Assembly: GCF_014651715.1 (NCBI RefSeq)
Contig: NZ_BMXK01000002.1
Location: forward strand, 1 to 64,000
DNA length: 64,000 bases
DNA from: Zhihengliuella salsuginis
GTDB lineage: Bacteria > Actinomycetota > Actinomycetes > Actinomycetales > Micrococcaceae
Reading direction: 5' to 3'
Below are positions 1 through 64,000 of this stretch, in pieces. Below the pieces are notes generated by a model that was not told where the DNA came from, did not search any database, and saw only the letters and a program-made list of their open reading frames with translations. Positions within the stretch are counted from its first letter, which is position 1, and every line of letters begins with the position of its first letter. Position numbers and translations under genes: made by a program.

Positions 1-62
1 TCCGCCTCGCACGCCACAACGCGCGAAACGGACGCCCCGATACCCAATAGTTCAGCAGTCTC

Positions 63-437
63 CTAGGCCGGGGCGTCGCCCGACTCGTCGACGACGCCGG
101 TCAGCCGGGTCCCGACCTCTTCGTACTCGCAGCGCACGAGGCCCGGCCCGGTCGGAGGCAGCTCGCGGGCCGGGTGGGAGGCGCAGTAGAGGAAGTCGAA
201 GTCCGGCCACCACTTCTTGGGCCGGACCGTTTCCGTGAAGCCGCAGACGGTGCACGTCAGGTGGAGCCAGACCGGGCGCTTCCCGGTGCGGTTCGCCTTC
301 GACTGCGCCAGCCAGGCGGGCGGGTCGGCGATCAGCGCCTGCAGGTCGGACTCGGAGAGCCTCGAGGGGATTCCGTGGCGTTTGGCCATTTCGAGGGGGA
401 TGTCCAGGGCGATGGCGGCGTCTCGGCGGGTCAGCAT
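63..437 (-). CDS. Conserved actinobacterial hypothetical protein with Cys/His pairs
   Basis: A 124-residue protein that I do not recognise by a named family. The N-terminal half (about 1-45) looks like a small helical module starting MLTRRDAAIALDIPLEMA, ending in PPAWLAQSKANRTGKRPVW. The C-terminal half carries a CTVCGF pair and a later C-ASH, which could form a zinc knuckle; this is inference. The reading frame stays open to about position 986, but the ATG at 437 is preferred: a TATGCT box lies 8 nt upstream and no Shine-Dalgarno is visible, as in several other genes here. It is divergent from the chorismate mutase gene. Similar proteins are common next to housekeeping genes in Micrococcales, but their function is not known to me. 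Confidence 0.75.
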   Translation of the reverse strand: MLTRRDAAIALDIPLEMAKRHGIPSRLSESDLQALIADPPAWLAQSKANRTGKRPVWLHLTCTVCGFTETVRPKKWWPDFDFLYCASHPARELPPTGPGLVRCEYEEVGTRLTGVVDESGDAPA

Positions 438-445
438 AGCTTGCC

Positions 446-451
446 AGCATA
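446..451 (-). promoter_or_regulatory. Putative -10 box of a leaderless transcript
   Basis: On the minus strand TATGCT is followed by 8 nt and then the ATG at 437. No ribosome binding site is present. This fits a promoter whose transcript starts at or next to the start codon. No clear -35 is visible. Confidence 0.35.
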
Positions 452-586
452 GACCCAAAACGGCCCGGCCGCTGCTCCGCGCCGGGCCCCGGCCGGCGGC
501 GTGGGGCAGCGGCACGGGGCGGCGGGGCCTGCTTCCCGCGGCGCAACAGTCGCCGTCCCGGCGGGCTTCGCGCACGTCCCGGCCAC

Positions 587-592
587 TAGACT
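587..592 (+). promoter_or_regulatory. Putative -10 box of a leaderless transcript (chorismate mutase)
   Basis: TAGACT is followed by the 7-nt spacer TGGGGCC and the ATG at 600. There is no purine-rich ribosome binding site, so transcription probably starts at the ATG. Confidence 0.45.
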
Positions 593-599
593 TGGGGCC

Positions 600-1004
600 A
601 TGAGCGATACGCAGTCGGCGTCGACACAGGACGCCCAACCCGACGGCCCCCACAGCGGCGACTACGACCCGCAGGCGAGCTCGCTCACGGGCGAGGTCGA
701 CCAGTCGGTGATGGACGAGCTGCTGGCCGTGCGCGGCAGCATCGACAACATCGATGCGACGCTGGTGTACCTGCTCGCGGAGCGCTTCAAGGCCACCCAG
801 CGGGTCGGGCACCTCAAGGCCGTGCACAAGCTCCCCGCGGGGGACCCGGGCCGCGAGGCGGCGCAGATCAACCGCCTGCGGCGCCTCGCCGAGGACGCGC
901 AGCTCGACCCGGCCTTCGCCGAGAAGTTCCTGAACTTCATCATCTCCGAGGTCATCCGCCATCATCAGGCCATCTCCCGGTCGCATGCATCCGGCGACTC
1001 CTAG
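600..1004 (+). CDS. Chorismate mutase, AroQ type
   Basis: A 134-residue protein. The AroQ helical domain occupies about residues 38-125: LLAVRGSIDNIDATLVYLLAERF followed by VGHLKA and later EVIRHHQAISR. The Arg of LAVR, the Arg of AERF and the Lys of HLKA match the positions that bind the two carboxylates in single-domain chorismate mutases. It converts chorismate to prephenate in phenylalanine and tyrosine synthesis. The first 35 residues are Asp/Gln/Ser-rich and probably disordered. No signal peptide is seen, so it should be the cytosolic form (compare Rv0948c of Mycobacterium) and not the secreted one. The ATG at 600 is the only sensible start and is probably leaderless. A MetE-like gene follows after 17 bp. 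Confidence 0.9.
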   Translation: MSDTQSASTQDAQPDGPHSGDYDPQASSLTGEVDQSVMDELLAVRGSIDNIDATLVYLLAERFKATQRVGHLKAVHKLPAGDPGREAAQINRLRRLAEDAQLDPAFAEKFLNFIISEVIRHHQAISRSHASGDS

Positions 1005-1008
1005 CCGA

Positions 1009-1014
1009 TACGCT
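1009..1014 (+). promoter_or_regulatory. Putative -10 box of a leaderless transcript (MetE-like gene)
   Basis: TACGCT is followed by GGGATCC (7 nt) and the ATG at 1022. It lies just after the stop of the chorismate mutase gene, so the second gene may have its own leaderless start. Confidence 0.35.
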
Positions 1015-1021
1015 GGGATCC

Positions 1022-2089
1022 ATGTCTGAAGAGCTGAGCCACGCGGATTCCGACACTCCCGCCGCCGTCCGCGTCACCGGCCACGGCCCGATGGCCGGCC
1101 TCGACCTCGTCGAGTCCACCCGGATCGTCCGCGGCGAACTGGGGCGCCCCCACCTGCCGCATCTCGTCGAGCTGCCGGACCGCGGGGTCGGGGCCGATGC
1201 GGTCGGCCGCGCCGTCGCGATCCTGGCCGACCTCACGGCCGAGGTGCTGCCGTACGGCTGGCGCCTGACCCAGCGGCCGGGCCACGAGGCGCGCCGGGCG
1301 GCGAGCCTGCTGCAGACCGACCTCAACGTTCTCGGCGACGTCGTCGGCGCCGAGGAGGAACCGGGGGACGAGCTGAAGATCCGGGTCCGCGGACCCCTGT
1401 CGCTCGCTGCGGACCTGTATCTGCCCTCGGGCGAGCGCGCCCTGCGCGATCACGGTGCGCGCCGCGACCTGGCCGATTCCCTGGCCGCGGGGCTCGGGGA
1501 GCACCTCGCCGCCGTGCGCCGGGCCGGGCCGGCGCGCGTCACCGTCCACCTCGACGAGCCGGGGCTGACCGAGATCCTGGAGGGGGCCGTCCCCACGGCC
1601 AGCGGGTACCGGACGCTGCGCTCGGTGCCGCGGCAGGAGATGATCCAGTCGCTGCGCGCCGTGACTGAGGCGGCCCGCGGAGCCGGCGCGGCCGCCGTCG
1701 TGCTCGGGACCGACGCGCAGGCGCGCACGTTCGGCCCGCTCGCCGAGGCGCTCGCGGCGGTCGACGTCGACGGTCTCGCGGTCTCGCCGCATCAGCTCGA
1801 CGTCGGCGCGTGGGAGACCGCGGCCGGCCTCGTCGAGGACGGGACCGGCCTGTGGCTCGGCCTGCTCGACCCGGCGACGCCGGCCGACGACCTGCCGGGC
1901 GTGACCCGGTGTGTCGAGGAGGTGCGGCGGCCGTGGCGCCGGCTGGGGCTGACGGACGCCCAGCTCTCGGCCGTGACCCTGATGCCCTCCGCGGGGTTCG
2001 ACGGCGTCGCGCCGCAGGACGCGCGGGCGGTTCTGCGCCGCCTGCACCAGACGGCTGACGCGCTGAGCCAGGTCGTCGTCGACGCCTAA
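1022..2089 (+). CDS. MetE/UROD-fold protein, degenerate methionine synthase homologue
   Basis: A 355-residue protein resembling the C-terminal barrel of cobalamin-independent methionine synthase, of the kind often annotated 'methionine synthase' next to unrelated genes in actinobacteria. The N-terminal GHGPMAG, the RVRGPLSLA segment, VHLDEPGL (barrel strand) and a final segment LMPSAGF are recognisable. In true MetE the last of these is NPDCGLKTR, whose Cys binds zinc; here the Cys position is Ala, and no His-X-Cys pair is found earlier. It is therefore unlikely to transfer methyl groups by the MetE mechanism. Its actual substrate is unknown. Its stop overlaps the stop of the convergent membrane-protein gene by 4 bp. 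Confidence 0.7.
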   Translation: MSEELSHADSDTPAAVRVTGHGPMAGLDLVESTRIVRGELGRPHLPHLVELPDRGVGADAVGRAVAILADLTAEVLPYGWRLTQRPGHEARRAASLLQTDLNVLGDVVGAEEEPGDELKIRVRGPLSLAADLYLPSGERALRDHGARRDLADSLAAGLGEHLAAVRRAGPARVTVHLDEPGLTEILEGAVPTASGYRTLRSVPRQEMIQSLRAVTEAARGAGAAAVVLGTDAQARTFGPLAEALAAVDVDGLAVSPHQLDVGAWETAAGLVEDGTGLWLGLLDPATPADDLPGVTRCVEEVRRPWRRLGLTDAQLSAVTLMPSAGFDGVAPQDARAVLRRLHQTADALSQVVVDA

Positions 2090-3120
2090 GCGGTCCCGTC
2101 GGGGCGCTCGGCGCGCGGCAGCGGCTGCACGCGGCCCGCGGCGAGGTCGGCCCGGATCGCCTCGTGGAGCTGGTCCTTCCTGAATCGCAGGTCGGTGTAG
2201 ATGGTTGCCGTGACGACGAGCTGCAGTGCCGACCCGCCTGCGGTGATCACGGACGAGACGACGAGCCCGGTGAAGACGAGGGCGGTGAAGGCTGCTTCGC
2301 CCGTCCAGAAGTCCGAGAAACCCGTGACCACTTCGATCGGCGTGGTGAGAGCTGCGGTGATCGCGCTGATGAGGAGGCCGAAGAGCAACTGGATGCCCAG
2401 GACCCGCCACCACTGGGCGCGGGTGAGCCGCCACGACCGGCGGATCGCCTCGGTGGCCGAGATGTCCTCGGCCGCGAGGGCCGAGGGCGCTGCGGAGAGT
2501 TTGATGCCGAGCCAGATACCGACCGCGAGCAGCGCGAAGCCGACCAGCGGAAGGACCCACAGGCCGCCGCCGGCGATGCCGTTCTCGAGGGCCCGGAAGA
2601 GCAGCATGAACCAGCCTGTGACGATGGCGGTTCCGGCCAGGAAGAAGGCGATGCCGATCGGGTAGAGGATCAAGAGGTAGAGGCCGAGGAACCGTCCGGT
2701 GCGCGGTCGGAAGAGCGACCACGCGTCCGCGAGCGATGTGCGCTGGTTCGTGGCGGCGCGAACCGTCGTGATCGTGCTGAAGCCGGAGGCGGCAACCTGC
2801 CCGAGGAACGCGACGGCCAAACCGATGAGGAACACCGCGAGACCGCCGAACAGCTGCCCGGGGGTCGGCACCGGGGGTGGTGTGGAATCGAGACCGGACG
2901 ACATGAAGAACAGGACGTCCGAGAAAACCACGCCCATGCCCAACAGGACCGCCACGGTGCCGACCGTCTGCGTCACGATTGGAAGCAGCAGCGTCGCCAT
3001 CGGGCCGCGGCCTATGACGCGGAAGAGGCCCTCGAAGTAGTCGCCGAGGCCGAGGAAGCGCAGGGGCAGCGCCCCCGGCCGCGGGGCTTGGGGCGGCGGC
3101 ACGTACGGATGGTGGGTCAT
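2086..3120 (-). CDS. Multi-pass membrane protein, GPDPase_memb-like
   Basis: A 344-residue integral membrane protein. After a Pro-rich N-terminus (PYVPPPQAPRPGALPLR) come about six to seven hydrophobic segments, separated by a conserved-looking amphipathic stretch, AEDISATEAIRRSWRLTRAQWWR, which is typical of the membrane domain found in glycerophosphodiester phosphodiesterase-type proteins of actinobacteria. No phosphodiesterase catalytic domain is present, so only the membrane module exists. The ATG at 3120 has AGGAGA 7 nt upstream. The gene converges on the MetE-like gene and its function is unknown. Confidence 0.75.
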   Translation of the reverse strand: MTHHPYVPPPQAPRPGALPLRFLGLGDYFEGLFRVIGRGPMATLLLPIVTQTVGTVAVLLGMGVVFSDVLFFMSSGLDSTPPPVPTPGQLFGGLAVFLIGLAVAFLGQVAASGFSTITTVRAATNQRTSLADAWSLFRPRTGRFLGLYLLILYPIGIAFFLAGTAIVTGWFMLLFRALENGIAGGGLWVLPLVGFALLAVGIWLGIKLSAAPSALAAEDISATEAIRRSWRLTRAQWWRVLGIQLLFGLLISAITAALTTPIEVVTGFSDFWTGEAAFTALVFTGLVVSSVITAGGSALQLVVTATIYTDLRFRKDQLHEAIRADLAAGRVQPLPRAERPDGTA

Positions 3121-3270
3121 GGGGGCGTCTCCTGATCGATCCCGGCGCTGGCTGTCCAGGGGAATCCGGTTCCCCCGACCATCACCCTATATCGGGTTGA
3201 GCAACCGGATCCTGCTTTGTGGACAAACGCCGATGGCGTGCCGGTGGATGTGGGTGGGGCGGTGACCCGC

Positions 3271-3276
3271 TAGGCT
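3271..3276 (+). promoter_or_regulatory. Putative -10 of the mtrA promoter
   Basis: TAGGCT about 55 nt upstream of the mtrA ATG, within the only intergenic gap before the operon. The same TAGGCT hexamer recurs before dinB, gdh and panB. No convincing -35 is seen 16-18 bp upstream. Confidence 0.3.
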
Positions 3277-3330
3277 GAAAGGCAGGTGTATACGGCCCAC
3301 GCCGTGTTGACGATGCGACGAAGGGAAGTC

Positions 3331-4008
3331 ATGAAGGCCCGGATCCTGGTGGTTGACGATGACGACGCGCTGGCGGAGATGATCGGCATCGTCCTCCGTA
3401 ATGATGATTTCGAGCCGTTCTTCTGCAATGACGGCGCCAAGGCACTGGACGCGTTTCGCGACGCGAAGCCGGACCTGGTGCTGCTGGACTTGATGCTCCC
3501 CGGCGTCGACGGCATCGAGGTGTGCCGGCAGATCCGCGCGGAGGACGACGTCCCGATCGTGATGCTGACGGCCAAATCGGATACCGCCGACGTCGTCCGC
3601 GGCCTCGAATCGGGTGCCGACGACTACGTGCCGAAGCCGTTCAAGCCGGCCGAGCTCATCGCGCGCGTGAAGGCGCGCCTGCGACCCGGCGAGAAGCACG
3701 CCCCGGAGACGCTGCACATCGCAGACTTGTCGATCGACGTGGCCGGTCACACGGTGACGCGGGGCGGGGAGCCGATTTCGCTGACGCCCCTGGAGTTCGA
3801 GCTGCTCGTGGCCCTCGCCCGCAAGCCGTGGCAGGTCTTCAGCCGCGAGCTGCTGCTCGAGCAGGTGTGGGGCTACCGCCATGCCGCCGATACGCGGCTC
3901 GTCAACGTGCACGTCCAGCGTTTGCGGTCCAAGGTCGAGATCGACCCTGAGAAGCCGGAGGTCGTCATGACCGTGCGCGGCGTCGGCTACAAGGCGGGGA
4001 CCAACTGA
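3331..4008 (+). CDS. mtrA: Two-component response regulator MtrA
   Basis: A 225-residue OmpR/PhoB-type regulator. The receiver domain (about 3-115) has the acidic cluster VVDDDD at 7-12, the phospho-acceptor Asp53 in LLDLMLPG and the conserved Lys in VMLTAKS. The winged-helix domain (about 128-224) contains ISLTPLEFELLVALARKPWQVFSRE and ends in TVRGVGYKAG; both are nearly the same as in Mycobacterium MtrA (228 residues). In actinobacteria MtrA controls wall hydrolases, division and osmotic response. The start is set by AAGGGAA just upstream; a longer reading from 3286 has no ribosome binding site. It heads mtrA-mtrB-lpqB. A possible MtrA-site array is present before the LysM/SLT gene of this window. 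Confidence 0.97.
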   Translation: MKARILVVDDDDALAEMIGIVLRNDDFEPFFCNDGAKALDAFRDAKPDLVLLDLMLPGVDGIEVCRQIRAEDDVPIVMLTAKSDTADVVRGLESGADDYVPKPFKPAELIARVKARLRPGEKHAPETLHIADLSIDVAGHTVTRGGEPISLTPLEFELLVALARKPWQVFSRELLLEQVWGYRHAADTRLVNVHVQRLRSKVEIDPEKPEVVMTVRGVGYKAGTN

Positions 4009-4058
4009 CCACAACACGTGCACCCGGCCGTGTCACGGCCTGGGCCCGACGGCTCCTC

Positions 4059-5642
4059 GTGCGCCCGCGCATCGTGTGGCGCCTGGCCGGCATGTTCTGG
4101 CGCCGCTTCCTCCAGCTGCGCGTCGTCGCCGTCACCGTGACACTCTCGGCGCTCGCCCTGGGCGCGACCGGACTGTTCCTGTCCCAGCAGATCGCTACGG
4201 GCCTGTTCGACGAGCGCTTCCGCCAGGTGGAGACCGAGGCCGTCAGCGGCCTGAACAACGTCAAGGCGACGTTCGACTCGCTGGAGGCCACCGACCCCGA
4301 TCAGGTCAAGACGGACGTCGAGGACACGCTCCAGAGCGTGGAGGGCGACGGCGTGAACGTCCAGCGCTCGTTCGTCCTGGCCCCTCTGCCTGCGGATGAC
4401 AACCCCTACGTCCCGGCCCTGGCCAGCACGGGCCTGACGACCAGCGTCGTCCCGGTCGAGCTCGACCAGGTCGTCCGCGCGGAGCCGGGCGTCTACTGGG
4501 AGTCGATGTCCTACGTGAAGGACAACGTCGAGGTGCCGGGCCTGGCCTTCGGCACGCGCGTCTCGCTGCCGCCGGGCCGCGACTACGGCCTGTACCTGAT
4601 CTACGACCTCTCCAGCGTGCAGGAGACGCTCGACTTCTTCCACCGCACCGTCGGCCTGGCCGGCGCGCTGCTGCTGGCCGTCATCGGCGTCATCGCCTGG
4701 TACACCACCCGGCTCGTCGTCCGGCCGGTCTCGACGGCCGCCGCCGCCTCCGAACGACTGGCTTCGGGCCACCTCGAGCAGCGGATGGAGGTGAGCGGCG
4801 AGGACGAGCTCGCCCGGCTGGGGAGCTCCTTCAACCACATGGCAGGGAACCTGCAGGACCAGATCGTCCAGCTCGCCGCGCTGTCCCAGATGCAGCAGCG
4901 CTTCGTCTCCGATGTGTCCCACGAGCTGCGCACGCCGCTGACGACGGTGGCGATGGCGGCCGAAGTCCTGCACGACGCGCGGGACTCGTTCGATCCGGTC
5001 AACCAGCGTTCCGCGGAGCTCCTCTACAACGAGGTGGGGCGCTTCCAGTCCCTGCTCAACGACCTGCTCGAGATCTCCCGGTTCGACGCCGGTGCCGCCG
5101 CCCTCGACGCTGATGATTTCGACATGGTGCCCGTCGTCAATCGCGTGCTGGACACGGCGCGCCCGCACAGCGACCGGGTGGGGTCGCAGCTGCGCATGCA
5201 CAACGACGGCCCCTGTATCGTGGAGATGGATCCGCGCCGCATCGAACGAGTGGTCCGGAACCTCGTCATGAACGCCGTCGAGCATTCCGAGGGCAAGCCG
5301 ATCGACGTCTACGTCGCCGACAACGACAGCGCGGTCTCGGTCGCTGTGCGGGACCACGGCATCGGCATGACGATGGAGCAGGCGCGCCGGGTCTTCGACC
5401 GTTTCTGGCGGGCGGATCCGGCGCGGGCGCGGACGACGGGCGGCAGTGGGCTGGGCCTCTCGATCGCCACTGAGGACACACGGCTCCACGGCGGCCGCCT
5501 GGACGTGTGGGGCGACGTCGGCCAAGGCGCCTGCTTCCGCGTGACATTGCCCAAGCGGGTCGGCGGCAGCATGTCGACGCCGCCGCTCGCGCTTCCCCCG
5601 GTCGAACCGGGGCAGCTGCTCGCCGGAGAGGAGACGTCATGA
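4059..5642 (+). CDS. mtrB: Sensor histidine kinase MtrB
   Basis: A 527-residue membrane kinase, partner of MtrA. Visible parts: TM1 about 21-43, extracellular sensor about 44-197, TM2 about 198-216, HAMP linker about 217-270, dimerisation/phospho-acceptor box FVSDVSHELRTPL with His288, and the ATPase domain with N-box NLVMNAVEHS, G1 DHGIGM and G2 GGSGLGLSI. The C-terminus is a short Pro-rich tail. The GTG at 4059 is taken as start because the next in-frame Met (4092) lies at the beginning of TM1; neither has a strong ribosome binding site. The stop overlaps the lpqB start in ATGA, so lpqB is translationally coupled. Confidence 0.95.
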   Translation: MRPRIVWRLAGMFWRRFLQLRVVAVTVTLSALALGATGLFLSQQIATGLFDERFRQVETEAVSGLNNVKATFDSLEATDPDQVKTDVEDTLQSVEGDGVNVQRSFVLAPLPADDNPYVPALASTGLTTSVVPVELDQVVRAEPGVYWESMSYVKDNVEVPGLAFGTRVSLPPGRDYGLYLIYDLSSVQETLDFFHRTVGLAGALLLAVIGVIAWYTTRLVVRPVSTAAAASERLASGHLEQRMEVSGEDELARLGSSFNHMAGNLQDQIVQLAALSQMQQRFVSDVSHELRTPLTTVAMAAEVLHDARDSFDPVNQRSAELLYNEVGRFQSLLNDLLEISRFDAGAAALDADDFDMVPVVNRVLDTARPHSDRVGSQLRMHNDGPCIVEMDPRRIERVVRNLVMNAVEHSEGKPIDVYVADNDSAVSVAVRDHGIGMTMEQARRVFDRFWRADPARARTTGGSGLGLSIATEDTRLHGGRLDVWGDVGQGACFRVTLPKRVGGSMSTPPLALPPVEPGQLLAGEETS

Positions 5643-7360
5643 GCCAGGGGAACACCATCAGGTTGTTGGCGGTCCTCGTCTGCGCGGTGCTCGCCATGGC
5701 CGGATGCGCGGCCATTCCGACGAGCGGCCCGGTCGGCACCAGTGCTCCGGACAACACCCGGCCCGACACGATCGACTACGCGTTCGATCCCTCCGGCCCC
5801 GCAGAGGATGCCGAACCGGAGAACATCATCACGGGGTTCGTCACGGCAGGCCTGTCGCCCGCGGACGACTACAACACCGCGCGCGAATTCCTGGCCCCCC
5901 AGCTCTCCCGCAGCTGGCAGGCGACGTCGAGCACCTTCGTCTACGAGGGCAGCCCGAACATCGCCTCCAACATCGGGTCGGGGAACTACAGCCTCGAATT
6001 CGCCGTCGTCGCGAAGGTGGACGAGCACGGGCGGATGACGCGATTCGAGCAGCCGACGATCGAGACCGTCGAGGTGGAGGTGGAGGACATCGACGGCCAG
6101 TGGCGCATCGCCGACATCCCTGACGGGACGATGCTCGAGGAGAGCAGCTTCGACGCGGTCTTCGCCTCCTACCCGTTGTACTACTACGATCCGACGTACG
6201 CGTATGCGGTGCCGGACTACCGCTGGTACGCCACCCGGCAGTCGCTGGCCGCCACGCTGGTGACCGCTCTGCTCGAGGGGCCCTCGCCGTATCTGGAGAA
6301 CGCCGTCGTGAGCGCCTTCCCGCAGGGGAGCGCCCTGGCCCGCAACTCGGTCCCGGTCGCGTCAGAGCGGGCCACGGTGGACCTGACCGAGCAGGTCTTC
6401 GAGGACGCCCCGGACCTCCGGAGGCAGCGCATGGACCAGCAGCTCGAGCTGACGCTGCGCGGCGTCAGCGACATCACGAGCGTCGCCATGACCCTGAACC
6501 AGACCCCGGTCGCCCTCGGCGTGGAGTCCAGTGAATTCCGCACGGTGAGCACCTCGCCCAGCGTGGGCGACACGCAGATCGCGGTGGCCGACGACCAGCT
6601 GGTCTTCTATCAGGGGGACGGGGTGCTCGCGATCGGCGACATGCAGGACATCAGCGGCTACGGGCCGCGCGATCCGGCGATGTCGCCCGCCGGCCAGGAC
6701 TTCGGGAACCAGTACTCGTTCCTGAACAGCGACCGGACGCAGATGGTCATGGTCGTCGACGGCGAGGCGGAGCCTGCGGTCGCGGGCGAGCGCCTGGTCC
6801 GCCCGAGCATCGACGTCCACGGCTGGCACTGGACCGTGGACTCGGCGACCAGCGAGGTCACGGTTGTACGGACGCCCGTCGACGGGACAGTGCACGACAA
6901 GCAGAGCAGGAGCATCGCCGCGGACTGGCTCGAGAACCGGACGGTGACCTCCTTCAAGGTCTCGCTCGACGGCACGCGCGCCGCCGTCGTGACGAACGAG
7001 GGCGGCGAGTCGGATGTCTTCATCGTCGGGCTCGTCCGCGACTCGATGGGGGTGCCGCGCGGCTTCACCGACCCCGTCGAGCTGCAGGCCAGCGTCCCGG
7101 CGAGCCAGGTCGTGTGGGACTCGTCGAGCTCGGTGATCGTCCTCGAGCCCAATGCGGAGGAGACCGTGCACGCCGAACGGCTCGACCTCGGCGGCGGATC
7201 CGAGCTCTTCACCCCGCTGCTCGGCATGACCAACATCTCCAGCGGTCCCGGGAACCAGATCATCATCTACGCCGAGACGCCGGAGGGCGTGTGGTCGCGG
7301 GTCTCGTCGGTCTGGAAGAAGCAGGACGGCACGGCCTCGGGCCTCTCCTACCCGGGCTGA
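5639..7360 (+). CDS. lpqB: Lipoprotein LpqB, MtrB-associated
   Basis: A 573-residue lipoprotein. The N-terminus is a short signal peptide ending in a lipobox LAMAGC with Cys23. A GerMN-like region follows (about 215-330: FASYPLYYYDP, then LVTALLEGPSPYLENAVVSAFPQG), and the C-terminal half is a beta-propeller-like LpqB domain. In mycobacteria LpqB binds the extracellular part of MtrB and tunes MtrA phosphorylation. The start overlaps the mtrB stop by 4 bp. The LpqB C-terminus ends YPG without further domains. It should be anchored in the outer leaflet of the plasma membrane. Confidence 0.95.
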   Translation: MSQGNTIRLLAVLVCAVLAMAGCAAIPTSGPVGTSAPDNTRPDTIDYAFDPSGPAEDAEPENIITGFVTAGLSPADDYNTAREFLAPQLSRSWQATSSTFVYEGSPNIASNIGSGNYSLEFAVVAKVDEHGRMTRFEQPTIETVEVEVEDIDGQWRIADIPDGTMLEESSFDAVFASYPLYYYDPTYAYAVPDYRWYATRQSLAATLVTALLEGPSPYLENAVVSAFPQGSALARNSVPVASERATVDLTEQVFEDAPDLRRQRMDQQLELTLRGVSDITSVAMTLNQTPVALGVESSEFRTVSTSPSVGDTQIAVADDQLVFYQGDGVLAIGDMQDISGYGPRDPAMSPAGQDFGNQYSFLNSDRTQMVMVVDGEAEPAVAGERLVRPSIDVHGWHWTVDSATSEVTVVRTPVDGTVHDKQSRSIAADWLENRTVTSFKVSLDGTRAAVVTNEGGESDVFIVGLVRDSMGVPRGFTDPVELQASVPASQVVWDSSSSVIVLEPNAEETVHAERLDLGGGSELFTPLLGMTNISSGPGNQIIIYAETPEGVWSRVSSVWKKQDGTASGLSYPG

Positions 7361-7479
7361 CCCGACTCGGCGTCCACAGCTGCACTCGCGGCGAGAACCG
7401 TCCACAGCAGGACCACGACGCCGGCGCCGGCCGCCACGTTGATGCCACCGTCGTCCCAGCGGACGGCGGAGGAGGGACG

Positions 7480-8535
7480 ATGGGCGATACGGCAGACCGG
7501 CGCGCCCGGCACCGGGGCGGCCGGGCCGTGGACAACGCCGTGCTGGGCGCCAGGGGGTCGGCCGTCCGGGCGGCGCTCGCGGAATTCGCGAGCCTCGTTG
7601 CACCCACGGACTGCGTGGCCTGCGGGGTGCCGGACTTCGTCCTCTGCCCCCGCTGCCACGCCCGCTTCCGTCAACGGACGGTGCGGCCGATCCGAGTGGA
7701 GGACGCCGCGGAATCGCTGCCGGTCGACGACTTCGACACGCCCCTGCCCGTGGTCGCCGCCGGTCACTACGCGCAGGAGGTGAGCGCGGCCGTCCTCGCC
7801 TACAAGGACCGGGAGCGGCTGCAGCTGCGCAGCGTGCTCGGCCCCGCCCTGGCGGGGTCCCTGCACGCGGTCGCCCCCGCGGCCGCTGAGGCCGCCGCGT
7901 GGTGGGGTGCCGGAGCCGCGGACGCGGCACCGGAGATTCTCCTGGTCCCCGTCCCGGGACGGCGGTCGTCCACGATCGAACGCGGCTTCGCGCCTGTTCT
8001 CGAACTGGTGCGCTGGATCGATCGCAGGGGTCTGCTCCCGGAGGGCCATGTTCTCGCCGATGTCCTGTATGTGGGTGATCCCTGGCCGGACATGCTGCCG
8101 GAGGGGCTGCCCAGGGTCTTCGCGCAGGGGGCGGATCGTGGCGCGGGCGCCGTGGTCGCGGCGTTGCGCCGCCGGTGGGCGCGTAGCGTCGACCCGGCCG
8201 GCGGCGGCCGGGACCGGGCGCGCACGACGCCGGCGGCGGCGGGCCGAGGCAGCCCGCAGAAGCGCAGAGGCCGGCGTGCCAGGACGGCCGTCCGGGGCAC
8301 GATGGGCGTCAGAAGCGGTATCGGGCGCGCCGAGCTCTCCGGGCGCGTCTGCCTTCTCGTGGACGACGTGCTGACCACGGGGGCGACGCTGGGGGAGGCC
8401 CACCGGGCCCTGGCGGCCGCCGGTGCACGGGTTGTCGGGGCCGTCGCGATCGCTGCTGCGCACGACCCTCGGGGCGTGTCTGCTGAGAGAGAACTAGAAA
8501 TCTCCGGCCAAAGGGTTGATTATCGGCCCGGGTGA
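7480..8535 (+). CDS. ComF-family phosphoribosyltransferase-like protein
   Basis: A 351-residue protein. It has the ComF N-terminal zinc finger (CVACG, then CPRCH, about 45-65) and a C-terminal phosphoribosyltransferase domain with the PRPP loop VCLLVDDVLTTGATL. ComF proteins are linked to DNA uptake in Firmicutes; in actinobacteria the role is unclear. It is about 100 residues longer than usual: a Gly/Ala/Arg-rich insert (about residues 225-275) separates the middle of the enzyme domain from the PRPP loop. The ATG at 7480 has GGAGGAGGG 4-7 nt upstream, a very strong ribosome binding site. The gene lies between lpqB and hpf, as in Mycobacterium (Rv3242c). Confidence 0.9.
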   Translation: MGDTADRRARHRGGRAVDNAVLGARGSAVRAALAEFASLVAPTDCVACGVPDFVLCPRCHARFRQRTVRPIRVEDAAESLPVDDFDTPLPVVAAGHYAQEVSAAVLAYKDRERLQLRSVLGPALAGSLHAVAPAAAEAAAWWGAGAADAAPEILLVPVPGRRSSTIERGFAPVLELVRWIDRRGLLPEGHVLADVLYVGDPWPDMLPEGLPRVFAQGADRGAGAVVAALRRRWARSVDPAGGGRDRARTTPAAAGRGSPQKRRGRRARTAVRGTMGVRSGIGRAELSGRVCLLVDDVLTTGATLGEAHRALAAAGARVVGAVAIAAAHDPRGVSAERELEISGQRVDYRPG

Positions 8536-8584
8536 ATTACGGTGAAGTATGGGCACCTCAGAGAAGAGGATAAGCACCCATCTT

Positions 8585-8618
8585 CAGCGGCTGGGAGGAG
8601 GAATCTCTTCAGCCGCTG
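8585..8618 (+). promoter_or_regulatory. Hairpin/direct repeat in the hpf leader
   Basis: CAGCGGCTG (8585-8593) pairs with CAGCCGCTG (8610-8618), giving a 9-bp stem. The 16-nt loop holds GGAGGAGG. The two arms with their TCTT flanks are also a 12-of-13 direct repeat 25 bp apart. It sits about 30 nt upstream of the hpf start. Confidence 0.4.
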
Positions 8619-8649
8619 TTGTGTCACCCGAAGAAAGCAGGAGGACACC

Positions 8650-9333
8650 ATGGAGATGACGTTCACCGGACGCAACATCAGCGTTTCCGACCGATTCCGC
8701 GAGTACGTCACGGAGAAGGTCGGCAAGGTGGAGCAGCTGGCCTCGAAGGTCCAGAGGCTTGACATCAAGGTGACGAAGGAGCCCCATTCGAAGCGCCCGG
8801 AGACCCAGCTGACGGTTGAGCTCTCGGTTGTCACCCGGGGCCCCGCGATCCGAGCAGAGTCCAAGGCCGGCGAGAAGTTCGCGGCCTTCGACCAGGCCTT
8901 TGCGAAGTTGCTTGAGCGTCTGCGTCGAGCGCGCGACAAGAAGAAGGTGCACCACGGCCGGCACACTCCGACCGCCGTTTTCGAAGCCACGGGTGGCCTC
9001 GAACCCGTCCAGACCGACGTCCCCCTGCACGTCACGGCCGCCAACGAGGTTGCCGAGCAGAACGGACAGGCGCCCGACGAGAATCCGGTCGAGATCCGGC
9101 GGAAGGTCTTCCCCGCCACCCGGATGAACGTGGACGACGCCGTCGACCGGATGGAGCTGGTCGGCCACCCGTTCTACCTCTTCGTCGATGACGAGACGGA
9201 CCGCACGTCGGTGGTCTACCGGCGCAAGGGGTGGTCGTACGGCATCATCACCTTGGACGAGGAGTGCCAGGACGAGGAAACCATCGAAACGCGGCACTAC
9301 CGCGAACAGGAAGCGGCAGCCGCTGTCGTCTGA
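8650..9333 (+). CDS. hpf: Ribosome hibernation promoting factor, long form
   Basis: A 227-residue long-form HPF. The N-terminal domain (about 1-100) with ITFTGRNISVSDRF-like start MEMTFTGRNISVSDRFREYV and basic helix RLRRARDKKKVHHG binds the 30S decoding centre. The C-terminal domain (about 165-225) with MELVGHPFYLFVDDET and VVYRRKGWSYGIITL mediates dimerisation of ribosomes into 100S particles. This two-domain form is the one that acts alone in actinobacteria and Firmicutes. The ATG at 8650 has AGGAGG 6 nt upstream. Followed by a very strong terminator. Corresponds by synteny to Rv3241c. Confidence 0.95.
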   Translation: MEMTFTGRNISVSDRFREYVTEKVGKVEQLASKVQRLDIKVTKEPHSKRPETQLTVELSVVTRGPAIRAESKAGEKFAAFDQAFAKLLERLRRARDKKKVHHGRHTPTAVFEATGGLEPVQTDVPLHVTAANEVAEQNGQAPDENPVEIRRKVFPATRMNVDDAVDRMELVGHPFYLFVDDETDRTSVVYRRKGWSYGIITLDEECQDEETIETRHYREQEAAAAVV

Positions 9334-9347
9334 TTGAATCCAGCATC

Positions 9348-9392
9348 CGCCGCCGGGCGGGGCGTCTTGCAAGGGCGCCCCGCCCGGCGGCG
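9348..9392 (+). terminator. Rho-independent-type terminator after hpf
   Basis: A perfect 17-bp GC stem (9348-9364 with 9376-9392) and an 11-nt loop, TCTTGCAAGGG. It lies 15 bp after the hpf stop. Only a short T-rich tail (TTCTGT) follows, as is usual for actinobacterial terminators. Confidence 0.8.
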
Positions 9393-9480
9393 TTCTGTGC
9401 GAGATTCAGCTAACAGGCGCAAAACCGCGGGTTCGCCCCTCCGAAAGGGCGCATATGGCCGCTGTCGATCGCGTCTCACG

Positions 9481-9486
9481 TAGACT
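9481..9486 (+). promoter_or_regulatory. Putative -10 of the secA promoter
   Basis: TAGACT lies 44 nt upstream of the secA GTG, after the hpf terminator. The -35 region is not recognisable. The same hexamer precedes the chorismate mutase gene. Confidence 0.35.
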
Positions 9487-9529
9487 GAGCTAGCCAGATT
9501 TCCTGTGCCGAAGAATATGGAGCTACCAC

Positions 9530-12250
9530 GTGGCGTCACTGCTAGAACGCGTCCTGCGCACCGGCGACAAGAAGATGTTGAAGCGTCTTCGCCGGTATGT
9601 CAGTGCAATCAATGCACTCGAGGAAGAGTTTCGATCGCTCAGCGACGAGGAACTTCGCGCCGAGACGGACAAGTTCAAGGCCCGGTACCAGGACGGGGAG
9701 AGCCTCGATTCTCTGCTGCCGGAGGCCTTCGCGACCGTCCGCGAAGCGGCGAGCCGGACCCTGGGCATGCGCCACTTCGATGTCCAGCTGATGGGCGGCG
9801 CGGCCCTGCACCTCGGAAACATCGCCGAGATGAAGACCGGTGAAGGCAAGACGCTCGTGGCCACGGCACCCGCCTACTTGAACGCGCTGACGGGCGAGGG
9901 CGTCCACATCATCACGACGAACGACTTCTTGGCCGAGTACCAGTCGGACCTCATGGGCCGCGTCTTCCGCTTCCTTGGCCTGACCAGCGGGTGCATCCTC
10001 TCGAAGCAGGATCCGGCCACCCGCCGCGAGCAGTACAACGCCGACGTCACCTACGGCACCAACAACGAATTCGGGTTCGACTTCCTGCGCGACAACATGG
10101 CGTGGTCGAAGGAAGAGCTGGTCCAGCGCGGGCACCACTTCGCGGTCGTCGATGAGGTCGACTCGATTCTCATCGACGAGGCCCGGACCCCGCTCATCAT
10201 CTCGGGCCAGGCCCAGGGCGACGTGAACCGGTGGTTCAACGAGTTCGCCCGGATCGTCCGCCGCCTCGAGCCCGAGACCGACTACGAGATCGACATCAAG
10301 AAGCGGACGGTCGGCGTCCTGGAACCGGGCATCGAGAAGGTCGAGGACTATCTCGGCATCGACAACCTCTACGAGACGGCCAATACGCCGCTCATCGGCT
10401 TCCTGAACAACGCGATCAAGGCGCGCGAGCTGTTCACCAAGGACAAGGACTACGTCGTGATGAACGGCGAGATCCTCATCGTGGACGAGCACACCGGCCG
10501 CACCCTCGCGGGACGCCGCTACAACGAAGGCATGCACCAGGCCATCGAGGCCAAGGAAGGCGTGCAGATCAAGGCCGAGAACCAGACGATGGCGACGGTC
10601 ACCCTGCAGAACTACTTCCGCCTCTATTCGACGCTCTCCGGCATGACCGGTACGGCCACGACGGAAGCCGCGGAGTTCATGGGGACCTACAAGCTCGGAG
10701 TCGTCGAAATCCCGACCAACCGTCCGATGCAGCGCAAGGACCAGTCGGATCTCATCTACAAGAACGAGATCGCGAAATTCGACGCCGTGGTCGAGGACCT
10801 CGTCGAGCGGCACGCGGCCGGTCAGCCCGTCCTCGTGGGTACGACCAGCGTTGAGAAGAGCGAATACCTCTCGCGCAAGCTGGCCAAGGCCGGCGTGCGC
10901 CACGAGGTCCTGAACGCCAAGCAGCACGCGCGGGAAGCGGCCATCATCGCCCAGGCGGGGCGCAAGTCCGCCGTGACGGTGGCCACCAACATGGCCGGCC
11001 GCGGCACGGACATCATGCTGGGCGGAAACGCCGAATTCCTGGCCGTCACCGAGATGAACCGCCGCGGGCTCGACCCGGAGGAGAACGCCGAAGAGTACGA
11101 GAAGGTCTGGGACGGCGTCTTCGGCGAGGCCAAGGTGAAGGTCGAGAACGAGGCCGCGCAGGTGCGCGAGTTCGGCGGTCTCTACGTGCTGGGTACCGAG
11201 CGCCACGAATCGCGGCGCATCGACAACCAGCTGCGCGGTCGCTCCGGACGTCAGGGCGACCCGGGCGAGTCACGCTTCTACCTGTCGATGACGGACGATC
11301 TGATGCGCAGGTTCAACGCGGCCGCAGCGCAGCGGATCATGAGCAATCCCAGCCTGCCGGACGACATGGCGCTGGAATCCCGGATCGTCTCCAAGGCCAT
11401 CGAGACCGCGCAGGCGCAGGTGGAGTCGACGAACGCCGAACAGCGCAAGAACGTCCTGAAATACGACGACGTGCTGAACCGCCAGCGCGAAGCCATCTAC
11501 GGCGACCGCCGCCGCATTCTCGAAGGCGACGACCTCCACGAGAAGGTCCAGCACTTCCTGGAGGATGTCATCACGGCGATGGTCCAGGAGGCGACCAGCG
11601 AGCGGAACCCAGACGACTGGAATCTCGAGCAGCTGTGGGTGAACCTCAAGCAGCTGTACCCGGTCTCCGTCACGCTCGAGGACGTGGCGGACGAAGCCGG
11701 CGGACGAGGCAATGTGACCTCGGACCTGCTGCATGAGGAGCTGCTCTCGGATGCGCGCGTCCAGTACGAGGCGCGTGAGGAATCCGTCGGGTCGGAGAAC
11801 ATGCGCGAGTTGGAGCGCCGTGTCGTTCTGAGTGTCATCGGCCGGAAGTGGCAGGAGCACCTCTACGAGATGGATTACCTCAAGGAGGGCATCGGCCTGC
11901 GGGCGATGGCGCAGCGTGATCCGCTGGTCGAGTACCAGCGCGAGGGATTCGTGCTGTTCCAGACGATGATGGAGTCCATCCGCGAGGAGAGCATCGGGAT
12001 GCTCTTCAACATCAAGGTGGAGACGAAGCAGCAGTCCAGCGTGAACCTGCCGGGAGTCACGGACGCGCGGTCGGCCACGGAGAAACCGGCCTTCGCAACG
12101 CCGGGTCTCGATGCGCCGGCGAAGCCGGCGAGCCTGCAGTACACGGCCCCGAGCGAGACGGGCCAGGCGGCGACGAAGGTGGAGCGCCAGGCTGCGGAGA
12201 AGCCGGTCAACCGCGCTGAGCGTCGCTCGAAGGACAAGAAGCGCAAGTAG
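9530..12250 (+). CDS. secA: Preprotein translocase ATPase SecA
   Basis: A 906-residue SecA1-type motor that pushes unfolded preproteins through SecYEG. Seen: Walker A MKTGEGKT (about 100-107), DEAD-like box [15 protein letters not shown], the NBD2 helicase motif [12 protein letters not shown], and the preprotein and wing/scaffold regions. The C-terminal linker is Ala/Thr/Glu-rich and ends [13 protein letters not shown]. The zinc-binding SEC-C motif of many SecA proteins is absent, which matches actinobacterial SecA1. The GTG start at 9530 has GGAG 7 nt upstream. The gene stands alone between two terminators. Confidence 0.97.
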
Positions 12251-12267
12251 GGCCGTCCTGGTCCGTA

Positions 12268-12310
12268 CTAGAACTCGGCGGGAACCGGAAGGTTCCTAGC
12301 CGAGTTCTAG
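12268..12310. terminator. Bidirectional terminator between secA and the Rv3235-like gene
   Basis: A perfect 12-bp inverted repeat CTAGAACTCGGC / GCCGAGTTCTAG, with an inner GGAACC / GGTTCC pair. The stop codon of the convergent minus-strand gene (12296-12298) lies inside the structure. Confidence 0.7.
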
Positions 12311-13000
12311 TGCGTTGACCCGCCATTGGCCGCGTCGACGCTCCAGGCGGAGCGCGGCGGCGCGGATCCGGTCGTGGCACTGCACGGTGACGGTCGCTTC
12401 GTAGACATCGTCCGAGATCCGGCAGAGGCGGGAGCGGCGGACCGTCGTCGTCCGCTTCACGCGGGTCGACGCAGTCTGCGGCCCGGCCAGCGTCAGCGAG
12501 ACCCGTTCGCGGAGACGCTCCATGGTGGGCAGGTCGAGCCAGCGGTTCATCTGCGTCAGCGAACGGTTCCCGCTGAGGACTTCGAAGGCGCACTGGCTGA
12601 CGACCCTGGCGATCTTCGAGATCTGCTGGTGCTCGGCGGCGAGGCGGCGCTTCAGTCGTTCGGCCGCCAGCGACTCCGGGGGTGCCTGCCACTGGTCCGA
12701 GGGGACCGGCCGGGATGCCGCCTCTGACTGCTGGTCAGGGGCGTCCACTCGCGCCTGCGCCCGGCGGGTCGGGAACGGCATGATCGTGGCCGATGGTTCC
12801 TCGCGCCCCTCGAGAAGGTCGCTGAACCGGCGTACCGGTTGGGACTGACTGGCCGACTGGTGGTGGAGTTCGGACAGGTGGATGACGCGCAGCGGTTTCT
12901 GCGAGTTCGATGTGGCGAGCAGGTCGGGCAGGGTGGGGCCGGAGAGGTCGGATTCTCCGTCGGGCTGCAGCGGCTCTTCGTTGTCGGCCAGGGCGGTCAT
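12296..13000 (-). CDS. Rv3235-family protein
   Basis: A 234-residue protein. The first 110 residues are Ser/Gln/Pro-rich and low in structure. The C-terminal part (about 115-233) is the conserved module, with IARVVSQCAFEVLSGNRSLTQMNRWL, an Arg-rich segment and a final RRGQWRVNALELG. This fits the Rv3235 family of actinobacteria, which has no established function. The ATG has GAGGAGA 5 nt upstream. The LysM membrane-protein gene lies 42 bp upstream on the same strand, so the two are probably one operon. Its stop is inside the secA-side terminator. Confidence 0.8.
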   Translation of the reverse strand: MTALADNEEPLQPDGESDLSGPTLPDLLATSNSQKPLRVIHLSELHHQSASQSQPVRRFSDLLEGREEPSATIMPFPTRRAQARVDAPDQQSEAASRPVPSDQWQAPPESLAAERLKRRLAAEHQQISKIARVVSQCAFEVLSGNRSLTQMNRWLDLPTMERLRERVSLTLAGPQTASTRVKRTTTVRRSRLCRISDDVYEATVTVQCHDRIRAAALRLERRRGQWRVNALELG

Positions 13001-13042
13001 GGGTTCTCCTCTGAAGTGTGTCGAGTGGGACGGCGCGAGTGG

Positions 13043-14026
13043 TCAGGAAACGGGCGCGCTTGCCGGGCGCTCCAGGACCATGCTGATGGTCAGCCGGTCG
13101 GGGTCGGGGCCGATGACGTCGCGGTTCGCGGCGTGCCACCGAGGCCATTCCGCGGCGATCTCCGCTGTCGTGGCGTCCGGTCCCAGGGAGTCGGCTGCGA
13201 GACTCCACAGGGTGTCGCCGGGGGCGACGACGACCTCGTCGCCGGCGCTACGTGTGGCACCGAGCACGCGATCGATCTCCGGCGCCGTCCGACCGGGGTT
13301 CCAGGCCGGTGAGGGGGCGGTCTCCGTGCTTCCCGCCGAAACCGGTGTGGCCTCAGGCGCGAGCGGTGCCGCGTCGAGGACGCGGTCCAACTGCGGGGCC
13401 GCGCCGCCCGGCTGCCACGCCGGCGACGGTGCCTCCGCGTGGGTGCGGGCTGCCGGCGAAGGAGTCGTCGGGCCGGCGCTCTGCTCGTCAGCGGCCGACC
13501 AGGCCGGCGACGGCGCGACCTGAGTCGTCTGCTGCTCGTCCACGGGTGAAGCAGGCAGATCGGCGGCGAAGGCCCCCGGGGCGGCGATGAGCTGTACCCC
13601 CAGCACGGCCACGGCCAGCCGGCGCATGTACGCCGGCGACCACCGTGCCATCAGCTGGGCGGCCCGCGGCCGGTGGAAGCGGAGGAGGAGAGCGCCGGCG
13701 AGTGCGGCCAGGAGCGACAGCGTCCACCACAGAAGCGTCAGGATGCCGAGGGCGCAGAACGCCAGTGCCATCAGGTGTTCGAGGTCTCCGAGCGAACGGG
13801 GCACGCCCCACGCGGCAATCGAACCGACGTCGAGACCGGAGCCCGTCTGATTCCTCCAGATGACGGCGCCGGCCAGGGTGATCAGTGCACCGAGCCCGAA
13901 GACGCAGACGGTCCACGTCACATCGGCAGCTGCTACTGCTCGTCGTCGACCGGCATGGTTCTCCGCGCCCGGATCCAGGGGCGCTGCCGCCCGGTAACGC
14001 CGAGCGGTCATTCCTCGTCCCCTCAT
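13043..14026 (-). CDS. Membrane-anchored LysM-domain protein with PSPAW repeats
   Basis: A 327-residue protein. Three hydrophobic segments (about 36-56, 86-115, 135-155) precede a long outside part. Its linker carries three APSPAW repeats (about 171, 200 and 238), two of them extended to SPAW-PG--AP--DRVL. A single LysM domain (about 265-318: VVVAPGDTLWSLAADSLG ... WPRWHAANRDVIG) ends the protein and should bind peptidoglycan. Start: ATG at 14026 with GGGAG 5-6 nt upstream; the ATG at 14011 is an alternative with GAGGGG. It shares an operon with the Rv3235-family gene and may act in wall or division processes (inference). Confidence 0.8.
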   Translation of the reverse strand: MRGRGMTARRYRAAAPLDPGAENHAGRRRAVAAADVTWTVCVFGLGALITLAGAVIWRNQTGSGLDVGSIAAWGVPRSLGDLEHLMALAFCALGILTLLWWTLSLLAALAGALLLRFHRPRAAQLMARWSPAYMRRLAVAVLGVQLIAAPGAFAADLPASPVDEQQTTQVAPSPAWSAADEQSAGPTTPSPAARTHAEAPSPAWQPGGAAPQLDRVLDAAPLAPEATPVSAGSTETAPSPAWNPGRTAPEIDRVLGATRSAGDEVVVAPGDTLWSLAADSLGPDATTAEIAAEWPRWHAANRDVIGPDPDRLTISMVLERPASAPVS

Positions 14027-14080
14027 GAGTACTCCCGTAGCTCGTGCACCTGAACCGCCGGATTTGCCGCTTACCTTGCC

Positions 14081-14186
14081 GTTTGGTGCTGTTTGGTGTT
14101 TTTCCAATGTTTATGTTTGCAGGTTCGAGCAATTCTGTCCAGAGTGCAGGGATGAATGTCGGCGGCCGGCCCCGGGACCGGCCGCC
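14081..14186. promoter_or_regulatory. Divergent intergenic region with repeats
   Basis: This A/T-richer gap separates the divergent LysM gene and the gene at 14223. GTTTGGTGCT (14081-14090) is repeated as GTTTGGTGTT (14091-14100). Further on, GGCGGCCGG (14161-14169) pairs with CCGGCCGCC (14178-14186). Since both flanking genes point outward, the hairpin is not a terminator of either; it may be an operator or leader structure. Confidence 0.35.
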
Positions 14187-14222
14187 TCGTCCTCGGGCTG
14201 ATCAGGCATCTAAGGTGGAGAT

Positions 14223-14765
14223 ATGCGGTGGGAAACTCTTTTTGCAGACCTTGAGGCGCAGCTCAACGGGGAGGCCGCCCGCGGCCGGACCGCCGAGATC
14301 CAGGAGATGGTCGGCTACGAGCGGTCGCAGGTCCCGATGGCCGGCCGCCTCGTCGCCTGGGTGGGGCAGCCGGTCGACCTCGTCACCCTCGGCGGGCAGC
14401 GGTTCTCCGGTGTCCTGCGCACCTCGGGTTCCGGTTGGGTGGCCCTCCAGTCGGGCCCCCTCGAATACGTTGTCCTGACGGGGGCCATCCGGTCGATCGA
14501 AGGCCGGGGTCAGCGCGTCGGCTCCGCAGAGAGGGGACGCATCAGCCTCAGGCTGGCCCTGCGGGCGATCGCACGCGACAGGGCCGCCGTGACGGTCTTC
14601 GCCACGGACGGGGAGGTGGCGGCGGCAGGGACCATCGACTATGTCGGGACGGACTTCCTGCAGATCGCCGTGCACGCGTCGGGGGAGCTCCCCGAGCGGG
14701 GGGCCATCACTGCCCGTCAGGTCCTGCCCCTCACGGCCGTAGCCGTCATCCAGCGGCGCTCCTAG
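14223..14765 (+). CDS. Conserved actinobacterial protein of unknown function
   Basis: A 180-residue protein not assigned to a named family. The N-terminus (MRWETLFADLEAQLNGEAARGRTAEIQEMVGYERSQ) is helical. The middle, about 40-95, alternates short hydrophobic strands with glycines (LVAWVGQPVDLVTLGGQ, FSGVLRTSGSGWVALQS), which resembles an Sm-like or small beta-barrel fold; this is only a guess. A related strand pattern recurs near 125-160. The start ATG has AGGTGGAG just upstream. It precedes the SAF/CpaE-like pair and is divergent from the LysM gene. Confidence 0.75.
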   Translation: MRWETLFADLEAQLNGEAARGRTAEIQEMVGYERSQVPMAGRLVAWVGQPVDLVTLGGQRFSGVLRTSGSGWVALQSGPLEYVVLTGAIRSIEGRGQRVGSAERGRISLRLALRAIARDRAAVTVFATDGEVAAAGTIDYVGTDFLQIAVHASGELPERGAITARQVLPLTAVAVIQRRS

Positions 14766-14898
14766 GACGCCCCGATGGGGTTATCCACAAAAATGACATA
14801 AAGGTCCGGCCCTGATACATCTCATGCTTAGGGTTAACACGACACATCGGCGACCAGTGGTTTGGACGCTGGGGGCTGAAGCGAGAGAAGGAAGACGC

Positions 14899-15555
14899 GT
14901 GAGCGCAGAAGGCACATCGGTTCCGACCGAGACGAAGCGACTTCAACGACCCGGCTGGAGGGACCCCCGGCTCATCATCGGACTCCTTCTGGTCGTCGCC
15001 TCGATCGCGGGCGTCGTCGGGCTTGTGACCGCCTTGGACCGGACCGTCGACGTCTATGCGGCGAAGGACGACCTGACTGTCGGCGAGCAGATCAGCACCG
15101 AGGACCTGTCCGTGGTCGAGGTGCGGGTCGACGGGATGGAGGACATGTACGTCTCCGCCGGTGCACCCCTCGAGGACGGCGTGCGCGCTTCGGCGTTCGT
15201 CAAGGCCGGGGAGCTGATCCCGGCCCGAGCCGTCGTCGGCACCGACCAGCAGGGGCGCAAGCCGGTCTCCGTTCCGGTCGACGGCGCCCTCTCGGAGGCC
15301 ATCAGTGTCGGCGGGCACGTCGACGTCTGGTCGGCCGCACCGTCAGGTGTCGGCAACGAGTTCGGCGAGCCGGCCCGGGTGCTGCAGCAGGTCGAGGTCG
15401 CCTCCGTCGCGGACATCCAATCAGGGTTCGGCGGTACGAGCGGCACGAACCTCGAACTTCTCGTGACCGACGACGAACTTCCGGCACTGCTCGGGGCCCT
15501 GGCGAACGATGCGAAGATCACGGTCGTCTACAGCGCTGTCGGAGGCGAAGAGTGA
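14899..15555 (+). CDS. SAF-domain membrane protein (CpaB-like)
   Basis: A 218-residue protein: one TM helix (about 24-46, LIIGLLLVVASIAGVVGLVTAL) followed by an extracytoplasmic SAF domain (about 50-115) with DLTVGEQISTEDLSVVEV and VKAGELIPARAV. SAF domains occur in CpaB/RcpC pilus-assembly proteins and flagellar FlgA. The rest is beta-rich. No pilin, CpaF ATPase or secretin gene is nearby. The GTG at 14899 has AAGGAAG 6 nt upstream; the longer reading from 14824 lacks this. The stop overlaps the GTG of the next gene (GTGA), so they are coupled. Confidence 0.85.
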   Translation: MSAEGTSVPTETKRLQRPGWRDPRLIIGLLLVVASIAGVVGLVTALDRTVDVYAAKDDLTVGEQISTEDLSVVEVRVDGMEDMYVSAGAPLEDGVRASAFVKAGELIPARAVVGTDQQGRKPVSVPVDGALSEAISVGGHVDVWSAAPSGVGNEFGEPARVLQQVEVASVADIQSGFGGTSGTNLELLVTDDELPALLGALANDAKITVVYSAVGGEE

Positions 15556-16814
15556 ACGTCTCACTGGTCGTATGGGCGGACACGCTCGGTATCAGCGATG
15601 GCATCGAGGGAATCCGTGGGCCAGTCACGGTGGCACGTCAGTGCGAGGACATCCTCGAGACGATCGCTCTCGTGGAGTCGGGCCTGGCCGACGCCGTGCT
15701 GCTCGCGGGGGCGTCTCCCGACATCGACGCACACGTGGTGGACGCCTTGCGCGAGAGGGGCGCCGTCGTCGTCGCCCTCGTCGACGATCCGGGTGAACAG
15801 GCCCGGCTGCAGGAGCTCGGCGTGACGTGCGAATCGGCGACGGCGTCGCCGCAGGCACTGGCGGACCTGTTCGAACTGACCATGTCCACCACGCCCGCTC
15901 CCTCCGGCGCGCTCAACCGCCGGCCGGCCGACACGGAGCAGCCGGCACCCGAGGCGGCGCGCGGCCAGGTCATCGCCGTGTGGGGGCCGACCGGGGCGCC
16001 CGGCCGGACGACCCTGGCCGTCAACTACGCGGTGGAGTCCGCGCTCGCCGGATCCGCCGTCGCGCTCGTCGACGCCGACACGTACGGCGCCAGCATCTCT
16101 GTGCATCTCGGCCTGATGGAGGAGTCGGCCGGCATCGCGCAGCTGTGCCGTCTCTCCGACCAAGGGGTGCTGGACCGGTCCAGTTTCGAACGCGCATGCC
16201 CGGTGCTGCCCGTGGCGGGGGCGCGCATCCGGGTTGCCACGGGACTGCCGAGGCCGCAGCGCTGGCCCGAACTGCGCAAGTCGTCGCTGGAACGAGTCCT
16301 CGCGTATCTGCGAACGATCGTCGACGTCGTCGTCGTCGACGTTGCCGCGCTGCTCGAACAGGACGAGGAGCTTTCTTTCGACACCGCCGCCCCGCAACGC
16401 AACGCTGCGACTCTCGCCGTCCTGGAGAACGCGGACGAGGTCATCGCGGTGGGGCAGGCCGACGCCGTGGGGGTGCCGCGGATGATCAAGGCACTCGAAC
16501 AGCTCGGGGAGCTGCTGCCGGACCATCTGCCCCGGGTCGTCTTCAACAAGATGTCGAAGACCGGCCTCGGACCGAATCCGGAACGGCAGTTGCGCGAGAC
16601 GTGGGAGCGGTTCGGTCCCAGCACGCCGATCCGCGGTTACCTGCCGTGGGACGGGGACGCTGCAGCCCTGGCCCTGTTGAAGGGTAATGCGTTCGCGGAG
16701 TCGAGCCCGGAGGCCGATTTGCGGGTGTCGATCGCCCGGCTGGCCGGTCACGATGTCACGCCGCGTCGGAACCTCTTCTCGCGTCGGCGCGGCGGTGGGA
16801 TGCCACGGGGGTGA
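15552..16814 (+). CDS. CpaE/MinD-like P-loop protein with altered Walker A
   Basis: A 420-residue protein. Residues 1-110 form a receiver-like or pseudo-receiver domain. After a short Pro/Ala linker comes a MinD/ParA-type domain (about 138-400) with GPTGAPGRTTLA in place of the KGG-GKT motif: Arg152 takes the place of the invariant Walker A Lys and the signature Lys is also missing. DADTYGASIS and VVVDVAALL match the Walker A' and B strands. The C-terminus is basic (RRNLFSRRRGGG). It is likely a septum- or pole-associated scaffold coupled to the SAF protein; the role is inferred. Confidence 0.8.
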   Translation: MNVSLVVWADTLGISDGIEGIRGPVTVARQCEDILETIALVESGLADAVLLAGASPDIDAHVVDALRERGAVVVALVDDPGEQARLQELGVTCESATASPQALADLFELTMSTTPAPSGALNRRPADTEQPAPEAARGQVIAVWGPTGAPGRTTLAVNYAVESALAGSAVALVDADTYGASISVHLGLMEESAGIAQLCRLSDQGVLDRSSFERACPVLPVAGARIRVATGLPRPQRWPELRKSSLERVLAYLRTIVDVVVVDVAALLEQDEELSFDTAAPQRNAATLAVLENADEVIAVGQADAVGVPRMIKALEQLGELLPDHLPRVVFNKMSKTGLGPNPERQLRETWERFGPSTPIRGYLPWDGDAAALALLKGNAFAESSPEADLRVSIARLAGHDVTPRRNLFSRRRGGGMPRG

Positions 16815-16822
16815 ACCGGGGA

Positions 16823-16828
16823 TAGGCT
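16823..16828 (+). promoter_or_regulatory. Putative -10 of the gdh promoter
   Basis: TAGGCT about 57 nt upstream of the gdh ATG. The leader that follows can fold as GCCGCG-AAGA-CGCGGC and ATGTC-TT-GACAT, and ends with the GGAGG ribosome binding site. Confidence 0.35.
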
Positions 16829-16884
16829 GGACATATCATGCCGCGAAGACGCGGCGGAAATGTCTTGACATGGAGGCCTAAATT

Positions 16885-19800
16885 ATGTCGACGGGGTCCA
16901 GCATGGCCGATCGGTTCATCGCTGACACACTCGCTCCCTCATTCGCGGAGTCCTACTACGGGCATCTAGCCCAGGAGGACGCCGAGAGCTACAACGATGT
17001 AGATCTCGATCAACGCGTTGAGACCCATCTCCGACTGGGATTCGAGCGCCACAGCGACCAAGCGCTTGTCTTCGCCAGAAACGACGACGGAAAGACCGTC
17101 GTCTACGTCGTCACCGATGACATGCCGTTCCTGGTCGACTCGGTCGTTGCCGAGATCGTCCGGCAGCAGCACGCCATCTCGCTGGTCACGCACCCGACGT
17201 TCATCGTCCAGCGGGACCAGGCGACCGGCCGCCTGACCAACGTTGATCCGATTTCCACGGTGGCGCCGATCTCCAGTGGCGATACGGCGACGCTTCCGAG
17301 CATGGCCCAGTTCCTGCAGAACGCCGACTCGGACACGAAGATCGAGTCCTGGATCGCCGTGCAGCTCGCGGCAGAGAAGACCGAGGAGGAGTGCGACGAG
17401 CTCGTCGCCGGGCTCGAGGCCGCGCTGGCGGACGTCCGCGTCTCCGTCGACGACTGGCAGCTGATGCGCAACAAGGTCCAGGAGATCGTCTCCGACCTCG
17501 AGGCGAAACGCGCGACGCTCGACGTCGACGGACTCGAGGAGGCGGCCGAACTGCTCCGCTGGCTCGACAACGGGCACTTCACCTTCCTCGGGTACCGCGA
17601 ATACGACCTCATCGAGTCCGAGGGCGAGGACGCCCTCGAGATCCAGATCGACAGCAGCCTCGGCCTCATGCGGCGGAACACGCCGGAATCGGTCGTGCAG
17701 CAGCTGAACTCCTTCGGCCGCGCCCACGCCCGGGAGAAGAAGCCGCTCGTCATCACGAAGGCGAACCGCCGTTCGCGAGTGGATCGCAGCGTGTACCTCG
17801 ACTACATCGGTGTGAAGTCCTTCGACGAGCAGGGGAATGTGACGGGCGAGCGCCGCTTCATCGGGCTGTTCGCGTCCAGCGCGTACATCCGTTCGGTGCG
17901 AGACATCCCCGTCGTCCGGAAGAAAGTGGACGCCGTCCGCCACCGCGCCGGCTTCGCCGCAGAATCGCACTCCGGCAAGGACCTGATCGCGAACCTCGAG
18001 GCGTACCCGAGGGACGAGCTCTTCCAAATCGAGGTCGACGACCTCTACGAGACGGTCATGGGCATCCTGAAACTCCAGGAGCGCCGCGTGACGCGCGTCT
18101 TCCTGCGTCCCGACACGTACGGGCGTTTCATGTCCGCACTGGTGTTCGTGCCGCGCGACCGCTACACCACCAATGTCCGGCGCCGGATCGAATCCGAACT
18201 GAAGGACACCTTCGAGTCCGAATCCCTGGATTTCGAAGTGCACATGAGCGAGTCCGCTCTCGTCCGCGTGTTCTTCCGTATCCGCCTCCCCAAGGGAGGC
18301 GAGGTGCCCCGGGTCGACCGCATGCAACTGGAGAAGCGGCTGGTTCGCGCCGTCCGGTCCTGGCCGGAAGGCGTCTCCCAGGTGTTGGGCGAACGGCACC
18401 CGGACACGGCGCGGGAACTGATCCACCAGTGGGCCGAGGCATTCCCGGCGGCGTACCGCGTCGCCTTCGAGGTCGAAGACGCCCTGAAGGACATCGCCGA
18501 GTTCACGCTGCTCGAGTCGCCCGGCCACCAGGGCCCCGTCGTCAGGATCTCCCCGGCGACCGCCGAGGAGGAGTCGAACGGTCTGACCGCCAGACTGAAG
18601 ATCTACGTGGATGCGACGATGTCGCTGAGCAGGATCCTGCCCGTGCTCACCAACCAGGGCCTGGAAGTCATCGACGAGACGCCGTACACCGTGCGCCGGG
18701 GCGATAATTCCGAGCTCTATCTCTACGTCTTCGGGCTCCGCTTCCCGACCGGCGGCGACGCCCTCGAGGTCTACGACCTGCTGGGAGAGGCCTACCGCGC
18801 CGTCGCGCTCGGTCGGGCGGAGACCGACGTCTTCGACCGGCTGATCCTCGCCCAGGGGATGACCTGGCGGAAGGTCAGCGTCCTCCGGGCGTACGCCAAG
18901 TACCTGCGCCAGCTGGGCAACTCGAACTCCTACGAGTTCATGGGGGACACCCTGCTGGCGAATCCCGACGTTTCCAAGGCCCTGATCGACGTGTTCGAAG
19001 CGACGTTCCGGCCCGATCTCGCCGACGGAGAACGCGAAGCCGCCGTGGACAAGGCCCGGGAGGAACTCTCCAACGGCCTCGAACAAGTGGCCACGCTGGA
19101 TGCGGACCGCCTGCTGCGGCGGTTCCAGAACGTCATCGCCGCCACGCTGCGCACGAACTTCTATGCGCAGGACGCCGAGGCGCTGACCTTCAAGCTGAGC
19201 CCCGGTGACATCGACGGCGCCCCCTACCCGCGCCCGAAGTACGAGATCTGGGTCTACTCGCCGCTCGTCGAGGGCGTCCACCTGCGGTTCGGGGCCGTCG
19301 CGCGCGGTGGCCTGCGCTGGTCGGACCGCCGGGAGGACTTCCGGACCGAGGTCCTCGGCCTCGTCAAAGCACAGGTCACCAAGAACGCAGTGATCGTGCC
19401 GGACGGTGCCAAGGGCGGATTCTTCGCGAAGCAGCTCCCTGACCCGGCCGTCGACCGCGGTGCCTGGTTCGAAGCGGGGAAGTCCGCCTACCGCATCTTC
19501 ATCCGTTCGCTGCTCTCCGTGACCGACAACTTGGACATCGCCCCCGACGGGACCCAGACGGTCATCCCGCCGGAGGATGTCGTCCGCCTCGACGGAGACG
19601 ACACCTACCTCGTCGTCGCAGCGGACAAGGGGACCGCGACGTTCTCCGACGTCGCGAACGAGATCTCCCTCGATATGGGGCACTGGCTCGGTGACGCCTT
19701 CGCCTCCGGCGGATCCGTCGGCTACGACCACAAGGCCATGGGCATTACCGCCCGCGGCGCCTGGGAGTCGGTCAAGAGTCACTTCAAGGAGCTCGACCAC

Positions 19801-21717
19801 GACACGCAGGCAGAGGACTTCACCGTGGCCGGTGTCGGCGACATGAGCGGCGACGTCTTCGGCAACGGCATGCTGCTGTCGCGGCACATCCGTCTGGTCG
19901 CCGCGTTCGACCACCGCCACATCTTCCTCGATCCCGCACCGGTCGCGGCCACGTCGTTCGAGGAGCGCGAGCGACTGTTCGAGCTGCCGCGGTCGAGCTG
20001 GGCAGACTACGACAAGGATCTGATCAGCGAGGGCGGCGGCATCTACCCGCGTCACTCGAAGACCATCCCCATCACGCCACAGGTGCGAGAGGCACTGGGC
20101 ATCGAGGGGCACGTCACCAAGCTGACGCCGCCGGAGCTGCTCCGGGCCATCCTGCGGGCACCCGTCGACCTGTTCTACAACGGCGGCATCGGGACGTACA
20201 TCAAATCCAGCAGCGAATCGCACACCGATGTCGGCGACCGCGCGAACGACCAGATCCGCGTGGACGGCCGCGAGGTCCGGGCGCGTGTGATCGGTGAAGG
20301 AGGCAACCTCGGGTTGACCCAGCTCGGTCGTGTCGAGGCCGCACTCAACGGCGTGCTGCTCAACACCGATGCGATCGACAATTCGGCCGGCGTCGACTGC
20401 TCCGACCACGAGGTCAACATCAAGATCCTCGTGGATCGTCTGGTCGCCGGCGGGAAGCTCGGAGTGGACGATCGCGCCTCGTTCCTCGAGTCGATGACGA
20501 GTGAGGTTGCGAGCCTGGTTCTCAAGACCAACTTCGACCAGAACGTGCTGCTAGTGAACGACCGGCAGAAGATGAGTGCGTGGAGCGCGAGCTTCGAACG
20601 TCTGATGGATTGGCTGGAGCAGTACGCAGGGCTCGATCGCGAGCTGGAATTCCTGCCGAGTGCTGCCGATCTGAAGAAACGCCGCGCCAACGGGCAGGGA
20701 CTGACGTCCCCGGAGCTCTCCGTATTGGCGGCCTACGCCAAGCTCCAACTGACGTCGGCGCTGACCGATGCCCGCCTCGCAGACGATCCGTACTTCAACG
20801 AGACCCTGGTCGAGTACTTCCCGTCCCAGCTGCGCGAGCGTTTCCGCGATGACATCCTGGCGCATCCGCTGCGGCAGGAGATCGTGGCGATGTGCGTCGC
20901 GAACGACATCGTGAACACTGGCGGCATCACCTACGCGTTCCGGGTGATCGAGGAAACCGGCGCCTCGGAGCTGAGCGTGGCGCAGGCGTTCGTCGCCCTG
21001 CAGGAGATCTACGAGTTCGACCGCATCTTCTCCGACGTCCACAACCTGCCGGTGTCGTTCTCGACAGAGCAGTGGAGCGAGTTCCAGCTGGATACGCGTC
21101 GCATGCTGGACCGGACCACGCGCTGGTTCATCGCGCATGTCGGGGACGCGGACGTCCAGGCCGCCATCGACATGTTCCGGCCGACGGTGCAACGCCTCTG
21201 CGGCCGGATGCAGGCCCTGCTGCAGGCCGGTGACTCCGAGCGGGTCGCGGAGCGGTACGACGCCGCCCGGGGCTGGGACATCGGCGCCGGTTTGGCCAAA
21301 CGCTGGTCGGAGCAGTTCGAGACGTTCCCGCTGCTCGACATCGCCCAGGCGGTGAACGACGACGACTTCGACGCCGACGAGCTCGCAGCCGTGTACTACA
21401 CGGTCTACGAGCGATTCGATATCGACACCCTGCTGGAACGCATTACGAACCTGCCGCGCGAGGACCGCTGGCAGTCGCTGGCGCGTGCCGGCCTCCGCGA
21501 CGACGTCTACACGACGGCCCTGGACATCGCACGATCCGCGATGACCATCACGCCGGAAGGGACGCCGGAGGAGAAGCTGGACGCGTGGGAAGCCGAGCAG
21601 CAGCAGAGCCTCGAGAGGGTCAAGCACGTCTTCGACGAGGTGAACAGCCAAGAGCGCGACGACATGGCATCCCTGTCGGTCGCTCTGCGACTGCTGCGTT
21701 CAATCGTGCGGAGGTAG
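16885..21717 (+). CDS. gdh: NAD-dependent glutamate dehydrogenase, 180-kDa type
   Basis: A 1610-residue enzyme of the large NAD-GDH class (Mycobacterium Rv2476c is about 1620 residues). It deaminates glutamate to 2-oxoglutarate and ammonium. The first 700 residues are regulatory (ACT-like segments). The catalytic domain holds GAVARGGLRWSDRREDFRTEVLGLVKAQ and NAVIVPDGAKGGF (about 828-846), then the nucleotide-binding part with GDMSGDVFGNGML and GEGGNLGLTQ. The ATG has GGAGG 8 nt upstream. The next gene, a histidine kinase, starts 1 bp after the stop and takes its ribosome binding site from the gdh end, so expression is coupled. Whether the kinase reports on nitrogen or carbon state is inference. 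Confidence 0.96.
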   Translation: MSTGSSMADRFIADTLAPSFAESYYGHLAQEDAESYNDVDLDQRVETHLRLGFERHSDQALVFARNDDGKTVVYVVTDDMPFLVDSVVAEIVRQQHAISLVTHPTFIVQRDQATGRLTNVDPISTVAPISSGDTATLPSMAQFLQNADSDTKIESWIAVQLAAEKTEEECDELVAGLEAALADVRVSVDDWQLMRNKVQEIVSDLEAKRATLDVDGLEEAAELLRWLDNGHFTFLGYREYDLIESEGEDALEIQIDSSLGLMRRNTPESVVQQLNSFGRAHAREKKPLVITKANRRSRVDRSVYLDYIGVKSFDEQGNVTGERRFIGLFASSAYIRSVRDIPVVRKKVDAVRHRAGFAAESHSGKDLIANLEAYPRDELFQIEVDDLYETVMGILKLQERRVTRVFLRPDTYGRFMSALVFVPRDRYTTNVRRRIESELKDTFESESLDFEVHMSESALVRVFFRIRLPKGGEVPRVDRMQLEKRLVRAVRSWPEGVSQVLGERHPDTARELIHQWAEAFPAAYRVAFEVEDALKDIAEFTLLESPGHQGPVVRISPATAEEESNGLTARLKIYVDATMSLSRILPVLTNQGLEVIDETPYTVRRGDNSELYLYVFGLRFPTGGDALEVYDLLGEAYRAVALGRAETDVFDRLILAQGMTWRKVSVLRAYAKYLRQLGNSNSYEFMGDTLLANPDVSKALIDVFEATFRPDLADGEREAAVDKAREELSNGLEQVATLDADRLLRRFQNVIAATLRTNFYAQDAEALTFKLSPGDIDGAPYPRPKYEIWVYSPLVEGVHLRFGAVARGGLRWSDRREDFRTEVLGLVKAQVTKNAVIVPDGAKGGFFAKQLPDPAVDRGAWFEAGKSAYRIFIRSLLSVTDNLDIAPDGTQTVIPPEDVVRLDGDDTYLVVAADKGTATFSDVANEISLDMGHWLGDAFASGGSVGYDHKAMGITARGAWESVKSHFKELDHDTQAEDFTVAGVGDMSGDVFGNGMLLSRHIRLVAAFDHRHIFLDPAPVAATSFEERERLFELPRSSWADYDKDLISEGGGIYPRHSKTIPITPQVREALGIEGHVTKLTPPELLRAILRAPVDLFYNGGIGTYIKSSSESHTDVGDRANDQIRVDGREVRARVIGEGGNLGLTQLGRVEAALNGVLLNTDAIDNSAGVDCSDHEVNIKILVDRLVAGGKLGVDDRASFLESMTSEVASLVLKTNFDQNVLLVNDRQKMSAWSASFERLMDWLEQYAGLDRELEFLPSAADLKKRRANGQGLTSPELSVLAAYAKLQLTSALTDARLADDPYFNETLVEYFPSQLRERFRDDILAHPLRQEIVAMCVANDIVNTGGITYAFRVIEETGASELSVAQAFVALQEIYEFDRIFSDVHNLPVSFSTEQWSEFQLDTRRMLDRTTRWFIAHVGDADVQAAIDMFRPTVQRLCGRMQALLQAGDSERVAERYDAARGWDIGAGLAKRWSEQFETFPLLDIAQAVNDDDFDADELAAVYYTVYERFDIDTLLERITNLPREDRWQSLARAGLRDDVYTTALDIARSAMTITPEGTPEEKLDAWEAEQQQSLERVKHVFDEVNSQERDDMASLSVALRLLRSIVRR

Positions 21718-21718
21718 A

Positions 21719-23176
21719 ATGGCGATCATCACGGAGGCCATCCGGCCCTTCGCGGATTTCGGCCCGGGCGACGAGGACTGGCTGCACCTCCTGGTGGGGG
21801 ACTGGCAGCTGGTCTCTGATCTGGCCTTCGCCGATCTGGTGCTCTGGCACCCCGGGCCGGATGGCTCCTATATCGCCTTGGCGCATGTTCGTCCCTCCAC
21901 GAGTCATACGGTTTTCCACACGGACTTCGTGGGCGAGCGCATCCGCAAGGACCTCAAGTCGCTCGTCGACCGTGCTTGGCACACGGGCGAATTCCAGGAG
22001 GCGAAAGGGGACGGATCGATGCAGATCGAAGCCGTCCCCCTGCGACGGGGAGGGCGGACTCTCGCCGTCTTGACGAGCCACATGGATCTGGGAGGAACGC
22101 GACTCCCGTCACGCTTGGAGATCACCTACCGGCAGTGCGCTCGGGACATCCTCGGGATGTGCCACCAGGGCATCTGGCCGGATTTCGCCTCGCCCACGGG
22201 TTCCCGGCGCGGTGCGCCCCGCGTCGGGGACGGGATGATCCGCCTCGATCCGAACGGTGTGGTCGAGTACGCGAGCCCGAACGGGGTTTCGGCGTTCCGA
22301 CGTCTGGGCGGCAGCGACAGCCTGGAAGGGCGGTCCCTGCCGGAACTGGCGACGGACCTGTTGAAGGTCCGGAGGATGTCGGACGAGGCGCTGCCTCTGG
22401 TCCTCTCCGGCAAGATGCCCTGGCGCACGGAGATCTCGGCCCACGGCGTCACACTGTCGTTGCGGGCCATACCCCTGCGGGACGGAGCGACCCGGTACGG
22501 CGCCGTGCTGCTCTGCCGCGACGTGACCGAGCTGCGTCGTCGTGAGATGGAATTGGTGACCAAGGATGCGACCATCCGCGAGATCCACCATCGAGTCAAG
22601 AACAACCTGCAGACCGTTGCGGCGCTGCTGCGGATGCAGTCGAGACGCATGAAGAGCGACGAGGGCAAAGCCGGCCTCGAGCAGGCGATGCGGCGAGTGG
22701 CGACGATCGCCCTCGTGCACGAGACGTTGTCCCAGGGGCTGACTCAGAACGTCGAGTTCGACGAACTGATCGACCGCCAGTTCCGTCTGGCCGCCGAGGT
22801 GTCCTCGCCGGGCCAGGTCGTCCGTACCGAGCGGACGGGAACTTTCGGTGCGCTGCCGAGCGAGATCGCCACACCCCTTTCGCTGGTGATCAACGAACTC
22901 GTGGCCAACGCGGTCGAGCACGGCCTCGGCGAGAAGGACGGAACCGTCTGCCTCGACGCCGAGCGCGCCAACGACGAGACCGGGCGCGAGATGGTCAACG
23001 TGACCATCACGGACGACGGGGTCGGCATCACCGAGGAGCCCGGGACCAACGGCCTCGGCTTGCAGATTGTCCGGACCCTCGTCACGAGCGAGCTCGGTGG
23101 CGAGATCCGATGGGAGCCCCGCAAGAGCAAGGGGACCCGCGTGACGGTCACACTGCCGGTCGACCAGGCAGCGTAG
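21719..23176 (+). CDS. PdtaS-type sensor histidine kinase
   Basis: A 485-residue soluble kinase. N-terminal GAF-like domain (about 20-150), PAS domain (about 170-275, MIRLDPNGVVEYASPNG to LCRDVTELRRREMEL), then a HisKA_2 box IREIHHRVKNNLQTVAALLRMQSRR (His290/His291) and an ATPase domain with NELVANAVEHG, DDGVGI and NGLGLQIV. This is the layout of mycobacterial PdtaS (Rv3220c), which phosphorylates the antiterminator PdtaR. No PdtaR gene and no whiB gene lies next to it here. No membrane helix is seen. GGAGG 5 nt before the ATG lies inside the gdh coding end. Confidence 0.9.
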   Translation: MAIITEAIRPFADFGPGDEDWLHLLVGDWQLVSDLAFADLVLWHPGPDGSYIALAHVRPSTSHTVFHTDFVGERIRKDLKSLVDRAWHTGEFQEAKGDGSMQIEAVPLRRGGRTLAVLTSHMDLGGTRLPSRLEITYRQCARDILGMCHQGIWPDFASPTGSRRGAPRVGDGMIRLDPNGVVEYASPNGVSAFRRLGGSDSLEGRSLPELATDLLKVRRMSDEALPLVLSGKMPWRTEISAHGVTLSLRAIPLRDGATRYGAVLLCRDVTELRRREMELVTKDATIREIHHRVKNNLQTVAALLRMQSRRMKSDEGKAGLEQAMRRVATIALVHETLSQGLTQNVEFDELIDRQFRLAAEVSSPGQVVRTERTGTFGALPSEIATPLSLVINELVANAVEHGLGEKDGTVCLDAERANDETGREMVNVTITDDGVGITEEPGTNGLGLQIVRTLVTSELGGEIRWEPRKSKGTRVTVTLPVDQAA

Positions 23177-23178
23177 GC

Positions 23179-23240
23179 GCAACGGCGAAGGCCGGGCGGC
23201 GGAACCCTCAGGGGGTTCGCCGCCCGGCCTTCGCCGTTGC
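23179..23240. terminator. Very strong bidirectional terminator
   Basis: A perfect 23-bp inverted repeat, 23179-23201 with 23218-23240. The 16-nt centre can pair further (AACCC with GGGTT). It lies between the stops of the convergent kinase and LysM/SLT genes and starts 3 bp after the kinase stop. Confidence 0.85.
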
Positions 23241-23259
23241 CGGGGCGTCGCGCGGTCTG

Positions 23260-25002
23260 CTAGAACTTTTTCTGGTGCGCCTTGACGGACTTCACGTAGT
23301 CCTTGGTGTCGTCGTACATTCCATTGCGCCGAACCGAGCCCTGCCCCTGGTAGTACGAGGCGATGCCGTCCTCGAAGGTGTCGGATGTGCGCTGCAGGGC
23401 CGCGATGATGGCGACGCCGGCGACGACGTTGTCATGCGGATTCAGCAGGTCCAGCTTCCGCCCGACGAGAGTCGAAGCCCACTCGCCCGACGACGGGATG
23501 ACCTGCATGGCGCCGATGGCGTTGGCAGGGGAGACCGCCGTCGGATTGAAACCGGACTCCTGGTACGCATGCGCGAGTGCGAGTGACGGGTCCACGCCGA
23601 ACTGCCGTGCCGTCGAGGTGATGATGCTGCGCATCTGCGAACGGCTCGGAAGATCGCGCGAGAGCAGGAGCGCCTTGTTCTCGTTGGCGCTCTTGACCGT
23701 CGACTCCGGGTACTTGTAGTGGAGGAACGTCGAGGGGACCAGCTGACCGGCCGCCTCCGTCGACCCCGACCCCGGGACCTTCAACTTCTTTCCGGGATGG
23801 ATGACGGACGTCTTCTTGAGACCGTTCGCGGCGAGGAGCTTGCTCAGCCCGATGCTGTACTTGCCGGCGATCCCGGAGAGGGTCTCACCCGAGGCGACCG
23901 TGTGCGTTCGCGACGACGAGCCCGAGGAGGACGACGACGAGGAGCTGGACGACGAGCTGGTGGAGCTGGAGCCCGCGGTCAGGCGGAGCTTCTGGCCCGG
24001 GTAGATGGTCGTGCTGCTCTTGAGACTGTTGAGGTCGAGCAGTTTGGACAGCGACAGGCCGTTGCCGGCCGCGATGCCGGAGAGGGTGTCGCCGTTCGAC
24101 ACCGTGTACGACTTGGCGGATGCCGAAGAGGACGACGACGAGGAGCTGGACGACGAGCTGGTGGAGCTGGAGCCCGCGGTCAGACGGAGCTTCTGGCCCG
24201 GGTAGATGGTCGTGCTGCTCTTGAGGCTGTTGAGATCGAGCAGTTTGGACAGCGACAGGCCGTTGCCGGCCGCGATGCCCGAGAGGGTGTCGCCGCTCGA
24301 CACCGTGTACGACTTGGCCGACGCTGAAGAGGACGACGTGCTGGACGAGGTCGATGCCGCGGCTTCGACCTTGCTGGTGGCGACGATCACGCGCTGGCCG
24401 GGATGGATGATCGCCGACTTCTTGAGCTTCGGGTTCATCGCGAGCAGCTCCGAGAGCGACACGTCGTAGCGAGCAGCCACACCGTAGAGCGTGTCGCCGT
24501 GCTCGATGGTGTAGTGCTTCGTGGTCCCGCTGGAGGCAACCTTCGTCGACGTGCTGCTGCTCGACGAGCCGCCGGCGAGCTTGATCTTCTGCCCCGGACG
24601 GATCACGGCGGAGCTCGACAGGTCGTTGGCCTTGAGGATCGTGCTGAGCGAGACGCCGGCGCGCGCCGCGATGTGCGAAAGCGTGTCGCCGGATTCGACG
24701 GTCACGGATTTCGGGGCCGCTGCCGGAAGGACGCTCCCTAGCTGCGAGGGGACCTGGGCGGCCACCAGGTGGGCGGCGATTCGATTCTGCGCGGCGGCGA
24801 TGTTCGCCGCCGTCGCGGTCTTGGGAGCCATCGTCTGGGCTGGGGCGGGGACCGGTGCTGCCTCTGCCGGAGCCGCGGCGCCAAAACCGGTCAGCATGAC
24901 GGCCGGAAGAGTCGCAGCAGCAACGGTGCCCGAAGCTAGGCGGCTTCGGCTCGTGCGGCCGGTTTCGGTCATTCGTGCGCTCTCGGCGCGGGGCTGTGGC
25001 AT
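23260..25002 (-). CDS. Secreted lytic transglycosylase with five LysM domains
   Basis: A 580-residue exported wall enzyme. Signal peptide about 1-48 (Arg-rich start, hydrophobic VAAATLPAVMLTGF, cleavage near AEAAP). LysM domains at about 99-143, 163-207, 231-275, 298-342 and 367-409, separated by Ser/Thr linkers. The C-terminal SLT domain (about 455-575) has the catalytic Glu482 in AYQESGFNP and the GAMQVIP and YYQGQGSV motifs. LysM 3 and 4 are almost identical, from a 201-bp tandem duplication. It should cleave glycan strands between MurNAc and GlcNAc. ATG 25002 is chosen for AGAGGA 5 nt upstream; 24972 is the alternative. An MtrA-like repeat array lies in its leader. Confidence 0.93.
   Translation of the reverse strand: MPQPRAESARMTETGRTSRSRLASGTVAAATLPAVMLTGFGAAAPAEAAPVPAPAQTMAPKTATAANIAAAQNRIAAHLVAAQVPSQLGSVLPAAAPKSVTVESGDTLSHIAARAGVSLSTILKANDLSSSAVIRPGQKIKLAGGSSSSSTSTKVASSGTTKHYTIEHGDTLYGVAARYDVSLSELLAMNPKLKKSAIIHPGQRVIVATSKVEAAASTSSSTSSSSASAKSYTVSSGDTLSGIAAGNGLSLSKLLDLNSLKSSTTIYPGQKLRLTAGSSSTSSSSSSSSSSSSASAKSYTVSNGDTLSGIAAGNGLSLSKLLDLNSLKSSTTIYPGQKLRLTAGSSSTSSSSSSSSSSSSGSSSRTHTVASGETLSGIAGKYSIGLSKLLAANGLKKTSVIHPGKKLKVPGSGSTEAAGQLVPSTFLHYKYPESTVKSANENKALLLSRDLPSRSQMRSIITSTARQFGVDPSLALAHAYQESGFNPTAVSPANAIGAMQVIPSSGEWASTLVGRKLDLLNPHDNVVAGVAIIAALQRTSDTFEDGIASYYQGQGSVRRNGMYDDTKDYVKSVKAHQKKF
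23925..24335 (-). repeat. 201-bp tandem duplication encoding LysM plus Ser linker
   Basis: The unit 24005-24205 is followed by a close copy beginning at 24206 (near-identical for about 130 bp, with few substitutions) and preceded by a partial copy that covers the Ser-rich linker (about 23925-24004). It encodes a 67-residue unit, LysM plus a linker of about 17 Ser/Thr. The GACGACGACGAGGAG stretch (Ser codons on the other strand) is itself simple-sequence-like. Confidence 0.85.
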
Positions 25003-25051
25003 GGGAATCCTCTGTCGTGGTCGGATCGCATCGCCGCAGAAGGATCTTCCC

Positions 25052-25096
25052 CGTGATACTCCTGTGACTCGTGTTGCGAGTGTGACTCTTGTGAAT
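25052..25096 (-). promoter_or_regulatory. Candidate MtrA-binding direct repeats
   Basis: Read on the minus strand, five 9-bp units follow without gap: ATTCACAAG, AGTCACACT, CGCAACACG, AGTCACAGG, AGTATCACG. Two contain GTCACA exactly, two are close. Mycobacterium MtrA binds direct repeats of a GTCACAgcg-like 9-mer before cell-wall and replication genes. The array lies 50-95 bp upstream of the LysM/SLT ATG; mtrA is in the same window. Confidence 0.5.
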
Positions 25097-25122
25097 CTAC
25101 ACCACGAACTGTGGACGATGAA
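25094..25122 (-). promoter_or_regulatory. Possible promoter of the LysM/SLT gene
   Basis: On the minus strand TTCATC (weak -35) is followed by 17 bp and TAGATT (-10, 25099-25094). The -10 touches the first unit of the repeat array, so if this promoter is correct the array lies downstream of it. Confidence 0.35.
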
Positions 25123-25236
25123 ACCGTTATCAAGGAGAAATTAAAGGACGGGCGTGTCGCCGGCGGGCGGGTGTATTCGCTGGCCCGGGTGCGCGGGCGC
25201 GCGATTTAACGGTTCACCGTGTGGCACCCTTGGTAC

Positions 25237-25590
25237 GTGAGTAATCTTGAGAACCTTGTAGCCGACTGGCTTCCCCTGCCCGACGTCGCGGACGCATTGG
25301 GCGTCGACATCCGAAAGGTGCACAGTCTGATTCGCGACCGGGCGCTCGTCGAATACCGGATCGGCGACCGGAGGATTCGCGCTGTTCCATCGGCCTTCCT
25401 CAAGGACGGGCAGGTGCTGGACAGCCTCAAAGGGACAGTCACGGTCCTGTCGGACTCCGGGTTCGACGACGATGAACTGATCCGTTGGCTGTTCACCGCT
25501 GACGATTCCCTGCCGGGCAGGCCGATCGATGCGCTGCGCGAGGGGCGGAAGACGGAGATCCGGCGCCGCGCCCAGGCAGCAGGCTTCTAA
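25237..25590 (+). CDS. Rv2175c-type DNA-binding protein
   Basis: A 117-residue protein with an N-terminal helix-turn-helix (about 10-50: WLPLPDVADALGVDIRKVHSLIRDRALV) and a conserved C-terminal part ending DDSLPGRPIDALREGRKTEIRRRAQ. This is the Rv2175c family of actinobacteria (DNA-binding, phosphorylated by PknL in Mycobacterium). GTG 25237 is preferred because family members start MSNLE-like; GTG 25219 is also possible and would be 8 nt from a TTTAAC box. No ribosome binding site precedes either. In Mycobacterium the gene lies near a prenyl synthase too, as here (convergent). Confidence 0.85.
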   Translation: MSNLENLVADWLPLPDVADALGVDIRKVHSLIRDRALVEYRIGDRRIRAVPSAFLKDGQVLDSLKGTVTVLSDSGFDDDELIRWLFTADDSLPGRPIDALREGRKTEIRRRAQAAGF

Positions 25591-25605
25591 GCCGGGCGCT
25601 GCCGG

Positions 25606-26712
25606 TCAGGACGTCCGGCGAATCGCAGCCAGCCCCAAGCGGCGCAGTGCTTCTCGGACCGGCTCCGGGACGTGCAGATGGGCCAGGGCGTCGAACCCCT
25701 GGTCGGAGAGCTCGCTGATGCTGTCCTCCGTGGCCGCCAGCGCCCCGCAATCGACGAGGATCGTGCACATCCTCGACACCTCGGCGTCACCGAGATCGTC
25801 CGCGCCGAGGCGGTTTTGGATGAAGTCGCCGTCGGATGCCGGGCTGAGTCGCAGGGCATGTGCGATCAGCTCGGTCCTCTTGCCTTCTCGCAGGTCGTCG
25901 CCGGCCGGTTTCCCGGTGGTCGCCGGGTCGCCGAAGACGCCGAGGACGTCGTCGCGCAGCTGGAAGGCCTCGCCGAGAGGCAGCGCGAATGCCGAGTACT
26001 GATGCAGAACATCCTCGCTCGCGCCGGCCAGCGCGCCTCCGAGCAGCATCGGATTCTCCGTGGAGTACTTCGCGCTCTTGTAGCGGACGATGGTCCGCGC
26101 GCGGCTGACTGCGTCGTCCGCCCCGTAGGACGGTCCGGCCGATTCCTCCAGGACGTCCAGGAATTGGCCGGACATGACCTGCGTGCGCATGGTGTCGAAC
26201 ACGCGTCGTGCGGCGGGCGGTGCCGACGTCGTGCCGAACATCTGCTCGCTGAGGGACAGGCACAGGTCGCCGGCGAGCACCGACGCGGCTTCGCCGAATC
26301 GCGCGGCGTCGCGTGCCCATCCCGCCCGGCGGTGCAGGGCCTCGAACCGGCGGTGGACGCTCGGCTGCCCCCGGCGCGTGTCCGACCGGTCGATGAGATC
26401 GTCGTGGATCAGCGCGGCCGCCTGGAAGAGCTCCAGCGAGGCGCCGATCCTCACGATGTCCTCGTCCTCCGGGACCCCTCCTGCCCCGACGAACCCCAGG
26501 AAGGCGAAGCGCGGACGCAGGCGCTTCCCGTTCAGCGTGAGGTCGTGGATGCTCGCGATCAGCTCGTCGGCGTGAGGTGAGATGCGGCCGATGATCGTCC
26601 GCTGCTCGTCCAGGAACGACGCGAGCGCCCCGTTCACGCGGGCGGTGAAGGCTGCGACGTCGACGGCGCGGTGGTCGTCCGCTGCGGGCTGGGTGCTGGA
26701 ACCAGAGGTCAT
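25606..26712 (-). CDS. Polyprenyl diphosphate synthase (trans, GGPP or longer)
   Basis: A 368-residue trans-prenyltransferase that condenses isopentenyl diphosphate with allylic diphosphates. The first Asp-rich motif is LIHDDLID (Asp104, 105, 108), the second QLRDDVLGVFGD (Asp254, 255). Residues 4 and 5 before the first motif are Ala, not aromatic, so the chain is probably C20 or longer. Products would feed menaquinone or carotenoid synthesis. The ATG at 26712 is taken because the reading frame upstream runs into the divergent dinB gene. The ribosome binding site is weak. Divergent from dinB over 77 bp. Confidence 0.9.
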   Translation of the reverse strand: MTSGSSTQPAADDHRAVDVAAFTARVNGALASFLDEQRTIIGRISPHADELIASIHDLTLNGKRLRPRFAFLGFVGAGGVPEDEDIVRIGASLELFQAAALIHDDLIDRSDTRRGQPSVHRRFEALHRRAGWARDAARFGEAASVLAGDLCLSLSEQMFGTTSAPPAARRVFDTMRTQVMSGQFLDVLEESAGPSYGADDAVSRARTIVRYKSAKYSTENPMLLGGALAGASEDVLHQYSAFALPLGEAFQLRDDVLGVFGDPATTGKPAGDDLREGKRTELIAHALRLSPASDGDFIQNRLGADDLGDAEVSRMCTILVDCGALAATEDSISELSDQGFDALAHLHVPEPVREALRRLGLAAIRRTS

Positions 26713-26776
26713 GGGGCCGATTCTGTGAGATTCTTCGTTCGGGCCGCGGGGCTGCCGTGGCGTCCCTTCCACTTTA

Positions 26777-26782
26777 TAGGCT
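26777..26782 (+). promoter_or_regulatory. Putative -10 box of a leaderless transcript (dinB)
   Basis: TAGGCT is followed by GTTGACC (7 nt) and the ATG at 26790. No ribosome binding site is present. The same TAGGCT spacing recurs at panB. Confidence 0.4.
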
Positions 26783-26789
26783 GTTGACC

Positions 26790-28001
26790 ATGAATGAGAC
26801 TGCCCGCCCACGGGCGATCCTGCACGTCGACATGGACGCGTTCTTCGTGTCCGTCGAATTGCTCGAGCGCCCGGAATTGATCGGCGAGCAGGTGATCGTC
26901 GGCCACCCTGCGGGACGCTCGGTGGTGCTGTCGGCTTCCTACGAGTGCCGGGCGCTGGGCGTGCGCTCAGCCATGCCGATGTCGACGGCGATGCGCCTGG
27001 CACCGCAGGCAACGGTGATCGAGCCGCATCAGGAGCAGTACCGGCTCGCCTCCCGCCGGATCATGTCGATCTTCCGCGACGTGACGCCGGCTGTGCAGCA
27101 GCTCTCCGTCGACGAGGCGTTCCTGGATGTCACGGGCAGCCTGCGGAGGCTCGGTTCCCCGCCCCGGATCGGGCAGAGCATCCGGGATCAGATTCGCAGC
27201 GAATTGAGCCTGCCGGCAAGCGTGGGGATCGCGAAGAACATGTTCGTCGCCAAGATCGCCTCAACGCGGGCGAAGCCCGACGGAATGCTGGTGATCCGCC
27301 CCGACGAGACCGTCCCCTTCCTGCACACGCTGCCGGTTTCCGCGTTGTGGGGTGTGGGGCAGCGGACAGGGGAAGTGCTGGCCCGCGCCGGGATCCATTC
27401 AGTGCGGGACATCGCGCAGACGCCTCCGGCCACACTGGGGAAGATGCTCGGGAGCACGGGGGCCAAGCTGTACGAGCTCGCATGGGGGCGTGACGAACGC
27501 GCCGTCGAGCCCGTCCGGGAAGAGAAGAGCATCGGGGCCGAGGAGACGTTCGCTGAGGACGTGCGGGATCCAGACGTGCTGCACACCGAATTCCTGCGCT
27601 TGGCGCACCGGGTTGCGGAGCGGTTGCGCAGGGCGGGAAAGCTCGCTGGAACCGTGGCCATCAAGGTCCGCTACGAGGACTTCAGGACGGTCAGCCGCAG
27701 CCGGCGCCTTCCGCAGGCGTCGTCGTCAGCGGTGGCTCTGGCCGAATCGGCGACCGGCCTCTTCGACGCGCTCTGGCGCGATGGCGACGCCATCCGCCTC
27801 GTCGGACTCCGCGCCGAGCAGTTCTCAGGTGGGGCGGGTGTGCAGTTCAGCTTCGAGCGCTCCGATGCGAACTGGGAGTCGGCGGAGGCCGCCATGGACA
27901 GGATCCGGGACCGATTCGCCGATTCGGGCGTGAAACCCGCGACTCTGCTCAACCGGCCGGCCGGCGGCGCTCGGGCTCCCGAGGAGAAGAGTGACGGCTG
28001 A
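26790..28001 (+). CDS. dinB: DNA polymerase IV (DinB, Y-family)
   Basis: A 403-residue Y-family translesion polymerase. Palm motifs are visible: ILHVDMDAFFVSVE (first catalytic Asp) and LSVDEAFLDVTGS (Asp-Glu). SVGIAKNMFVAKIAS and the thumb helix-hairpin-helix LWGVGQRTGEVLARAGIHSVRDIA follow, then the little-finger domain. The last 15 residues (NRPAGGARAPEEKSDG) are not a clear clamp-binding motif. A bypass polymerase of this type extends across damaged bases. ATG 26790 matches the family start; upstream readings contain no ribosome binding site. No LexA (SOS) box is obvious before it. Confidence 0.95.
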   Translation: MNETARPRAILHVDMDAFFVSVELLERPELIGEQVIVGHPAGRSVVLSASYECRALGVRSAMPMSTAMRLAPQATVIEPHQEQYRLASRRIMSIFRDVTPAVQQLSVDEAFLDVTGSLRRLGSPPRIGQSIRDQIRSELSLPASVGIAKNMFVAKIASTRAKPDGMLVIRPDETVPFLHTLPVSALWGVGQRTGEVLARAGIHSVRDIAQTPPATLGKMLGSTGAKLYELAWGRDERAVEPVREEKSIGAEETFAEDVRDPDVLHTEFLRLAHRVAERLRRAGKLAGTVAIKVRYEDFRTVSRSRRLPQASSSAVALAESATGLFDALWRDGDAIRLVGLRAEQFSGGAGVQFSFERSDANWESAEAAMDRIRDRFADSGVKPATLLNRPAGGARAPEEKSDG

Positions 28002-28289
28002 TCCCGATCCGGCTACCGTGAAACGGGTTGCACCAGTATCCTTGAGGTATGTACTTGGCCAGCGTGACTGGGTGGTAAGCGACGAGGTGCCGTGCCCGGC
28101 AATGGGGACGGGAGCCGAGTCGGCCGGCTGGTTGCCGTCCAGGGCACGGGGCGAACGGACGAGACAGGAATTCGACGGAACAAGTCCGGAGTTCGCGACG
28201 TTGAATTGAGTACGTAGTGTGTGAGGTCATCGACCCGGTACCGGCGACCGCCGGTGCCAGTGGATGACAGGAAGAAATGGGGAAGGACA

Positions 28290-28652
28290 ATGCCGCTTTC
28301 CGATCACGAACAGCGTCTCCTGGAGCAGCTGGAGAAGCAGCTGCATCAGGATCAGCGATTTGCGTCGACCATGAAGTCCGGTGGCGGCTATTCGACGCGC
28401 AATATTGTGATTGGTGCGCTGATCGGCGTCGTCGGAGTCATAGCGCTCCTGGTGGGCATCTCCAGTCAGCTCATCATCATCGGCGTGATCGGATTCGCGC
28501 TCATGTGCATCGGAGTGTATTTCGCCCTCTCCAAGCGAGGCAGCGCCCGGAGCCAGGGTCCGTCGAAGAAATCGCCCGGCAAGGGCGGCAGCAGCTTCAT
28601 GGCCGATCTCGAAGCCAAATGGGACGAGCGTCGCCGAGACCAGGAGTTCTAG
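28290..28652 (+). CDS. DUF3040 membrane protein
   Basis: A 120-residue protein. The N-terminus PLSDHEQRLLEQLEKQLHQDQRFASTM is the DUF3040 signature. Two TM helices lie at about 40-60 (IVIGALIGVVGVIALLVGIS) and 63-83. The tail is basic and Ser-rich, ending FMADLEAKWDERRRDQEF, a motif shared by actinobacterial members. Function unknown; it sits next to mraZ in many actinobacteria, suggesting an envelope role. The ATG has GGGGAAGGA 3-4 nt upstream. A terminator follows at 28785. Confidence 0.9.
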   Translation: MPLSDHEQRLLEQLEKQLHQDQRFASTMKSGGGYSTRNIVIGALIGVVGVIALLVGISSQLIIIGVIGFALMCIGVYFALSKRGSARSQGPSKKSPGKGGSSFMADLEAKWDERRRDQEF

Positions 28653-28784
28653 GTTCCGACCGGCAGAGGCGACGGCCGCGATGTGCGCATGTCGCGCGTG
28701 CGCGTCGGAGGTCATCTGAGGCCGCTCCCTTTCCCTCCACGCCCGGCCCCACCACCGCCCACTACTCGCTCCACTTCGCACCAC

Positions 28785-28808
28785 AACCCGCCGAAACCGG
28801 CGGGTTTT
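28785..28808 (+). terminator. Rho-independent terminator after the DUF3040 gene
   Basis: AACCCGCCG pairs with CGGCGGGTT (9 bp, loop AAAC), followed directly by TTCGTGTTT. This is the most classical terminator in the window. Confidence 0.85.
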
Positions 28809-28954
28809 CGTGTTTAACGCGGTGTTTTCCTTGAGTCGTTCTTGATGCTGGGTGTTTCCTGCCAATTTATCCTCCACTTTGCGCCACCGATCCGGATCCG
28901 CGTGATTCCGGGGTTCTTCTCGTGTGCCCCCGGGCGGAACCAGGCAGGATGTCG

Positions 28955-28982
28955 TTGACAGTGGTAGAAGGTGGAGTAAAGT
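28955..28982 (+). promoter_or_regulatory. mraZ (dcw cluster) promoter
   Basis: Perfect -35 TTGACA (28955-28960), 16-bp spacer, -10 TAAAGT (28977-28982). The -10 and spacer are covered by the first repeats of the MraZ box, so binding would block RNA polymerase. Confidence 0.65.
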
Positions 28983-29010
28983 GGGGGTCAGTAGAGGGCA
29001 GTGGAGGAGT
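28961..29010 (+). promoter_or_regulatory. MraZ operator: five 10-bp direct repeats
   Basis: Units at exact 10-bp spacing: GTGGTAGAAG, GTGGAGTAAA, GTGGGGGTCA, GTAGAGGGCA, GTGGAGGAGT. Four start GTGG, the fourth GTAG. Known MraZ sites are TGG-containing direct repeats at 10-bp pitch upstream of mraZ, bound by the ring-shaped MraZ oligomer, which represses its own operon. Confidence 0.8.
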
Positions 29011-29052
29011 GGATCCACCTAGGAGGCACTTTCTGCAGGGAAGGCGGTGCGC

Positions 29053-29484
29053 ATGTTCCTCGGGACATACACGCCGCGTCTCGACGAGAAGGGTCGTCTG
29101 ATTCTCCCGGCGAAGTATCGGGACGAGCTCGGCAACGGGCTGGTTCTGACACGGGGCCAGGAACGGTGCATCTACGTCTTCAGCCAGCGGGAGTTCGAAC
29201 GCGTTCACGAGCAGATGCGGCAGGCGCCGTTGTCTTCCCGGCAGGCGCGGGACTACATCCGCGTGTTCCTCTCAGGGGCCTCGGACGAGGTCCCGGACAA
29301 GCAGGGGCGGGTCACGATTCCGTCCTCGCTACGCGCTTACGCCGGCCTGGACCGTGAGGTCACCGTCATCGGCGCTGGTACCCGGGCGGAGATCTGGGAC
29401 AGCGCGGCGTGGAGCGAATACCTCGACGAGAAGGAGACGGCGTTCTCCGAAACCGACGAGGAGGTTCTTCCGGGAATCTTCTAG
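29053..29484 (+). CDS. mraZ: Transcriptional regulator MraZ
   Basis: A 143-residue protein with two AbrB-like halves: [26 protein letters not shown] (about 1-26) and a second [18 protein letters not shown] near residues 80-97. MraZ is a ring-forming DNA-binding protein that represses the dcw operon, and also guards against excess RsmH. ATG 29053 is chosen over GTG 29047 because GGGAAGG lies 8 nt upstream and MFLG is the usual start. It heads the cluster and is preceded by a five-repeat operator. A hairpin overlaps its stop codon. Confidence 0.97.
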
Positions 29485-29670
29485 GGCACCGAGAGGGTGC
29501 CCGAGGGGGACCGGACGACGGGCTTGGGCCAGATCTCTCCCCGCCCGGACCACCACCTGACTCACCTTCCCCGGAGTCAGGCGGTGGAACCGGAGCGGTG
29601 GGGGATCTGACCCAAGGTCACTGCCGCCAGCAGACCGCCAAGACAGGCCGGGTGCACGAGGTGCACCCGG
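29484..29670 (+). ncRNA. Structured mraZ-rsmH intergenic leader (possible mraW RNA motif)
   Basis: Three hairpins in a 247-bp gap: GGGCACC/GGTGCCC (29484-29502, overlapping the mraZ stop), CCTGACTC/GAGTCAGG with loop ACCTTCCCCG (29556-29581) and CCGGGTGCAC/GTGCACCCGG with loop GAG (29648-29670). An actinobacterial conserved RNA called mraW is known at this place; whether this is it was not tested. Confidence 0.4.
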
Positions 29671-29731
29671 TTCCAGCTGCAGGAAGGGCTTCGGCCCGAT
29701 AGACACAGACCCGAGTGGAGAGGGGCCGGCG

Positions 29732-30769
29732 ATGATGGCAGAACGAGACGCGGAGCGCGCGGAGGCGCGTGGCGCGTCCTCGCCATCCGAGGCCAACCCG
29801 AAACCCACGAGCGAACGCCACGTTCCCGTCCTCCTCGACAGGTGCGTGAACCTGCTGGCCCCGGGCGTCGAGGCGGCCCGCGAGGCCGGGAGGCGCCCCG
29901 TCGTCGTCGACTGCACACTCGGCATGGGCGGACACGCCGAGGCGATGCTCGAACGCTTCGAGGACGCGCATCTGATCGGACTCGACCGGGACGAACAGGC
30001 GCTGTCCCTCGCCGGCGAGCGGCTGTCCCGGTTCGCCGGGCGGACGGACCTCGTCCATGCCGTCTACGACGAGATCGCCGACGTCGCGAGGGACCTCGGA
30101 TTCGCCACGGTCGACGGGGTGCTGTTCGACCTCGGGGTCTCCTCCCTGCAGCTCGACGAACGCGAACGCGGGTTCGCATACTCCTACGACGCGCCGCTGG
30201 ACATGCGCATGGACACCTCGCGCGGGCAGACCGCGGCCGACATCGTCAACCATGCAACGCACGGAGAACTCGCGCGCATGATCCGCACCTGGGGCGAGGA
30301 CAAGTTCGCCGGCCGCATCGCCTCCGCCATCGTCCGGGCCCGCGACGAGGAGAAGCTGACCACCACCGGGCGCCTCGTCGAGGTGATCCGGACGGCAGTC
30401 CCGGCGGCTGCGGCCCGAACGTCGGGGCACCCGGCGAAACGGACGTTCCAGGCGCTGCGCATCGCGGTCAACGAGGAGTTGGACGTCCTCGAACGGGCGA
30501 TCCCGGAGGCGATGTCGGCGACGTCGATCGGCGGCCGTGTGGTCGTCATGAGCTACCACTCGCTCGAGGACAAGATCACCAAGCGGTTCTTCCAGGCCGG
30601 GTCGAAGTCGTCGGCGCCGGTGGGATTCCCCGTCGAACTCGAAGAACACAAGCCCCGCTTCACGACGCTCACGAAGGGCACCGAGAAGCCGACCGAGGAA
30701 GAAATCGCAGAGAACCCGCGCGCAGCCTCAGCCAAGCTCCGCGCGGTCGAACGGATCATGAAGGACTGA
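29732..30769 (+). CDS. rsmH: 16S rRNA m4C1402 methyltransferase RsmH (MraW)
   Basis: A 345-residue enzyme that methylates N4 of C1402 in 16S rRNA. The SAM-binding motif [16 protein letters not shown] (about 56-71) is followed by [24 protein letters not shown], the helical insert with [14 protein letters not shown], and the C-terminal [17 protein letters not shown]. Family length is 310-345. The first ATG (29732) has a GAGAGGGG ribosome binding site; the adjacent ATG at 29735 is equivalent. Its stop TGA overlaps the ATG of the FtsL-like gene by one base. Confidence 0.97.
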
Positions 30770-31569
30770 TGGACATGCGCGCACCAGCCACCATCCGCCG
30801 TGACGGGCGGGCTCCCAGCACCCGGGCCAGCATGAAATCCGAACAGACGTACGCGGGCAGTATCGACGGTGCGACAGCGCGCGTCCTCGCCCCCGACCCG
30901 GCACCCCGGGCGCCGAAGACCGCCGACGGTGCCGGCCGCCGTCGTACGGCGCTGTCGATCGTGCCGACCGTCGGCAAGAATCGGCGCCTGCCGTTCCTCA
31001 TCCTGTGCGTGGCCTTCCTGGTCGCAGCGCTGACGTCGGTCCTCCTGCTCAACGTCCAGGTCTCGAGCGGGCAGTACGAGCTGGTGAAGCTGCGCTCCAC
31101 AGAACGCACCCTGACTCAGGAGAACGAGGCCCTCAACCAGAAGGTGCAGTACCTCGAGGCCCCCCAGAACGTCGCCGCGAAGGCTGCCGATCTGGGGATG
31201 GTCCCATCGGGGAACGTGGCATCGATCGACGTCGAGCGCGCCGAAGTCGCAGGTGTCGCTACACCGGCCGAGGCCGGGAACAACGTAACGTCACTCGTGA
31301 ACGAACCGCCGGCCCCGGTCGAGGCGCCCGCCGTGCGGAAGCCGGCAGCGGGTGGCTCCACGGCCGCCGAGGAGCCGCCGGCCGAGGCCGCGGACTCGAA
31401 GGCCGAGAACCAGGCGGCGGACAGCGACAAGACCGGCGAAGACAAAGCCGGCCAGGACGCGGCCGACGCCGAGAAACCGGCGACGCCGGCCGGTGAGCGG
31501 CCGGAGTTCTCGGACTCGGAGCTCAACGGGGGATCGATTCCGGCTCCATCGCTGCAGGGTACGGAATAG
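30769..31569 (+). CDS. FtsL-like division protein
   Basis: A 266-residue bitopic membrane protein in the ftsL position between rsmH and ftsI. A cytosolic N-terminus of about 73 residues is followed by one TM helix (about 74-96, PFLILCVAFLVAALTSVLLLNV) and a short coiled coil (about 103-135, with ELVKLRSTERTLTQENEALNQ). A DLGMVPSG motif follows, as usual in FtsL/DivIC proteins. The tail from about 160 is a low-complexity Ala/Glu/Pro/Asp region, longer than in typical FtsL (about 100-200 residues). It should bind FtsQ and FtsB-like partners outside the cell. The start is coupled to rsmH. Confidence 0.8.
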   Translation: MDMRAPATIRRDGRAPSTRASMKSEQTYAGSIDGATARVLAPDPAPRAPKTADGAGRRRTALSIVPTVGKNRRLPFLILCVAFLVAALTSVLLLNVQVSSGQYELVKLRSTERTLTQENEALNQKVQYLEAPQNVAAKAADLGMVPSGNVASIDVERAEVAGVATPAEAGNNVTSLVNEPPAPVEAPAVRKPAAGGSTAAEEPPAEAADSKAENQAADSDKTGEDKAGQDAADAEKPATPAGERPEFSDSELNGGSIPAPSLQGTE

Positions 31570-31617
31570 GCCAGGCGGCGCAGAAAGTGCCACGAGAGTA
31601 GACGGGAAGAGCAGCCC

Positions 31618-33486
31618 ATGGCGGGGACAACGCATCGCACGGCCGGCGCTCGGCAGGGCGGCCGGGGCGACCGGTCCGACGAGACGGCGGGTCATCGCCG
31701 GCTACGCGTCGGACTGACGCTCTGTCTCGCCCTGCTCCTCGTCCTCACGGGACGGCTCTTCTTCGTCCAGGGCCTCGACCCGGAGGCGATCGCCCAGGAG
31801 GCGACGAGCAACCGGACCCGGACAGACCTCATCGCTCCGAAGCGCGGCGACATCATCGACACCGAGGGGCGCACCCTGGCGACGTCGGTGATCCGGTACG
31901 ACCTGGTGGTCGACCAGAAGTGGTACGAGGACGAGTTCCAGCGCCGGAACCCCGAAACCGGGGACCGCGAGGACGTCACCATGGATGAGACCATCGCCGT
32001 GCTCAGCGACCTGCTCGGCCAGGACACCGAGACCCTGACCGGCTCGCTCGTTCCCGAGGATCCGACGAACCCCAAGCGTTACTCCGTGGTCGCGAAGGGG
32101 GTGACCCCCGAGGTCCGGAACGCCGTGGTCGAGCTGGGGATCCCCGGAATGGTCACCGAGCAGCGCAGCGAGCGCCAGTACCCGAACGGCTCCGTGGCCG
32201 GCCCGCTGCTGGGCTTCCTGAGCGCGGCCGAGCAGACCGAGACGGGCCAGGAGAAGGGCGCCGAGGGGCTCGAGCGGACGCAGGAGGAGCAGCTGGCGGG
32301 CACCGCGGGCGAACGCACCTACGAGGTCGGCGCCGACGGTGTGCGGATCCCGACCGCGACGTATTCGGAGACTCCCGCAGTCGACGGGCAGGACGTGAAG
32401 CTGACCATCAACAGCGACGTCCAGTGGGCCGCGCAGAACGCCGTGATGGCCAAGCAGAAGCAGTTCAACCCGGATTTCGTCGCCGCCGTCGTGCTGGACA
32501 TCAAAACGGGCGAGGTGCTGGCCATCGCGGATTCGCGCTCCGTCGACCCCAACGACCCCGCTGCGACCGAAGGGGAGTACCGCCGCTCCAAGGCGCTGCT
32601 GAACGCGTTCGAACCCGGGTCGACGGGCAAGCTCGCGACATTCGCCGCCGCGCTCGACGCGGGCGTGGTCTCGCCGACGGAGGGCTTCGAAGTCCCGAAC
32701 GCCTACACGACCGACCACGAGACGATCAACGACTCGCTCAATCACGCCACCTACCCGATGACGGCCGCGGGCATCTTCGCGCGTTCCTACAACACCGGAA
32801 CGGTCATGATCGGCGAACGCCTCTCCAACGAGCAGCGCTACGACTTCTTCAAGAAGTTCGGCATCGGGGACACGATCGACATTGGGTTGCCCGTGAGCGA
32901 TGGCATCTTCGCCGAGCCTTCCACGTGGGACCGGCGCCAGCAGTTCACCACCATGTTCGGCCAGGCGTACACGCAGACCGTGCTGCACACCGCGATGCAG
33001 TTCCAGGGGATCGCCAACGACGGCCTGATGATCGAGCCGCAGCTCGTCGACTCCTACATCGACGCCGACGGCACGGATCACCCCGTCGCGGAGAACAAGC
33101 CGGAGCGCGTCGTCTCCCAGAAGACATCGGACGTCATGCTGCGCATGATGGAGACGGTCGTCACTGACGGCACCGCCCAGGGTGCCGCGATCGACGGCTA
33201 CCGCGTCGGCGGCAAGACGGGCACCGGCCAGGCCGCGGGACCGTCCGGCGGCTACGACGGCTACACGAGCTCCTTCGCCGGCGTCGCACCGCTCGAGGAC
33301 CCCCAGTACGTCGTCGCCGTGACGATGCACCGCCCGCAGGGCAGCTGGAGGGACTGGTACGTCACCGATACCTTTAAGACCATCATGGAGCAGACTCTGA
33401 ACTCTTACGAAGTCCCGCCGTCGGACACCGAGCCCAACCCGTACGACGTGTTCGTCGGCGACCAGCAGAAGTACAGCTGGGAGTAG
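31618..33486 (+). CDS. ftsI: Septal peptidoglycan transpeptidase (FtsI/PBP3)
   Basis: A 622-residue class B penicillin-binding protein. N-terminal TM about 31-50, then the dimerisation/pedestal domain (APKRGDIIDTEGRTLATS), then the transpeptidase domain: SxxK is Ser335-Thr-Gly-Lys338 in FEPGSTGK, SxN is Ser390-Tyr-Asn392, KTG is Lys533-Thr-Gly. It crosslinks septal peptidoglycan together with FtsW. The ATG at 31618 lies 49 bp after the FtsL-like gene; the ribosome binding site GGGA is moderate. murE begins 3 bp after the stop. Confidence 0.97.
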   Translation: MAGTTHRTAGARQGGRGDRSDETAGHRRLRVGLTLCLALLLVLTGRLFFVQGLDPEAIAQEATSNRTRTDLIAPKRGDIIDTEGRTLATSVIRYDLVVDQKWYEDEFQRRNPETGDREDVTMDETIAVLSDLLGQDTETLTGSLVPEDPTNPKRYSVVAKGVTPEVRNAVVELGIPGMVTEQRSERQYPNGSVAGPLLGFLSAAEQTETGQEKGAEGLERTQEEQLAGTAGERTYEVGADGVRIPTATYSETPAVDGQDVKLTINSDVQWAAQNAVMAKQKQFNPDFVAAVVLDIKTGEVLAIADSRSVDPNDPAATEGEYRRSKALLNAFEPGSTGKLATFAAALDAGVVSPTEGFEVPNAYTTDHETINDSLNHATYPMTAAGIFARSYNTGTVMIGERLSNEQRYDFFKKFGIGDTIDIGLPVSDGIFAEPSTWDRRQQFTTMFGQAYTQTVLHTAMQFQGIANDGLMIEPQLVDSYIDADGTDHPVAENKPERVVSQKTSDVMLRMMETVVTDGTAQGAAIDGYRVGGKTGTGQAAGPSGGYDGYTSSFAGVAPLEDPQYVVAVTMHRPQGSWRDWYVTDTFKTIMEQTLNSYEVPPSDTEPNPYDVFVGDQQKYSWE

Positions 33487-33489
33487 GAC

Positions 33490-35145
33490 GTGGGGCTCAA
33501 CCATCAGGAGGCCGAGCGGGAGTTCCGCCCGGCCCGGCACGACCGCGTCCAGCTCGAGGAGATCTCCGCCGCCGTCGATGAGATCGACTACGCGGGCCCC
33601 GCGGCCGCCGTCACGGGCGTATGCCTCGATTCGCGTGCCGTCCAGCCCGGCGACCTGTACGTGGCGCTGCCCGGCGCACGCGTGCACGGCGCCCGGTTCG
33701 CGGCCGCCGCGGCCGCCGCGGGCGCCGCCGCGATCCTGACCGACGACGAGGGCGCGTCCCTGGCGGCCGGCAGCGGCCTCCCCGTGCTCAGCACGACGGC
33801 GGTGCGCAGCGTGATCGGCCGCGTCGCCTCCCTCGTCTACGGGACGCGCGCCGACGCTCCCGCACTCTTCGGGGTCACCGGCACCAACGGGAAGACCACC
33901 ACCACCTATTTCCTGCGCTCCCTGCTCCGGGCACTCGGACACGAGACCGGACTGATCGGCACCATCGAGATCGTCGCCGGCGCCACGCCCGTGCCGTCCG
34001 TCCTCACGACGCCGGAGGCGCCGCAGCTGCACGCCCTGATGGCCCGCATGCGCGAGGGGGGCATCACGGCAGCCGCCATGGAGGTCTCCTCGCACTCGCT
34101 CGACTACCAGCGGGTGGCCGGCCTGGCGTTCCAGGTCTCGGGCTTCACGAATCTGACCCAGGACCACCTCGATCTGCACGGGACGATGGAGGACTACTTC
34201 GCCTCCAAAGCCGGGCTCTTCGCGGCCGAGACGAGCCGCAGCGCCGTCGTCACCGTCGACGACGAGTGGGGCACCCGGCTCGCCGCCGAGCGCCGGGCCT
34301 CCGGCGCTGCCACACTGACACTCGCGACCGCGGCCGGCGCAGCACCCGACGCCGACTGGGTGGTCAGCAGCATCCGCCCCCACGGGCTGGGCCACGCGTT
34401 CGAACTGCACGGGCCCCGGGGCGCGGTTCTGCAGGTCAGCACCGGGCTGCCGGGCCTGTTCAACGTGTCCAACGCCGCGCTGGCCGTCGTCATGATCGTC
34501 GCCTCCGGCGCCGACTTGGGCACGCTGCAGCAGACCCTTTCAACCCTGGACCCGCTCACGGTCGAGGTTCCCGGGCGCATGCAGGTCATCGGGACCCGGC
34601 CCGCCGCCGTCGTCGACTTCGCGCACAACGCCGACGCCCTCGAACGCGCCATCGACGCGGTGCGTCCGGCCGATACAGGCGGCCGGGTCATCGTGGTCTT
34701 CGGGGCGACGGGGGACCGCGACGCGACCAAGCGGCCCGTCATGGGGGCGGTCGCCGCACGGCACGCCGACGTCGTCGTCGTCACCGACGACGACCCGCAC
34801 GGCGAGGACGCGGCCGGAATCCGGGCCGCCGTGCTGGAGGGCGCGCGGGCCGCGGTCCGCGCGGAGAACCTCGCTGCCGACGTCGTGGAATCCGCGCCCC
34901 GGGCGAGGGCCATCGAGCACGCGGTGCAGCTGGCCAGGCCGCAGGACACGGTCCTGATCGCCGGCCGCGGACACGAGACCATCCAAGAGGTCCAAGGGGT
35001 CGACCACGCCCTCGACGACCGCGTCGAACTGCGGCGCGCGCTGCTCGCCGCCGGCCACAGCGTGCTCGGCGGAGCCCCGATTGAGGGCAGCACCACACGA
35101 GACGAGTTCCGGGGTCCGGACCCCGAGGGAGTAAAGTCCTCATAG
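33490..35145 (+). CDS. murE: UDP-MurNAc-L-Ala-D-Glu ligase MurE, probably lysine-adding
   Basis: A 551-residue Mur ligase adding the third residue of the stem peptide. The P-loop is GVTGTNGKTTTT (about 128-139); the carbamylated Lys should be Lys240 in YFASKAGLF; DHLDLHG and DFAHN-like motifs are present. The specificity loop reads TDDDPHGED (432-440), where diaminopimelate-adding enzymes have DNPR. The missing Arg (His437) argues against meso-DAP and for L-Lys or another residue, as in Micrococcaceae. GTG at 33490 has GGAG 6 nt upstream. It follows ftsI and precedes murF. Confidence 0.95.
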   Translation: MGLNHQEAEREFRPARHDRVQLEEISAAVDEIDYAGPAAAVTGVCLDSRAVQPGDLYVALPGARVHGARFAAAAAAAGAAAILTDDEGASLAAGSGLPVLSTTAVRSVIGRVASLVYGTRADAPALFGVTGTNGKTTTTYFLRSLLRALGHETGLIGTIEIVAGATPVPSVLTTPEAPQLHALMARMREGGITAAAMEVSSHSLDYQRVAGLAFQVSGFTNLTQDHLDLHGTMEDYFASKAGLFAAETSRSAVVTVDDEWGTRLAAERRASGAATLTLATAAGAAPDADWVVSSIRPHGLGHAFELHGPRGAVLQVSTGLPGLFNVSNAALAVVMIVASGADLGTLQQTLSTLDPLTVEVPGRMQVIGTRPAAVVDFAHNADALERAIDAVRPADTGGRVIVVFGATGDRDATKRPVMGAVAARHADVVVVTDDDPHGEDAAGIRAAVLEGARAAVRAENLAADVVESAPRARAIEHAVQLARPQDTVLIAGRGHETIQEVQGVDHALDDRVELRRALLAAGHSVLGGAPIEGSTTRDEFRGPDPEGVKSS

Positions 35146-35147
35146 CC

Positions 35148-36620
35148 ATGATTGAACTCAACACTGCCCAGATCGCCGAGATCACCGGCGGTCGCCTGAG
35201 CGCGTCCGCCGACGGCGCGACCCGGATCCTCGGCGTCGACACCGATTCCCGGGAGATCCAACCGGGGTGGCTCTTCGTCGCCAAGCCGGGGGAGTTCTCC
35301 GACGGCCACCACTTCCTCGATGCGGCGTTCGCCGCCGGCGCGGTCCTGGCCCTGACCGAGCGCACGACCCTCGACGCCGACGGGAACGAGCATCCCGCGG
35401 TCATCGTCGACGATGCCGTGGACGCCATGGGGGCCGTCGCCGCCCACCTGGTCCGCTTCCTCAAGGGGCGCGGTGCACGGGTCGTCGGCATCACCGGCTC
35501 GGCCGGCAAGACGACGACCAAGGACCTGCTCGCCTCGATCCTCGAGACGACGGGGGAGACCATCGCCCCGGTCGGCTCCTACAACGGCGAGGTCGGCGTG
35601 CCGTTGACCGTCTTCCGCGCCAGCGAGAGCACCCGGAACCTCGTCATCGAGATGGGGGCGACCGGCGTCGGCCACATCACCTACCTCACCGACATGGTGC
35701 AGCCGGACACCGGGGTCGTGCTCTGCGTCGGCAGCGCCCACGCCGGGGAGTTCGGCGGCGTCGACAACATCGAGCGCGCCAAGGGCGAGCTCGTCGAGGC
35801 GCTCCCGGCGGACGGCACCGCGATCATCAACCTCGACGACGCCCGCGTCGCCCGGATGCGCGAGCGCACCTCGGCGCGCGTCATCGGGTTCGGCATCGAC
35901 GCCGGGCCCGTCGACGGCGTCGACGTCATCTCCGCGCGCCGCGTCGAGGTGACCCGGAACGGTCAGCCCGCGTTCGACGTCGTATTCCCGGACGGCCGTG
36001 AGTTCAGCCTGGTCAGCGGCCTGATCGGCCGCCACCACGTCTACAACCTGCTGGCCGCCGCGGCCGCTGCCTTCGCGCTCGGCGTGGACCCCGGGACGAT
36101 CGTCGCGCAACTCGACGGCCGCGGGCCGACGAGCCGCTGGCGGATGGAGCGGACCGAGCGCGCGGACGGTGTGAGCGTCGTCAACGACGCCTACAACGCC
36201 AATCCCGAATCGATGCGGGCCGCACTGCAGACCCTCGCCGAGCTCGGACTGCCCGACGGGGCCGGCCAGGCGCGCCGCACGTGGGCCGTCCTGGGGCCGA
36301 TGCTCGAGCTGGGCGACGAGTCCGTGCTAGAGCACGACCTCTTGGGCCGCCAGGCCGTGCGCCTGAACATCAAGAAGCTCGTCGTCGTGGGGCGCGAGGC
36401 GAAGCCCGCCTACAACTCCGCGGTGCTCGAGGGAAGCTGGGGGGACGAGGCGTTCTACGCCGAGACCATCGACGAGGCCGAGGCGCTGCTCACCGAGCAG
36501 CTCGCCAGCGGCGATATCGTCTTGTTCAAGTCATCGAACTCGGCCGGCCTGCGGCACCTGGGTGACCGGATCGCACAGGCGAGTGCTGCAGCCACCGCCC
36601 CAGAGGAGACCACGGAATGA
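35148..36620 (+). CDS. murF: UDP-MurNAc-tripeptide D-Ala-D-Ala ligase MurF
   Basis: A 490-residue Mur ligase that adds D-Ala-D-Ala to the stem tripeptide. The P-loop is [15 protein letters not shown] (about 117-131). NYNGEVGVP-like [11 protein letters not shown], the EMGATGVGH segment and [15 protein letters not shown] near 345 are typical MurF motifs. Ends with [13 protein letters not shown]. The ATG at 35148 is 2 bp after the murE stop. The stop overlaps mraY by 4 bp (ATGA). The gene is in the precursor part of the dcw cluster. Confidence 0.97.
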
Positions 36621-37726
36621 TCGCACTGCTGATGGGCGCCAGCCTGGCCTTGATCCTCACCTTCGTCGGCACGCCGCTGCTGATCAAACTCCTGGTCCAC
36701 CGGCGGTACGGCCAGTTCGTGCGCGACGACGGCCCGACGTCGCACCACACGAAGCGCGGCACGCCCACCATGGGCGGCGCGATGATCGTCTTGGCGGTGG
36801 TGCTGGCCTACTTCCTCACCCACGGCATCCGGGCGCTCACCAGCGAGCACGCCACCGGCCCGACGACCTCGGGCCTGCTGCTGATGTTCCTCATGATCGG
36901 CATGGGCCTCGTCGGGTTCCTCGACGACTTCATCAAGATCTCGAAGCAGCGCAGCCTCGGCCTGCGCCCCTGGGAGAAGATCCTCGGCCAGGCACTCGTG
37001 GGCATCGCGTTCGCCCTGCTGGCCCTGCAGTTCCCGAACGAGAAGGGCCTGACGCCCGCGTCGACCCAGATCTCCTTCATCCGCGACATCCCATGGCTCG
37101 ACCTGGCCTTCTTCGGGCCCATCGTCGGCGCGATCCTGTTCGTCATCTGGTCCAACCTGATCGTCACCGCGACCACGAACGGCGTCAACGTCACCGACGG
37201 GCTCGACGGGCTGGCCGCCGGCGCATCCATCATGGTGTTCGGCGCCTACACGCTCATGGGCATCTGGCAGTACAACCAGGCCTGCGGGTCCTCCCGTGCG
37301 ATCGGCTCGGTCTGCTACGAGGTCCGCGACCCAATGGACCTGGCGCTGCTCGGCGCGATCCTCTGCGGCGCCCTGATCGGCTTCCTGTGGTGGAACACGT
37401 CCCCGGCGCACATCTTCATGGGCGACACCGGCTCGCTCGCCATCGGCGGCGCCCTCGCCGCGTTCGCGATCCTCTCGCGCACCGAGCTGCTGCTTCTGGT
37501 CCTCGCCGGCCTGTTCGTCGTCATCACGCTCTCCGTCATCATCCAGGTCGGCTTCTTCAAGCTCTCCGGCGGCAAGCGCGTCTTCCTCATGGCCCCGCTG
37601 CAGCACCACTTCGAACTCAAGGGTTGGGCCGAGGTCACGGTCGTGGTCCGCTTCTGGATCCTGGCGGGGCTCTTCGTCGCGGCCGGCCTCGGAATCTTCT
37701 ACGCCGAATGGGTGGTGGGCCTCTAA
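36617..37726 (+). CDS. mraY: Phospho-MurNAc-pentapeptide transferase MraY
   Basis: A 369-residue polytopic membrane enzyme with about ten TM helices. It transfers phospho-MurNAc-pentapeptide to undecaprenyl phosphate, forming lipid I. Motifs: the N-terminal [12 protein letters not shown], the Asp-rich [20 protein letters not shown] and [11 protein letters not shown], and finally [26 protein letters not shown] cytosolic catalytic face is formed by these loops. The gene overlaps murF by 4 bp and touches murD without a gap. Confidence 0.97.
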
Positions 37727-39247
37727 ATGGCGAATCTGGACGAACTGACCAGCTGGGACGCCGACTGGTCCGGCCTGCGGGTCGTGGTCACGGGTCTGGG
37801 GCTCAGCGGGTTCTCCGCGGCGGACACCCTGATCGAGCTCGGCGCGCGCGTCGTCGTCGTCGACGGGAACGACTCGGAGGAGAACCGGCAGCGCGCGGAC
37901 ACACTGCGCATCGTCGGCGCCGCCGACGTCCTGCTCGGCGCCGGGAACCAGGACGTGCTGCCGCTCATCGACGGCGGGGCGCCCGAGCTCGTCGTGTCCT
38001 CGCCGGGCTGGAGCCCCCGCCAGCCGCTCATCGCCGCCGCGGAAGAGGCCGCGATCCCGGTGTGGGGCGACGTCGAGCTCGCCTGGCGGGTGCGCGAGCG
38101 CGCCGGCCGCCCGACGGCCGAATGGCTCGTGCTCACCGGCACCAACGGCAAGACGACGACGGTCTCCATGGCCGAGTCGATGCTCCAGGCCGCCGGACTG
38201 CGCGCCCTGGCCGTCGGCAACGTCGGCACCCCGATCCTGGACGCCATCCGCGACCCGCAGGGGTTCGACGTCCTCGTGGTCGAGCTCTCCAGCTTCCAGC
38301 TGCACTACACACACACGATGTCGCCGCAGGCTTCCGTCGTGCTGAACATCGCCGAGGACCACGTCGACTGGCACGGCTCCTTCGACGAGTACCGGGCGGC
38401 GAAGGCGAAGATCTACGAGCGCACCCGCGTCGCCGCCGTCTTCAACGTCGAGGACCCCGTGACCATGCGCATGGTCGAGAACGCGGACGTCGTCGAGGGC
38501 TGCCGGGCCATCGGCTTCACCACGGGCGTCCCCGCCCGCAGCATGGTCGGCATCGCCGAGGGGCTCCTCATCGACCGCGCCTACCTCGAAGACCGGGCGA
38601 ACTCTGCGATCGAGCTGGCGGCCGTCAACGACGTCGGCGAGGTGCCGGCCCGGCACAACGTCGCCAACGCCCTGGCCGCGGCGGCTCTCGTGCGCGCCCA
38701 CGGCGTCCCGGCCGAGGCCGTCCGGGACGGTCTGCTGGCCTACCAGCCCGGCGACCACAGGATCCAGGCGGTGGCCCGCCGCGGGGACATCCTCTGGATC
38801 AACGACTCCAAGGCGACCAACCCGCACGCCGCGGCCGCGTCCCTGGGCTCGTTCCGCTCGGTGGTCTGGATCGCCGGCGGCCTCTCCAAGGGCGTCGACT
38901 ACCACCGGATCGTCGCTGACAACGCCGAACGCCTGCGCGCGGTCGTTTTGATCGGAGTCGACACGACGGGCCTGCGCGAGGCCCTGCGAGAACACGCTCC
39001 GGATGTTCCCGTATTGGCGACGTCGGTGGGGGACACTGGTGGTGCAGGACCGGCCGGTTCGCATTCCGTCTCCGGGACGGCGGTCATGGCACAAGCCGTC
39101 GACCTCGCCGCGGAGGCAGCGCAACCGGGGGACACGGTCCTCATGGCACCGGCCGCGGCGTCGATGGACCAGTTCACGTCCTATGCGCAGCGCGGCAACG
39201 CCTTCATGGAGGCGGTGCGTGAATTGATGGAACGGCCCGAATCCTGA
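37727..39247 (+). CDS. murD: UDP-MurNAc-L-alanine:D-glutamate ligase MurD
   Basis: A 506-residue Mur ligase that adds D-Glu. It has the N-terminal UDP-binding fold VVVTGLGLSGFSAADTL (about 15-31), a P-loop LTGTNGKTTTVSMAE (about 138-152), VVELSSFQLHYT and the DHVDWHGSF motif, then WINDSKATNPHAAAASL in the C-terminal domain. Length is a little above the usual 440-480 because of a short insert near 425-445 (VGDTGGAGPAGSHS). ATG at 37727 abuts the mraY stop. A 34-bp gap follows before ftsW. Confidence 0.97.
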   Translation: MANLDELTSWDADWSGLRVVVTGLGLSGFSAADTLIELGARVVVVDGNDSEENRQRADTLRIVGAADVLLGAGNQDVLPLIDGGAPELVVSSPGWSPRQPLIAAAEEAAIPVWGDVELAWRVRERAGRPTAEWLVLTGTNGKTTTVSMAESMLQAAGLRALAVGNVGTPILDAIRDPQGFDVLVVELSSFQLHYTHTMSPQASVVLNIAEDHVDWHGSFDEYRAAKAKIYERTRVAAVFNVEDPVTMRMVENADVVEGCRAIGFTTGVPARSMVGIAEGLLIDRAYLEDRANSAIELAAVNDVGEVPARHNVANALAAAALVRAHGVPAEAVRDGLLAYQPGDHRIQAVARRGDILWINDSKATNPHAAAASLGSFRSVVWIAGGLSKGVDYHRIVADNAERLRAVVLIGVDTTGLREALREHAPDVPVLATSVGDTGGAGPAGSHSVSGTAVMAQAVDLAAEAAQPGDTVLMAPAAASMDQFTSYAQRGNAFMEAVRELMERPES

Positions 39248-39281
39248 CCCGGGCCACGAGGCAGAGCCGGAGGGACCCGAC

Positions 39282-40484
39282 GTGAAGACCCGACGAGCAG
39301 GCGGCCTGACGCGATTCTGGCGTCTGCTCGAGGGCCAGGAGGGCGGCGGCCGCAACAGCGGCTATTACATGATCCTCGGCAGCGCGCTCGCGCTCACCGT
39401 GATCGGCCTGCTCATGGTCCTCTCCTCCTCGTCCGTCTCCGCGATCTCCAAGGAGTCCAACTCCTACGGCCTGTTCATCCGCCAGGGCATCTTCGCCGTC
39501 GTCGGTGTCGTGGCGATGCTGGTCCTCTCCAGGGTCCCGATCCGCTGGTACCGGCGCCTCGCGTGGCCGCTGCTCGGGATCGCCGTGGTCACCCTGGCGC
39601 TCGTGCTGACGCCCCTCGGCGTGACCGTGAACGGCAACCGCAACTGGATCGAACTCGCAGGCATCCGTGCGCAGCCCTCGGAGGCGGCGAAGCTCGCACT
39701 GGCCGTCTGGAGCGCCCACATCCTGGCGACCAAGGGCCATCTGGTCAGGGACTGGAAGCACGCCCTCATCCCGGTCGTCGTCCCGGGCTCGGCGATCATC
39801 CTGCTCTTCGTCCTGCTCGGGCACGACGTCGGCACGCTGCTCGTGCTCGTCCTCATCGTCGCCGCCGTGCTGTTCCTGGCCGGCGCGCCCAAGCGGATCT
39901 TCGTTCTCGGCGGCCTCGCCGGCATCGTGGGCGCGATCGCCGTGTTCGCCTTCTCCGAGAACCGCATGGGCCGGCTCAACGCCTGGCTCCAGATCGACTG
40001 CGAAGGCAACCGTGCCTGCTACCAGCCGATGCACGGCTTCTACGCGCTGGCCTCAGGCGGCTGGTGGGGGGTCGGCCTGGGCCAGTCGCGACAGAAGTGG
40101 AACTACCTGCCGGAAGCCCAGACCGACTACATCCTGGCCATCGTCGGCGAGGAGCTCGGGCTCGTGGGCACCCTCGTGATCGTGGTGCTCTTCGCCGGCC
40201 TCGCCGCCGCCATGTACCGCGTGGCCTTCCAGAGCCGGGACACGTTCGTCCGCGTGGCCACCGGCGGCATCATGGCCTGGCTCATCGGGCAGGCCTTCAT
40301 CAACATGGGCATGGTGACCGGGCTGCTGCCCGTGATCGGCATCCCGCTCCCCTTCATCTCCTATGGCGGTTCCGCGCTCGTCATCTCCCTCGCCGCCATC
40401 GGCGTGATCCTCGCCTTCGCGCGCCAGAGCGCCAAGACCGGATCCTCCACACCATCACGACGAAAGACGCAGCAGCCCGCATGA
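39282..40484 (+). CDS. ftsW: Septal peptidoglycan glycosyltransferase FtsW
   Basis: A 400-residue SEDS polymerase with ten TM helices. It polymerises lipid II at the septum with FtsI. Motifs: [24 protein letters not shown] (about 110-133), the large extracellular loop with [18 protein letters not shown] and [18 protein letters not shown], and the final [15 protein letters not shown]. The cytosolic N-terminus is short. GTG at 39282 has GGAGGGA 7 nt upstream. The stop overlaps the murG start (ATGA). Confidence 0.97.
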
Positions 40485-41584
40485 ACGACATCTCGGTTGT
40501 CCTGGCCGGCGGCGGCACCGCCGGCCACATCTCCCCGCTCCTCGCGATCGCGGACGCCCTCGTCGGCGCCGCCCCCGGAACGCGGATCACCACGGTGGGC
40601 ACCGCCTCCGGCATGGAGACCCGCCTGGTGCCCGCTGCCGGATACGAGCTCGAGACGATCGAGCGCGTGCCGATGCCGCGGCGCCCGTCGACGGCGCTGC
40701 TGAAGCTGCCGTTCCGCTTCGCGAAGGCCGTGCGGCACGCCGGCGAGATCATCGACCGCGCCGGTGCCGACGTCGTCGTGGGCGTGGGCGGCTACGTGTG
40801 CACCCCGGTCTACCTCGCGGCCAGGCGGCGGGGCGTCCCCGTGGTGATCCACGAGGCCAACGCCCGCGCCGGGCTGGCCAACAAGGTCGGCGCGCGCTTC
40901 GCCGCCCGCGTGGCCGCCGCGTTCGCCGGGACGTCGCTGCCGAAGGCGCAGGTCGTCGGGATGCCGATGCGGCGCGAGATCGCCCGGCTGGACCGGGCGT
41001 CCGCGCGTCGCGACGCGCGGGTCTCGCTCGGGCTCGACCCGGAGAAGAGGACCCTCGTCGTCACCGGCGGGTCCTCGGGCGCCGTCACTCTGAACCAGGC
41101 CCTCGTCGGCGCACTCGACGCGATCTCGCGGGCGGAACCGGCGGTCCAGGTCCTCCACGTCACCGGGCGCGACAAGCAGATCACCGGCGCGGACGGCGAA
41201 CCGCTGGCGGCACCCGGGTACGTCCAGGTCGAATACGTGGACGGGATGGAGCGCGCCTACGCGGCGGCCGACCTGATGGTGTGCCGCTCCGGTGCCGGAA
41301 CGGTCTGCGAGCTCGCGGCCGTCGGGCTGCCCTCCGTGCTGGTGCCGCTGCCGATCGGCAACGGCGAGCAGCGCCACAACGGGCAGCCGCTCGTCGACGC
41401 GCAGGGCGCCGTCATGGTCGACAACGCCGACTTCACGGCGGACTACGTGCGCGACCACGTGGTCCCGCTGCTGAACGACGACGCCCGGCTGGAGGCGATG
41501 GGCCGGGCGGCCGCCCACCACGGGCGGCGCGACGCCGCCGAGGCCGTGGCGCAGCTCGTCTTCGAAGCAGCAGCCGGCGCCTGA
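40481..41584 (+). CDS. murG: MurG glycosyltransferase (lipid II synthesis)
   Basis: A 367-residue GT-B enzyme. It transfers GlcNAc from UDP-GlcNAc to lipid I on the inner membrane face. Motifs: [19 protein letters not shown] (about 8-26), [33 protein letters not shown] and the UDP-binding [24 protein letters not shown] family length is about 355-375. The reading frame is open further upstream inside ftsW, but ATG 40481 is coupled to the ftsW stop. Confidence 0.97.
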
Positions 41585-41620
41585 AACCGAGACGACACCG
41601 TGAGGACCGAGGACGAAGAG

Positions 41621-43060
41621 ATGGAACCCATGACGAAGAACGTTGACCAGCCCGCCGCCGCACCGCGTCGGCTCGAAGACCTGGGGCGCGTGCACTTCCT
41701 GGGCCTCGGCGGAGTCGGCGTATCGGCGGTGGCGCGCCTCATGCAGGCCCGCGGCACCACGATCTCCGGCACGGACGGCAAGGACCTGCCGGTCCTGCAC
41801 GAGCTCGCGGACGGAGGCGCCCGCGTGCACGTCGGCTACGCGGCGGAGAACCTGGGCGAGGTCGACACCGTCGTCGCCTCCTCGATCATCAAGGACGGCA
41901 ATCCCGAGTACGACGAGGCCGTCCGCCGCGGCGTGCGCATCCTGCACCGGTCGGAGGGCCTCGCGGCCACCATGGAGGGCCACCGGGTCGTCACGATCGC
42001 GGGCACCCACGGCAAGACCACCACGACGTCGCTCGTCGCCGTGATGCTGCGCCACGCCGGCCTGGCCCCGTCCTTCGCGATCGGCGCCAACGTCGGCGGC
42101 CTGGGCGTCAACGCGGAGCTCGGCGACGGCCGGATCTTCGTGGCCGAGGCCGACGAGTCCGACGGCTCCTTCATGAACTACACGCCCGACGTCGCCGTCG
42201 TGACCAACGTCGAGGCCGACCACCTGGACCACTACGGCACGGCAGAGGCCGTGCACGAGAGCTTCTACCGTTTCGCCTCCCTGCTGCCGCCGGACGGCCT
42301 GCTGGTCGCGTGCGCGGACGACGACGGCGCGGCCGCCCTGGCCGAGCGCGTGCGCCGTGAGCGCCCCGACGTCCGCGTGCAGACCTACGGGTTCTCCGAC
42401 GGCGCCGACTGGCAGCTCGCCGAGGCCCATGCGGACGGGTTGCGCTACGGATGCCGGCTCGGCTTCGGCACGGCCGGCACGGCGACGCTGGATCTGGCGG
42501 TCCCGGGCGACCACAACCTGCTCAACGCCGCCGCGGCCTTCGCCGTCGGACACGAGTTCGGGATGAGCGCTGAGCAGGCCGTGGCGGGGCTGGCGTCCTT
42601 CTCGGGGGCGGCGCGCCGGTTCGAGTACCGCGGCGAGGAGGCGGGCGTCCGCGTCTACGACGACTACGCGCACCATCCCACGGAGGTCGCCGCCGCGCTG
42701 CGCGCCGGACGCGCGGTCTCGGCCGGCCACCGTGTCCACGTGCTCTTCCAGCCGCACCTGTTCTCGCGGACCAAGGAGTTCTCGCGCGAATTCGCCGAAG
42801 CGCTCTCCCTCGCGGACTCGGCGCACGTGCTGGAGATCTATCCGGCGCGCGAGACCCCGATCGAGGGCGTGACCAGCGACCTGGTGACCGACGCGCTGAG
42901 CACCGACGGCGGATTCGTCGCGGCCGACGACGCCGCGTCCCGGCTGGCCGCGTCGGCGCGGCCGGGCGACATCGTCATGACCGTCGGCGCCGGCGACGTC
43001 ACCGAGTACGGGCCCCGGATCCTGGACGCGCTGCGCGCGACCGCCGTGTCGGCGGGGTAG
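41621..43060 (+). CDS. murC: UDP-MurNAc:L-alanine ligase MurC
   Basis: A 479-residue Mur ligase that adds L-Ala, the first stem residue. It has FLGLGGVGVSAVARLM (about 26-41), a P-loop IAGTHGKTTTTSLVA, EADESDGSFMNYTP, and NVEADHLDHYG. C-terminal motifs include VYDDYAHHPTEVAAAL and LFQPHLFSRTKEF. Start choice: ATG 41621 with GAGG about 8 nt upstream; GTG 41600 and ATG 41630 are also possible. ftsQ starts 2 bp after the stop. Confidence 0.95.
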   Translation: MEPMTKNVDQPAAAPRRLEDLGRVHFLGLGGVGVSAVARLMQARGTTISGTDGKDLPVLHELADGGARVHVGYAAENLGEVDTVVASSIIKDGNPEYDEAVRRGVRILHRSEGLAATMEGHRVVTIAGTHGKTTTTSLVAVMLRHAGLAPSFAIGANVGGLGVNAELGDGRIFVAEADESDGSFMNYTPDVAVVTNVEADHLDHYGTAEAVHESFYRFASLLPPDGLLVACADDDGAAALAERVRRERPDVRVQTYGFSDGADWQLAEAHADGLRYGCRLGFGTAGTATLDLAVPGDHNLLNAAAAFAVGHEFGMSAEQAVAGLASFSGAARRFEYRGEEAGVRVYDDYAHHPTEVAAALRAGRAVSAGHRVHVLFQPHLFSRTKEFSREFAEALSLADSAHVLEIYPARETPIEGVTSDLVTDALSTDGGFVAADDAASRLAASARPGDIVMTVGAGDVTEYGPRILDALRATAVSAG

Positions 43061-43062
43061 CA

Positions 43063-43800
43063 GTGTCCGTCGAGCACAACATCGTCGAGCTGCCGCCGCA
43101 GCCGGCCAAGGTCTGGAGGAAGCGGCTCCTCATCGGAGGGTCCGCGACCCTCGTCGTGGTCCTGGCTCTGATCGCGGTCCTGCTCTACTCGCCGCTGCTG
43201 GCGATCGAGAAGATCGAGGTCACCGGGCAGCAGCTGGCGTCTGCGGAGTCCGTGGCCGGTGACCTGGAGCCGCTGCACGGGGTTCCGCTGCCGCGCGTGG
43301 GTCCGGGCACGGTCCGCGACCTGCTGGCGGACCAGCCGGCCGTCGACGACGTCGTGATCCAGGCCGAGGCGCCCGACACCCTGCACGTGATCGTGACCGA
43401 ATTCCAGCCGGTGGCGATCACGGGAGGCGACGGGGCGTACAAGCTGGTGGCCGCCGACGGACGCTACCTGAAAACCGTGGAGAACCGCGACGACTTCGAG
43501 CTGCCGCAGATCTCGGGGGTCTCCGGCGATTCCAAGCCCGAGTTGTTCGAGACGATCACCACGGTGCTCGCAGCGCTGCCCGAAGACGTGCTCGCGCAGC
43601 TGAAGTTCGCGACGGCCGAGACGATCGACTCCGTCGAGCTCGAACTGGTCACGGGCGAACGCGTCCGCTGGGGGAGCGCTGAGCGCAACCCCGAGAAGGC
43701 GGGTGTCCTGACGGCCCTGCTGGGCGTCGAGCCCCCGGAGGACCAGCCCGCGGTGTCGGTCTACGACGTCTCCAGTCCGGAGCGTCCGGTCACGCGATGA
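43063..43800 (+). CDS. ftsQ: Division protein FtsQ
   Basis: A 245-residue bitopic membrane protein. A short basic N-terminus (residues 1-23) is followed by one TM helix (about 24-46, LLIGGSATLVVVLALIAVLLYS) and a POTRA domain (about 49-118; LLAIEKIEVTGQQLASAESVAG). The FtsQ domain then has a strand region ending near QPAVSVYDVSSPERPVTR. It links septal synthases with FtsL and FtsB homologues. GTG at 43063 is 2 bp after murC. The next gene, ftsZ, has its own leader of 165 bp. Confidence 0.93.
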   Translation: MSVEHNIVELPPQPAKVWRKRLLIGGSATLVVVLALIAVLLYSPLLAIEKIEVTGQQLASAESVAGDLEPLHGVPLPRVGPGTVRDLLADQPAVDDVVIQAEAPDTLHVIVTEFQPVAITGGDGAYKLVAADGRYLKTVENRDDFELPQISGVSGDSKPELFETITTVLAALPEDVLAQLKFATAETIDSVELELVTGERVRWGSAERNPEKAGVLTALLGVEPPEDQPAVSVYDVSSPERPVTR

Positions 43801-43875
43801 CGATGATTGCAACGACACGCGGCGCAGGTCATTGCTTCGGGCCCACCGGAACCATAGCGTCTAGATAGCAGCAGC

Positions 43876-43917
43876 TTGACATAACTATAACCCTCAACTT
43901 CAACGTTAGGGTTGAAC
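43876..43917 (+). promoter_or_regulatory. ftsZ upstream region with TTGACA and overlapping inverted repeats
   Basis: A perfect TTGACA (43876-43881) is followed by the A/T-rich TAACTATAACCC. AACCCTCAAC and GTTAGGGTT form an imperfect inverted repeat, overlapped by a perfect TTCAAC/GTTGAA. No -10 lies at the ideal distance from TTGACA; TATAAC (43886) is the best T-rich candidate. It resembles a promoter plus operator, but the exact start is uncertain. Confidence 0.4.
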
Positions 43918-43965
43918 GTCGAAAAGCAGACCCGCACAGCACACACCGAGCAAGGGAAACAGGAC

Positions 43966-45249
43966 GTGGCAGCTCCCCAGAATTACCTCGCCGTCATCAA
44001 GGTCGTCGGAATCGGCGGTGGCGGCGTCAACGCCGTCAACCGCATGATCGAAGTCGGCCTCCGTGGCGTCGAATTCATTGCGATTAACACCGACGCGCAG
44101 GCGCTGCTCATGAGCGATGCCGACGTCAAACTCGACGTCGGCCGCGAGCTCACCCGTGGTCTCGGCGCCGGTGCCAACCCCGAGGTGGGCCGGCAGGCCG
44201 CCGAAGACCACGCGGAGGAGATCGAGGAGGTCCTCCGCGGGGCCGACATGGTCTTCGTGACCGCCGGCGAGGGCGGTGGAACCGGCACCGGCGGCGCACC
44301 CGTCGTCGCCCGGATCGCCCGCTCCCTCGGCGCCCTGACCATCGGCGTGGTGACGCGTCCGTTCACGTTCGAGGGCCGCCGTCGTGCGACCTCGGCCGAG
44401 GCCGGCATCGACGCGCTGCGCGACGAGGTCGACACGCTGATCGTCATCCCCAACGACCGTCTGCTCTCCATCAGCGACCGCAACGTCTCGGTCCTCGACG
44501 CCTTCCGCTCGGCGGACCAGGTGCTGCTCTCGGGTGTCCAGGGCATCACTGACCTGATCACGACCCCGGGCCTGATCAACCTCGACTTCGCGGACGTCAA
44601 GTCGGTCATGCAGGGCGCGGGCTCCGCGCTCATGGGCATCGGCTCGGCGCGGGGAGAGGACCGTGCCGTCAAGGCCGCCGAACTCGCCATCGCGTCGCCG
44701 CTGCTCGAGGCCTCCATCGACGGGGCCCACGGGGTGCTGCTGTCCATCCAGGGCGGCTCCGACCTCGGTCTCTTCGAGATCAACGAGGCCGCGCGGCTGG
44801 TCCAGGAGGTCGCCCACCCGGAGGCCAACATCATCTTCGGCGCCGTCATCGACGACGCTCTCGGAGACGAGGCCCGCGTGACGGTGATCGCGGCCGGTTT
44901 CGACCAGGTCGACGTCACGAACGCCCCGGCCAGCAGCCAGGGCTCCGCGAACGCGCAGTCGGCCGCGGGCCAGAGCGGTCAGCCGGCGGAGGCGCCGCGC
45001 CAGGCGGTCTCGGTTCCGGGGACCATGCCGCTGAACGCCCCGTCCAACGGGCAGGGCGTGCCGGGGACGATGCCGGTGAACCCGCCGGCCGCATCCTCGC
45101 CGGTGGCGGCGTCCGCGCAGTCCGCCGCCGAGCCGGCCCAGCCCGAGTCGCGGCCGGGGCAGCAGTACGAGGAGCTGCCGACCGTCGTCGACCAGGACCT
45201 GAGCGCCAGTGAGAGCGACGACCTGGACGTGCCCGACTTCCTGAAGTAG
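43966..45249 (+). CDS. ftsZ: Cell division GTPase FtsZ
   Basis: A 427-residue tubulin homologue that forms the division ring. It has [12 protein letters not shown] (about 16-27), the G-box [12 protein letters not shown] (about 101-112), the T7 synergy region with [12 protein letters not shown], and the conserved C-terminal peptide DLDVPDFLK. The linker (about 318-415) is Ala/Gln/Pro-rich with a repeated VPGTMP. GTG 43966 is chosen for AAGGGA 8 nt upstream; a TTG at 43912 has no support. No ftsA gene is present; SepF (46966) is the likely membrane anchor. Confidence 0.98.
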
Positions 45250-45262
45250 GAACACGAGCTGC

Positions 45263-45298
45263 CGTCGGCCGGCCGGGCACCCGCTCGGCCGGCCGACG
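45263..45298 (+). terminator. GC-rich hairpin after ftsZ
   Basis: A 12-bp perfect stem (45263-45274 with 45287-45298) and a 12-nt loop, 13 bp after the ftsZ stop. Downstream is TTAAAAAACC, without a T-run, so it may reduce rather than stop transcription into pgeF. Confidence 0.55.
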
Positions 45299-45338
45299 TC
45301 GTTAAAAAACCTTCCACCTGCCAGCGGCGAGGAGCGTC

Positions 45339-46094
45339 ATGCTGCAGTTCAGCCAGCCCGTCGACGGCGGGGACCGGTCCGTCCGAGTCGCGTTCACCAC
45401 GCGCGAGGCGGGAAACCTCGCGCTCCACGTCGGCGACGACCCGGCCGCCGTCGCGGCGCGCCGGGACCGCCTGGTCCCGGATCTCGGCCTGCCGGGGCCC
45501 GCCCAGTTCATGGACCAGATCCACTCGAGCCTCGTCGCACACGTCGAGGGCCCGGTCTCCCCGGCCCCCACGGCCGATGCGCTGGTCACCACCGCGGACG
45601 ATCTCCCGCTGGCGGTGATGGTCGCGGACTGCCTGCCCGTCGTCGTGTCCGCCGTCGCGGGCGGGCGCGTGGCCCTCGCGGCCGCGCACGCCGGCCGCCG
45701 GGGCCTGCTTGACGGCGTCCTGCGGGAGACGGTGTCCGCGCTGCGGGCCGCAGTGCCGGCGGACGGCGGCGCGGAGCCCGTGATCACGGCGTGGATCGGG
45801 CCGTCCATCTGCGGCCGCTGCTACGAGGTTCCCGCCACGATGCGGGCCGAGGCGGAGCAGCAGCTGCCCGGGACCGGCAGCACGACGCGCTGGGGCAGCG
45901 ACGGACTGGACCTGCCGGCGGGCGCCGCCCGCCAGCTCCGCGGACTGGGCGCGGACGTCGTCGAGTCGGGCGCCTGCACGCTGGAGGACGAACGGTTCTA
46001 CTCGTACCGCGAGGACCCCGGCACCGGGCGGATCGCGGGCATCATCTGGCTCGGCGCCGGCGGCGGCGCGGAGACTCGAAGGGAGAAGGCATGA
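45339..46094 (+). CDS. pgeF: Peptidoglycan editing factor PgeF (YfiH/LACC1-like)
   Basis: A 251-residue protein of the DUF152/YfiH family. The metal site is recognisable: His in QIHSS, Cys in VADCLPVVV, His in AAHAGRRGLLDG. Members include LACC1-type purine nucleoside phosphorylases and PgeF, which corrects misincorporated L-Ser in stem peptides in E. coli. The position after ftsZ is standard in actinobacteria. GAGGAG precedes the ATG by 4-5 nt. Its stop overlaps the yggS start in ATGA. Confidence 0.9.
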   Translation: MLQFSQPVDGGDRSVRVAFTTREAGNLALHVGDDPAAVAARRDRLVPDLGLPGPAQFMDQIHSSLVAHVEGPVSPAPTADALVTTADDLPLAVMVADCLPVVVSAVAGGRVALAAAHAGRRGLLDGVLRETVSALRAAVPADGGAEPVITAWIGPSICGRCYEVPATMRAEAEQQLPGTGSTTRWGSDGLDLPAGAARQLRGLGADVVESGACTLEDERFYSYREDPGTGRIAGIIWLGAGGGAETRREKA

Positions 46095-46897
46095 CAGGGC
46101 AGAGCAGCGACTCCGAGGCGCGGCGCGCGGACCTCGCCGAGCGGCTGGGGCGCGTCCGGCGCCGCATCGCCGACGCGACCGCCGCCGCGGGGCGGGCCGA
46201 CGAGCCCGAGCTGATCGTCGTCACCAAGTTCTTCCCGGCCGACGATGTGCGGCATCTGGCGGCGCTCGGCGTCCGGCAGGTGGGGGAGAACCGGGACCAG
46301 GAGGCCGGCGCCAAGGCGGCGGACACCGACGATCTGGTGTTGCGCCGGCACTTCATCGGCCAGCTCCAGACGAACAAGGCCAAGTCCGTCGTCAAGTACG
46401 CCGACGTCGTGCAGTCCATCGACCGGCCGCAGCTCGTCGCTGCGCTGGGCAAGGCCATGCGGCGCGAGCACGAACGGCGCGCGGAGGACGGCCTGCCGGA
46501 CCGCGGCACCTTGGAGGTCCTGATCCAGGTCGACCTGCGCACCGCCGAGCAGCTCGAGCGGGACGCGCGCGAGCCGGCCCCGGAGGGCGGGAACCGCGCC
46601 GCGACGCTCGGTCGCGGCGGCGCCGCCCCCGCCGACGTCCACTCGCTCGCAGCCCTCGTCGAGGAGGACCCGAACCTCGAATTGGGCGGCGTGATGGCCG
46701 TGGCACCCCTCGGCGGCGAACCGGCGGCCGCGTTCGCCCGCCTGATGCGCATCTCGCGCGAACTCCAGCAGGAGCATCCGCACGCCACGACCGTCTCGGC
46801 CGGGATGAGCCAGGACCTCGAGGAGGCCGTCGCAGCGGGCGCGACACACCTGCGAATCGGCTCAGATGTGCTCGGGCCGCGGCCCCCGTTGCGGTAG
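46091..46897 (+). CDS. PLP-homeostasis protein YggS/PLPBP family
   Basis: A 268-residue TIM-barrel PLP-binding protein. The PLP Lys is in LIVVTKFFPADDV (about 47); RHFIGQLQTNKAK, the VLIQVDL strand, GGVMAVAPLG, and SAGMSQDLEEAVAAGATHLRIGSDVLG near the end follow the family. Length is slightly above 230 because of a Gly/Arg insert (about 162-182). The family regulates free PLP and thereby amino-acid homeostasis. It is coupled to pgeF by a 4-bp overlap; a sepF follows in the usual order. Confidence 0.93.
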   Translation: MTGQSSDSEARRADLAERLGRVRRRIADATAAAGRADEPELIVVTKFFPADDVRHLAALGVRQVGENRDQEAGAKAADTDDLVLRRHFIGQLQTNKAKSVVKYADVVQSIDRPQLVAALGKAMRREHERRAEDGLPDRGTLEVLIQVDLRTAEQLERDAREPAPEGGNRAATLGRGGAAPADVHSLAALVEEDPNLELGGVMAVAPLGGEPAAAFARLMRISRELQQEHPHATTVSAGMSQDLEEAVAAGATHLRIGSDVLGPRPPLR

Positions 46898-46965
46898 CGT
46901 CGAACTAAGCGGATGAGCCGGCGATCGTGAGGCGCTGGACCGCGCACGACTACAAGGAGAAGACC

Positions 46966-47496
46966 ATGGCTGGCGCACTGCGCAAGACGATGATCTACCT
47001 GGGACTCGCCGACGGCGACGAGCACTACGACGACGATCAGCGTGTCGAGGCGGTCGAACGCGAAGACGTGCGCCGCTCCGAGCCCACGCCGTCTCAGGAG
47101 GCGAAGCCCGCCCAGTCGGCGGCCAAGCCCGAAGCTCAAGAGTCCGAGAAGGAATACCGGGCGCCGGTGACGCCCATCAAGCGCGCGGCTTCATCGAGGG
47201 ACGAGGATTTCGAATTGCGCCAGATTACGACCGTTCACCCACGCTCGTACAACGATGCCAAGATCATCGGTGAGAGCTTCCGTGACGGGATTCCGGTGAT
47301 CATGAACGTCACCGACATGGGGGAGGCGGAAGCGAAGCGGCTCGTCGACTTCTCGGCGGGGCTCGTCTTCGGCCTGCGTGGCACGATCGAACGTGTTACC
47401 AACAAGGTGTTCCTGCTCTCACCGGCCACGGTCGAGGTCCTCGGCGAGGACAAGAAGGCCTCCGAAGAGCAGTCCGCCTTCTTCAACCAGAGCTAG
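46966..47496 (+). CDS. sepF: Division protein SepF
   Basis: A 176-residue protein. Its N-terminal amphipathic helix ([17 protein letters not shown]) binds membrane. A Glu/Ala/Pro-rich linker (about 25-75) leads to the compact SepF domain (about 80-165; [33 protein letters not shown] and [20 protein letters not shown]). It attaches FtsZ to membrane; in actinobacteria without ftsA it is the essential anchor. ATG 46966 has AAGGAG 6 nt upstream; an earlier GTG at 46927 gives a Trp/His-rich N-terminus unlike the family. Confidence 0.95.
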
Positions 47497-47511
47497 CGGG
47501 AAAGACGGTCC

Positions 47512-47802
47512 GTGGAACTACTCCTCGCGCTGGTCTACATCGTCCTGACGGTCTTCCAGGTCGTCCTGATGATCAGGATCGTGTACGACGTCGTCCAGAT
47601 GTTCGCCCGGTCGTGGCGTCCGTCCGGTCTGGCGCTCGTCGTGGCCTCGTTCGTCTACCGGATGACGGACCCTCCCATGCGCTGGCTCCGGTCCAAGGTC
47701 AAGCCCTTGGACCTAGGGGGGATGCGGCTCGATCTGGCATTCCTCATCTTGTTTTTCGCGGTCGTGATCGCGAAACTGGTCGTTTCATCGATCGCTCAGT
47801 AG
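47512..47802 (+). CDS. YggT family membrane protein
   Basis: A 96-residue protein with two TM segments (about 2-30, with LLALVYIVLTVFQVVLMIRIVYDVV, and 73-93 near the end) joined by a loop containing the family signature YRMTDPPMRWLRSKVKPLDLGGMRLDLAF. YggT proteins lie between sepF and divIVA in Gram-positive bacteria and may act in septum positioning. GTG at 47512 has GGGAAAG upstream. It is followed by the divIVA promoter region. Confidence 0.92.
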   Translation: MELLLALVYIVLTVFQVVLMIRIVYDVVQMFARSWRPSGLALVVASFVYRMTDPPMRWLRSKVKPLDLGGMRLDLAFLILFFAVVIAKLVVSSIAQ

Positions 47803-47833
47803 TGCAAAGATGCTCATAAAATATGGGTGAATG

Positions 47834-47862
47834 TTTAGCGGAACCGCCAAGACCGCTATAGT
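47834..47862 (+). promoter_or_regulatory. Putative divIVA promoter
   Basis: TTTAGC (weak -35), a 17-bp spacer and TATAGT (-10, 47857-47862). The leader is about 100 nt with a small hairpin (CCTCGG/CCGAGG). It lies in a 167-bp gap after yggT. Confidence 0.5.
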
Positions 47863-47969
47863 CTTGTGAACGAAGTGCCTCGGGAGCCCGACTTCCGAGG
47901 TATTGAATGTGACAAGCCGCCCGGCACAAACGCTGCGGTCGGGAGAGACCTAAGTATTGAGGTGACCAG

Positions 47970-48740
47970 ATGGCGCTCACGCCAGAAGACGTTGTCAACA
48001 AACGATTCCAGCCGACCAAGTTCCGTGAGGGCTACGATCAGGATGAGGTTGACGACTTTCTCGACGAGATCGTCGTCGAACTGCGTCGCCTGAATCAGGA
48101 GAACGACGAACTTCGTCGTCGCGTAGCCGAATCCGACTCCGGCGAGGGTGCCGAGACCGCAGCCGTTCCGGCTCCGGTTGCCGCCGCTCCGGCGGGCAAG
48201 GTCGAGGAGAAGACCGAGGGCAAGTCGGACGCCAAGGCCGACAAGAAGGCCACGGTCGAGGAGAAGGCCGAGAAGCCGGCCGCGAAGGCGGACGCCGCAC
48301 CGGCTGCCGACGCGAAGCCGGCGGAGTCGACCCCGGCCTCGACGGGGACTGCCTCTGCTGCTGCACCGACCGCTGGTGCCGCCGCTCCGGCGGCTGCTGC
48401 CCCGGCCGCCCAGGGCGGGTCCGCCGAGTCCGCCGCAGGCGTCCTCGCGATGGCCCAGCGCCTGCACGACGAGTACGTCAGCGAAGGCAACCAGAAGCGC
48501 GACAAGATCATCGCCGAGGCCCAGACCCAGGCCAAGACGCTGGTCGAGGAGGCTGAGGAGAAGAGCCGTCAGACGCTGAACGCGCTCGAGGTCCAGAAGA
48601 CCGAGCTCGAGCAGAAGGTCGACTCGCTGCGCACCTTCGAGCGCGACTACCGCGGTCGCCTCAAGGCGTACATCGAGGGCCAGCTCCGCGAGCTGGACGC
48701 GAAGGGCTCGTCCGCACCGGACAGCCTGGACAACGCCTAA
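47970..48740 (+). CDS. divIVA: Polar growth protein DivIVA (Wag31)
   Basis: A 256-residue coiled-coil protein. The N-terminal DivIVA domain (about 1-52; MALTPEDVVNKRFQPTKFREGYDQDEVDDFLDEI) binds negatively curved membrane. A long Ala/Lys/Pro/Glu linker (about 55-160) precedes a second coiled coil (about 165-245) that multimerises. In actinobacteria DivIVA marks poles and recruits the elongation machinery. GAGGTGA lies 5 nt before the ATG. The gene is in the usual place after yggT and is followed by a strong terminator. Confidence 0.96.
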   Translation: MALTPEDVVNKRFQPTKFREGYDQDEVDDFLDEIVVELRRLNQENDELRRRVAESDSGEGAETAAVPAPVAAAPAGKVEEKTEGKSDAKADKKATVEEKAEKPAAKADAAPAADAKPAESTPASTGTASAAAPTAGAAAPAAAAPAAQGGSAESAAGVLAMAQRLHDEYVSEGNQKRDKIIAEAQTQAKTLVEEAEEKSRQTLNALEVQKTELEQKVDSLRTFERDYRGRLKAYIEGQLRELDAKGSSAPDSLDNA

Positions 48741-48751
48741 CCTGCAACGAA

Positions 48752-48788
48752 CACGATCGGCGGCCGGAACTACCGGCCGCCGATCGTG
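48752..48788 (+). terminator. Terminator after divIVA
   Basis: A perfect 16-bp stem (48752-48767 with 48773-48788) and a 5-nt loop AACTA, 11 bp after the divIVA stop. It ends the dcw-linked transcription unit. Confidence 0.8.
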
Positions 48789-48843
48789 CGTTAACCGGGA
48801 GTCTGCGACGACGCCCCCGCACCCGAGACTGGAGACAGCCACC

Positions 48844-49392
48844 GTGGAAACAGCACCGCACCCGAAGCCGCCGCGCCGGTTCGCCCTGATGGGCCTGGTC
48901 TTCGCCGTGGCCCTCGGACTGGACCAGTTCACCAAGTGGCTGGTGCAGTCGAACATGGACCTCGGGGAGTCGATCCCCGTGATCGACCCGGTCCTCAGCT
49001 GGCACTACATCCTGAACCCGGGCGCCGCGTTCTCGATCGGAACCAGCGTGACCTGGGTGTTCACGCTTTTCCAGGCGGCCGTCGTCGTCTACATCGCGGT
49101 CATCGCCGCGCGCGTCAGGTACACCCCGTGGGCGCTCGCCCTCGGCGGCGTCGCCGGCGGGGCCGCCGGCAACCTCGTGGACCGGCTCTTCCGGGAGCCG
49201 TCGTTCGGGATGGGCCACGTCGTCGATTTCATCGCCGTGCCGAATTTCGCCGTCTTCAACATCGCCGACTCGTTCGTGGTGTGCTCGATGATCGGGGTCT
49301 GCCTGCTGATCTTCCGCGGCGTCAACCTCGACGGGCACCGCCCGGAGGCTGAGGACGCCGAGCGCGCAGCGGCCCGGGACGAGGAGGACTGA
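48844..49392 (+). CDS. lspA: Lipoprotein signal peptidase LspA
   Basis: A 182-residue membrane protease with four TM helices. It removes signal peptides of prolipoproteins such as LpqB. The catalytic Asp pair is in GNLVDRLF and FNIADSFVV; NPGAAFSIG is the third family motif. The Glu/Ala-rich tail (about 163-182) is longer than in some homologues. GTG at 48844 has GGAGA 8-9 nt upstream. rluD begins directly after the stop. Confidence 0.95.
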   Translation: METAPHPKPPRRFALMGLVFAVALGLDQFTKWLVQSNMDLGESIPVIDPVLSWHYILNPGAAFSIGTSVTWVFTLFQAAVVVYIAVIAARVRYTPWALALGGVAGGAAGNLVDRLFREPSFGMGHVVDFIAVPNFAVFNIADSFVVCSMIGVCLLIFRGVNLDGHRPEAEDAERAAARDEED

Positions 49393-50316
49393 ATGCCCGT
49401 TCTCGAGGTCGAGGAGTACGACGAGGGGACCCGGGCCGACGCATTCATCGCCGACATGCTGGGGATCTCACGTTCGCACGCGGCCCAGCTCTGCAAAGAC
49501 GGCCACGTGCTGATCGGGGAGAGGAAGGCGGCGAAGTCGCGGCGGCTCGCCGCCGGCGAGAGCGTCGACGTGACGGTTCCGGAGCGCCCGGACCCGCTGG
49601 AAGTGAAGGTTGAGGCCGTGGAAGCTCTGAAGATCATCGCCGAGACCGACGACTACGTCGTGATCGACAAGCCCGTCGGCGTCGCCGCGCACCCGTCGCC
49701 GGGGTGGGTCGGCCCCACGGTCGTCGGGGCCCTGGCCGCGGAGGGGTACCGGATCAGCACCTCGGGTGCCGCCGAGCGGCAGGGGATCGTCCACCGGCTC
49801 GACGTCGGCACGTCCGGCCTCATGGTGGTGGCCACGAGCGAACGCGCCTACACCACGCTGAAGCAGGCCTTCCGCGACCGGACGCCGAAGAAGGTCTACC
49901 ACGCGGTGGTCCAGGGCATCCCCGACCCCCTGAAGGGCACCATCGACGCGCCCATCGGGCGGCACCCCGGGCACGATTGGAAGTTCGCCGTCCTGGAGGA
50001 CGGCCGCGACTCGATCACCCACTACGAGGTCATCGAGGCCTTCGGGCGCGCCTCGCTGGCCGAGGTGCACCTGGAAACGGGCCGCACCCACCAGATCCGC
50101 GTCCACTTCTCCGCGCTCAACCACCCCTGCGCGGGCGATCTGACCTACGGGGCGGACCCGAAACTGGCCGCCGCGCTCGGCTTGACCCGCCAGTGGCTGC
50201 ATGCCCACAAGTTGGGTTTCCCACATCCGGTCACGGGCGAGTGGGTGGAATACGCCAGCGACTACCCGGCCGATCTGCAGGAGGCACTCGAGTTGCTGCG
50301 GGACGGCCTGCACTAG
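49393..50316 (+). CDS. RluD-type 23S rRNA pseudouridine synthase
   Basis: A 307-residue enzyme. The N-terminal S4 domain (about 12-70; [33 protein letters not shown]) binds RNA. The catalytic domain contains [13 protein letters not shown] and [14 protein letters not shown] with the catalytic Asp. RTHQIRVHF and [10 protein letters not shown] are family motifs. It probably modifies 23S rRNA helix 69 or a similar position; the exact uridine is not decided by sequence. ATG adjoins the lspA stop, so the two genes are co-expressed. Confidence 0.92.
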
Positions 50317-50397
50317 GGCAGCGGACGGCACGACGACGGCGGGACCGTGGGCGCGCCTGCGTTCCGCGCCCGGTGCGCAATCGCCCGTCGGGGCTTC

Positions 50398-50403
50398 TAG
50401 AAT
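50398..50403 (+). promoter_or_regulatory. Putative -10 box of a leaderless transcript (dnaE)
   Basis: TAGAAT, 6 nt (GTTCTG), then the GTG at 50410. No ribosome binding site precedes the GTG, so a leaderless mRNA is likely. The box overlaps a TCTAGA palindrome. Confidence 0.5.
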
Positions 50404-50409
50404 GTTCTG

Positions 50410-53400
50410 GTGGCTAATCAAGACGGTTTCGTTCATCTGCACACGCACACCGAGTACTCGATGCTCGACGGGGCGGCGCGCCTGCCCGAGCTCTTCAAGG
50501 AGACCGAGCGGCTGGGCATGGACGCCATCGCCACGACCGACCACGGCTACCTCTTCGGCGCCTTCGACTTCTGGAACCAGGCGACGAACGCCGGCATCAA
50601 GCCGATCATCGGCGTCGAGGCGTACGTCACGCCGGGCACGGAGCGGCACGACAAGACCCGCGTGAAATGGCGCACCGAGGAATCCCAGAAGGGCGACGAC
50701 GTCGCCGGTGGCGGCCTCTACACGCACATGACACTGCTCAGCTACAACAACACCGGTATGCGCAATCTCTTCAAGGGCGGTTCCAGGGCCTCGCTCGATT
50801 CTCCGCTGGGCAAGTACCCGCGCTGGGACCGCGAGCTCCTCAACGAGCACTCCGAGGGAATGATCGCCACGACGGGCTGCCCGTCCGGCGAGGTGCAGGC
50901 CAAGCTGCGGCTCGGGCAGTACGAGGAGGCCAAGAAGGCGGCTGCCGGGTACCGCGAGATCTTCGGCGCCGAGAACTACTTCTGCGAGCTCATGGACCAC
51001 GGCCTGCAGATCGAGCGGCGTGTCACGAAGGATCTGCTGCGGCTGGCCAAGGAGCTCGAGCTGCCGCTGCTGGCCACGAACGACCTGCACTACACCCACG
51101 AGCACGACGCCAAGGCGCACGAGGCCCTGCTCGCCATCAATTCTGGCTCGACGCTGAACGAGCCGACGTACGACCAGGGCGGCTCCCGCTTCGCCTTCTC
51201 CGGGTCCGGCTACTACGTCAAGAGCCCCCGCGAGATGCGGGAGCTCTTCAAGGAGATGCCCGAGGCGTGCGACAACACGCTGCTCATCGCCGAGCGCACC
51301 GAGGTCTCCTTCGACACGGAGGCCAACTACATGCCGAAGTACCCCTGCCCGCCGGGGGAGGACGAGACCAGCTGGCTCATCAAGGAGGTCGACAAGGGGC
51401 TGCACTACCGGTACCCGGACGGGATTCCGGACGATGTGCGCAAGCAGGCCGACTACGAGCTCGACATCATCATCACGATGGGCTTCCCGGGCTACTTCCT
51501 GGTGGTCGCCGACTTCATCAACTGGTCCAAGGACAACGGCATCCGCGTGGGACCGGGCCGAGGCTCGGGCGCAGGCTCGATGGTCGCCTACGCGATGCGC
51601 ATCACCGACCTGGACCCGCTGCGCCACGGCCTGATCTTCGAGCGGTTCCTCAACCCGGACCGCGTCTCCATGCCCGACTTCGACGTCGACTTCGATGATC
51701 GTCGCCGTTCCGAGGTCATCAAGTACGTGACCGAGAAGTACGGCGACGAGCGCGTGGCGATGATCGTCACCTACGGATCCATCAAGACCAAGCAGGCGCT
51801 CAAAGACTCGTCCCGCGTCCTGGGCTATCCGTTCAGCATGGGCGAGCAGCTCACGAAGGCGCTGCCGCCGGCCGTCATGGCCAAGGACATCCCACTGAAG
51901 GACATCGAGGATCCGAAGTCCCAGCGCTACTCCGAGGCCGGCGACTTCCGGAACCTGCTCGCCAACGACCCCGAGGCGGCGCGCGTCTTCGAGACGGCGA
52001 AGGGGCTGGAGGGGCTGAAGCGCCAGTGGGGCGTGCACGCGGCCGGCGTGATCATGAGCTCGGACCCGGTGATCGACGTCATTCCCATCATGCGCCGGCT
52101 CCAGGACGGGCAGGTCATCACGCAGTTCGACTACCCGACGTGTGAGGGCCTCGGCCTGATCAAGATGGACTTTCTCGGGTTGCGCAACCTGACGATCGTC
52201 TCGGACGCCATCGAGAACATCCAGGCGAACCGGAACGAGACCCTCGACCTCGAGCGACTCGCCACGGACGACCGGGCCGCCTACGAGCTGTTGGCCCGCG
52301 GCGACACGCTCGGCGTGTTCCAGCTCGACGGCGGACCCATGCGCGCGCTGCTGCGCCTCATGCGTCCCGACAACTTCGAGGACATCTCCGCCGTCATCGC
52401 GCTGTACCGTCCGGGCCCGATGGGCGCGAACTCGCACAACAACTACGCGCTGCGCAAGAACGGGCTCCAGGACGTCACTCCGATCCACGCGGAGCTCGAG
52501 GAGCCGCTCAAGGACATCCTCGACACCACCTACGGCCTGATCGTTTACCAGGAGCAGGTCATGGCCATCGCGCAGAAGGTCGCCGGCTATTCGCTCGGCC
52601 AGGCCGACATCCTGCGCCGCGCGATGGGCAAGAAGAAGAAGTCGGAGCTGGACAAGCAGTACGAGGCGTTCCACCAGGGCATGGTCGACGGCGGCTTCTC
52701 GGAGGCGGCCATCAAGTCGCTGTGGGACATCCTGCTCCCGTTCTCCGACTACGCCTTCAACAAGGCGCACTCCGCGGCGTACGGGCTGGTCTCCTACTGG
52801 ACCGCCTACCTCAAGGCCCACTACCCGGGCGAGTACATGGCGGCCCTGCTGACCTCCGTCGGCGACGACAAGGACAAGCTGGCCATGTACCTCAACGAAT
52901 GCCGGCGCATGGGCATCACGGTCCTGCCGCCGGACGTCTCCGAATCCTCCCTGAACTTCACCCCGGTCGGCAACGACATCCGCTTCGGAATGGGGGCCAT
53001 CCGCAACGTCGGCACCAACGTGGTCAACGCCATGGTCGAGGCCCGCGAGGAGAAGGGACGCTTCGAGTCGTTCAGCGATTTCCTCCAGAAGGTCCCGGCC
53101 GTGGTGTGCAACAAGCGGACCATCGAGTCCCTCGTCAAGGCCGGCGCCTTCGACGAGATGGGGCACTCGCGCCGCTCGCTCGCCATGATCCACGAGGAGG
53201 CCGTCGATTCGGTCGTCATCCTCAAGCGCAACGAGGCGGCCAACCAGTTCGACCTCTTCAGCGGCCTCGACGACGCCGACGCCGGTTCCAGCCTGACGGT
53301 CGAGATCCCTGACCTGCCGGAGTGGGAGAAGAAGGACAAGCTCGGCTTCGAGCGCGAGATGCTGGGCCTCTACGTCTCCGACCACCCGCTGCAGGGGCTC

Positions 53401-53970
53401 GGCGGCGTGCTGGAGCAGCATGCTGACATGCCCGTGAACCACCTGCTCGGCGAGGACGCGCCGCATGACGGCCAGGTCGTCAAGATCGCGGGCATGATCA
53501 CCTCCCTGCAGCGGCGCATCGCGAAGACGAGCGGCAACCCCTACGCGCGCTGCGAGGTGGAGGACATGTCCGGCTCCATCGAGGTCATGTTCTTCGGCCA
53601 GGCCTACGGGCCGATCGCGTCCGTGCTGGCGGAGGACCTGATCGTCGTCATCAAGGGCCGCTTCCAGAAGCGCGACGACGGCGCCATCAGCATCTCCGCG
53701 CAGGAGATGACGATCCCCGAGATCAGCGAGGACGGCCTCGCCGGGCCGGTGGTGATCTCGATGCAGAGCCACAAGGCGACGGAGGACGTGGTCTCGCAGC
53801 TGGGCAGCGTCCTGCAGACGCACCCGGGCAGCACCGAGGTGCGCGTCAAGCTCGCCGGCACCCGGTCCGTCCAGCTGATGCGCCTCGGCCCGGACTTCCG
53901 GGTCAACCCGAACCCCGCGCTCTTCGGCGATCTGAAGGTCCTGCTCGGTCCCGCCTGCCTCGACGTCTAG
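50410..53970 (+). CDS. dnaE: DNA polymerase III alpha subunit DnaE1
   Basis: An 1186-residue replicative polymerase, about the length of mycobacterial DnaE1 (1184). The PHP domain begins FVHLHTHTEYSMLDG (about 7-21), with further PHP metal ligands in ATTDHGYLFGA. The catalytic palm has GPGRGSGAGSMVAY and PDFDVDFDDRRR. The thumb/fingers, a helix-hairpin-helix and a C-terminal OB fold (about 1000-1080) follow. The PHP residues appear intact, so proofreading by this domain is plausible, as shown in mycobacteria. GTG 50410 is taken because a -10 box ends 6 nt before it. hisD follows after 90 bp. Confidence 0.97.
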   Translation: MANQDGFVHLHTHTEYSMLDGAARLPELFKETERLGMDAIATTDHGYLFGAFDFWNQATNAGIKPIIGVEAYVTPGTERHDKTRVKWRTEESQKGDDVAGGGLYTHMTLLSYNNTGMRNLFKGGSRASLDSPLGKYPRWDRELLNEHSEGMIATTGCPSGEVQAKLRLGQYEEAKKAAAGYREIFGAENYFCELMDHGLQIERRVTKDLLRLAKELELPLLATNDLHYTHEHDAKAHEALLAINSGSTLNEPTYDQGGSRFAFSGSGYYVKSPREMRELFKEMPEACDNTLLIAERTEVSFDTEANYMPKYPCPPGEDETSWLIKEVDKGLHYRYPDGIPDDVRKQADYELDIIITMGFPGYFLVVADFINWSKDNGIRVGPGRGSGAGSMVAYAMRITDLDPLRHGLIFERFLNPDRVSMPDFDVDFDDRRRSEVIKYVTEKYGDERVAMIVTYGSIKTKQALKDSSRVLGYPFSMGEQLTKALPPAVMAKDIPLKDIEDPKSQRYSEAGDFRNLLANDPEAARVFETAKGLEGLKRQWGVHAAGVIMSSDPVIDVIPIMRRLQDGQVITQFDYPTCEGLGLIKMDFLGLRNLTIVSDAIENIQANRNETLDLERLATDDRAAYELLARGDTLGVFQLDGGPMRALLRLMRPDNFEDISAVIALYRPGPMGANSHNNYALRKNGLQDVTPIHAELEEPLKDILDTTYGLIVYQEQVMAIAQKVAGYSLGQADILRRAMGKKKKSELDKQYEAFHQGMVDGGFSEAAIKSLWDILLPFSDYAFNKAHSAAYGLVSYWTAYLKAHYPGEYMAALLTSVGDDKDKLAMYLNECRRMGITVLPPDVSESSLNFTPVGNDIRFGMGAIRNVGTNVVNAMVEAREEKGRFESFSDFLQKVPAVVCNKRTIESLVKAGAFDEMGHSRRSLAMIHEEAVDSVVILKRNEAANQFDLFSGLDDADAGSSLTVEIPDLPEWEKKDKLGFEREMLGLYVSDHPLQGLGGVLEQHADMPVNHLLGEDAPHDGQVVKIAGMITSLQRRIAKTSGNPYARCEVEDMSGSIEVMFFGQAYGPIASVLAEDLIVVIKGRFQKRDDGAISISAQEMTIPEISEDGLAGPVVISMQSHKATEDVVSQLGSVLQTHPGSTEVRVKLAGTRSVQLMRLGPDFRVNPNPALFGDLKVLLGPACLDV

Positions 53971-54047
53971 GCTCGCGGACCGGCGGGGCCCGGCGGCCGG
54001 TGCGTCACACGGGGGTACGACGACGCCCGCTTCCGGGCCGTCGCAAG

Positions 54048-54053
54048 TAAACT
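54048..54053 (+). promoter_or_regulatory. Putative -10 box of a leaderless transcript (hisD)
   Basis: TAAACT, 7 nt (TGCTCGG), then the GTG at 54061 without ribosome binding site. It supports the longer hisD start. Confidence 0.45.
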
Positions 54054-54060
54054 TGCTCGG

Positions 54061-55443
54061 GTGAGTGAGAACGCGACAACCCCGATGCCCTTTTCCGACA
54101 GCGACGCCCCCGTGCGGACCATGGATCTGCGTGTGAGCGCGACGGGTCATGAGCTCACGCATGCCGAGCTGAAGGCCGTCATGCCGCGGCCCGAGCAGGA
54201 TTCAGGCACGGCCACGGCTGCCGTGGAGGAGATCATCCGCCGGGTGCGGGCCGAGGGCTTCGCCGCGCTGGCCGAGCTGGCCCTGAAGTTCGACGGCGTC
54301 GAGCTGTCCACCACCCGCGTCCCCGCAGCCGAGCTCGAACGGGCGGCAGCCGAGCTCGATCCGCAGGTCCGCGCGGCCCTCGAGGAGTCGATCGCGCGGG
54401 CCCGCGAGTTCGCGGCCGCCCAGCGTCCCCGCGACGCGGCGTCGACCTTCAGCAACGGCGCCGTCGTGACCCAGCGCTGGGAGCCCGTGCGCCGGGTGGG
54501 GTTGTACGTCCCCGGCGGCCTCGCCGTCTACCCGAGCTCCGTCGTCATGAACGCCGTCCCCGCGCAGGCCGCCGGTGTGAAATCGCTGGCCCTGGCGTCG
54601 CCGCCGCAGCGCGAGTTCGGCGGCCTGCCCCACCCGACCATCCTCGCAGCCGCCCACCTGCTGGGCATCGAGGAGGTGCACGCCATGGGCGGCGCCCAGG
54701 CGGTGGCGGCCCTGGCCTACGGCATCGGGGCCACCGGCTCGGCCGCGGCCATCGAACCGGTCGACGTGGTGACGGGCCCGGGCAATGTCTTCGTGGCCAC
54801 GGCCAAGCGCCTGCTCAAGGGCGTCGTCGGGATCGACGCCGAGGCGGGGCCGACGGAGATCGCGATCCTGGCGGACGAGAGCGCGACCCCGAGCTTCGTC
54901 GCCGCCGACATGATCAGCCAGGCGGAGCACGACCCCGACGCGGCGGCCGTGCTCGTCACGGACTCCGAGCAGCTCGCCGCCGGCGTGCGGGCGGCGCTGC
55001 TCGACCAGATCGCCACGACGAAGCACCACGAGCGCGTCGTCACGGCCCTGGCCGGGCGGCAGTCCGCGATCGTCCTGGTCGACGACCTCGATGCGGGACT
55101 GCGCGTGTGCAACGTCTACGCGGCCGAACACCTCGAGATCCACACCAGGAACCCCGCCGAAACCGCGGCGCGCGTGACCGCCGCCGGCGCGATCTTCGTG
55201 GGTCCCTACAGCCCCGTGAGCCTCGGGGACTACAGCGCCGGTTCCAACCACGTCCTGCCGACCAGCGGCACCGCCGCCCACGCGTCCGGTCTGAACGTGG
55301 CGACGTTCATGAAGGCCATCCAGGTCGTCGACTACTCGGCGGCGGCCCTCGCGGACGTCGCCGGACACGTCGTGACCCTGGCGCGGGCGGAGGATCTGCC
55401 GGCCCACGGCGACGCGGTCCTCGTGCGGGGAGTCGGGGAGTAG
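54061..55443 (+). CDS. hisD: Histidinol dehydrogenase HisD
   Basis: A 460-residue enzyme making the last two oxidations of histidine synthesis (histidinol to histidine, NAD-dependent). It has [24 protein letters not shown] (about 148-171), [16 protein letters not shown], and the zinc ligands in [11 protein letters not shown], plus [10 protein letters not shown] and [10 protein letters not shown] with catalytic His. GTG 54061 is taken for its leaderless promoter; ATG 54121 (MDLRVSA) is an alternative that starts nearer to typical HisD proteins. No other his gene follows; nrdR comes next. Confidence 0.95.
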
Positions 55444-55453
55444 CTCCCCGGGG

Positions 55454-55501
55454 CCACTAGATGTGGGAATGACAACTTTGTGATTACACTAGATGTAGTC
55501 A
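55454..55501 (+). promoter_or_regulatory. Pair of NrdR boxes upstream of nrdR
   Basis: CCACTAGATGTGGGAA (55454-55469) and ACACTAGATGTAGTCA (55486-55501) share the core CACTAGATGT. They are 32 bp apart, about three helical turns. NrdR binds tandem ACACTATATATAGTGT-like boxes at this spacing; the pair suggests that nrdR is autoregulated. Confidence 0.7.
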
Positions 55502-55543
55502 TCCGGCGAGAAGTCGCTCGAAGCGCGTGAGGAGGAACGGCTG

Positions 55544-56032
55544 ATGCACTGCCCGTACTGCCGCAACACCGATTCGCGCGTGGTCGACTCGCGCGTCGCA
55601 GACGACGGGTCCGCGATCCGGCGCCGCCGCCAGTGCGGCGAATGCGGCCGACGGTTCACGACCGTCGAGACGGCCAGCCTCTCCGTGATCAAGCGCTCGG
55701 GCGTGGCGGAGCCGTTCAGCCGGTCCAAGGTCATCAGCGGCGTCCGCAAGGCCTGCCAGGGGCGCCCGGTCACGGACGACGACCTGGCGTTGCTGGCCCA
55801 GGAGGTCGAAGAGGCCGTTCGGCTCTCGGGCACCGCGGAGATCGACGCCCACCAGGTCGGCCTGGCGATCCTCGGGCCGCTGCAGAAGCTCGACCAGGTC
55901 GCCTTCCTCCGGTTCGCCAGTGTCTACCAGGGGTTCGATTCCCTGGAGGACTTCGAAACAGCCATTGCGAAGCTCCGCAAGGAGAGCCCGGAGGCCGCCG
56001 TCGGCAGGCAGCGGCCGCTGACGGCGGATTAA
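55544..56032 (+). CDS. nrdR: Ribonucleotide reductase repressor NrdR
   Basis: A 162-residue ATP-cone regulator. The zinc ribbon has Cys3-X2-Cys6 and Cys31-X2-Cys34 ([17 protein letters not shown] ... CGECGRRF). The ATP-cone (about 49-139) senses ATP/dATP and controls oligomer state. It represses ribonucleotide reductase genes through paired NrdR boxes. GGAGGAA lies 6 nt upstream of the ATG. Paired boxes lie before its own gene. No nrd gene is in the window. A strong terminator follows. Confidence 0.97.
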
Positions 56033-56075
56033 CCAGACTCCGCCGGCGGCAGCAGGACCCGCCCGGCGGCATGAA

Positions 56076-56123
56076 AAATCCGGTGGCGGTCTCGGAGGGG
56101 AAGCCGAGACCGCCACCGGATTT
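56076..56123. terminator. Bidirectional terminator between nrdR and ppgK
   Basis: A perfect 20-bp stem (56076-56095 with 56104-56123), 8-nt loop AGGGGAAG, with AAAAA on the left flank and TTTCTCT on the right. It can serve both convergent genes. Confidence 0.9.
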
Positions 56124-56141
56124 CTCTGTCCGGCGCGGCGC

Positions 56142-56942
56142 CTATTCGACGAGCTTGAAGTGCAGGGCGGCCTGCAGCCCGGCGCCCACGATGCCCGCAT
56201 TGTTCTTCAGCTCGGCCGTGACGACCGGCGTGCGGAGGTTCATCAGGGGCAGGTAGTCGTCGCTGCGCTTGGAGATGCCGCCGCCGATGATGAACAGCTT
56301 CGGCGAGAACAGGAATTCCACGTGGGAGAAGTAGCGCTGCAGGCGGTCCGCGTACTCGTCCCAGGGGAGGTCTTCGCGCTCGCGCGCGGACGCCGACGCG
56401 CGGGTCTCGGCGCCGTGCCCGTCCAGCTCGAGGTGGCCCAGCTCGAAGTTCGGAATCAGCTGGCCGTCGTAGAGCATGGCCGAGCCGATGCCGGTGCCCA
56501 GCGTGATGGCCAGGACGGTGCCTTTCACGTCCTGGCCCGCGCCGTAGCGCGCCTCCGCGAGGCCGGCCGCGTCGGCGTCGTTGATGATGTGGACCTCCCG
56601 GCCCAGGCGCTCGGTGAAGATCTTGTCGACGTCCGCGTCGATCCACGACTTGTCGACGTTGGCCGCCGAGCGGGCGACACCGTCGTCGATGATGGCGGGG
56701 AAGGCGGCGCCCACCGGGGTGTCGGCAGACGGCGCCTCGTCCCGCTTCATCAGCTCGTCGACGATCTGCCCCAGAACGTCGGCCACGGCCTCGGGGGTGG
56801 AAGGATTCGGCGTCGGGATCCGGAAGCGGTCGCCGATCAGCTTGCCCTTCTTCAGATCGACGATGCCGCCCTTCATGCCGGTCCCGCCGATGTCGACGCC
56901 GATCGCCGTCTTCGGCTGGTCCTTCTTCTTGTCCTTGGCCAT
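56142..56942 (-). CDS. ppgK: Polyphosphate glucokinase PpgK
   Basis: A 266-residue ROK-family kinase that phosphorylates glucose using inorganic polyphosphate or ATP; it is nearly restricted to actinobacteria. It has the phosphate-binding GVDIGGTGMKGGIVD (about 14-28), NDADAAGLAEARYGAG with the catalytic Asp, and LGTGIGSAMLYDGQLIPN. The basic N-terminus (MAKDKKKDQPK) may bind polyphosphate. The ATG has GAGGAA 5 nt upstream. Next to it on the same strand lies map (59-bp gap). Confidence 0.95.
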   Translation of the reverse strand: MAKDKKKDQPKTAIGVDIGGTGMKGGIVDLKKGKLIGDRFRIPTPNPSTPEAVADVLGQIVDELMKRDEAPSADTPVGAAFPAIIDDGVARSAANVDKSWIDADVDKIFTERLGREVHIINDADAAGLAEARYGAGQDVKGTVLAITLGTGIGSAMLYDGQLIPNFELGHLELDGHGAETRASASAREREDLPWDEYADRLQRYFSHVEFLFSPKLFIIGGGISKRSDDYLPLMNLRTPVVTAELKNNAGIVGAGLQAALHFKLVE

Positions 56943-57001
56943 CTGATTCCTCTGAGTCGGTCCCGCCGCGCGGGGCGGGAGTTACTTGCGAGCGAAAATC
57001 C

Positions 57002-57874
57002 CTACGGGACGGTGAGTACTTCGGCGCCCGAATCCGTCACGACGAGCGTGTGCTCGAACTGCGCGGTGCGTCGGCGATCGCGGGTCACGGCCGTCCAGCC
57101 GTCCTCCCACATCTCCCACTCCTGCGCGCCGAGCGTCAGCATCGGCTCGATCGTGAACACCATGCCCGGTTCGATCCGCTGGCTGTAGGCCGGGGCGGCG
57201 TCGTAGTGGGGGATGATGAGACCGGAGTGGAAGGCCTTGCCGACACCGTGGCCCGTGAAGTCGCGGACTACGCCGTAGCCGAAGCGCTTGGCGTAGGAGG
57301 CGATCGTGCGCCCGATGACGTTGATCTCCCGTCCCGGCGCGACCGCCTTGATCGCCCGGCGCAGGGACTCCTCGGTGCGCTCCACGAGAAGGCGGGAGTC
57401 CTCGTCGACGTTGCCGGCCAGGAAGGTGCGGTTGGTGTCGCCGTGGACGCCGTCGACGAAGGCGGTGATGTCGACATTGACGATGTCGCCGTCCTCGAGG
57501 CGGGTGGTGTCGGGGATGCCGTGGCAGATGACCTCGTTGATCGAGGTGCACGTGCTCTTCGGGAAGCCGCGGTAGCCGAGCGTCGAGGGATAGGCGTGGT
57601 GGTCGAGGAGGTACTCGTGCCCGATCCGGTCCAGCTCGTCCGTCGTGATTCCGGGTGCGACAGCGCGCCCGACCTCGTCGAGGGCGCGCGCGGCGATAGC
57701 GGAGGCGTGGCGGATCTTCTCGATCGTCTCCGCATCGTAGACGTCCGAGCCCTCGTACGGGGCGGGGGCCGGTTTCCCGACGTACTCGGGGCGGGGGATG
57801 GACGTCGGAACGGTGCGGATCGGCGTGGGCGTGCCGGGGGTCAGTTGTCCTGTGGGAGCGGTGGAGATGGCCAT
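57002..57874 (-). CDS. map: Methionine aminopeptidase (type I)
   Basis: A 290-residue enzyme that removes the initiator Met from new proteins. The metal ligands are visible: Asp in VNVDITAF, Asp in HGDTNRTF, His in DFTGHGVGK, Glu in TIEPML and Glu in QFEHT. The Pro-rich N-terminal extension of about 45 residues ([22 protein letters not shown]) is typical of actinobacterial MapB. ATG 57874 is chosen: a TAGGAT box is 7 nt upstream (leaderless). It is divergent from the small gene at 57981, separated by an 18-bp palindrome. Confidence 0.95.
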
Positions 57875-57881
57875 GGGTCCG

Positions 57882-57887
57882 ATCCTA
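57882..57887 (-). promoter_or_regulatory. Putative -10 box of a leaderless transcript (map)
   Basis: On the minus strand TAGGAT is followed by CGGACCC (7 nt) and the ATG at 57874. No Shine-Dalgarno is seen. Confidence 0.45.
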
Positions 57888-57895
57888 TCCATGTG

Positions 57896-57913
57896 ACTCG
57901 CACGCGTGCGAGT
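57896..57913. promoter_or_regulatory. 18-bp perfect palindrome between map and the small gene
   Basis: ACTCGCACGCGTGCGAGT, a perfect palindrome, lies 9 bp behind the map -10 box and about 70 bp before the divergent small gene. It fits a dimeric repressor operator; the regulator is unknown. Confidence 0.45.
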
Positions 57914-57980
57914 ATCGTTGCTGGCAAGAAGGTGACGCGAGCACCATCGCAACGCGGAATCCACAAGGGAGGGACACCAA

Positions 57981-58157
57981 ATGAGCGAACCCACCGGTGA
58001 CTACTGGTACAACGTCGAGACCCACCAGGTAGAGGTTGGCGCCCAGTCTGATTGGACCCAGCTCATCGGGCCGTACCCGACGCGGGAAGCGGCGGAGAAG
58101 GCCCTCGAGAAGGTGCGCCAACGCAACGAGGCATGGGACGACGCCGACGACGATTAG
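57981..58157 (+). CDS. Small conserved actinobacterial protein (58 aa, SPOR-like)
   Basis: A 58-residue acidic protein, [20 protein letters not shown] to a DDADDD tail. The middle, [23 protein letters not shown], resembles a SPOR-type half domain, with a strand-helix pattern. Similar small proteins occur near map and panB in actinobacteria and are often annotated as SPOR proteins. GGGAGGGA lies 6 nt before the ATG, a strong signal that it is a real gene. Function unknown. Converges with panB. Confidence 0.8.
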
Positions 58158-58192
58158 ATCGCCGCCAGTGATGCATCTTACATGAGATGCCG

Positions 58193-59059
58193 CTAGAAGG
58201 AATGCTCCGTGTCGGGGAACGCGCCCGAGGCGACGTCGGAGCGGTAGGCGGAGACGGCGTCGTGCACGATCGACCGCAGGTCCGCGTACTGCTTCACGAA
58301 GCGCGGCAGGCGCCCGCGGCGCAGCCCGAGCAGGTCCTGCCAGACCAGGACCTGGCCCGTGGTGGAATTACCGGCGCCGATGCCGATCGTCGGAACGGCG
58401 AGGGCCTCGTCGACGCGCGCTGCGGCGTCCGCGGGCACCATCTCCATCAGGACGCAGAACGCGCCGGCGGTCTCGAGCGCCCGGGCGTCCTCGAGGAGGG
58501 CCTCCGCCGCGTCCCCGCGGCCCTGGACCCGGTACCCGCCCAGGGCGTGCTCGCTCTGCGGGGTGAAGCCGATGTGGCCGATGACGGGCACGCCGGCGGC
58601 GGTGAGCGCGCGCACGTGGTCGGCGAAGTACGCGCCGCCCTCGAGCTTGACGGCGTGCACGCCGGACTCCTTCATGAGGCGCACGCCGGTCGTCACGGCC
58701 TGCTCGACCGAGGCCTCGTAGGAGCCGAAGGGCAGGTCGACGACGACGAGCGCGCGCTTGGCGCCCGAGACGACCGACTTGGCGAAGACGATCATCTCGT
58801 CGAGGGTGATGGGCAGCGTGGTCGCGTGGCCCATCACGTTGTTGGCCGCAGAGTCGCCGACCAGCAGCGTCTCCACGCCGGCCTCGTCGAACACTTCGGC
58901 CATGAGCGTGTCGTAGGCGGTCAGCATCGAGAATCGGCGCCCCTCCGCCTTGGCCGCGGCCAGGTGGTGGATTCGGATCTTCGCCGGCGCCGCCGGCGGC
59001 GGGGTCGGACCCGACTCGGCGGCGGAGCTGGCGTACGGTGCGGTCTGCTCGGAACTCAT
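58193..59059 (-). CDS. panB: Ketopantoate hydroxymethyltransferase PanB
   Basis: A 288-residue TIM-barrel enzyme. It adds a hydroxymethyl group from methylene-THF to 2-ketoisovalerate, the first step of pantothenate synthesis. It has MLTAYDTLMAEVFDEAGVETLLVGDSAANNVMGHATTLPIT (about 45-85), VKLEGG, HIGFTPQSEHALGGYRVQG and GIGAGNSTTGQVLVWQD. The first 25 residues are Pro/Ser-rich. ATG 59059 is chosen over GTG 59065 because of the TAGGCT box 6 nt upstream. No panC or panD is adjacent. Confidence 0.95.
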   Translation of the reverse strand: MSSEQTAPYASSAAESGPTPPPAAPAKIRIHHLAAAKAEGRRFSMLTAYDTLMAEVFDEAGVETLLVGDSAANNVMGHATTLPITLDEMIVFAKSVVSGAKRALVVVDLPFGSYEASVEQAVTTGVRLMKESGVHAVKLEGGAYFADHVRALTAAGVPVIGHIGFTPQSEHALGGYRVQGRGDAAEALLEDARALETAGAFCVLMEMVPADAAARVDEALAVPTIGIGAGNSTTGQVLVWQDLLGLRRGRLPRFVKQYADLRSIVHDAVSAYRSDVASGAFPDTEHSF

Positions 59060-59065
59060 GCCCAC

Positions 59066-59071
59066 AGCCTA
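59066..59071 (-). promoter_or_regulatory. Putative -10 box of a leaderless transcript (panB)
   Basis: On the minus strand TAGGCT is followed by GTGGGC (6 nt) and the ATG at 59059. Confidence 0.45.
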
Positions 59072-59195
59072 ATTCACTCCGTCGCGGCGGGGGCGGGAAC
59101 GGTGCTCCAGCGACGGCGGGAGGGTCCGTGGGGCGCCGGTTCACGCGGACGAAACGGCCTTGTCATGTGTGCACGGCATACTGGGGCCTCCCGAG

Positions 59196-59273
59196 TAGAG
59201 TGGCACTGACATGCCTTGCGGAGCGGGATGCTTCGACGAGGTCGGGGCGACCGATCCCGTCGGGGAAGTGCCA
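59196..59273 (+). promoter_or_regulatory. glnA2 promoter region and structured leader
   Basis: TAGAGT (59196-59201) is a likely -10. It is followed by nested inverted repeats: TGGCACT (59201-59207)/AGTGCCA (59267-59273) outside, CGACG/CGTCG (59234-59238/59258-59262), and GGTCG-GGG-CGACC (59240-59252) inside. If transcription starts near 59208 the outermost arm is not in the RNA. Confidence 0.35.
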
Positions 59274-59320
59274 AGTAGGTCGACGTCGTGACGACTGCGT
59301 CGACGTGGAAGGAGACCCAA

Positions 59321-60661
59321 GTGGACCGTCAGCAGGAATTTGTGCTGAGGACGATTGAAGAGCGCGACGTCCGCTTCGTGCGGTTGTGGTTCACCGACGT
59401 CGTGGGCTCCCTGAAGTCCGTCGCGTTGGCTCCGGCCGAGGTCGAGGGGGCCTTCGAGGAGGGACTCGGCTTCGACGGCTCGTCGATCGAGGGGCTCTCC
59501 CGCATCTACGAATCCGACATGCTGCTGCAGCCGGACCCCTCAACGTTCCAGATCCTGCCGTGGCGCGGGCAGGTTGAGCCGACGAGCCGCATGTTCTGCG
59601 ACATCCTCACCCCCGACGGGACGCCCTCGCCGGCCGACTCCCGCCAGGTCCTCAAGCGCCAGCTCGCGCACGCGGCCGACATGGGCTTCACCTGCTACAC
59701 GCACCCGGAGGTCGAGTTCTACCTCCTCGAGTCGGACGACCTCGACGCGGCCGGCAATCCGATCCCCGTCGACCACGGCGGCTACTTCGACCACGTCACC
59801 GGCGGCGTCGCCCAGGACTTCCGCCGCAAGGCCGTCACGATGCTCGAGGCCGTCGGCATCTCGGTGGAGTTCAGCCACCACGAGAACGGTCCCGGGCAGA
59901 ACGAGATCGACCTGCGCTACGCCGACGCGCTGCAGACCGCGGACAACATCATGACCTTCCGCACGGTCGTCAAGGAGGTCGCCCTGCAGCAGGGCATCTA
60001 CGCGACGTTCATGCCGAAGCCCTTCTCCGAGCACGCGGGCTCCGGAATGCACACGCACTTCTCCCTCTTCGAGGGCGACACGAACGCGTTCTTCGAGGCC
60101 GGCCACGAGTACCAGCTCTCGCAGACGGCGCGCCAGTTCATCGCCGGGATCCTGCACCACGCGCCGGAGTTCACCGCCATCACGAACCAGTTCGTCAACT
60201 CCTACAAGCGCCTCTGGGGCGGCGGGGAGGCCCCGAGCCACCTGTCGTGGGGGCACAACAACCGTTCCGCGCTCGTCCGCGTCCCGCTGTACAAGCCGAA
60301 CAAGGGGCAGTCCGCGCGGATCGAGTACCGCGGCATCGACTCCGCGGCCAACCCCTACCTGGCCTACTCCGTGCTCCTCGGAGCCGGCCTGAAGGGCATC
60401 CAGGAGGGCTACGAACTGCCCGAGGCCGCCGAGGACGATGTCTGGAGCCTCTCCAACGCCGAGCGGCGGGCGCTGGGCCACAATCCGCTGCCGGGCAGCC
60501 TGCACGACGCCATTCGGGTCATGGAGGATTCCGAGCTGGTGGCCGAGGTGCTGGGCGAGCAGGTCTTCGACTCGTTCCTGCGGAACAAGCGCGACGAGTG
60601 GTCGGCCTACCGGCAGAACGTCTCGCCCTTCGAGATCAACCGGTACCTCGGCATCCTCTGA
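59321..60661 (+). CDS. glnA2: Glutamine synthetase GlnA2-type
   Basis: A 446-residue type I glutamine synthetase, the same length as mycobacterial GlnA2 (Rv2222c) and very similar at the N-terminus (MDRQQEFVLRTIEERDVRFVRLWFTDV). It has GFDGSSIEGL, the ammonia/glutamate-site segments FSHHENGPGQNEID, FMPKPFSEHAGSGMHTH and NRSALVRVP. The adenylylation loop of GlnA1 (NLYDLP) reads VWSLS here (about 374-378), so the Tyr is missing. GTG 59321 has AAGGAGA 6 nt upstream; an earlier GTG at 59288 is less likely. It precedes glnE by 4 bp. Confidence 0.95.
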   Translation: MDRQQEFVLRTIEERDVRFVRLWFTDVVGSLKSVALAPAEVEGAFEEGLGFDGSSIEGLSRIYESDMLLQPDPSTFQILPWRGQVEPTSRMFCDILTPDGTPSPADSRQVLKRQLAHAADMGFTCYTHPEVEFYLLESDDLDAAGNPIPVDHGGYFDHVTGGVAQDFRRKAVTMLEAVGISVEFSHHENGPGQNEIDLRYADALQTADNIMTFRTVVKEVALQQGIYATFMPKPFSEHAGSGMHTHFSLFEGDTNAFFEAGHEYQLSQTARQFIAGILHHAPEFTAITNQFVNSYKRLWGGGEAPSHLSWGHNNRSALVRVPLYKPNKGQSARIEYRGIDSAANPYLAYSVLLGAGLKGIQEGYELPEAAEDDVWSLSNAERRALGHNPLPGSLHDAIRVMEDSELVAEVLGEQVFDSFLRNKRDEWSAYRQNVSPFEINRYLGIL

Positions 60662-60665
60662 CGTC

Positions 60666-63600
60666 GTGTTTTCCACTCGAGACTTCATCACGGCCGGATT
60701 CGACGACGTCGAGCGGGCGCGCCGGTTCCTCGAGGCCCCGGAGCTCGCCGAGTCCTCGCGGGGACACCTGCTCGAGGGCCTCTCGACGGCGGCCGACCCG
60801 GATCTGGCGCTGCTCTCGCTCGTCCGCCTGGCCGAGCGGGCCCCGGAGGTCGTCGGCTTCGTGGCCGACGACCGGATCCGGCCACGGCTCTTCCGCCTGC
60901 TCGGGGCCTCCGAGGCGCTCGCGGAGTTCCTGCTCCGGCACCCGGACCAGCTGGCCCTGATCGAGCTCGACGACGCCGCCTGCAGCCAGCAATCCGCAGG
61001 TGAGCTCCGCCGTCGTGCACTGGAATCGGTGGGAGCCGAGGGCCCCGACGGCCGGTGGGTCGCCGCGGAGGCCGGGGCAGAGGGGGCGCAGGCGCTGCGC
61101 GTGGCCTACCGCGCGGAAGTCGTCCGGATCGCACTGCGGGATCTCAACGCCGCGGACCCGCTGGCGGTCATGCCGTCCGTGGGGGCCGAGCTGGCGGATG
61201 CCGCGGCCGCGGCCATCGAGGCGGCCCTCGCGGTCGGCCGGGCCGATCTGGCAGAGCACTTCGATCCCGAGGACATCGCCCGGGTCCGCCTCAGCGTCAT
61301 CGGCATGGGCAAGTGCGGCGCCCGGGAACTCAACTACATCTCCGACGTCGACGTGATCTACGTGCACGCCGCGGAGGACCTCGACGAGTCGGTCGCGGCG
61401 GGCATCGCCGCCGCCCTGGCGAGCGCCATGGCCCAGATCGTCGGCTCCTCCGGCATCGAACCCGGCTTGTGGGAGGTCGACCCCAACCTGCGGCCCGAGG
61501 GCAAGGAGGGGGCGCTCTCGAGGACCCTCGAATCGCACATGACCTACTATCAGCGGTGGGCGCAGAGCTGGGAGTTCCAGGCCCTGCTCAAGGCGCGGCA
61601 CCTCGCCGGCGACGGCGAGCTCGGGCGCGACTACGAGGCGGCCGTGTCGCCGATGATCTGGTCCTGCTCCGAGCGCGACGGGTTCGTCGAGTCGGTGCAG
61701 GGCATGCGGCGGCGCGTCACCGACAACATCCCGCAGCAGGAGGTGGCGCGGCAGATCAAGCTCGGACCCGGAGGCCTGCGCGACGTCGAGTTCACGGTCC
61801 AGCTCCTCCAGCTCGTGCACGGTCGAGTCGACGCCTCACTCCACGTGCGGGACACGACCGGCGCGATCCGGGAATTGAGCGAGGCCGGCTACATCGGCCG
61901 CACCGACGCCATCGACTTCGACTCCGCCTACCGCTACCTCCGCGTTCTGGAACACCGGATCCAGCTCGTCCACCTGCGCCGCACCCACCTGATGCCGACG
62001 AAGGAGGCGGCGCAGCGGGCCCTGGCCCGCGCCGCCCAGCCGCCCGCGGCCGTCAAGCGGCACACCGCCGAACTGCTGGCCAAGCGGTGGCAGCAGACGA
62101 AGCGCCAGGTCAAATCGCTGCATGAGCGGATCTTCTACCGTCCGCTGCTGGCGACGGCCGCCAACCTCAGCACCGACGACGTCAAGCTGAGCCCGGAGGC
62201 CGCGCAGGCGCGGCTCGCCGCGCTCGGCTACCTCGACCCGCAGGGCGCGATGCGCCACATCGAGGCCCTCACGGCCGGGGTGAGCCGCCGTGCGTCCCTG
62301 CAGCGCCAGCTCCTGCCGGTCCTCCTCGGGTGGATCGCGGAGGGCGTCAGCCCGGACGCCGGTCTCCTCGGATTCCGCCGCATCAGCGAGCGGCTGGGGG
62401 AGAGCCCCTGGTATCTGGGCCTGCTGCGGGATTCCAACGCGGCGGCGGAGCGTCTCTGCCGCATCCTGTCGTCGTCGCGCCTGCTGACCGACTGGCTGGA
62501 GGTCTCGCCCGAATCGGTGGCCTGGCTCGGCAGCGACGACGAGCTCAAGCCCCTGCGGTCCGAGCAGTTGCTGCGCGAGAACTCGGCGAAGCTCAGACGC
62601 CACAACAATTCCGAGTCGGGCATGCGGCTGATCCGCATCAACCGACGCCGCGAGATGCTCCGGACCGCGCTGGCCGAGGGGGCCGGGCTGATCGACGTCG
62701 ACGAGGTGGGCCTGTCGCTCTCCAACGCCGACGGGGCCTGCGTCCAGGCCGCCCTGACCGTCGCCGAGCAGGAGGTCGAGGACGAGAGCGAACTGCTGAC
62801 CGACCTGGTCGTGATCGCCATGGGCCGCCAGGGCGGCCAGGAGATCAGCTACGGCTCCGACGCGGACGTCATGTACGTCCACCGCCCCCGCGAGGGGGCC
62901 GACGCGCAGGTGGCCCAGGAACAGGCCGCGCGGATCGCCACCCGCATCAGCCAGCTCCTGACCGCACCGCTGAGGCCCGCCGTGCCGGCCGAGATCAAGC
63001 TGACCGTCGACGCGGCCCTCCGGCCGGAGGGGAAACAGGGAGCCCTGGCGCGGTCGCTGGACTCCTATCGCGAGTACTACCGGAAATGGGCGGTGACGTG
63101 GGAGCGTCAGGCCCTGCTGCGGGCCCGGCCCATGGCCGGCGAGGCGGCGGTTGCCGCCGCCTTCATGGAGGTCGTCGACGAGGTGCGCTACGGCACGGGT
63201 CTCAGCGATGACGACCGGCGCGAGATCCGCCGGATCAAGGCGCGCGTCGAGGCCGAGCGACTTCCGCGCGGCGCGGATCCCGCCCTGCACGTCAAGCTCG
63301 GACGAGGCGGCCTCAGCGACGTCGAATGGCTTGTCCAGATCATCCAGATGGAGCACGCGCAGTCGCATCCGGTGCTGAAGACGCAGTCGACGCGGCAGGC
63401 GCTCCGGGCCATCGCAGCGGAGGGCATTCTGGCCGGGGAGGACGTCCAGCTGCTGGACAGTGCATGGACGCTCGCAACACGCGTCCGCAGCGCCACGCTC
63501 ATCGCCACGGGCCGGCCCTCCGACGTCCTGCCGCGCAGCTGGCAGGATCTCGAGGCGGTGGCCCGGTGGTGCGGCTACGAGCAGGGTGGCGGCGGCCACC

Positions 63601-63674
63601 TGGAGGAGGACTACCGCAGGGCGACGCGTTTGGCCCGGCAGGTTTTCGAGCGCCATTTCTACGGATTCAATTAA
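60666..63674 (+). CDS. glnE: Glutamine synthetase adenylyltransferase GlnE
   Basis: A 1002-residue bifunctional enzyme that adds AMP to and removes it from glutamine synthetase. It has two nucleotidyltransferase cores: GMGKCGARELNYISDVDVIYVH (about 213) and AMGRQGGQEISYGSDADVMYVH (about 718), each followed by a helical nucleotidyl-binding domain, with LGPGGLRDVEFTVQLLQL and LGRGGLSDVEWLVQIIQM motifs. GTG 60666 is taken; the same frame runs into glnA2 (from 60438), which is a shadow. Start context is weak and it probably depends on translation of glnA2. No PII gene is in the window. Confidence 0.95.
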   Translation: MFSTRDFITAGFDDVERARRFLEAPELAESSRGHLLEGLSTAADPDLALLSLVRLAERAPEVVGFVADDRIRPRLFRLLGASEALAEFLLRHPDQLALIELDDAACSQQSAGELRRRALESVGAEGPDGRWVAAEAGAEGAQALRVAYRAEVVRIALRDLNAADPLAVMPSVGAELADAAAAAIEAALAVGRADLAEHFDPEDIARVRLSVIGMGKCGARELNYISDVDVIYVHAAEDLDESVAAGIAAALASAMAQIVGSSGIEPGLWEVDPNLRPEGKEGALSRTLESHMTYYQRWAQSWEFQALLKARHLAGDGELGRDYEAAVSPMIWSCSERDGFVESVQGMRRRVTDNIPQQEVARQIKLGPGGLRDVEFTVQLLQLVHGRVDASLHVRDTTGAIRELSEAGYIGRTDAIDFDSAYRYLRVLEHRIQLVHLRRTHLMPTKEAAQRALARAAQPPAAVKRHTAELLAKRWQQTKRQVKSLHERIFYRPLLATAANLSTDDVKLSPEAAQARLAALGYLDPQGAMRHIEALTAGVSRRASLQRQLLPVLLGWIAEGVSPDAGLLGFRRISERLGESPWYLGLLRDSNAAAERLCRILSSSRLLTDWLEVSPESVAWLGSDDELKPLRSEQLLRENSAKLRRHNNSESGMRLIRINRRREMLRTALAEGAGLIDVDEVGLSLSNADGACVQAALTVAEQEVEDESELLTDLVVIAMGRQGGQEISYGSDADVMYVHRPREGADAQVAQEQAARIATRISQLLTAPLRPAVPAEIKLTVDAALRPEGKQGALARSLDSYREYYRKWAVTWERQALLRARPMAGEAAVAAAFMEVVDEVRYGTGLSDDDRREIRRIKARVEAERLPRGADPALHVKLGRGGLSDVEWLVQIIQMEHAQSHPVLKTQSTRQALRAIAAEGILAGEDVQLLDSAWTLATRVRSATLIATGRPSDVLPRSWQDLEAVARWCGYEQGGGGHLEEDYRRATRLARQVFERHFYGFN

Positions 63675-63720
63675 TACACCCACGCGTCGCAGACAGTCTC
63701 CGTGTGGCATAAAACACATA

Positions 63721-63760
63721 ATAGCCAAAGAGTCTGCAAGGGTTGTTGAGAATTGGCTAT
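63721..63760. other. Inverted repeat after glnE
   Basis: ATAGCCAA (63721-63728) pairs with TTGGCTAT (63753-63760) across 24 nt. The 172-bp gap between glnE and the next gene is richer in A/T than the rest. It may be a weak terminator or an operator for the transporter gene; no T-run follows. Confidence 0.3.
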
Positions 63761-63846
63761 GGTAGATCCGTTATGCCCTCAGCCCACCGAAAGTGGAAGG
63801 ACCTGTGGCCGGCGAACGCTGAGAGCAAATCCGGCCATATCGACTT

Positions 63847-64000
63847 ATGAGCACACCTGAATCAACGCGAGACCTACTTCAAGCACTCCACAAAATCACC
63901 AAGCGCAAGCAGCGCCCACCGCGCGAAAAGGGCCTCGACAAGCTGATCTTCGGCATCGCCGGCGTTCTGGCGGTCGCCTTCGTCACCTGGGGTTTCGTTT
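63847..64000 (+). CDS. Probable BCCT-family transporter, 5' part
   Basis: Only the first 51 residues are in the window. They start MSTPESTRDLLQALHKITKRKQ, a basic cytosolic head, and enter the first TM helix with DKLIFGIAGVLAVAFVTWGFV. This resembles the first helix of BCCT-type choline/betaine/carnitine transporters (family pattern FG...AFV.WG), which take up osmoprotectants. The gene is cut by the window end. No ribosome binding site is seen before the ATG. The call rests on a short stretch. Confidence 0.55.
   Translation, partial: MSTPESTRDLLQALHKITKRKQRPPREKGLDKLIFGIAGVLAVAFVTWGFV

Follow-up and report, generated by a model that had tools for sequence, protein, structure and literature searches.

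A conserved head-to-tail array of 9-bp repeats at the promoter of a LysM/SLT wall hydrolase gene: a probable operator for an Rv0500A-type regulator in Zhihengliuella salsuginis

The stretch of DNA analysed here (64 kb in full, hereafter the window) carries five direct repeats of 9 bp in front of a gene for a LysM/SLT wall hydrolase; which protein, if any, reads them is the question that the locus raises. A preliminary description had placed five gapless 9-mers at this promoter and proposed as their binder the response regulator MtrA, whose gene does lie within the window (Table 1). On the minus strand the array runs from 25096 to 25052, with five units and zero gaps, 50 bp upstream of the ATG (25002). 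The run scored 44.5, a partly circular figure because the unit matrix was trained on Micrococcaceae promoters that include this promoter and its relatives; the maximum over 40 block-shuffled copies of the 64-kb window was 16.4 (mean 12.5). Position and number of the repeats are as first described. The same scan of the window found no second run scoring above 18, and at periods of 8, 10, 11 and 12 bp the array site gave background-level scores. Support free of the circularity of the matrix comes from recurrence of the array at unrelated genes and in other families (see below). The repeat is genuine and conserved, of operator type, and lies at a wall-hydrolase promoter. The −10 candidate TAGATT, said to touch the first repeat, in fact runs into it by three bases.

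Table 1. Positions of the array units, the −10 hexamer and the genes discussed (window coordinates)
Feature	Position	Strand	Remark
Array unit 1, ATTCACAAG	25088..25096	−	Shares its first three bases with the end of the −10 hexamer TAGATT; kept in relatives
Array unit 2, AGTCACACT	25079..25087	−	Inferred transcription start at about its first base
Array unit 3, CGCAACACG	25070..25078	−	
Array unit 4, AGTCACAGG	25061..25069	−	
Array unit 5, AGTATCACG	25052..25060	−	
−10 hexamer TAGATT	25094..25099	−	Overlaps unit 1 by three bases
LysM/SLT hydrolase gene	23260..25002	−	Presumed controlled gene; secreted product of 580 aa; five LysM domains, and an SLT transglycosylase domain at the C terminus
Rv2175c-family wHTH gene	25219..25590	+	Divergent neighbour; rival binder
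mtrA	3325..4008	+	Disfavoured binder

Upstream regions of orthologous LysM/SLT genes were read in the direction of the gene with the help of the adjacent Rv2175c-family gene (a MAFFT alignment in which overlapping windows had shifted by entire units was set aside). Arrays precede the LysM/SLT orthologues in nearly all Micrococcaceae and in several other families of Micrococcales. Almost all Micrococcaceae share one layout, GTGTA(A/G)ATTCACA followed by units in 9-bp steps. The 23 arrays of the Micrococcaceae type contain three to eight units each, 125 in total; the unit consensus is nGTMACAYn, with C at position 6 in every unit (125/125). Scores of the relatives' arrays at periods of 8, 10, 11 and 12 bp were mostly at background. 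Loss of the 9-bp period in related species had been named beforehand as an argument against the MtrA reading; the period is conserved, and it favours a protein other than MtrA. In 18 of the 23 LysM/SLT promoters the first base of a TANNNT hexamer lies at −3 with respect to unit 1; transcription would therefore begin about seven bases past the hexamer and proceed through the array.

Some features of the locus and its counterparts are recorded here in their own right. The closest named relative of the LysM/SLT gene is that of Kocuria polaris (80% identical in the best-matching segment), and at about 24000-24340 (minus strand) the gene contains two near-identical segments of LysM plus serine linker, probably a recent internal duplication. 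Convergent with it is a gene for a PdtaS-type histidine kinase (GAF_PdtaS and HisKA_2 domains; 21719-23176, plus strand). Most relatives have a single copy of the Rv2175c-family gene, adjoining the LysM/SLT gene. In several (L008, L013 and L016 among them) the hydrolase is followed by a reading frame judged by eye to encode a Ser/Thr kinase, an arrangement suggestive of insertion of the hydrolase gene between Rv2175c and pknL. One LysM/SLT promoter region (L304, genome G015) has a second 9-bp array, separate from the first and upstream of it, and in another family of the class (f47; L032, L033 and L060) short GTCACA-type 9-bp runs adjoin Rv2175c.

Presence of the array follows a gene for a small winged helix-turn-helix (wHTH) protein of the excisionase family. 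In a sample of 57 genomes with an Rv2175c gene, and with an array threshold chosen after the scores were seen, the array was present in 38 of the 41 genomes with the excisionase-family gene, against 1 of the 16 that lack it (Fisher p 5.5e-10, a value inflated by relatedness of the genomes). Where an SLT gene was detected adjacent, the counts were 23/24 with the regulator and 0/7 without. As Rv2175c alone gave a poorly resolved tree, phylogeny was reconstructed from MtrA, MtrB and Rv2175c. On this tree the regulator gene changes state about ten times; six well-supported independent pairs were on average 5.2 concordant and 0 discordant (sign test p about 0.03-0.06, with genome G036 counted as array-less). 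Exceptions are few: G136 has the regulator and no array, the LysM gene of G042 is located elsewhere, the array of G005 scores just below the threshold, and G036 has a weak run with neither a LysM gene nor the regulator. Another protein with the same distribution among genomes would also be compatible with these data.

In Z. salsuginis the excisionase-family protein (70 aa) is encoded outside the window, at positions 191412-191621 of another contig (C3:191412-191621), and followed by a gene for a 33-aa AURKAIP1-like product. It matches TIGR01764, the excisionase family, with 75 bits; its HTH_BldC score is 22 bits, against a cut-off of 77. In a structure search with its AlphaFold model (pLDDT 85) the first seven PDB matches were BldC-DNA complexes (best 6ama/6amk, TM by target up to 0.84), followed by mycobacteriophage Xis; the protein is thus predicted to fold like a head-to-tail binder of direct repeats. 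Two mycobacteria-like genomes (L311 and L312) have the gene order proC, HTH, 33 aa, galE-like, which corresponds to Rv0500, Rv0500A, Rv0500B, Rv0501 of M. tuberculosis. Rv0500A reportedly shows responses to pH, chloride and potassium. By sequence family and gene order we take the 70-aa protein as the orthologue of mycobacterial Rv0500A. The latter acts as a repressor, binds DNA and shifts the promoter of rv2390c (PMC6375644, where no operator sequence is given for it).

The promoter of the regulator gene carries units of the same spacing. Three or four 9-bp-spaced units lie on the core promoter of the regulator, between −35 and −10, in many Micrococcales, clearly so in several Micrococcaceae; the Z. 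salsuginis copy, TTTCACTTT CTCCCCACG GGCCACTAT CGTTACTCT, is a degenerate match (score 11.9). Short C-rich units at 9-bp spacing were also seen by eye at regulator promoters of mycobacteria-like and Streptomyces-like genomes (L311, L312 and L314), which suggests class-wide autoregulation.

Further sites were searched for with a profile of 34 four-unit windows, gap-free and with one invariant C per unit, since scanning with an IUPAC pattern was too noisy for claims about a regulon (in the Z. salsuginis genome the reversed-pattern control gave more hits than the pattern itself). With E-values up to 1, the whole genome yielded two sites: the array (E 6.5e-6, optimistic because one of the 34 profile windows comes from the array itself) and a site upstream of a RipA-like NlpC/P60 gene (C1:54249-54280, E 0.055), absent from the profile windows. 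About half of the genomes without the excisionase-family regulator gave no match to the profile. Among relatives, arrays were found upstream of genes for the RipA-like coiled-coil NlpC/P60 hydrolase, as well as GH25, M23 and PBP transglycosylase genes; a few further runs lie near genes without evident wall role. The genes nagB, metX, metY and a sugar-isomerase gene were considered as a target class and rejected; they are divergent neighbours of RipA-like genes. At the RipA-like promoters the array is situated upstream of the −10 element and in the opposite sense: TANNNT was found 9-10 nt from the array end in 14 of 25, and most others keep the same 9-bp phase. The longest array seen, with nine units, lies between nagB and a RipA-like gene (L154, genome G015), and a seven-unit array (L368, genome G013; score 42.6) has a second paralogue of the excisionase family a few hundred bases away.

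How do other candidate binders fare against these observations? MtrA, the original proposal, has the core in its favour, as GTMACA resembles both GTCACAgcg and the C. glutamicum sequence (A/G)TAACAAT; furthermore, ripA, rpf and wall peptidases are among its targets elsewhere, with repressor sites near −10 (PMC3353115, PMC6265350). However, MtrA sites known in three lineages have a period of 11 bp, composed of 8-bp repeats with a 3-bp linker in C. glutamicum (PMC3353115), of 9 nt with a spacing of 2 in M. tuberculosis (PMC6265350) and of 6+5 in Streptomyces (PMC13189361), whereas the array at that period scores as background. Besides, each of the 59 relatives has a gene for an MtrA-like response regulator, and with three exceptions the product is a clear orthologue (57-100% identity), so that MtrA is kept where the array is missing, while the array tracks the excisionase-family wHTH. 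Upstream of mtrA in the window, neither a 9-bp nor an 11-bp GTNAC repeat was found. The binder is probably not MtrA, to which we leave a small chance; of the idea that MtrA represses this promoter, the repressor part is consistent with placement of the array on the −10 element and the choice of MtrA is not supported.

Similarly improbable is binding by the Rv2175c-like wHTH protein, encoded divergently across the shared intergenic region. Its gene is adjacent, and it belongs to a DNA-binding family with a related wHTH fold, for which the literature examined gives no target site. This first alternative was dropped after the co-occurrence test: 18 of the 57 genomes have the Rv2175c gene and no array over threshold, and arrays are also found far from Rv2175c, at NlpC/P60, GH25 and M23 genes. 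True BldC, which binds contiguous 9-bp repeats head to tail with one protomer per 9 bp (PMC5859096), would account for the gapless direct repeats; still, the array unit differs from that of BldC, and no HTH_BldC match over the cut-off was found in any Micrococcaceae genome searched, that of Z. salsuginis included. BldC was therefore dropped as a very improbable binder. Neither protein fits, because Rv2175c is present in all rows of the comparison and BldC, absent from the Micrococcaceae searched, is present in several relatives lacking the array. It is hardly to be expected, either, that the repeats act in the transcript, as an RNA element: most of the array would be transcribed at the LysM gene, but at RipA-like promoters it is upstream of −10, in opposite sense and largely fixed phase, and therefore outside the mRNA. 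A CRP/GlxR site was rejected by inspection (GTG-CAC spacing of 6 vs 8).

We therefore favour the excisionase-family protein and consider it likely, from co-occurrence, fold and target genes, that the array is a multi-site operator through which the Rv0500A-type wHTH protein controls peptidoglycan hydrolases. Each monomer would occupy one 9-bp unit (nGTMACAYn), with monomers stacked head to tail as in BldC; the resulting filament would therefore lie over the −10 element and roughly +1 to +35 of the LysM/SLT gene, which it would repress by covering the −10 element and the first transcribed bases. The regulator would likewise repress its own gene. At the RipA-like promoter, where the array is on the −35 side and in opposite sense, activation would be as probable as repression. 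We are evenly divided on a broader proposal, in which this protein, conserved class-wide, would be dedicated to peptidoglycan hydrolases as their master regulator in Micrococcales, independent of MtrA and reading head-to-tail 9-bp arrays, with array length and polarity relative to −10 setting repression (LysM/SLT and its own gene) or activation (RipA-like). The array offers a concrete candidate operator and regulon for the Rv0500A type of regulator, whose binding sequence is not given in PMC6375644, and hints that wall-cutting enzymes of actinobacteria are under a second control that does not depend on MtrA. The head-to-tail binding mode of BldC would then also hold for a further family of very small wHTH proteins, on arrays that reach nine units.

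Three known systems can be set beside the array. MtrA boxes likewise occur at wall genes as direct repeats built on a GTMAC-type core, and nGTMACAYn contains a core of the GTNAC/GTCACA type; they differ in the 11-bp period and in usually having two half-sites, and the phylogenetic pattern of MtrA does not fit the array. With Rv0500A of M. tuberculosis the proposed binder shares sequence family and the gene order proC-HTH-33 aa-galE, as seen in the mycobacteria-like genomes. A close parallel in architecture is offered by the BldC operators of Streptomyces (whiI and smeA-sffA), which are also contiguous 9-bp direct repeats, variable in number, each taken by one wHTH protomer; the predicted fold of the proposed binder is closest to BldC-DNA structures, whereas its family is TIGR01764, below the HTH_BldC cut-off, its putative unit is nGTMACAYn instead of AATTxxxx(C) (PMC5859096), and its targets would be peptidoglycan hydrolases.
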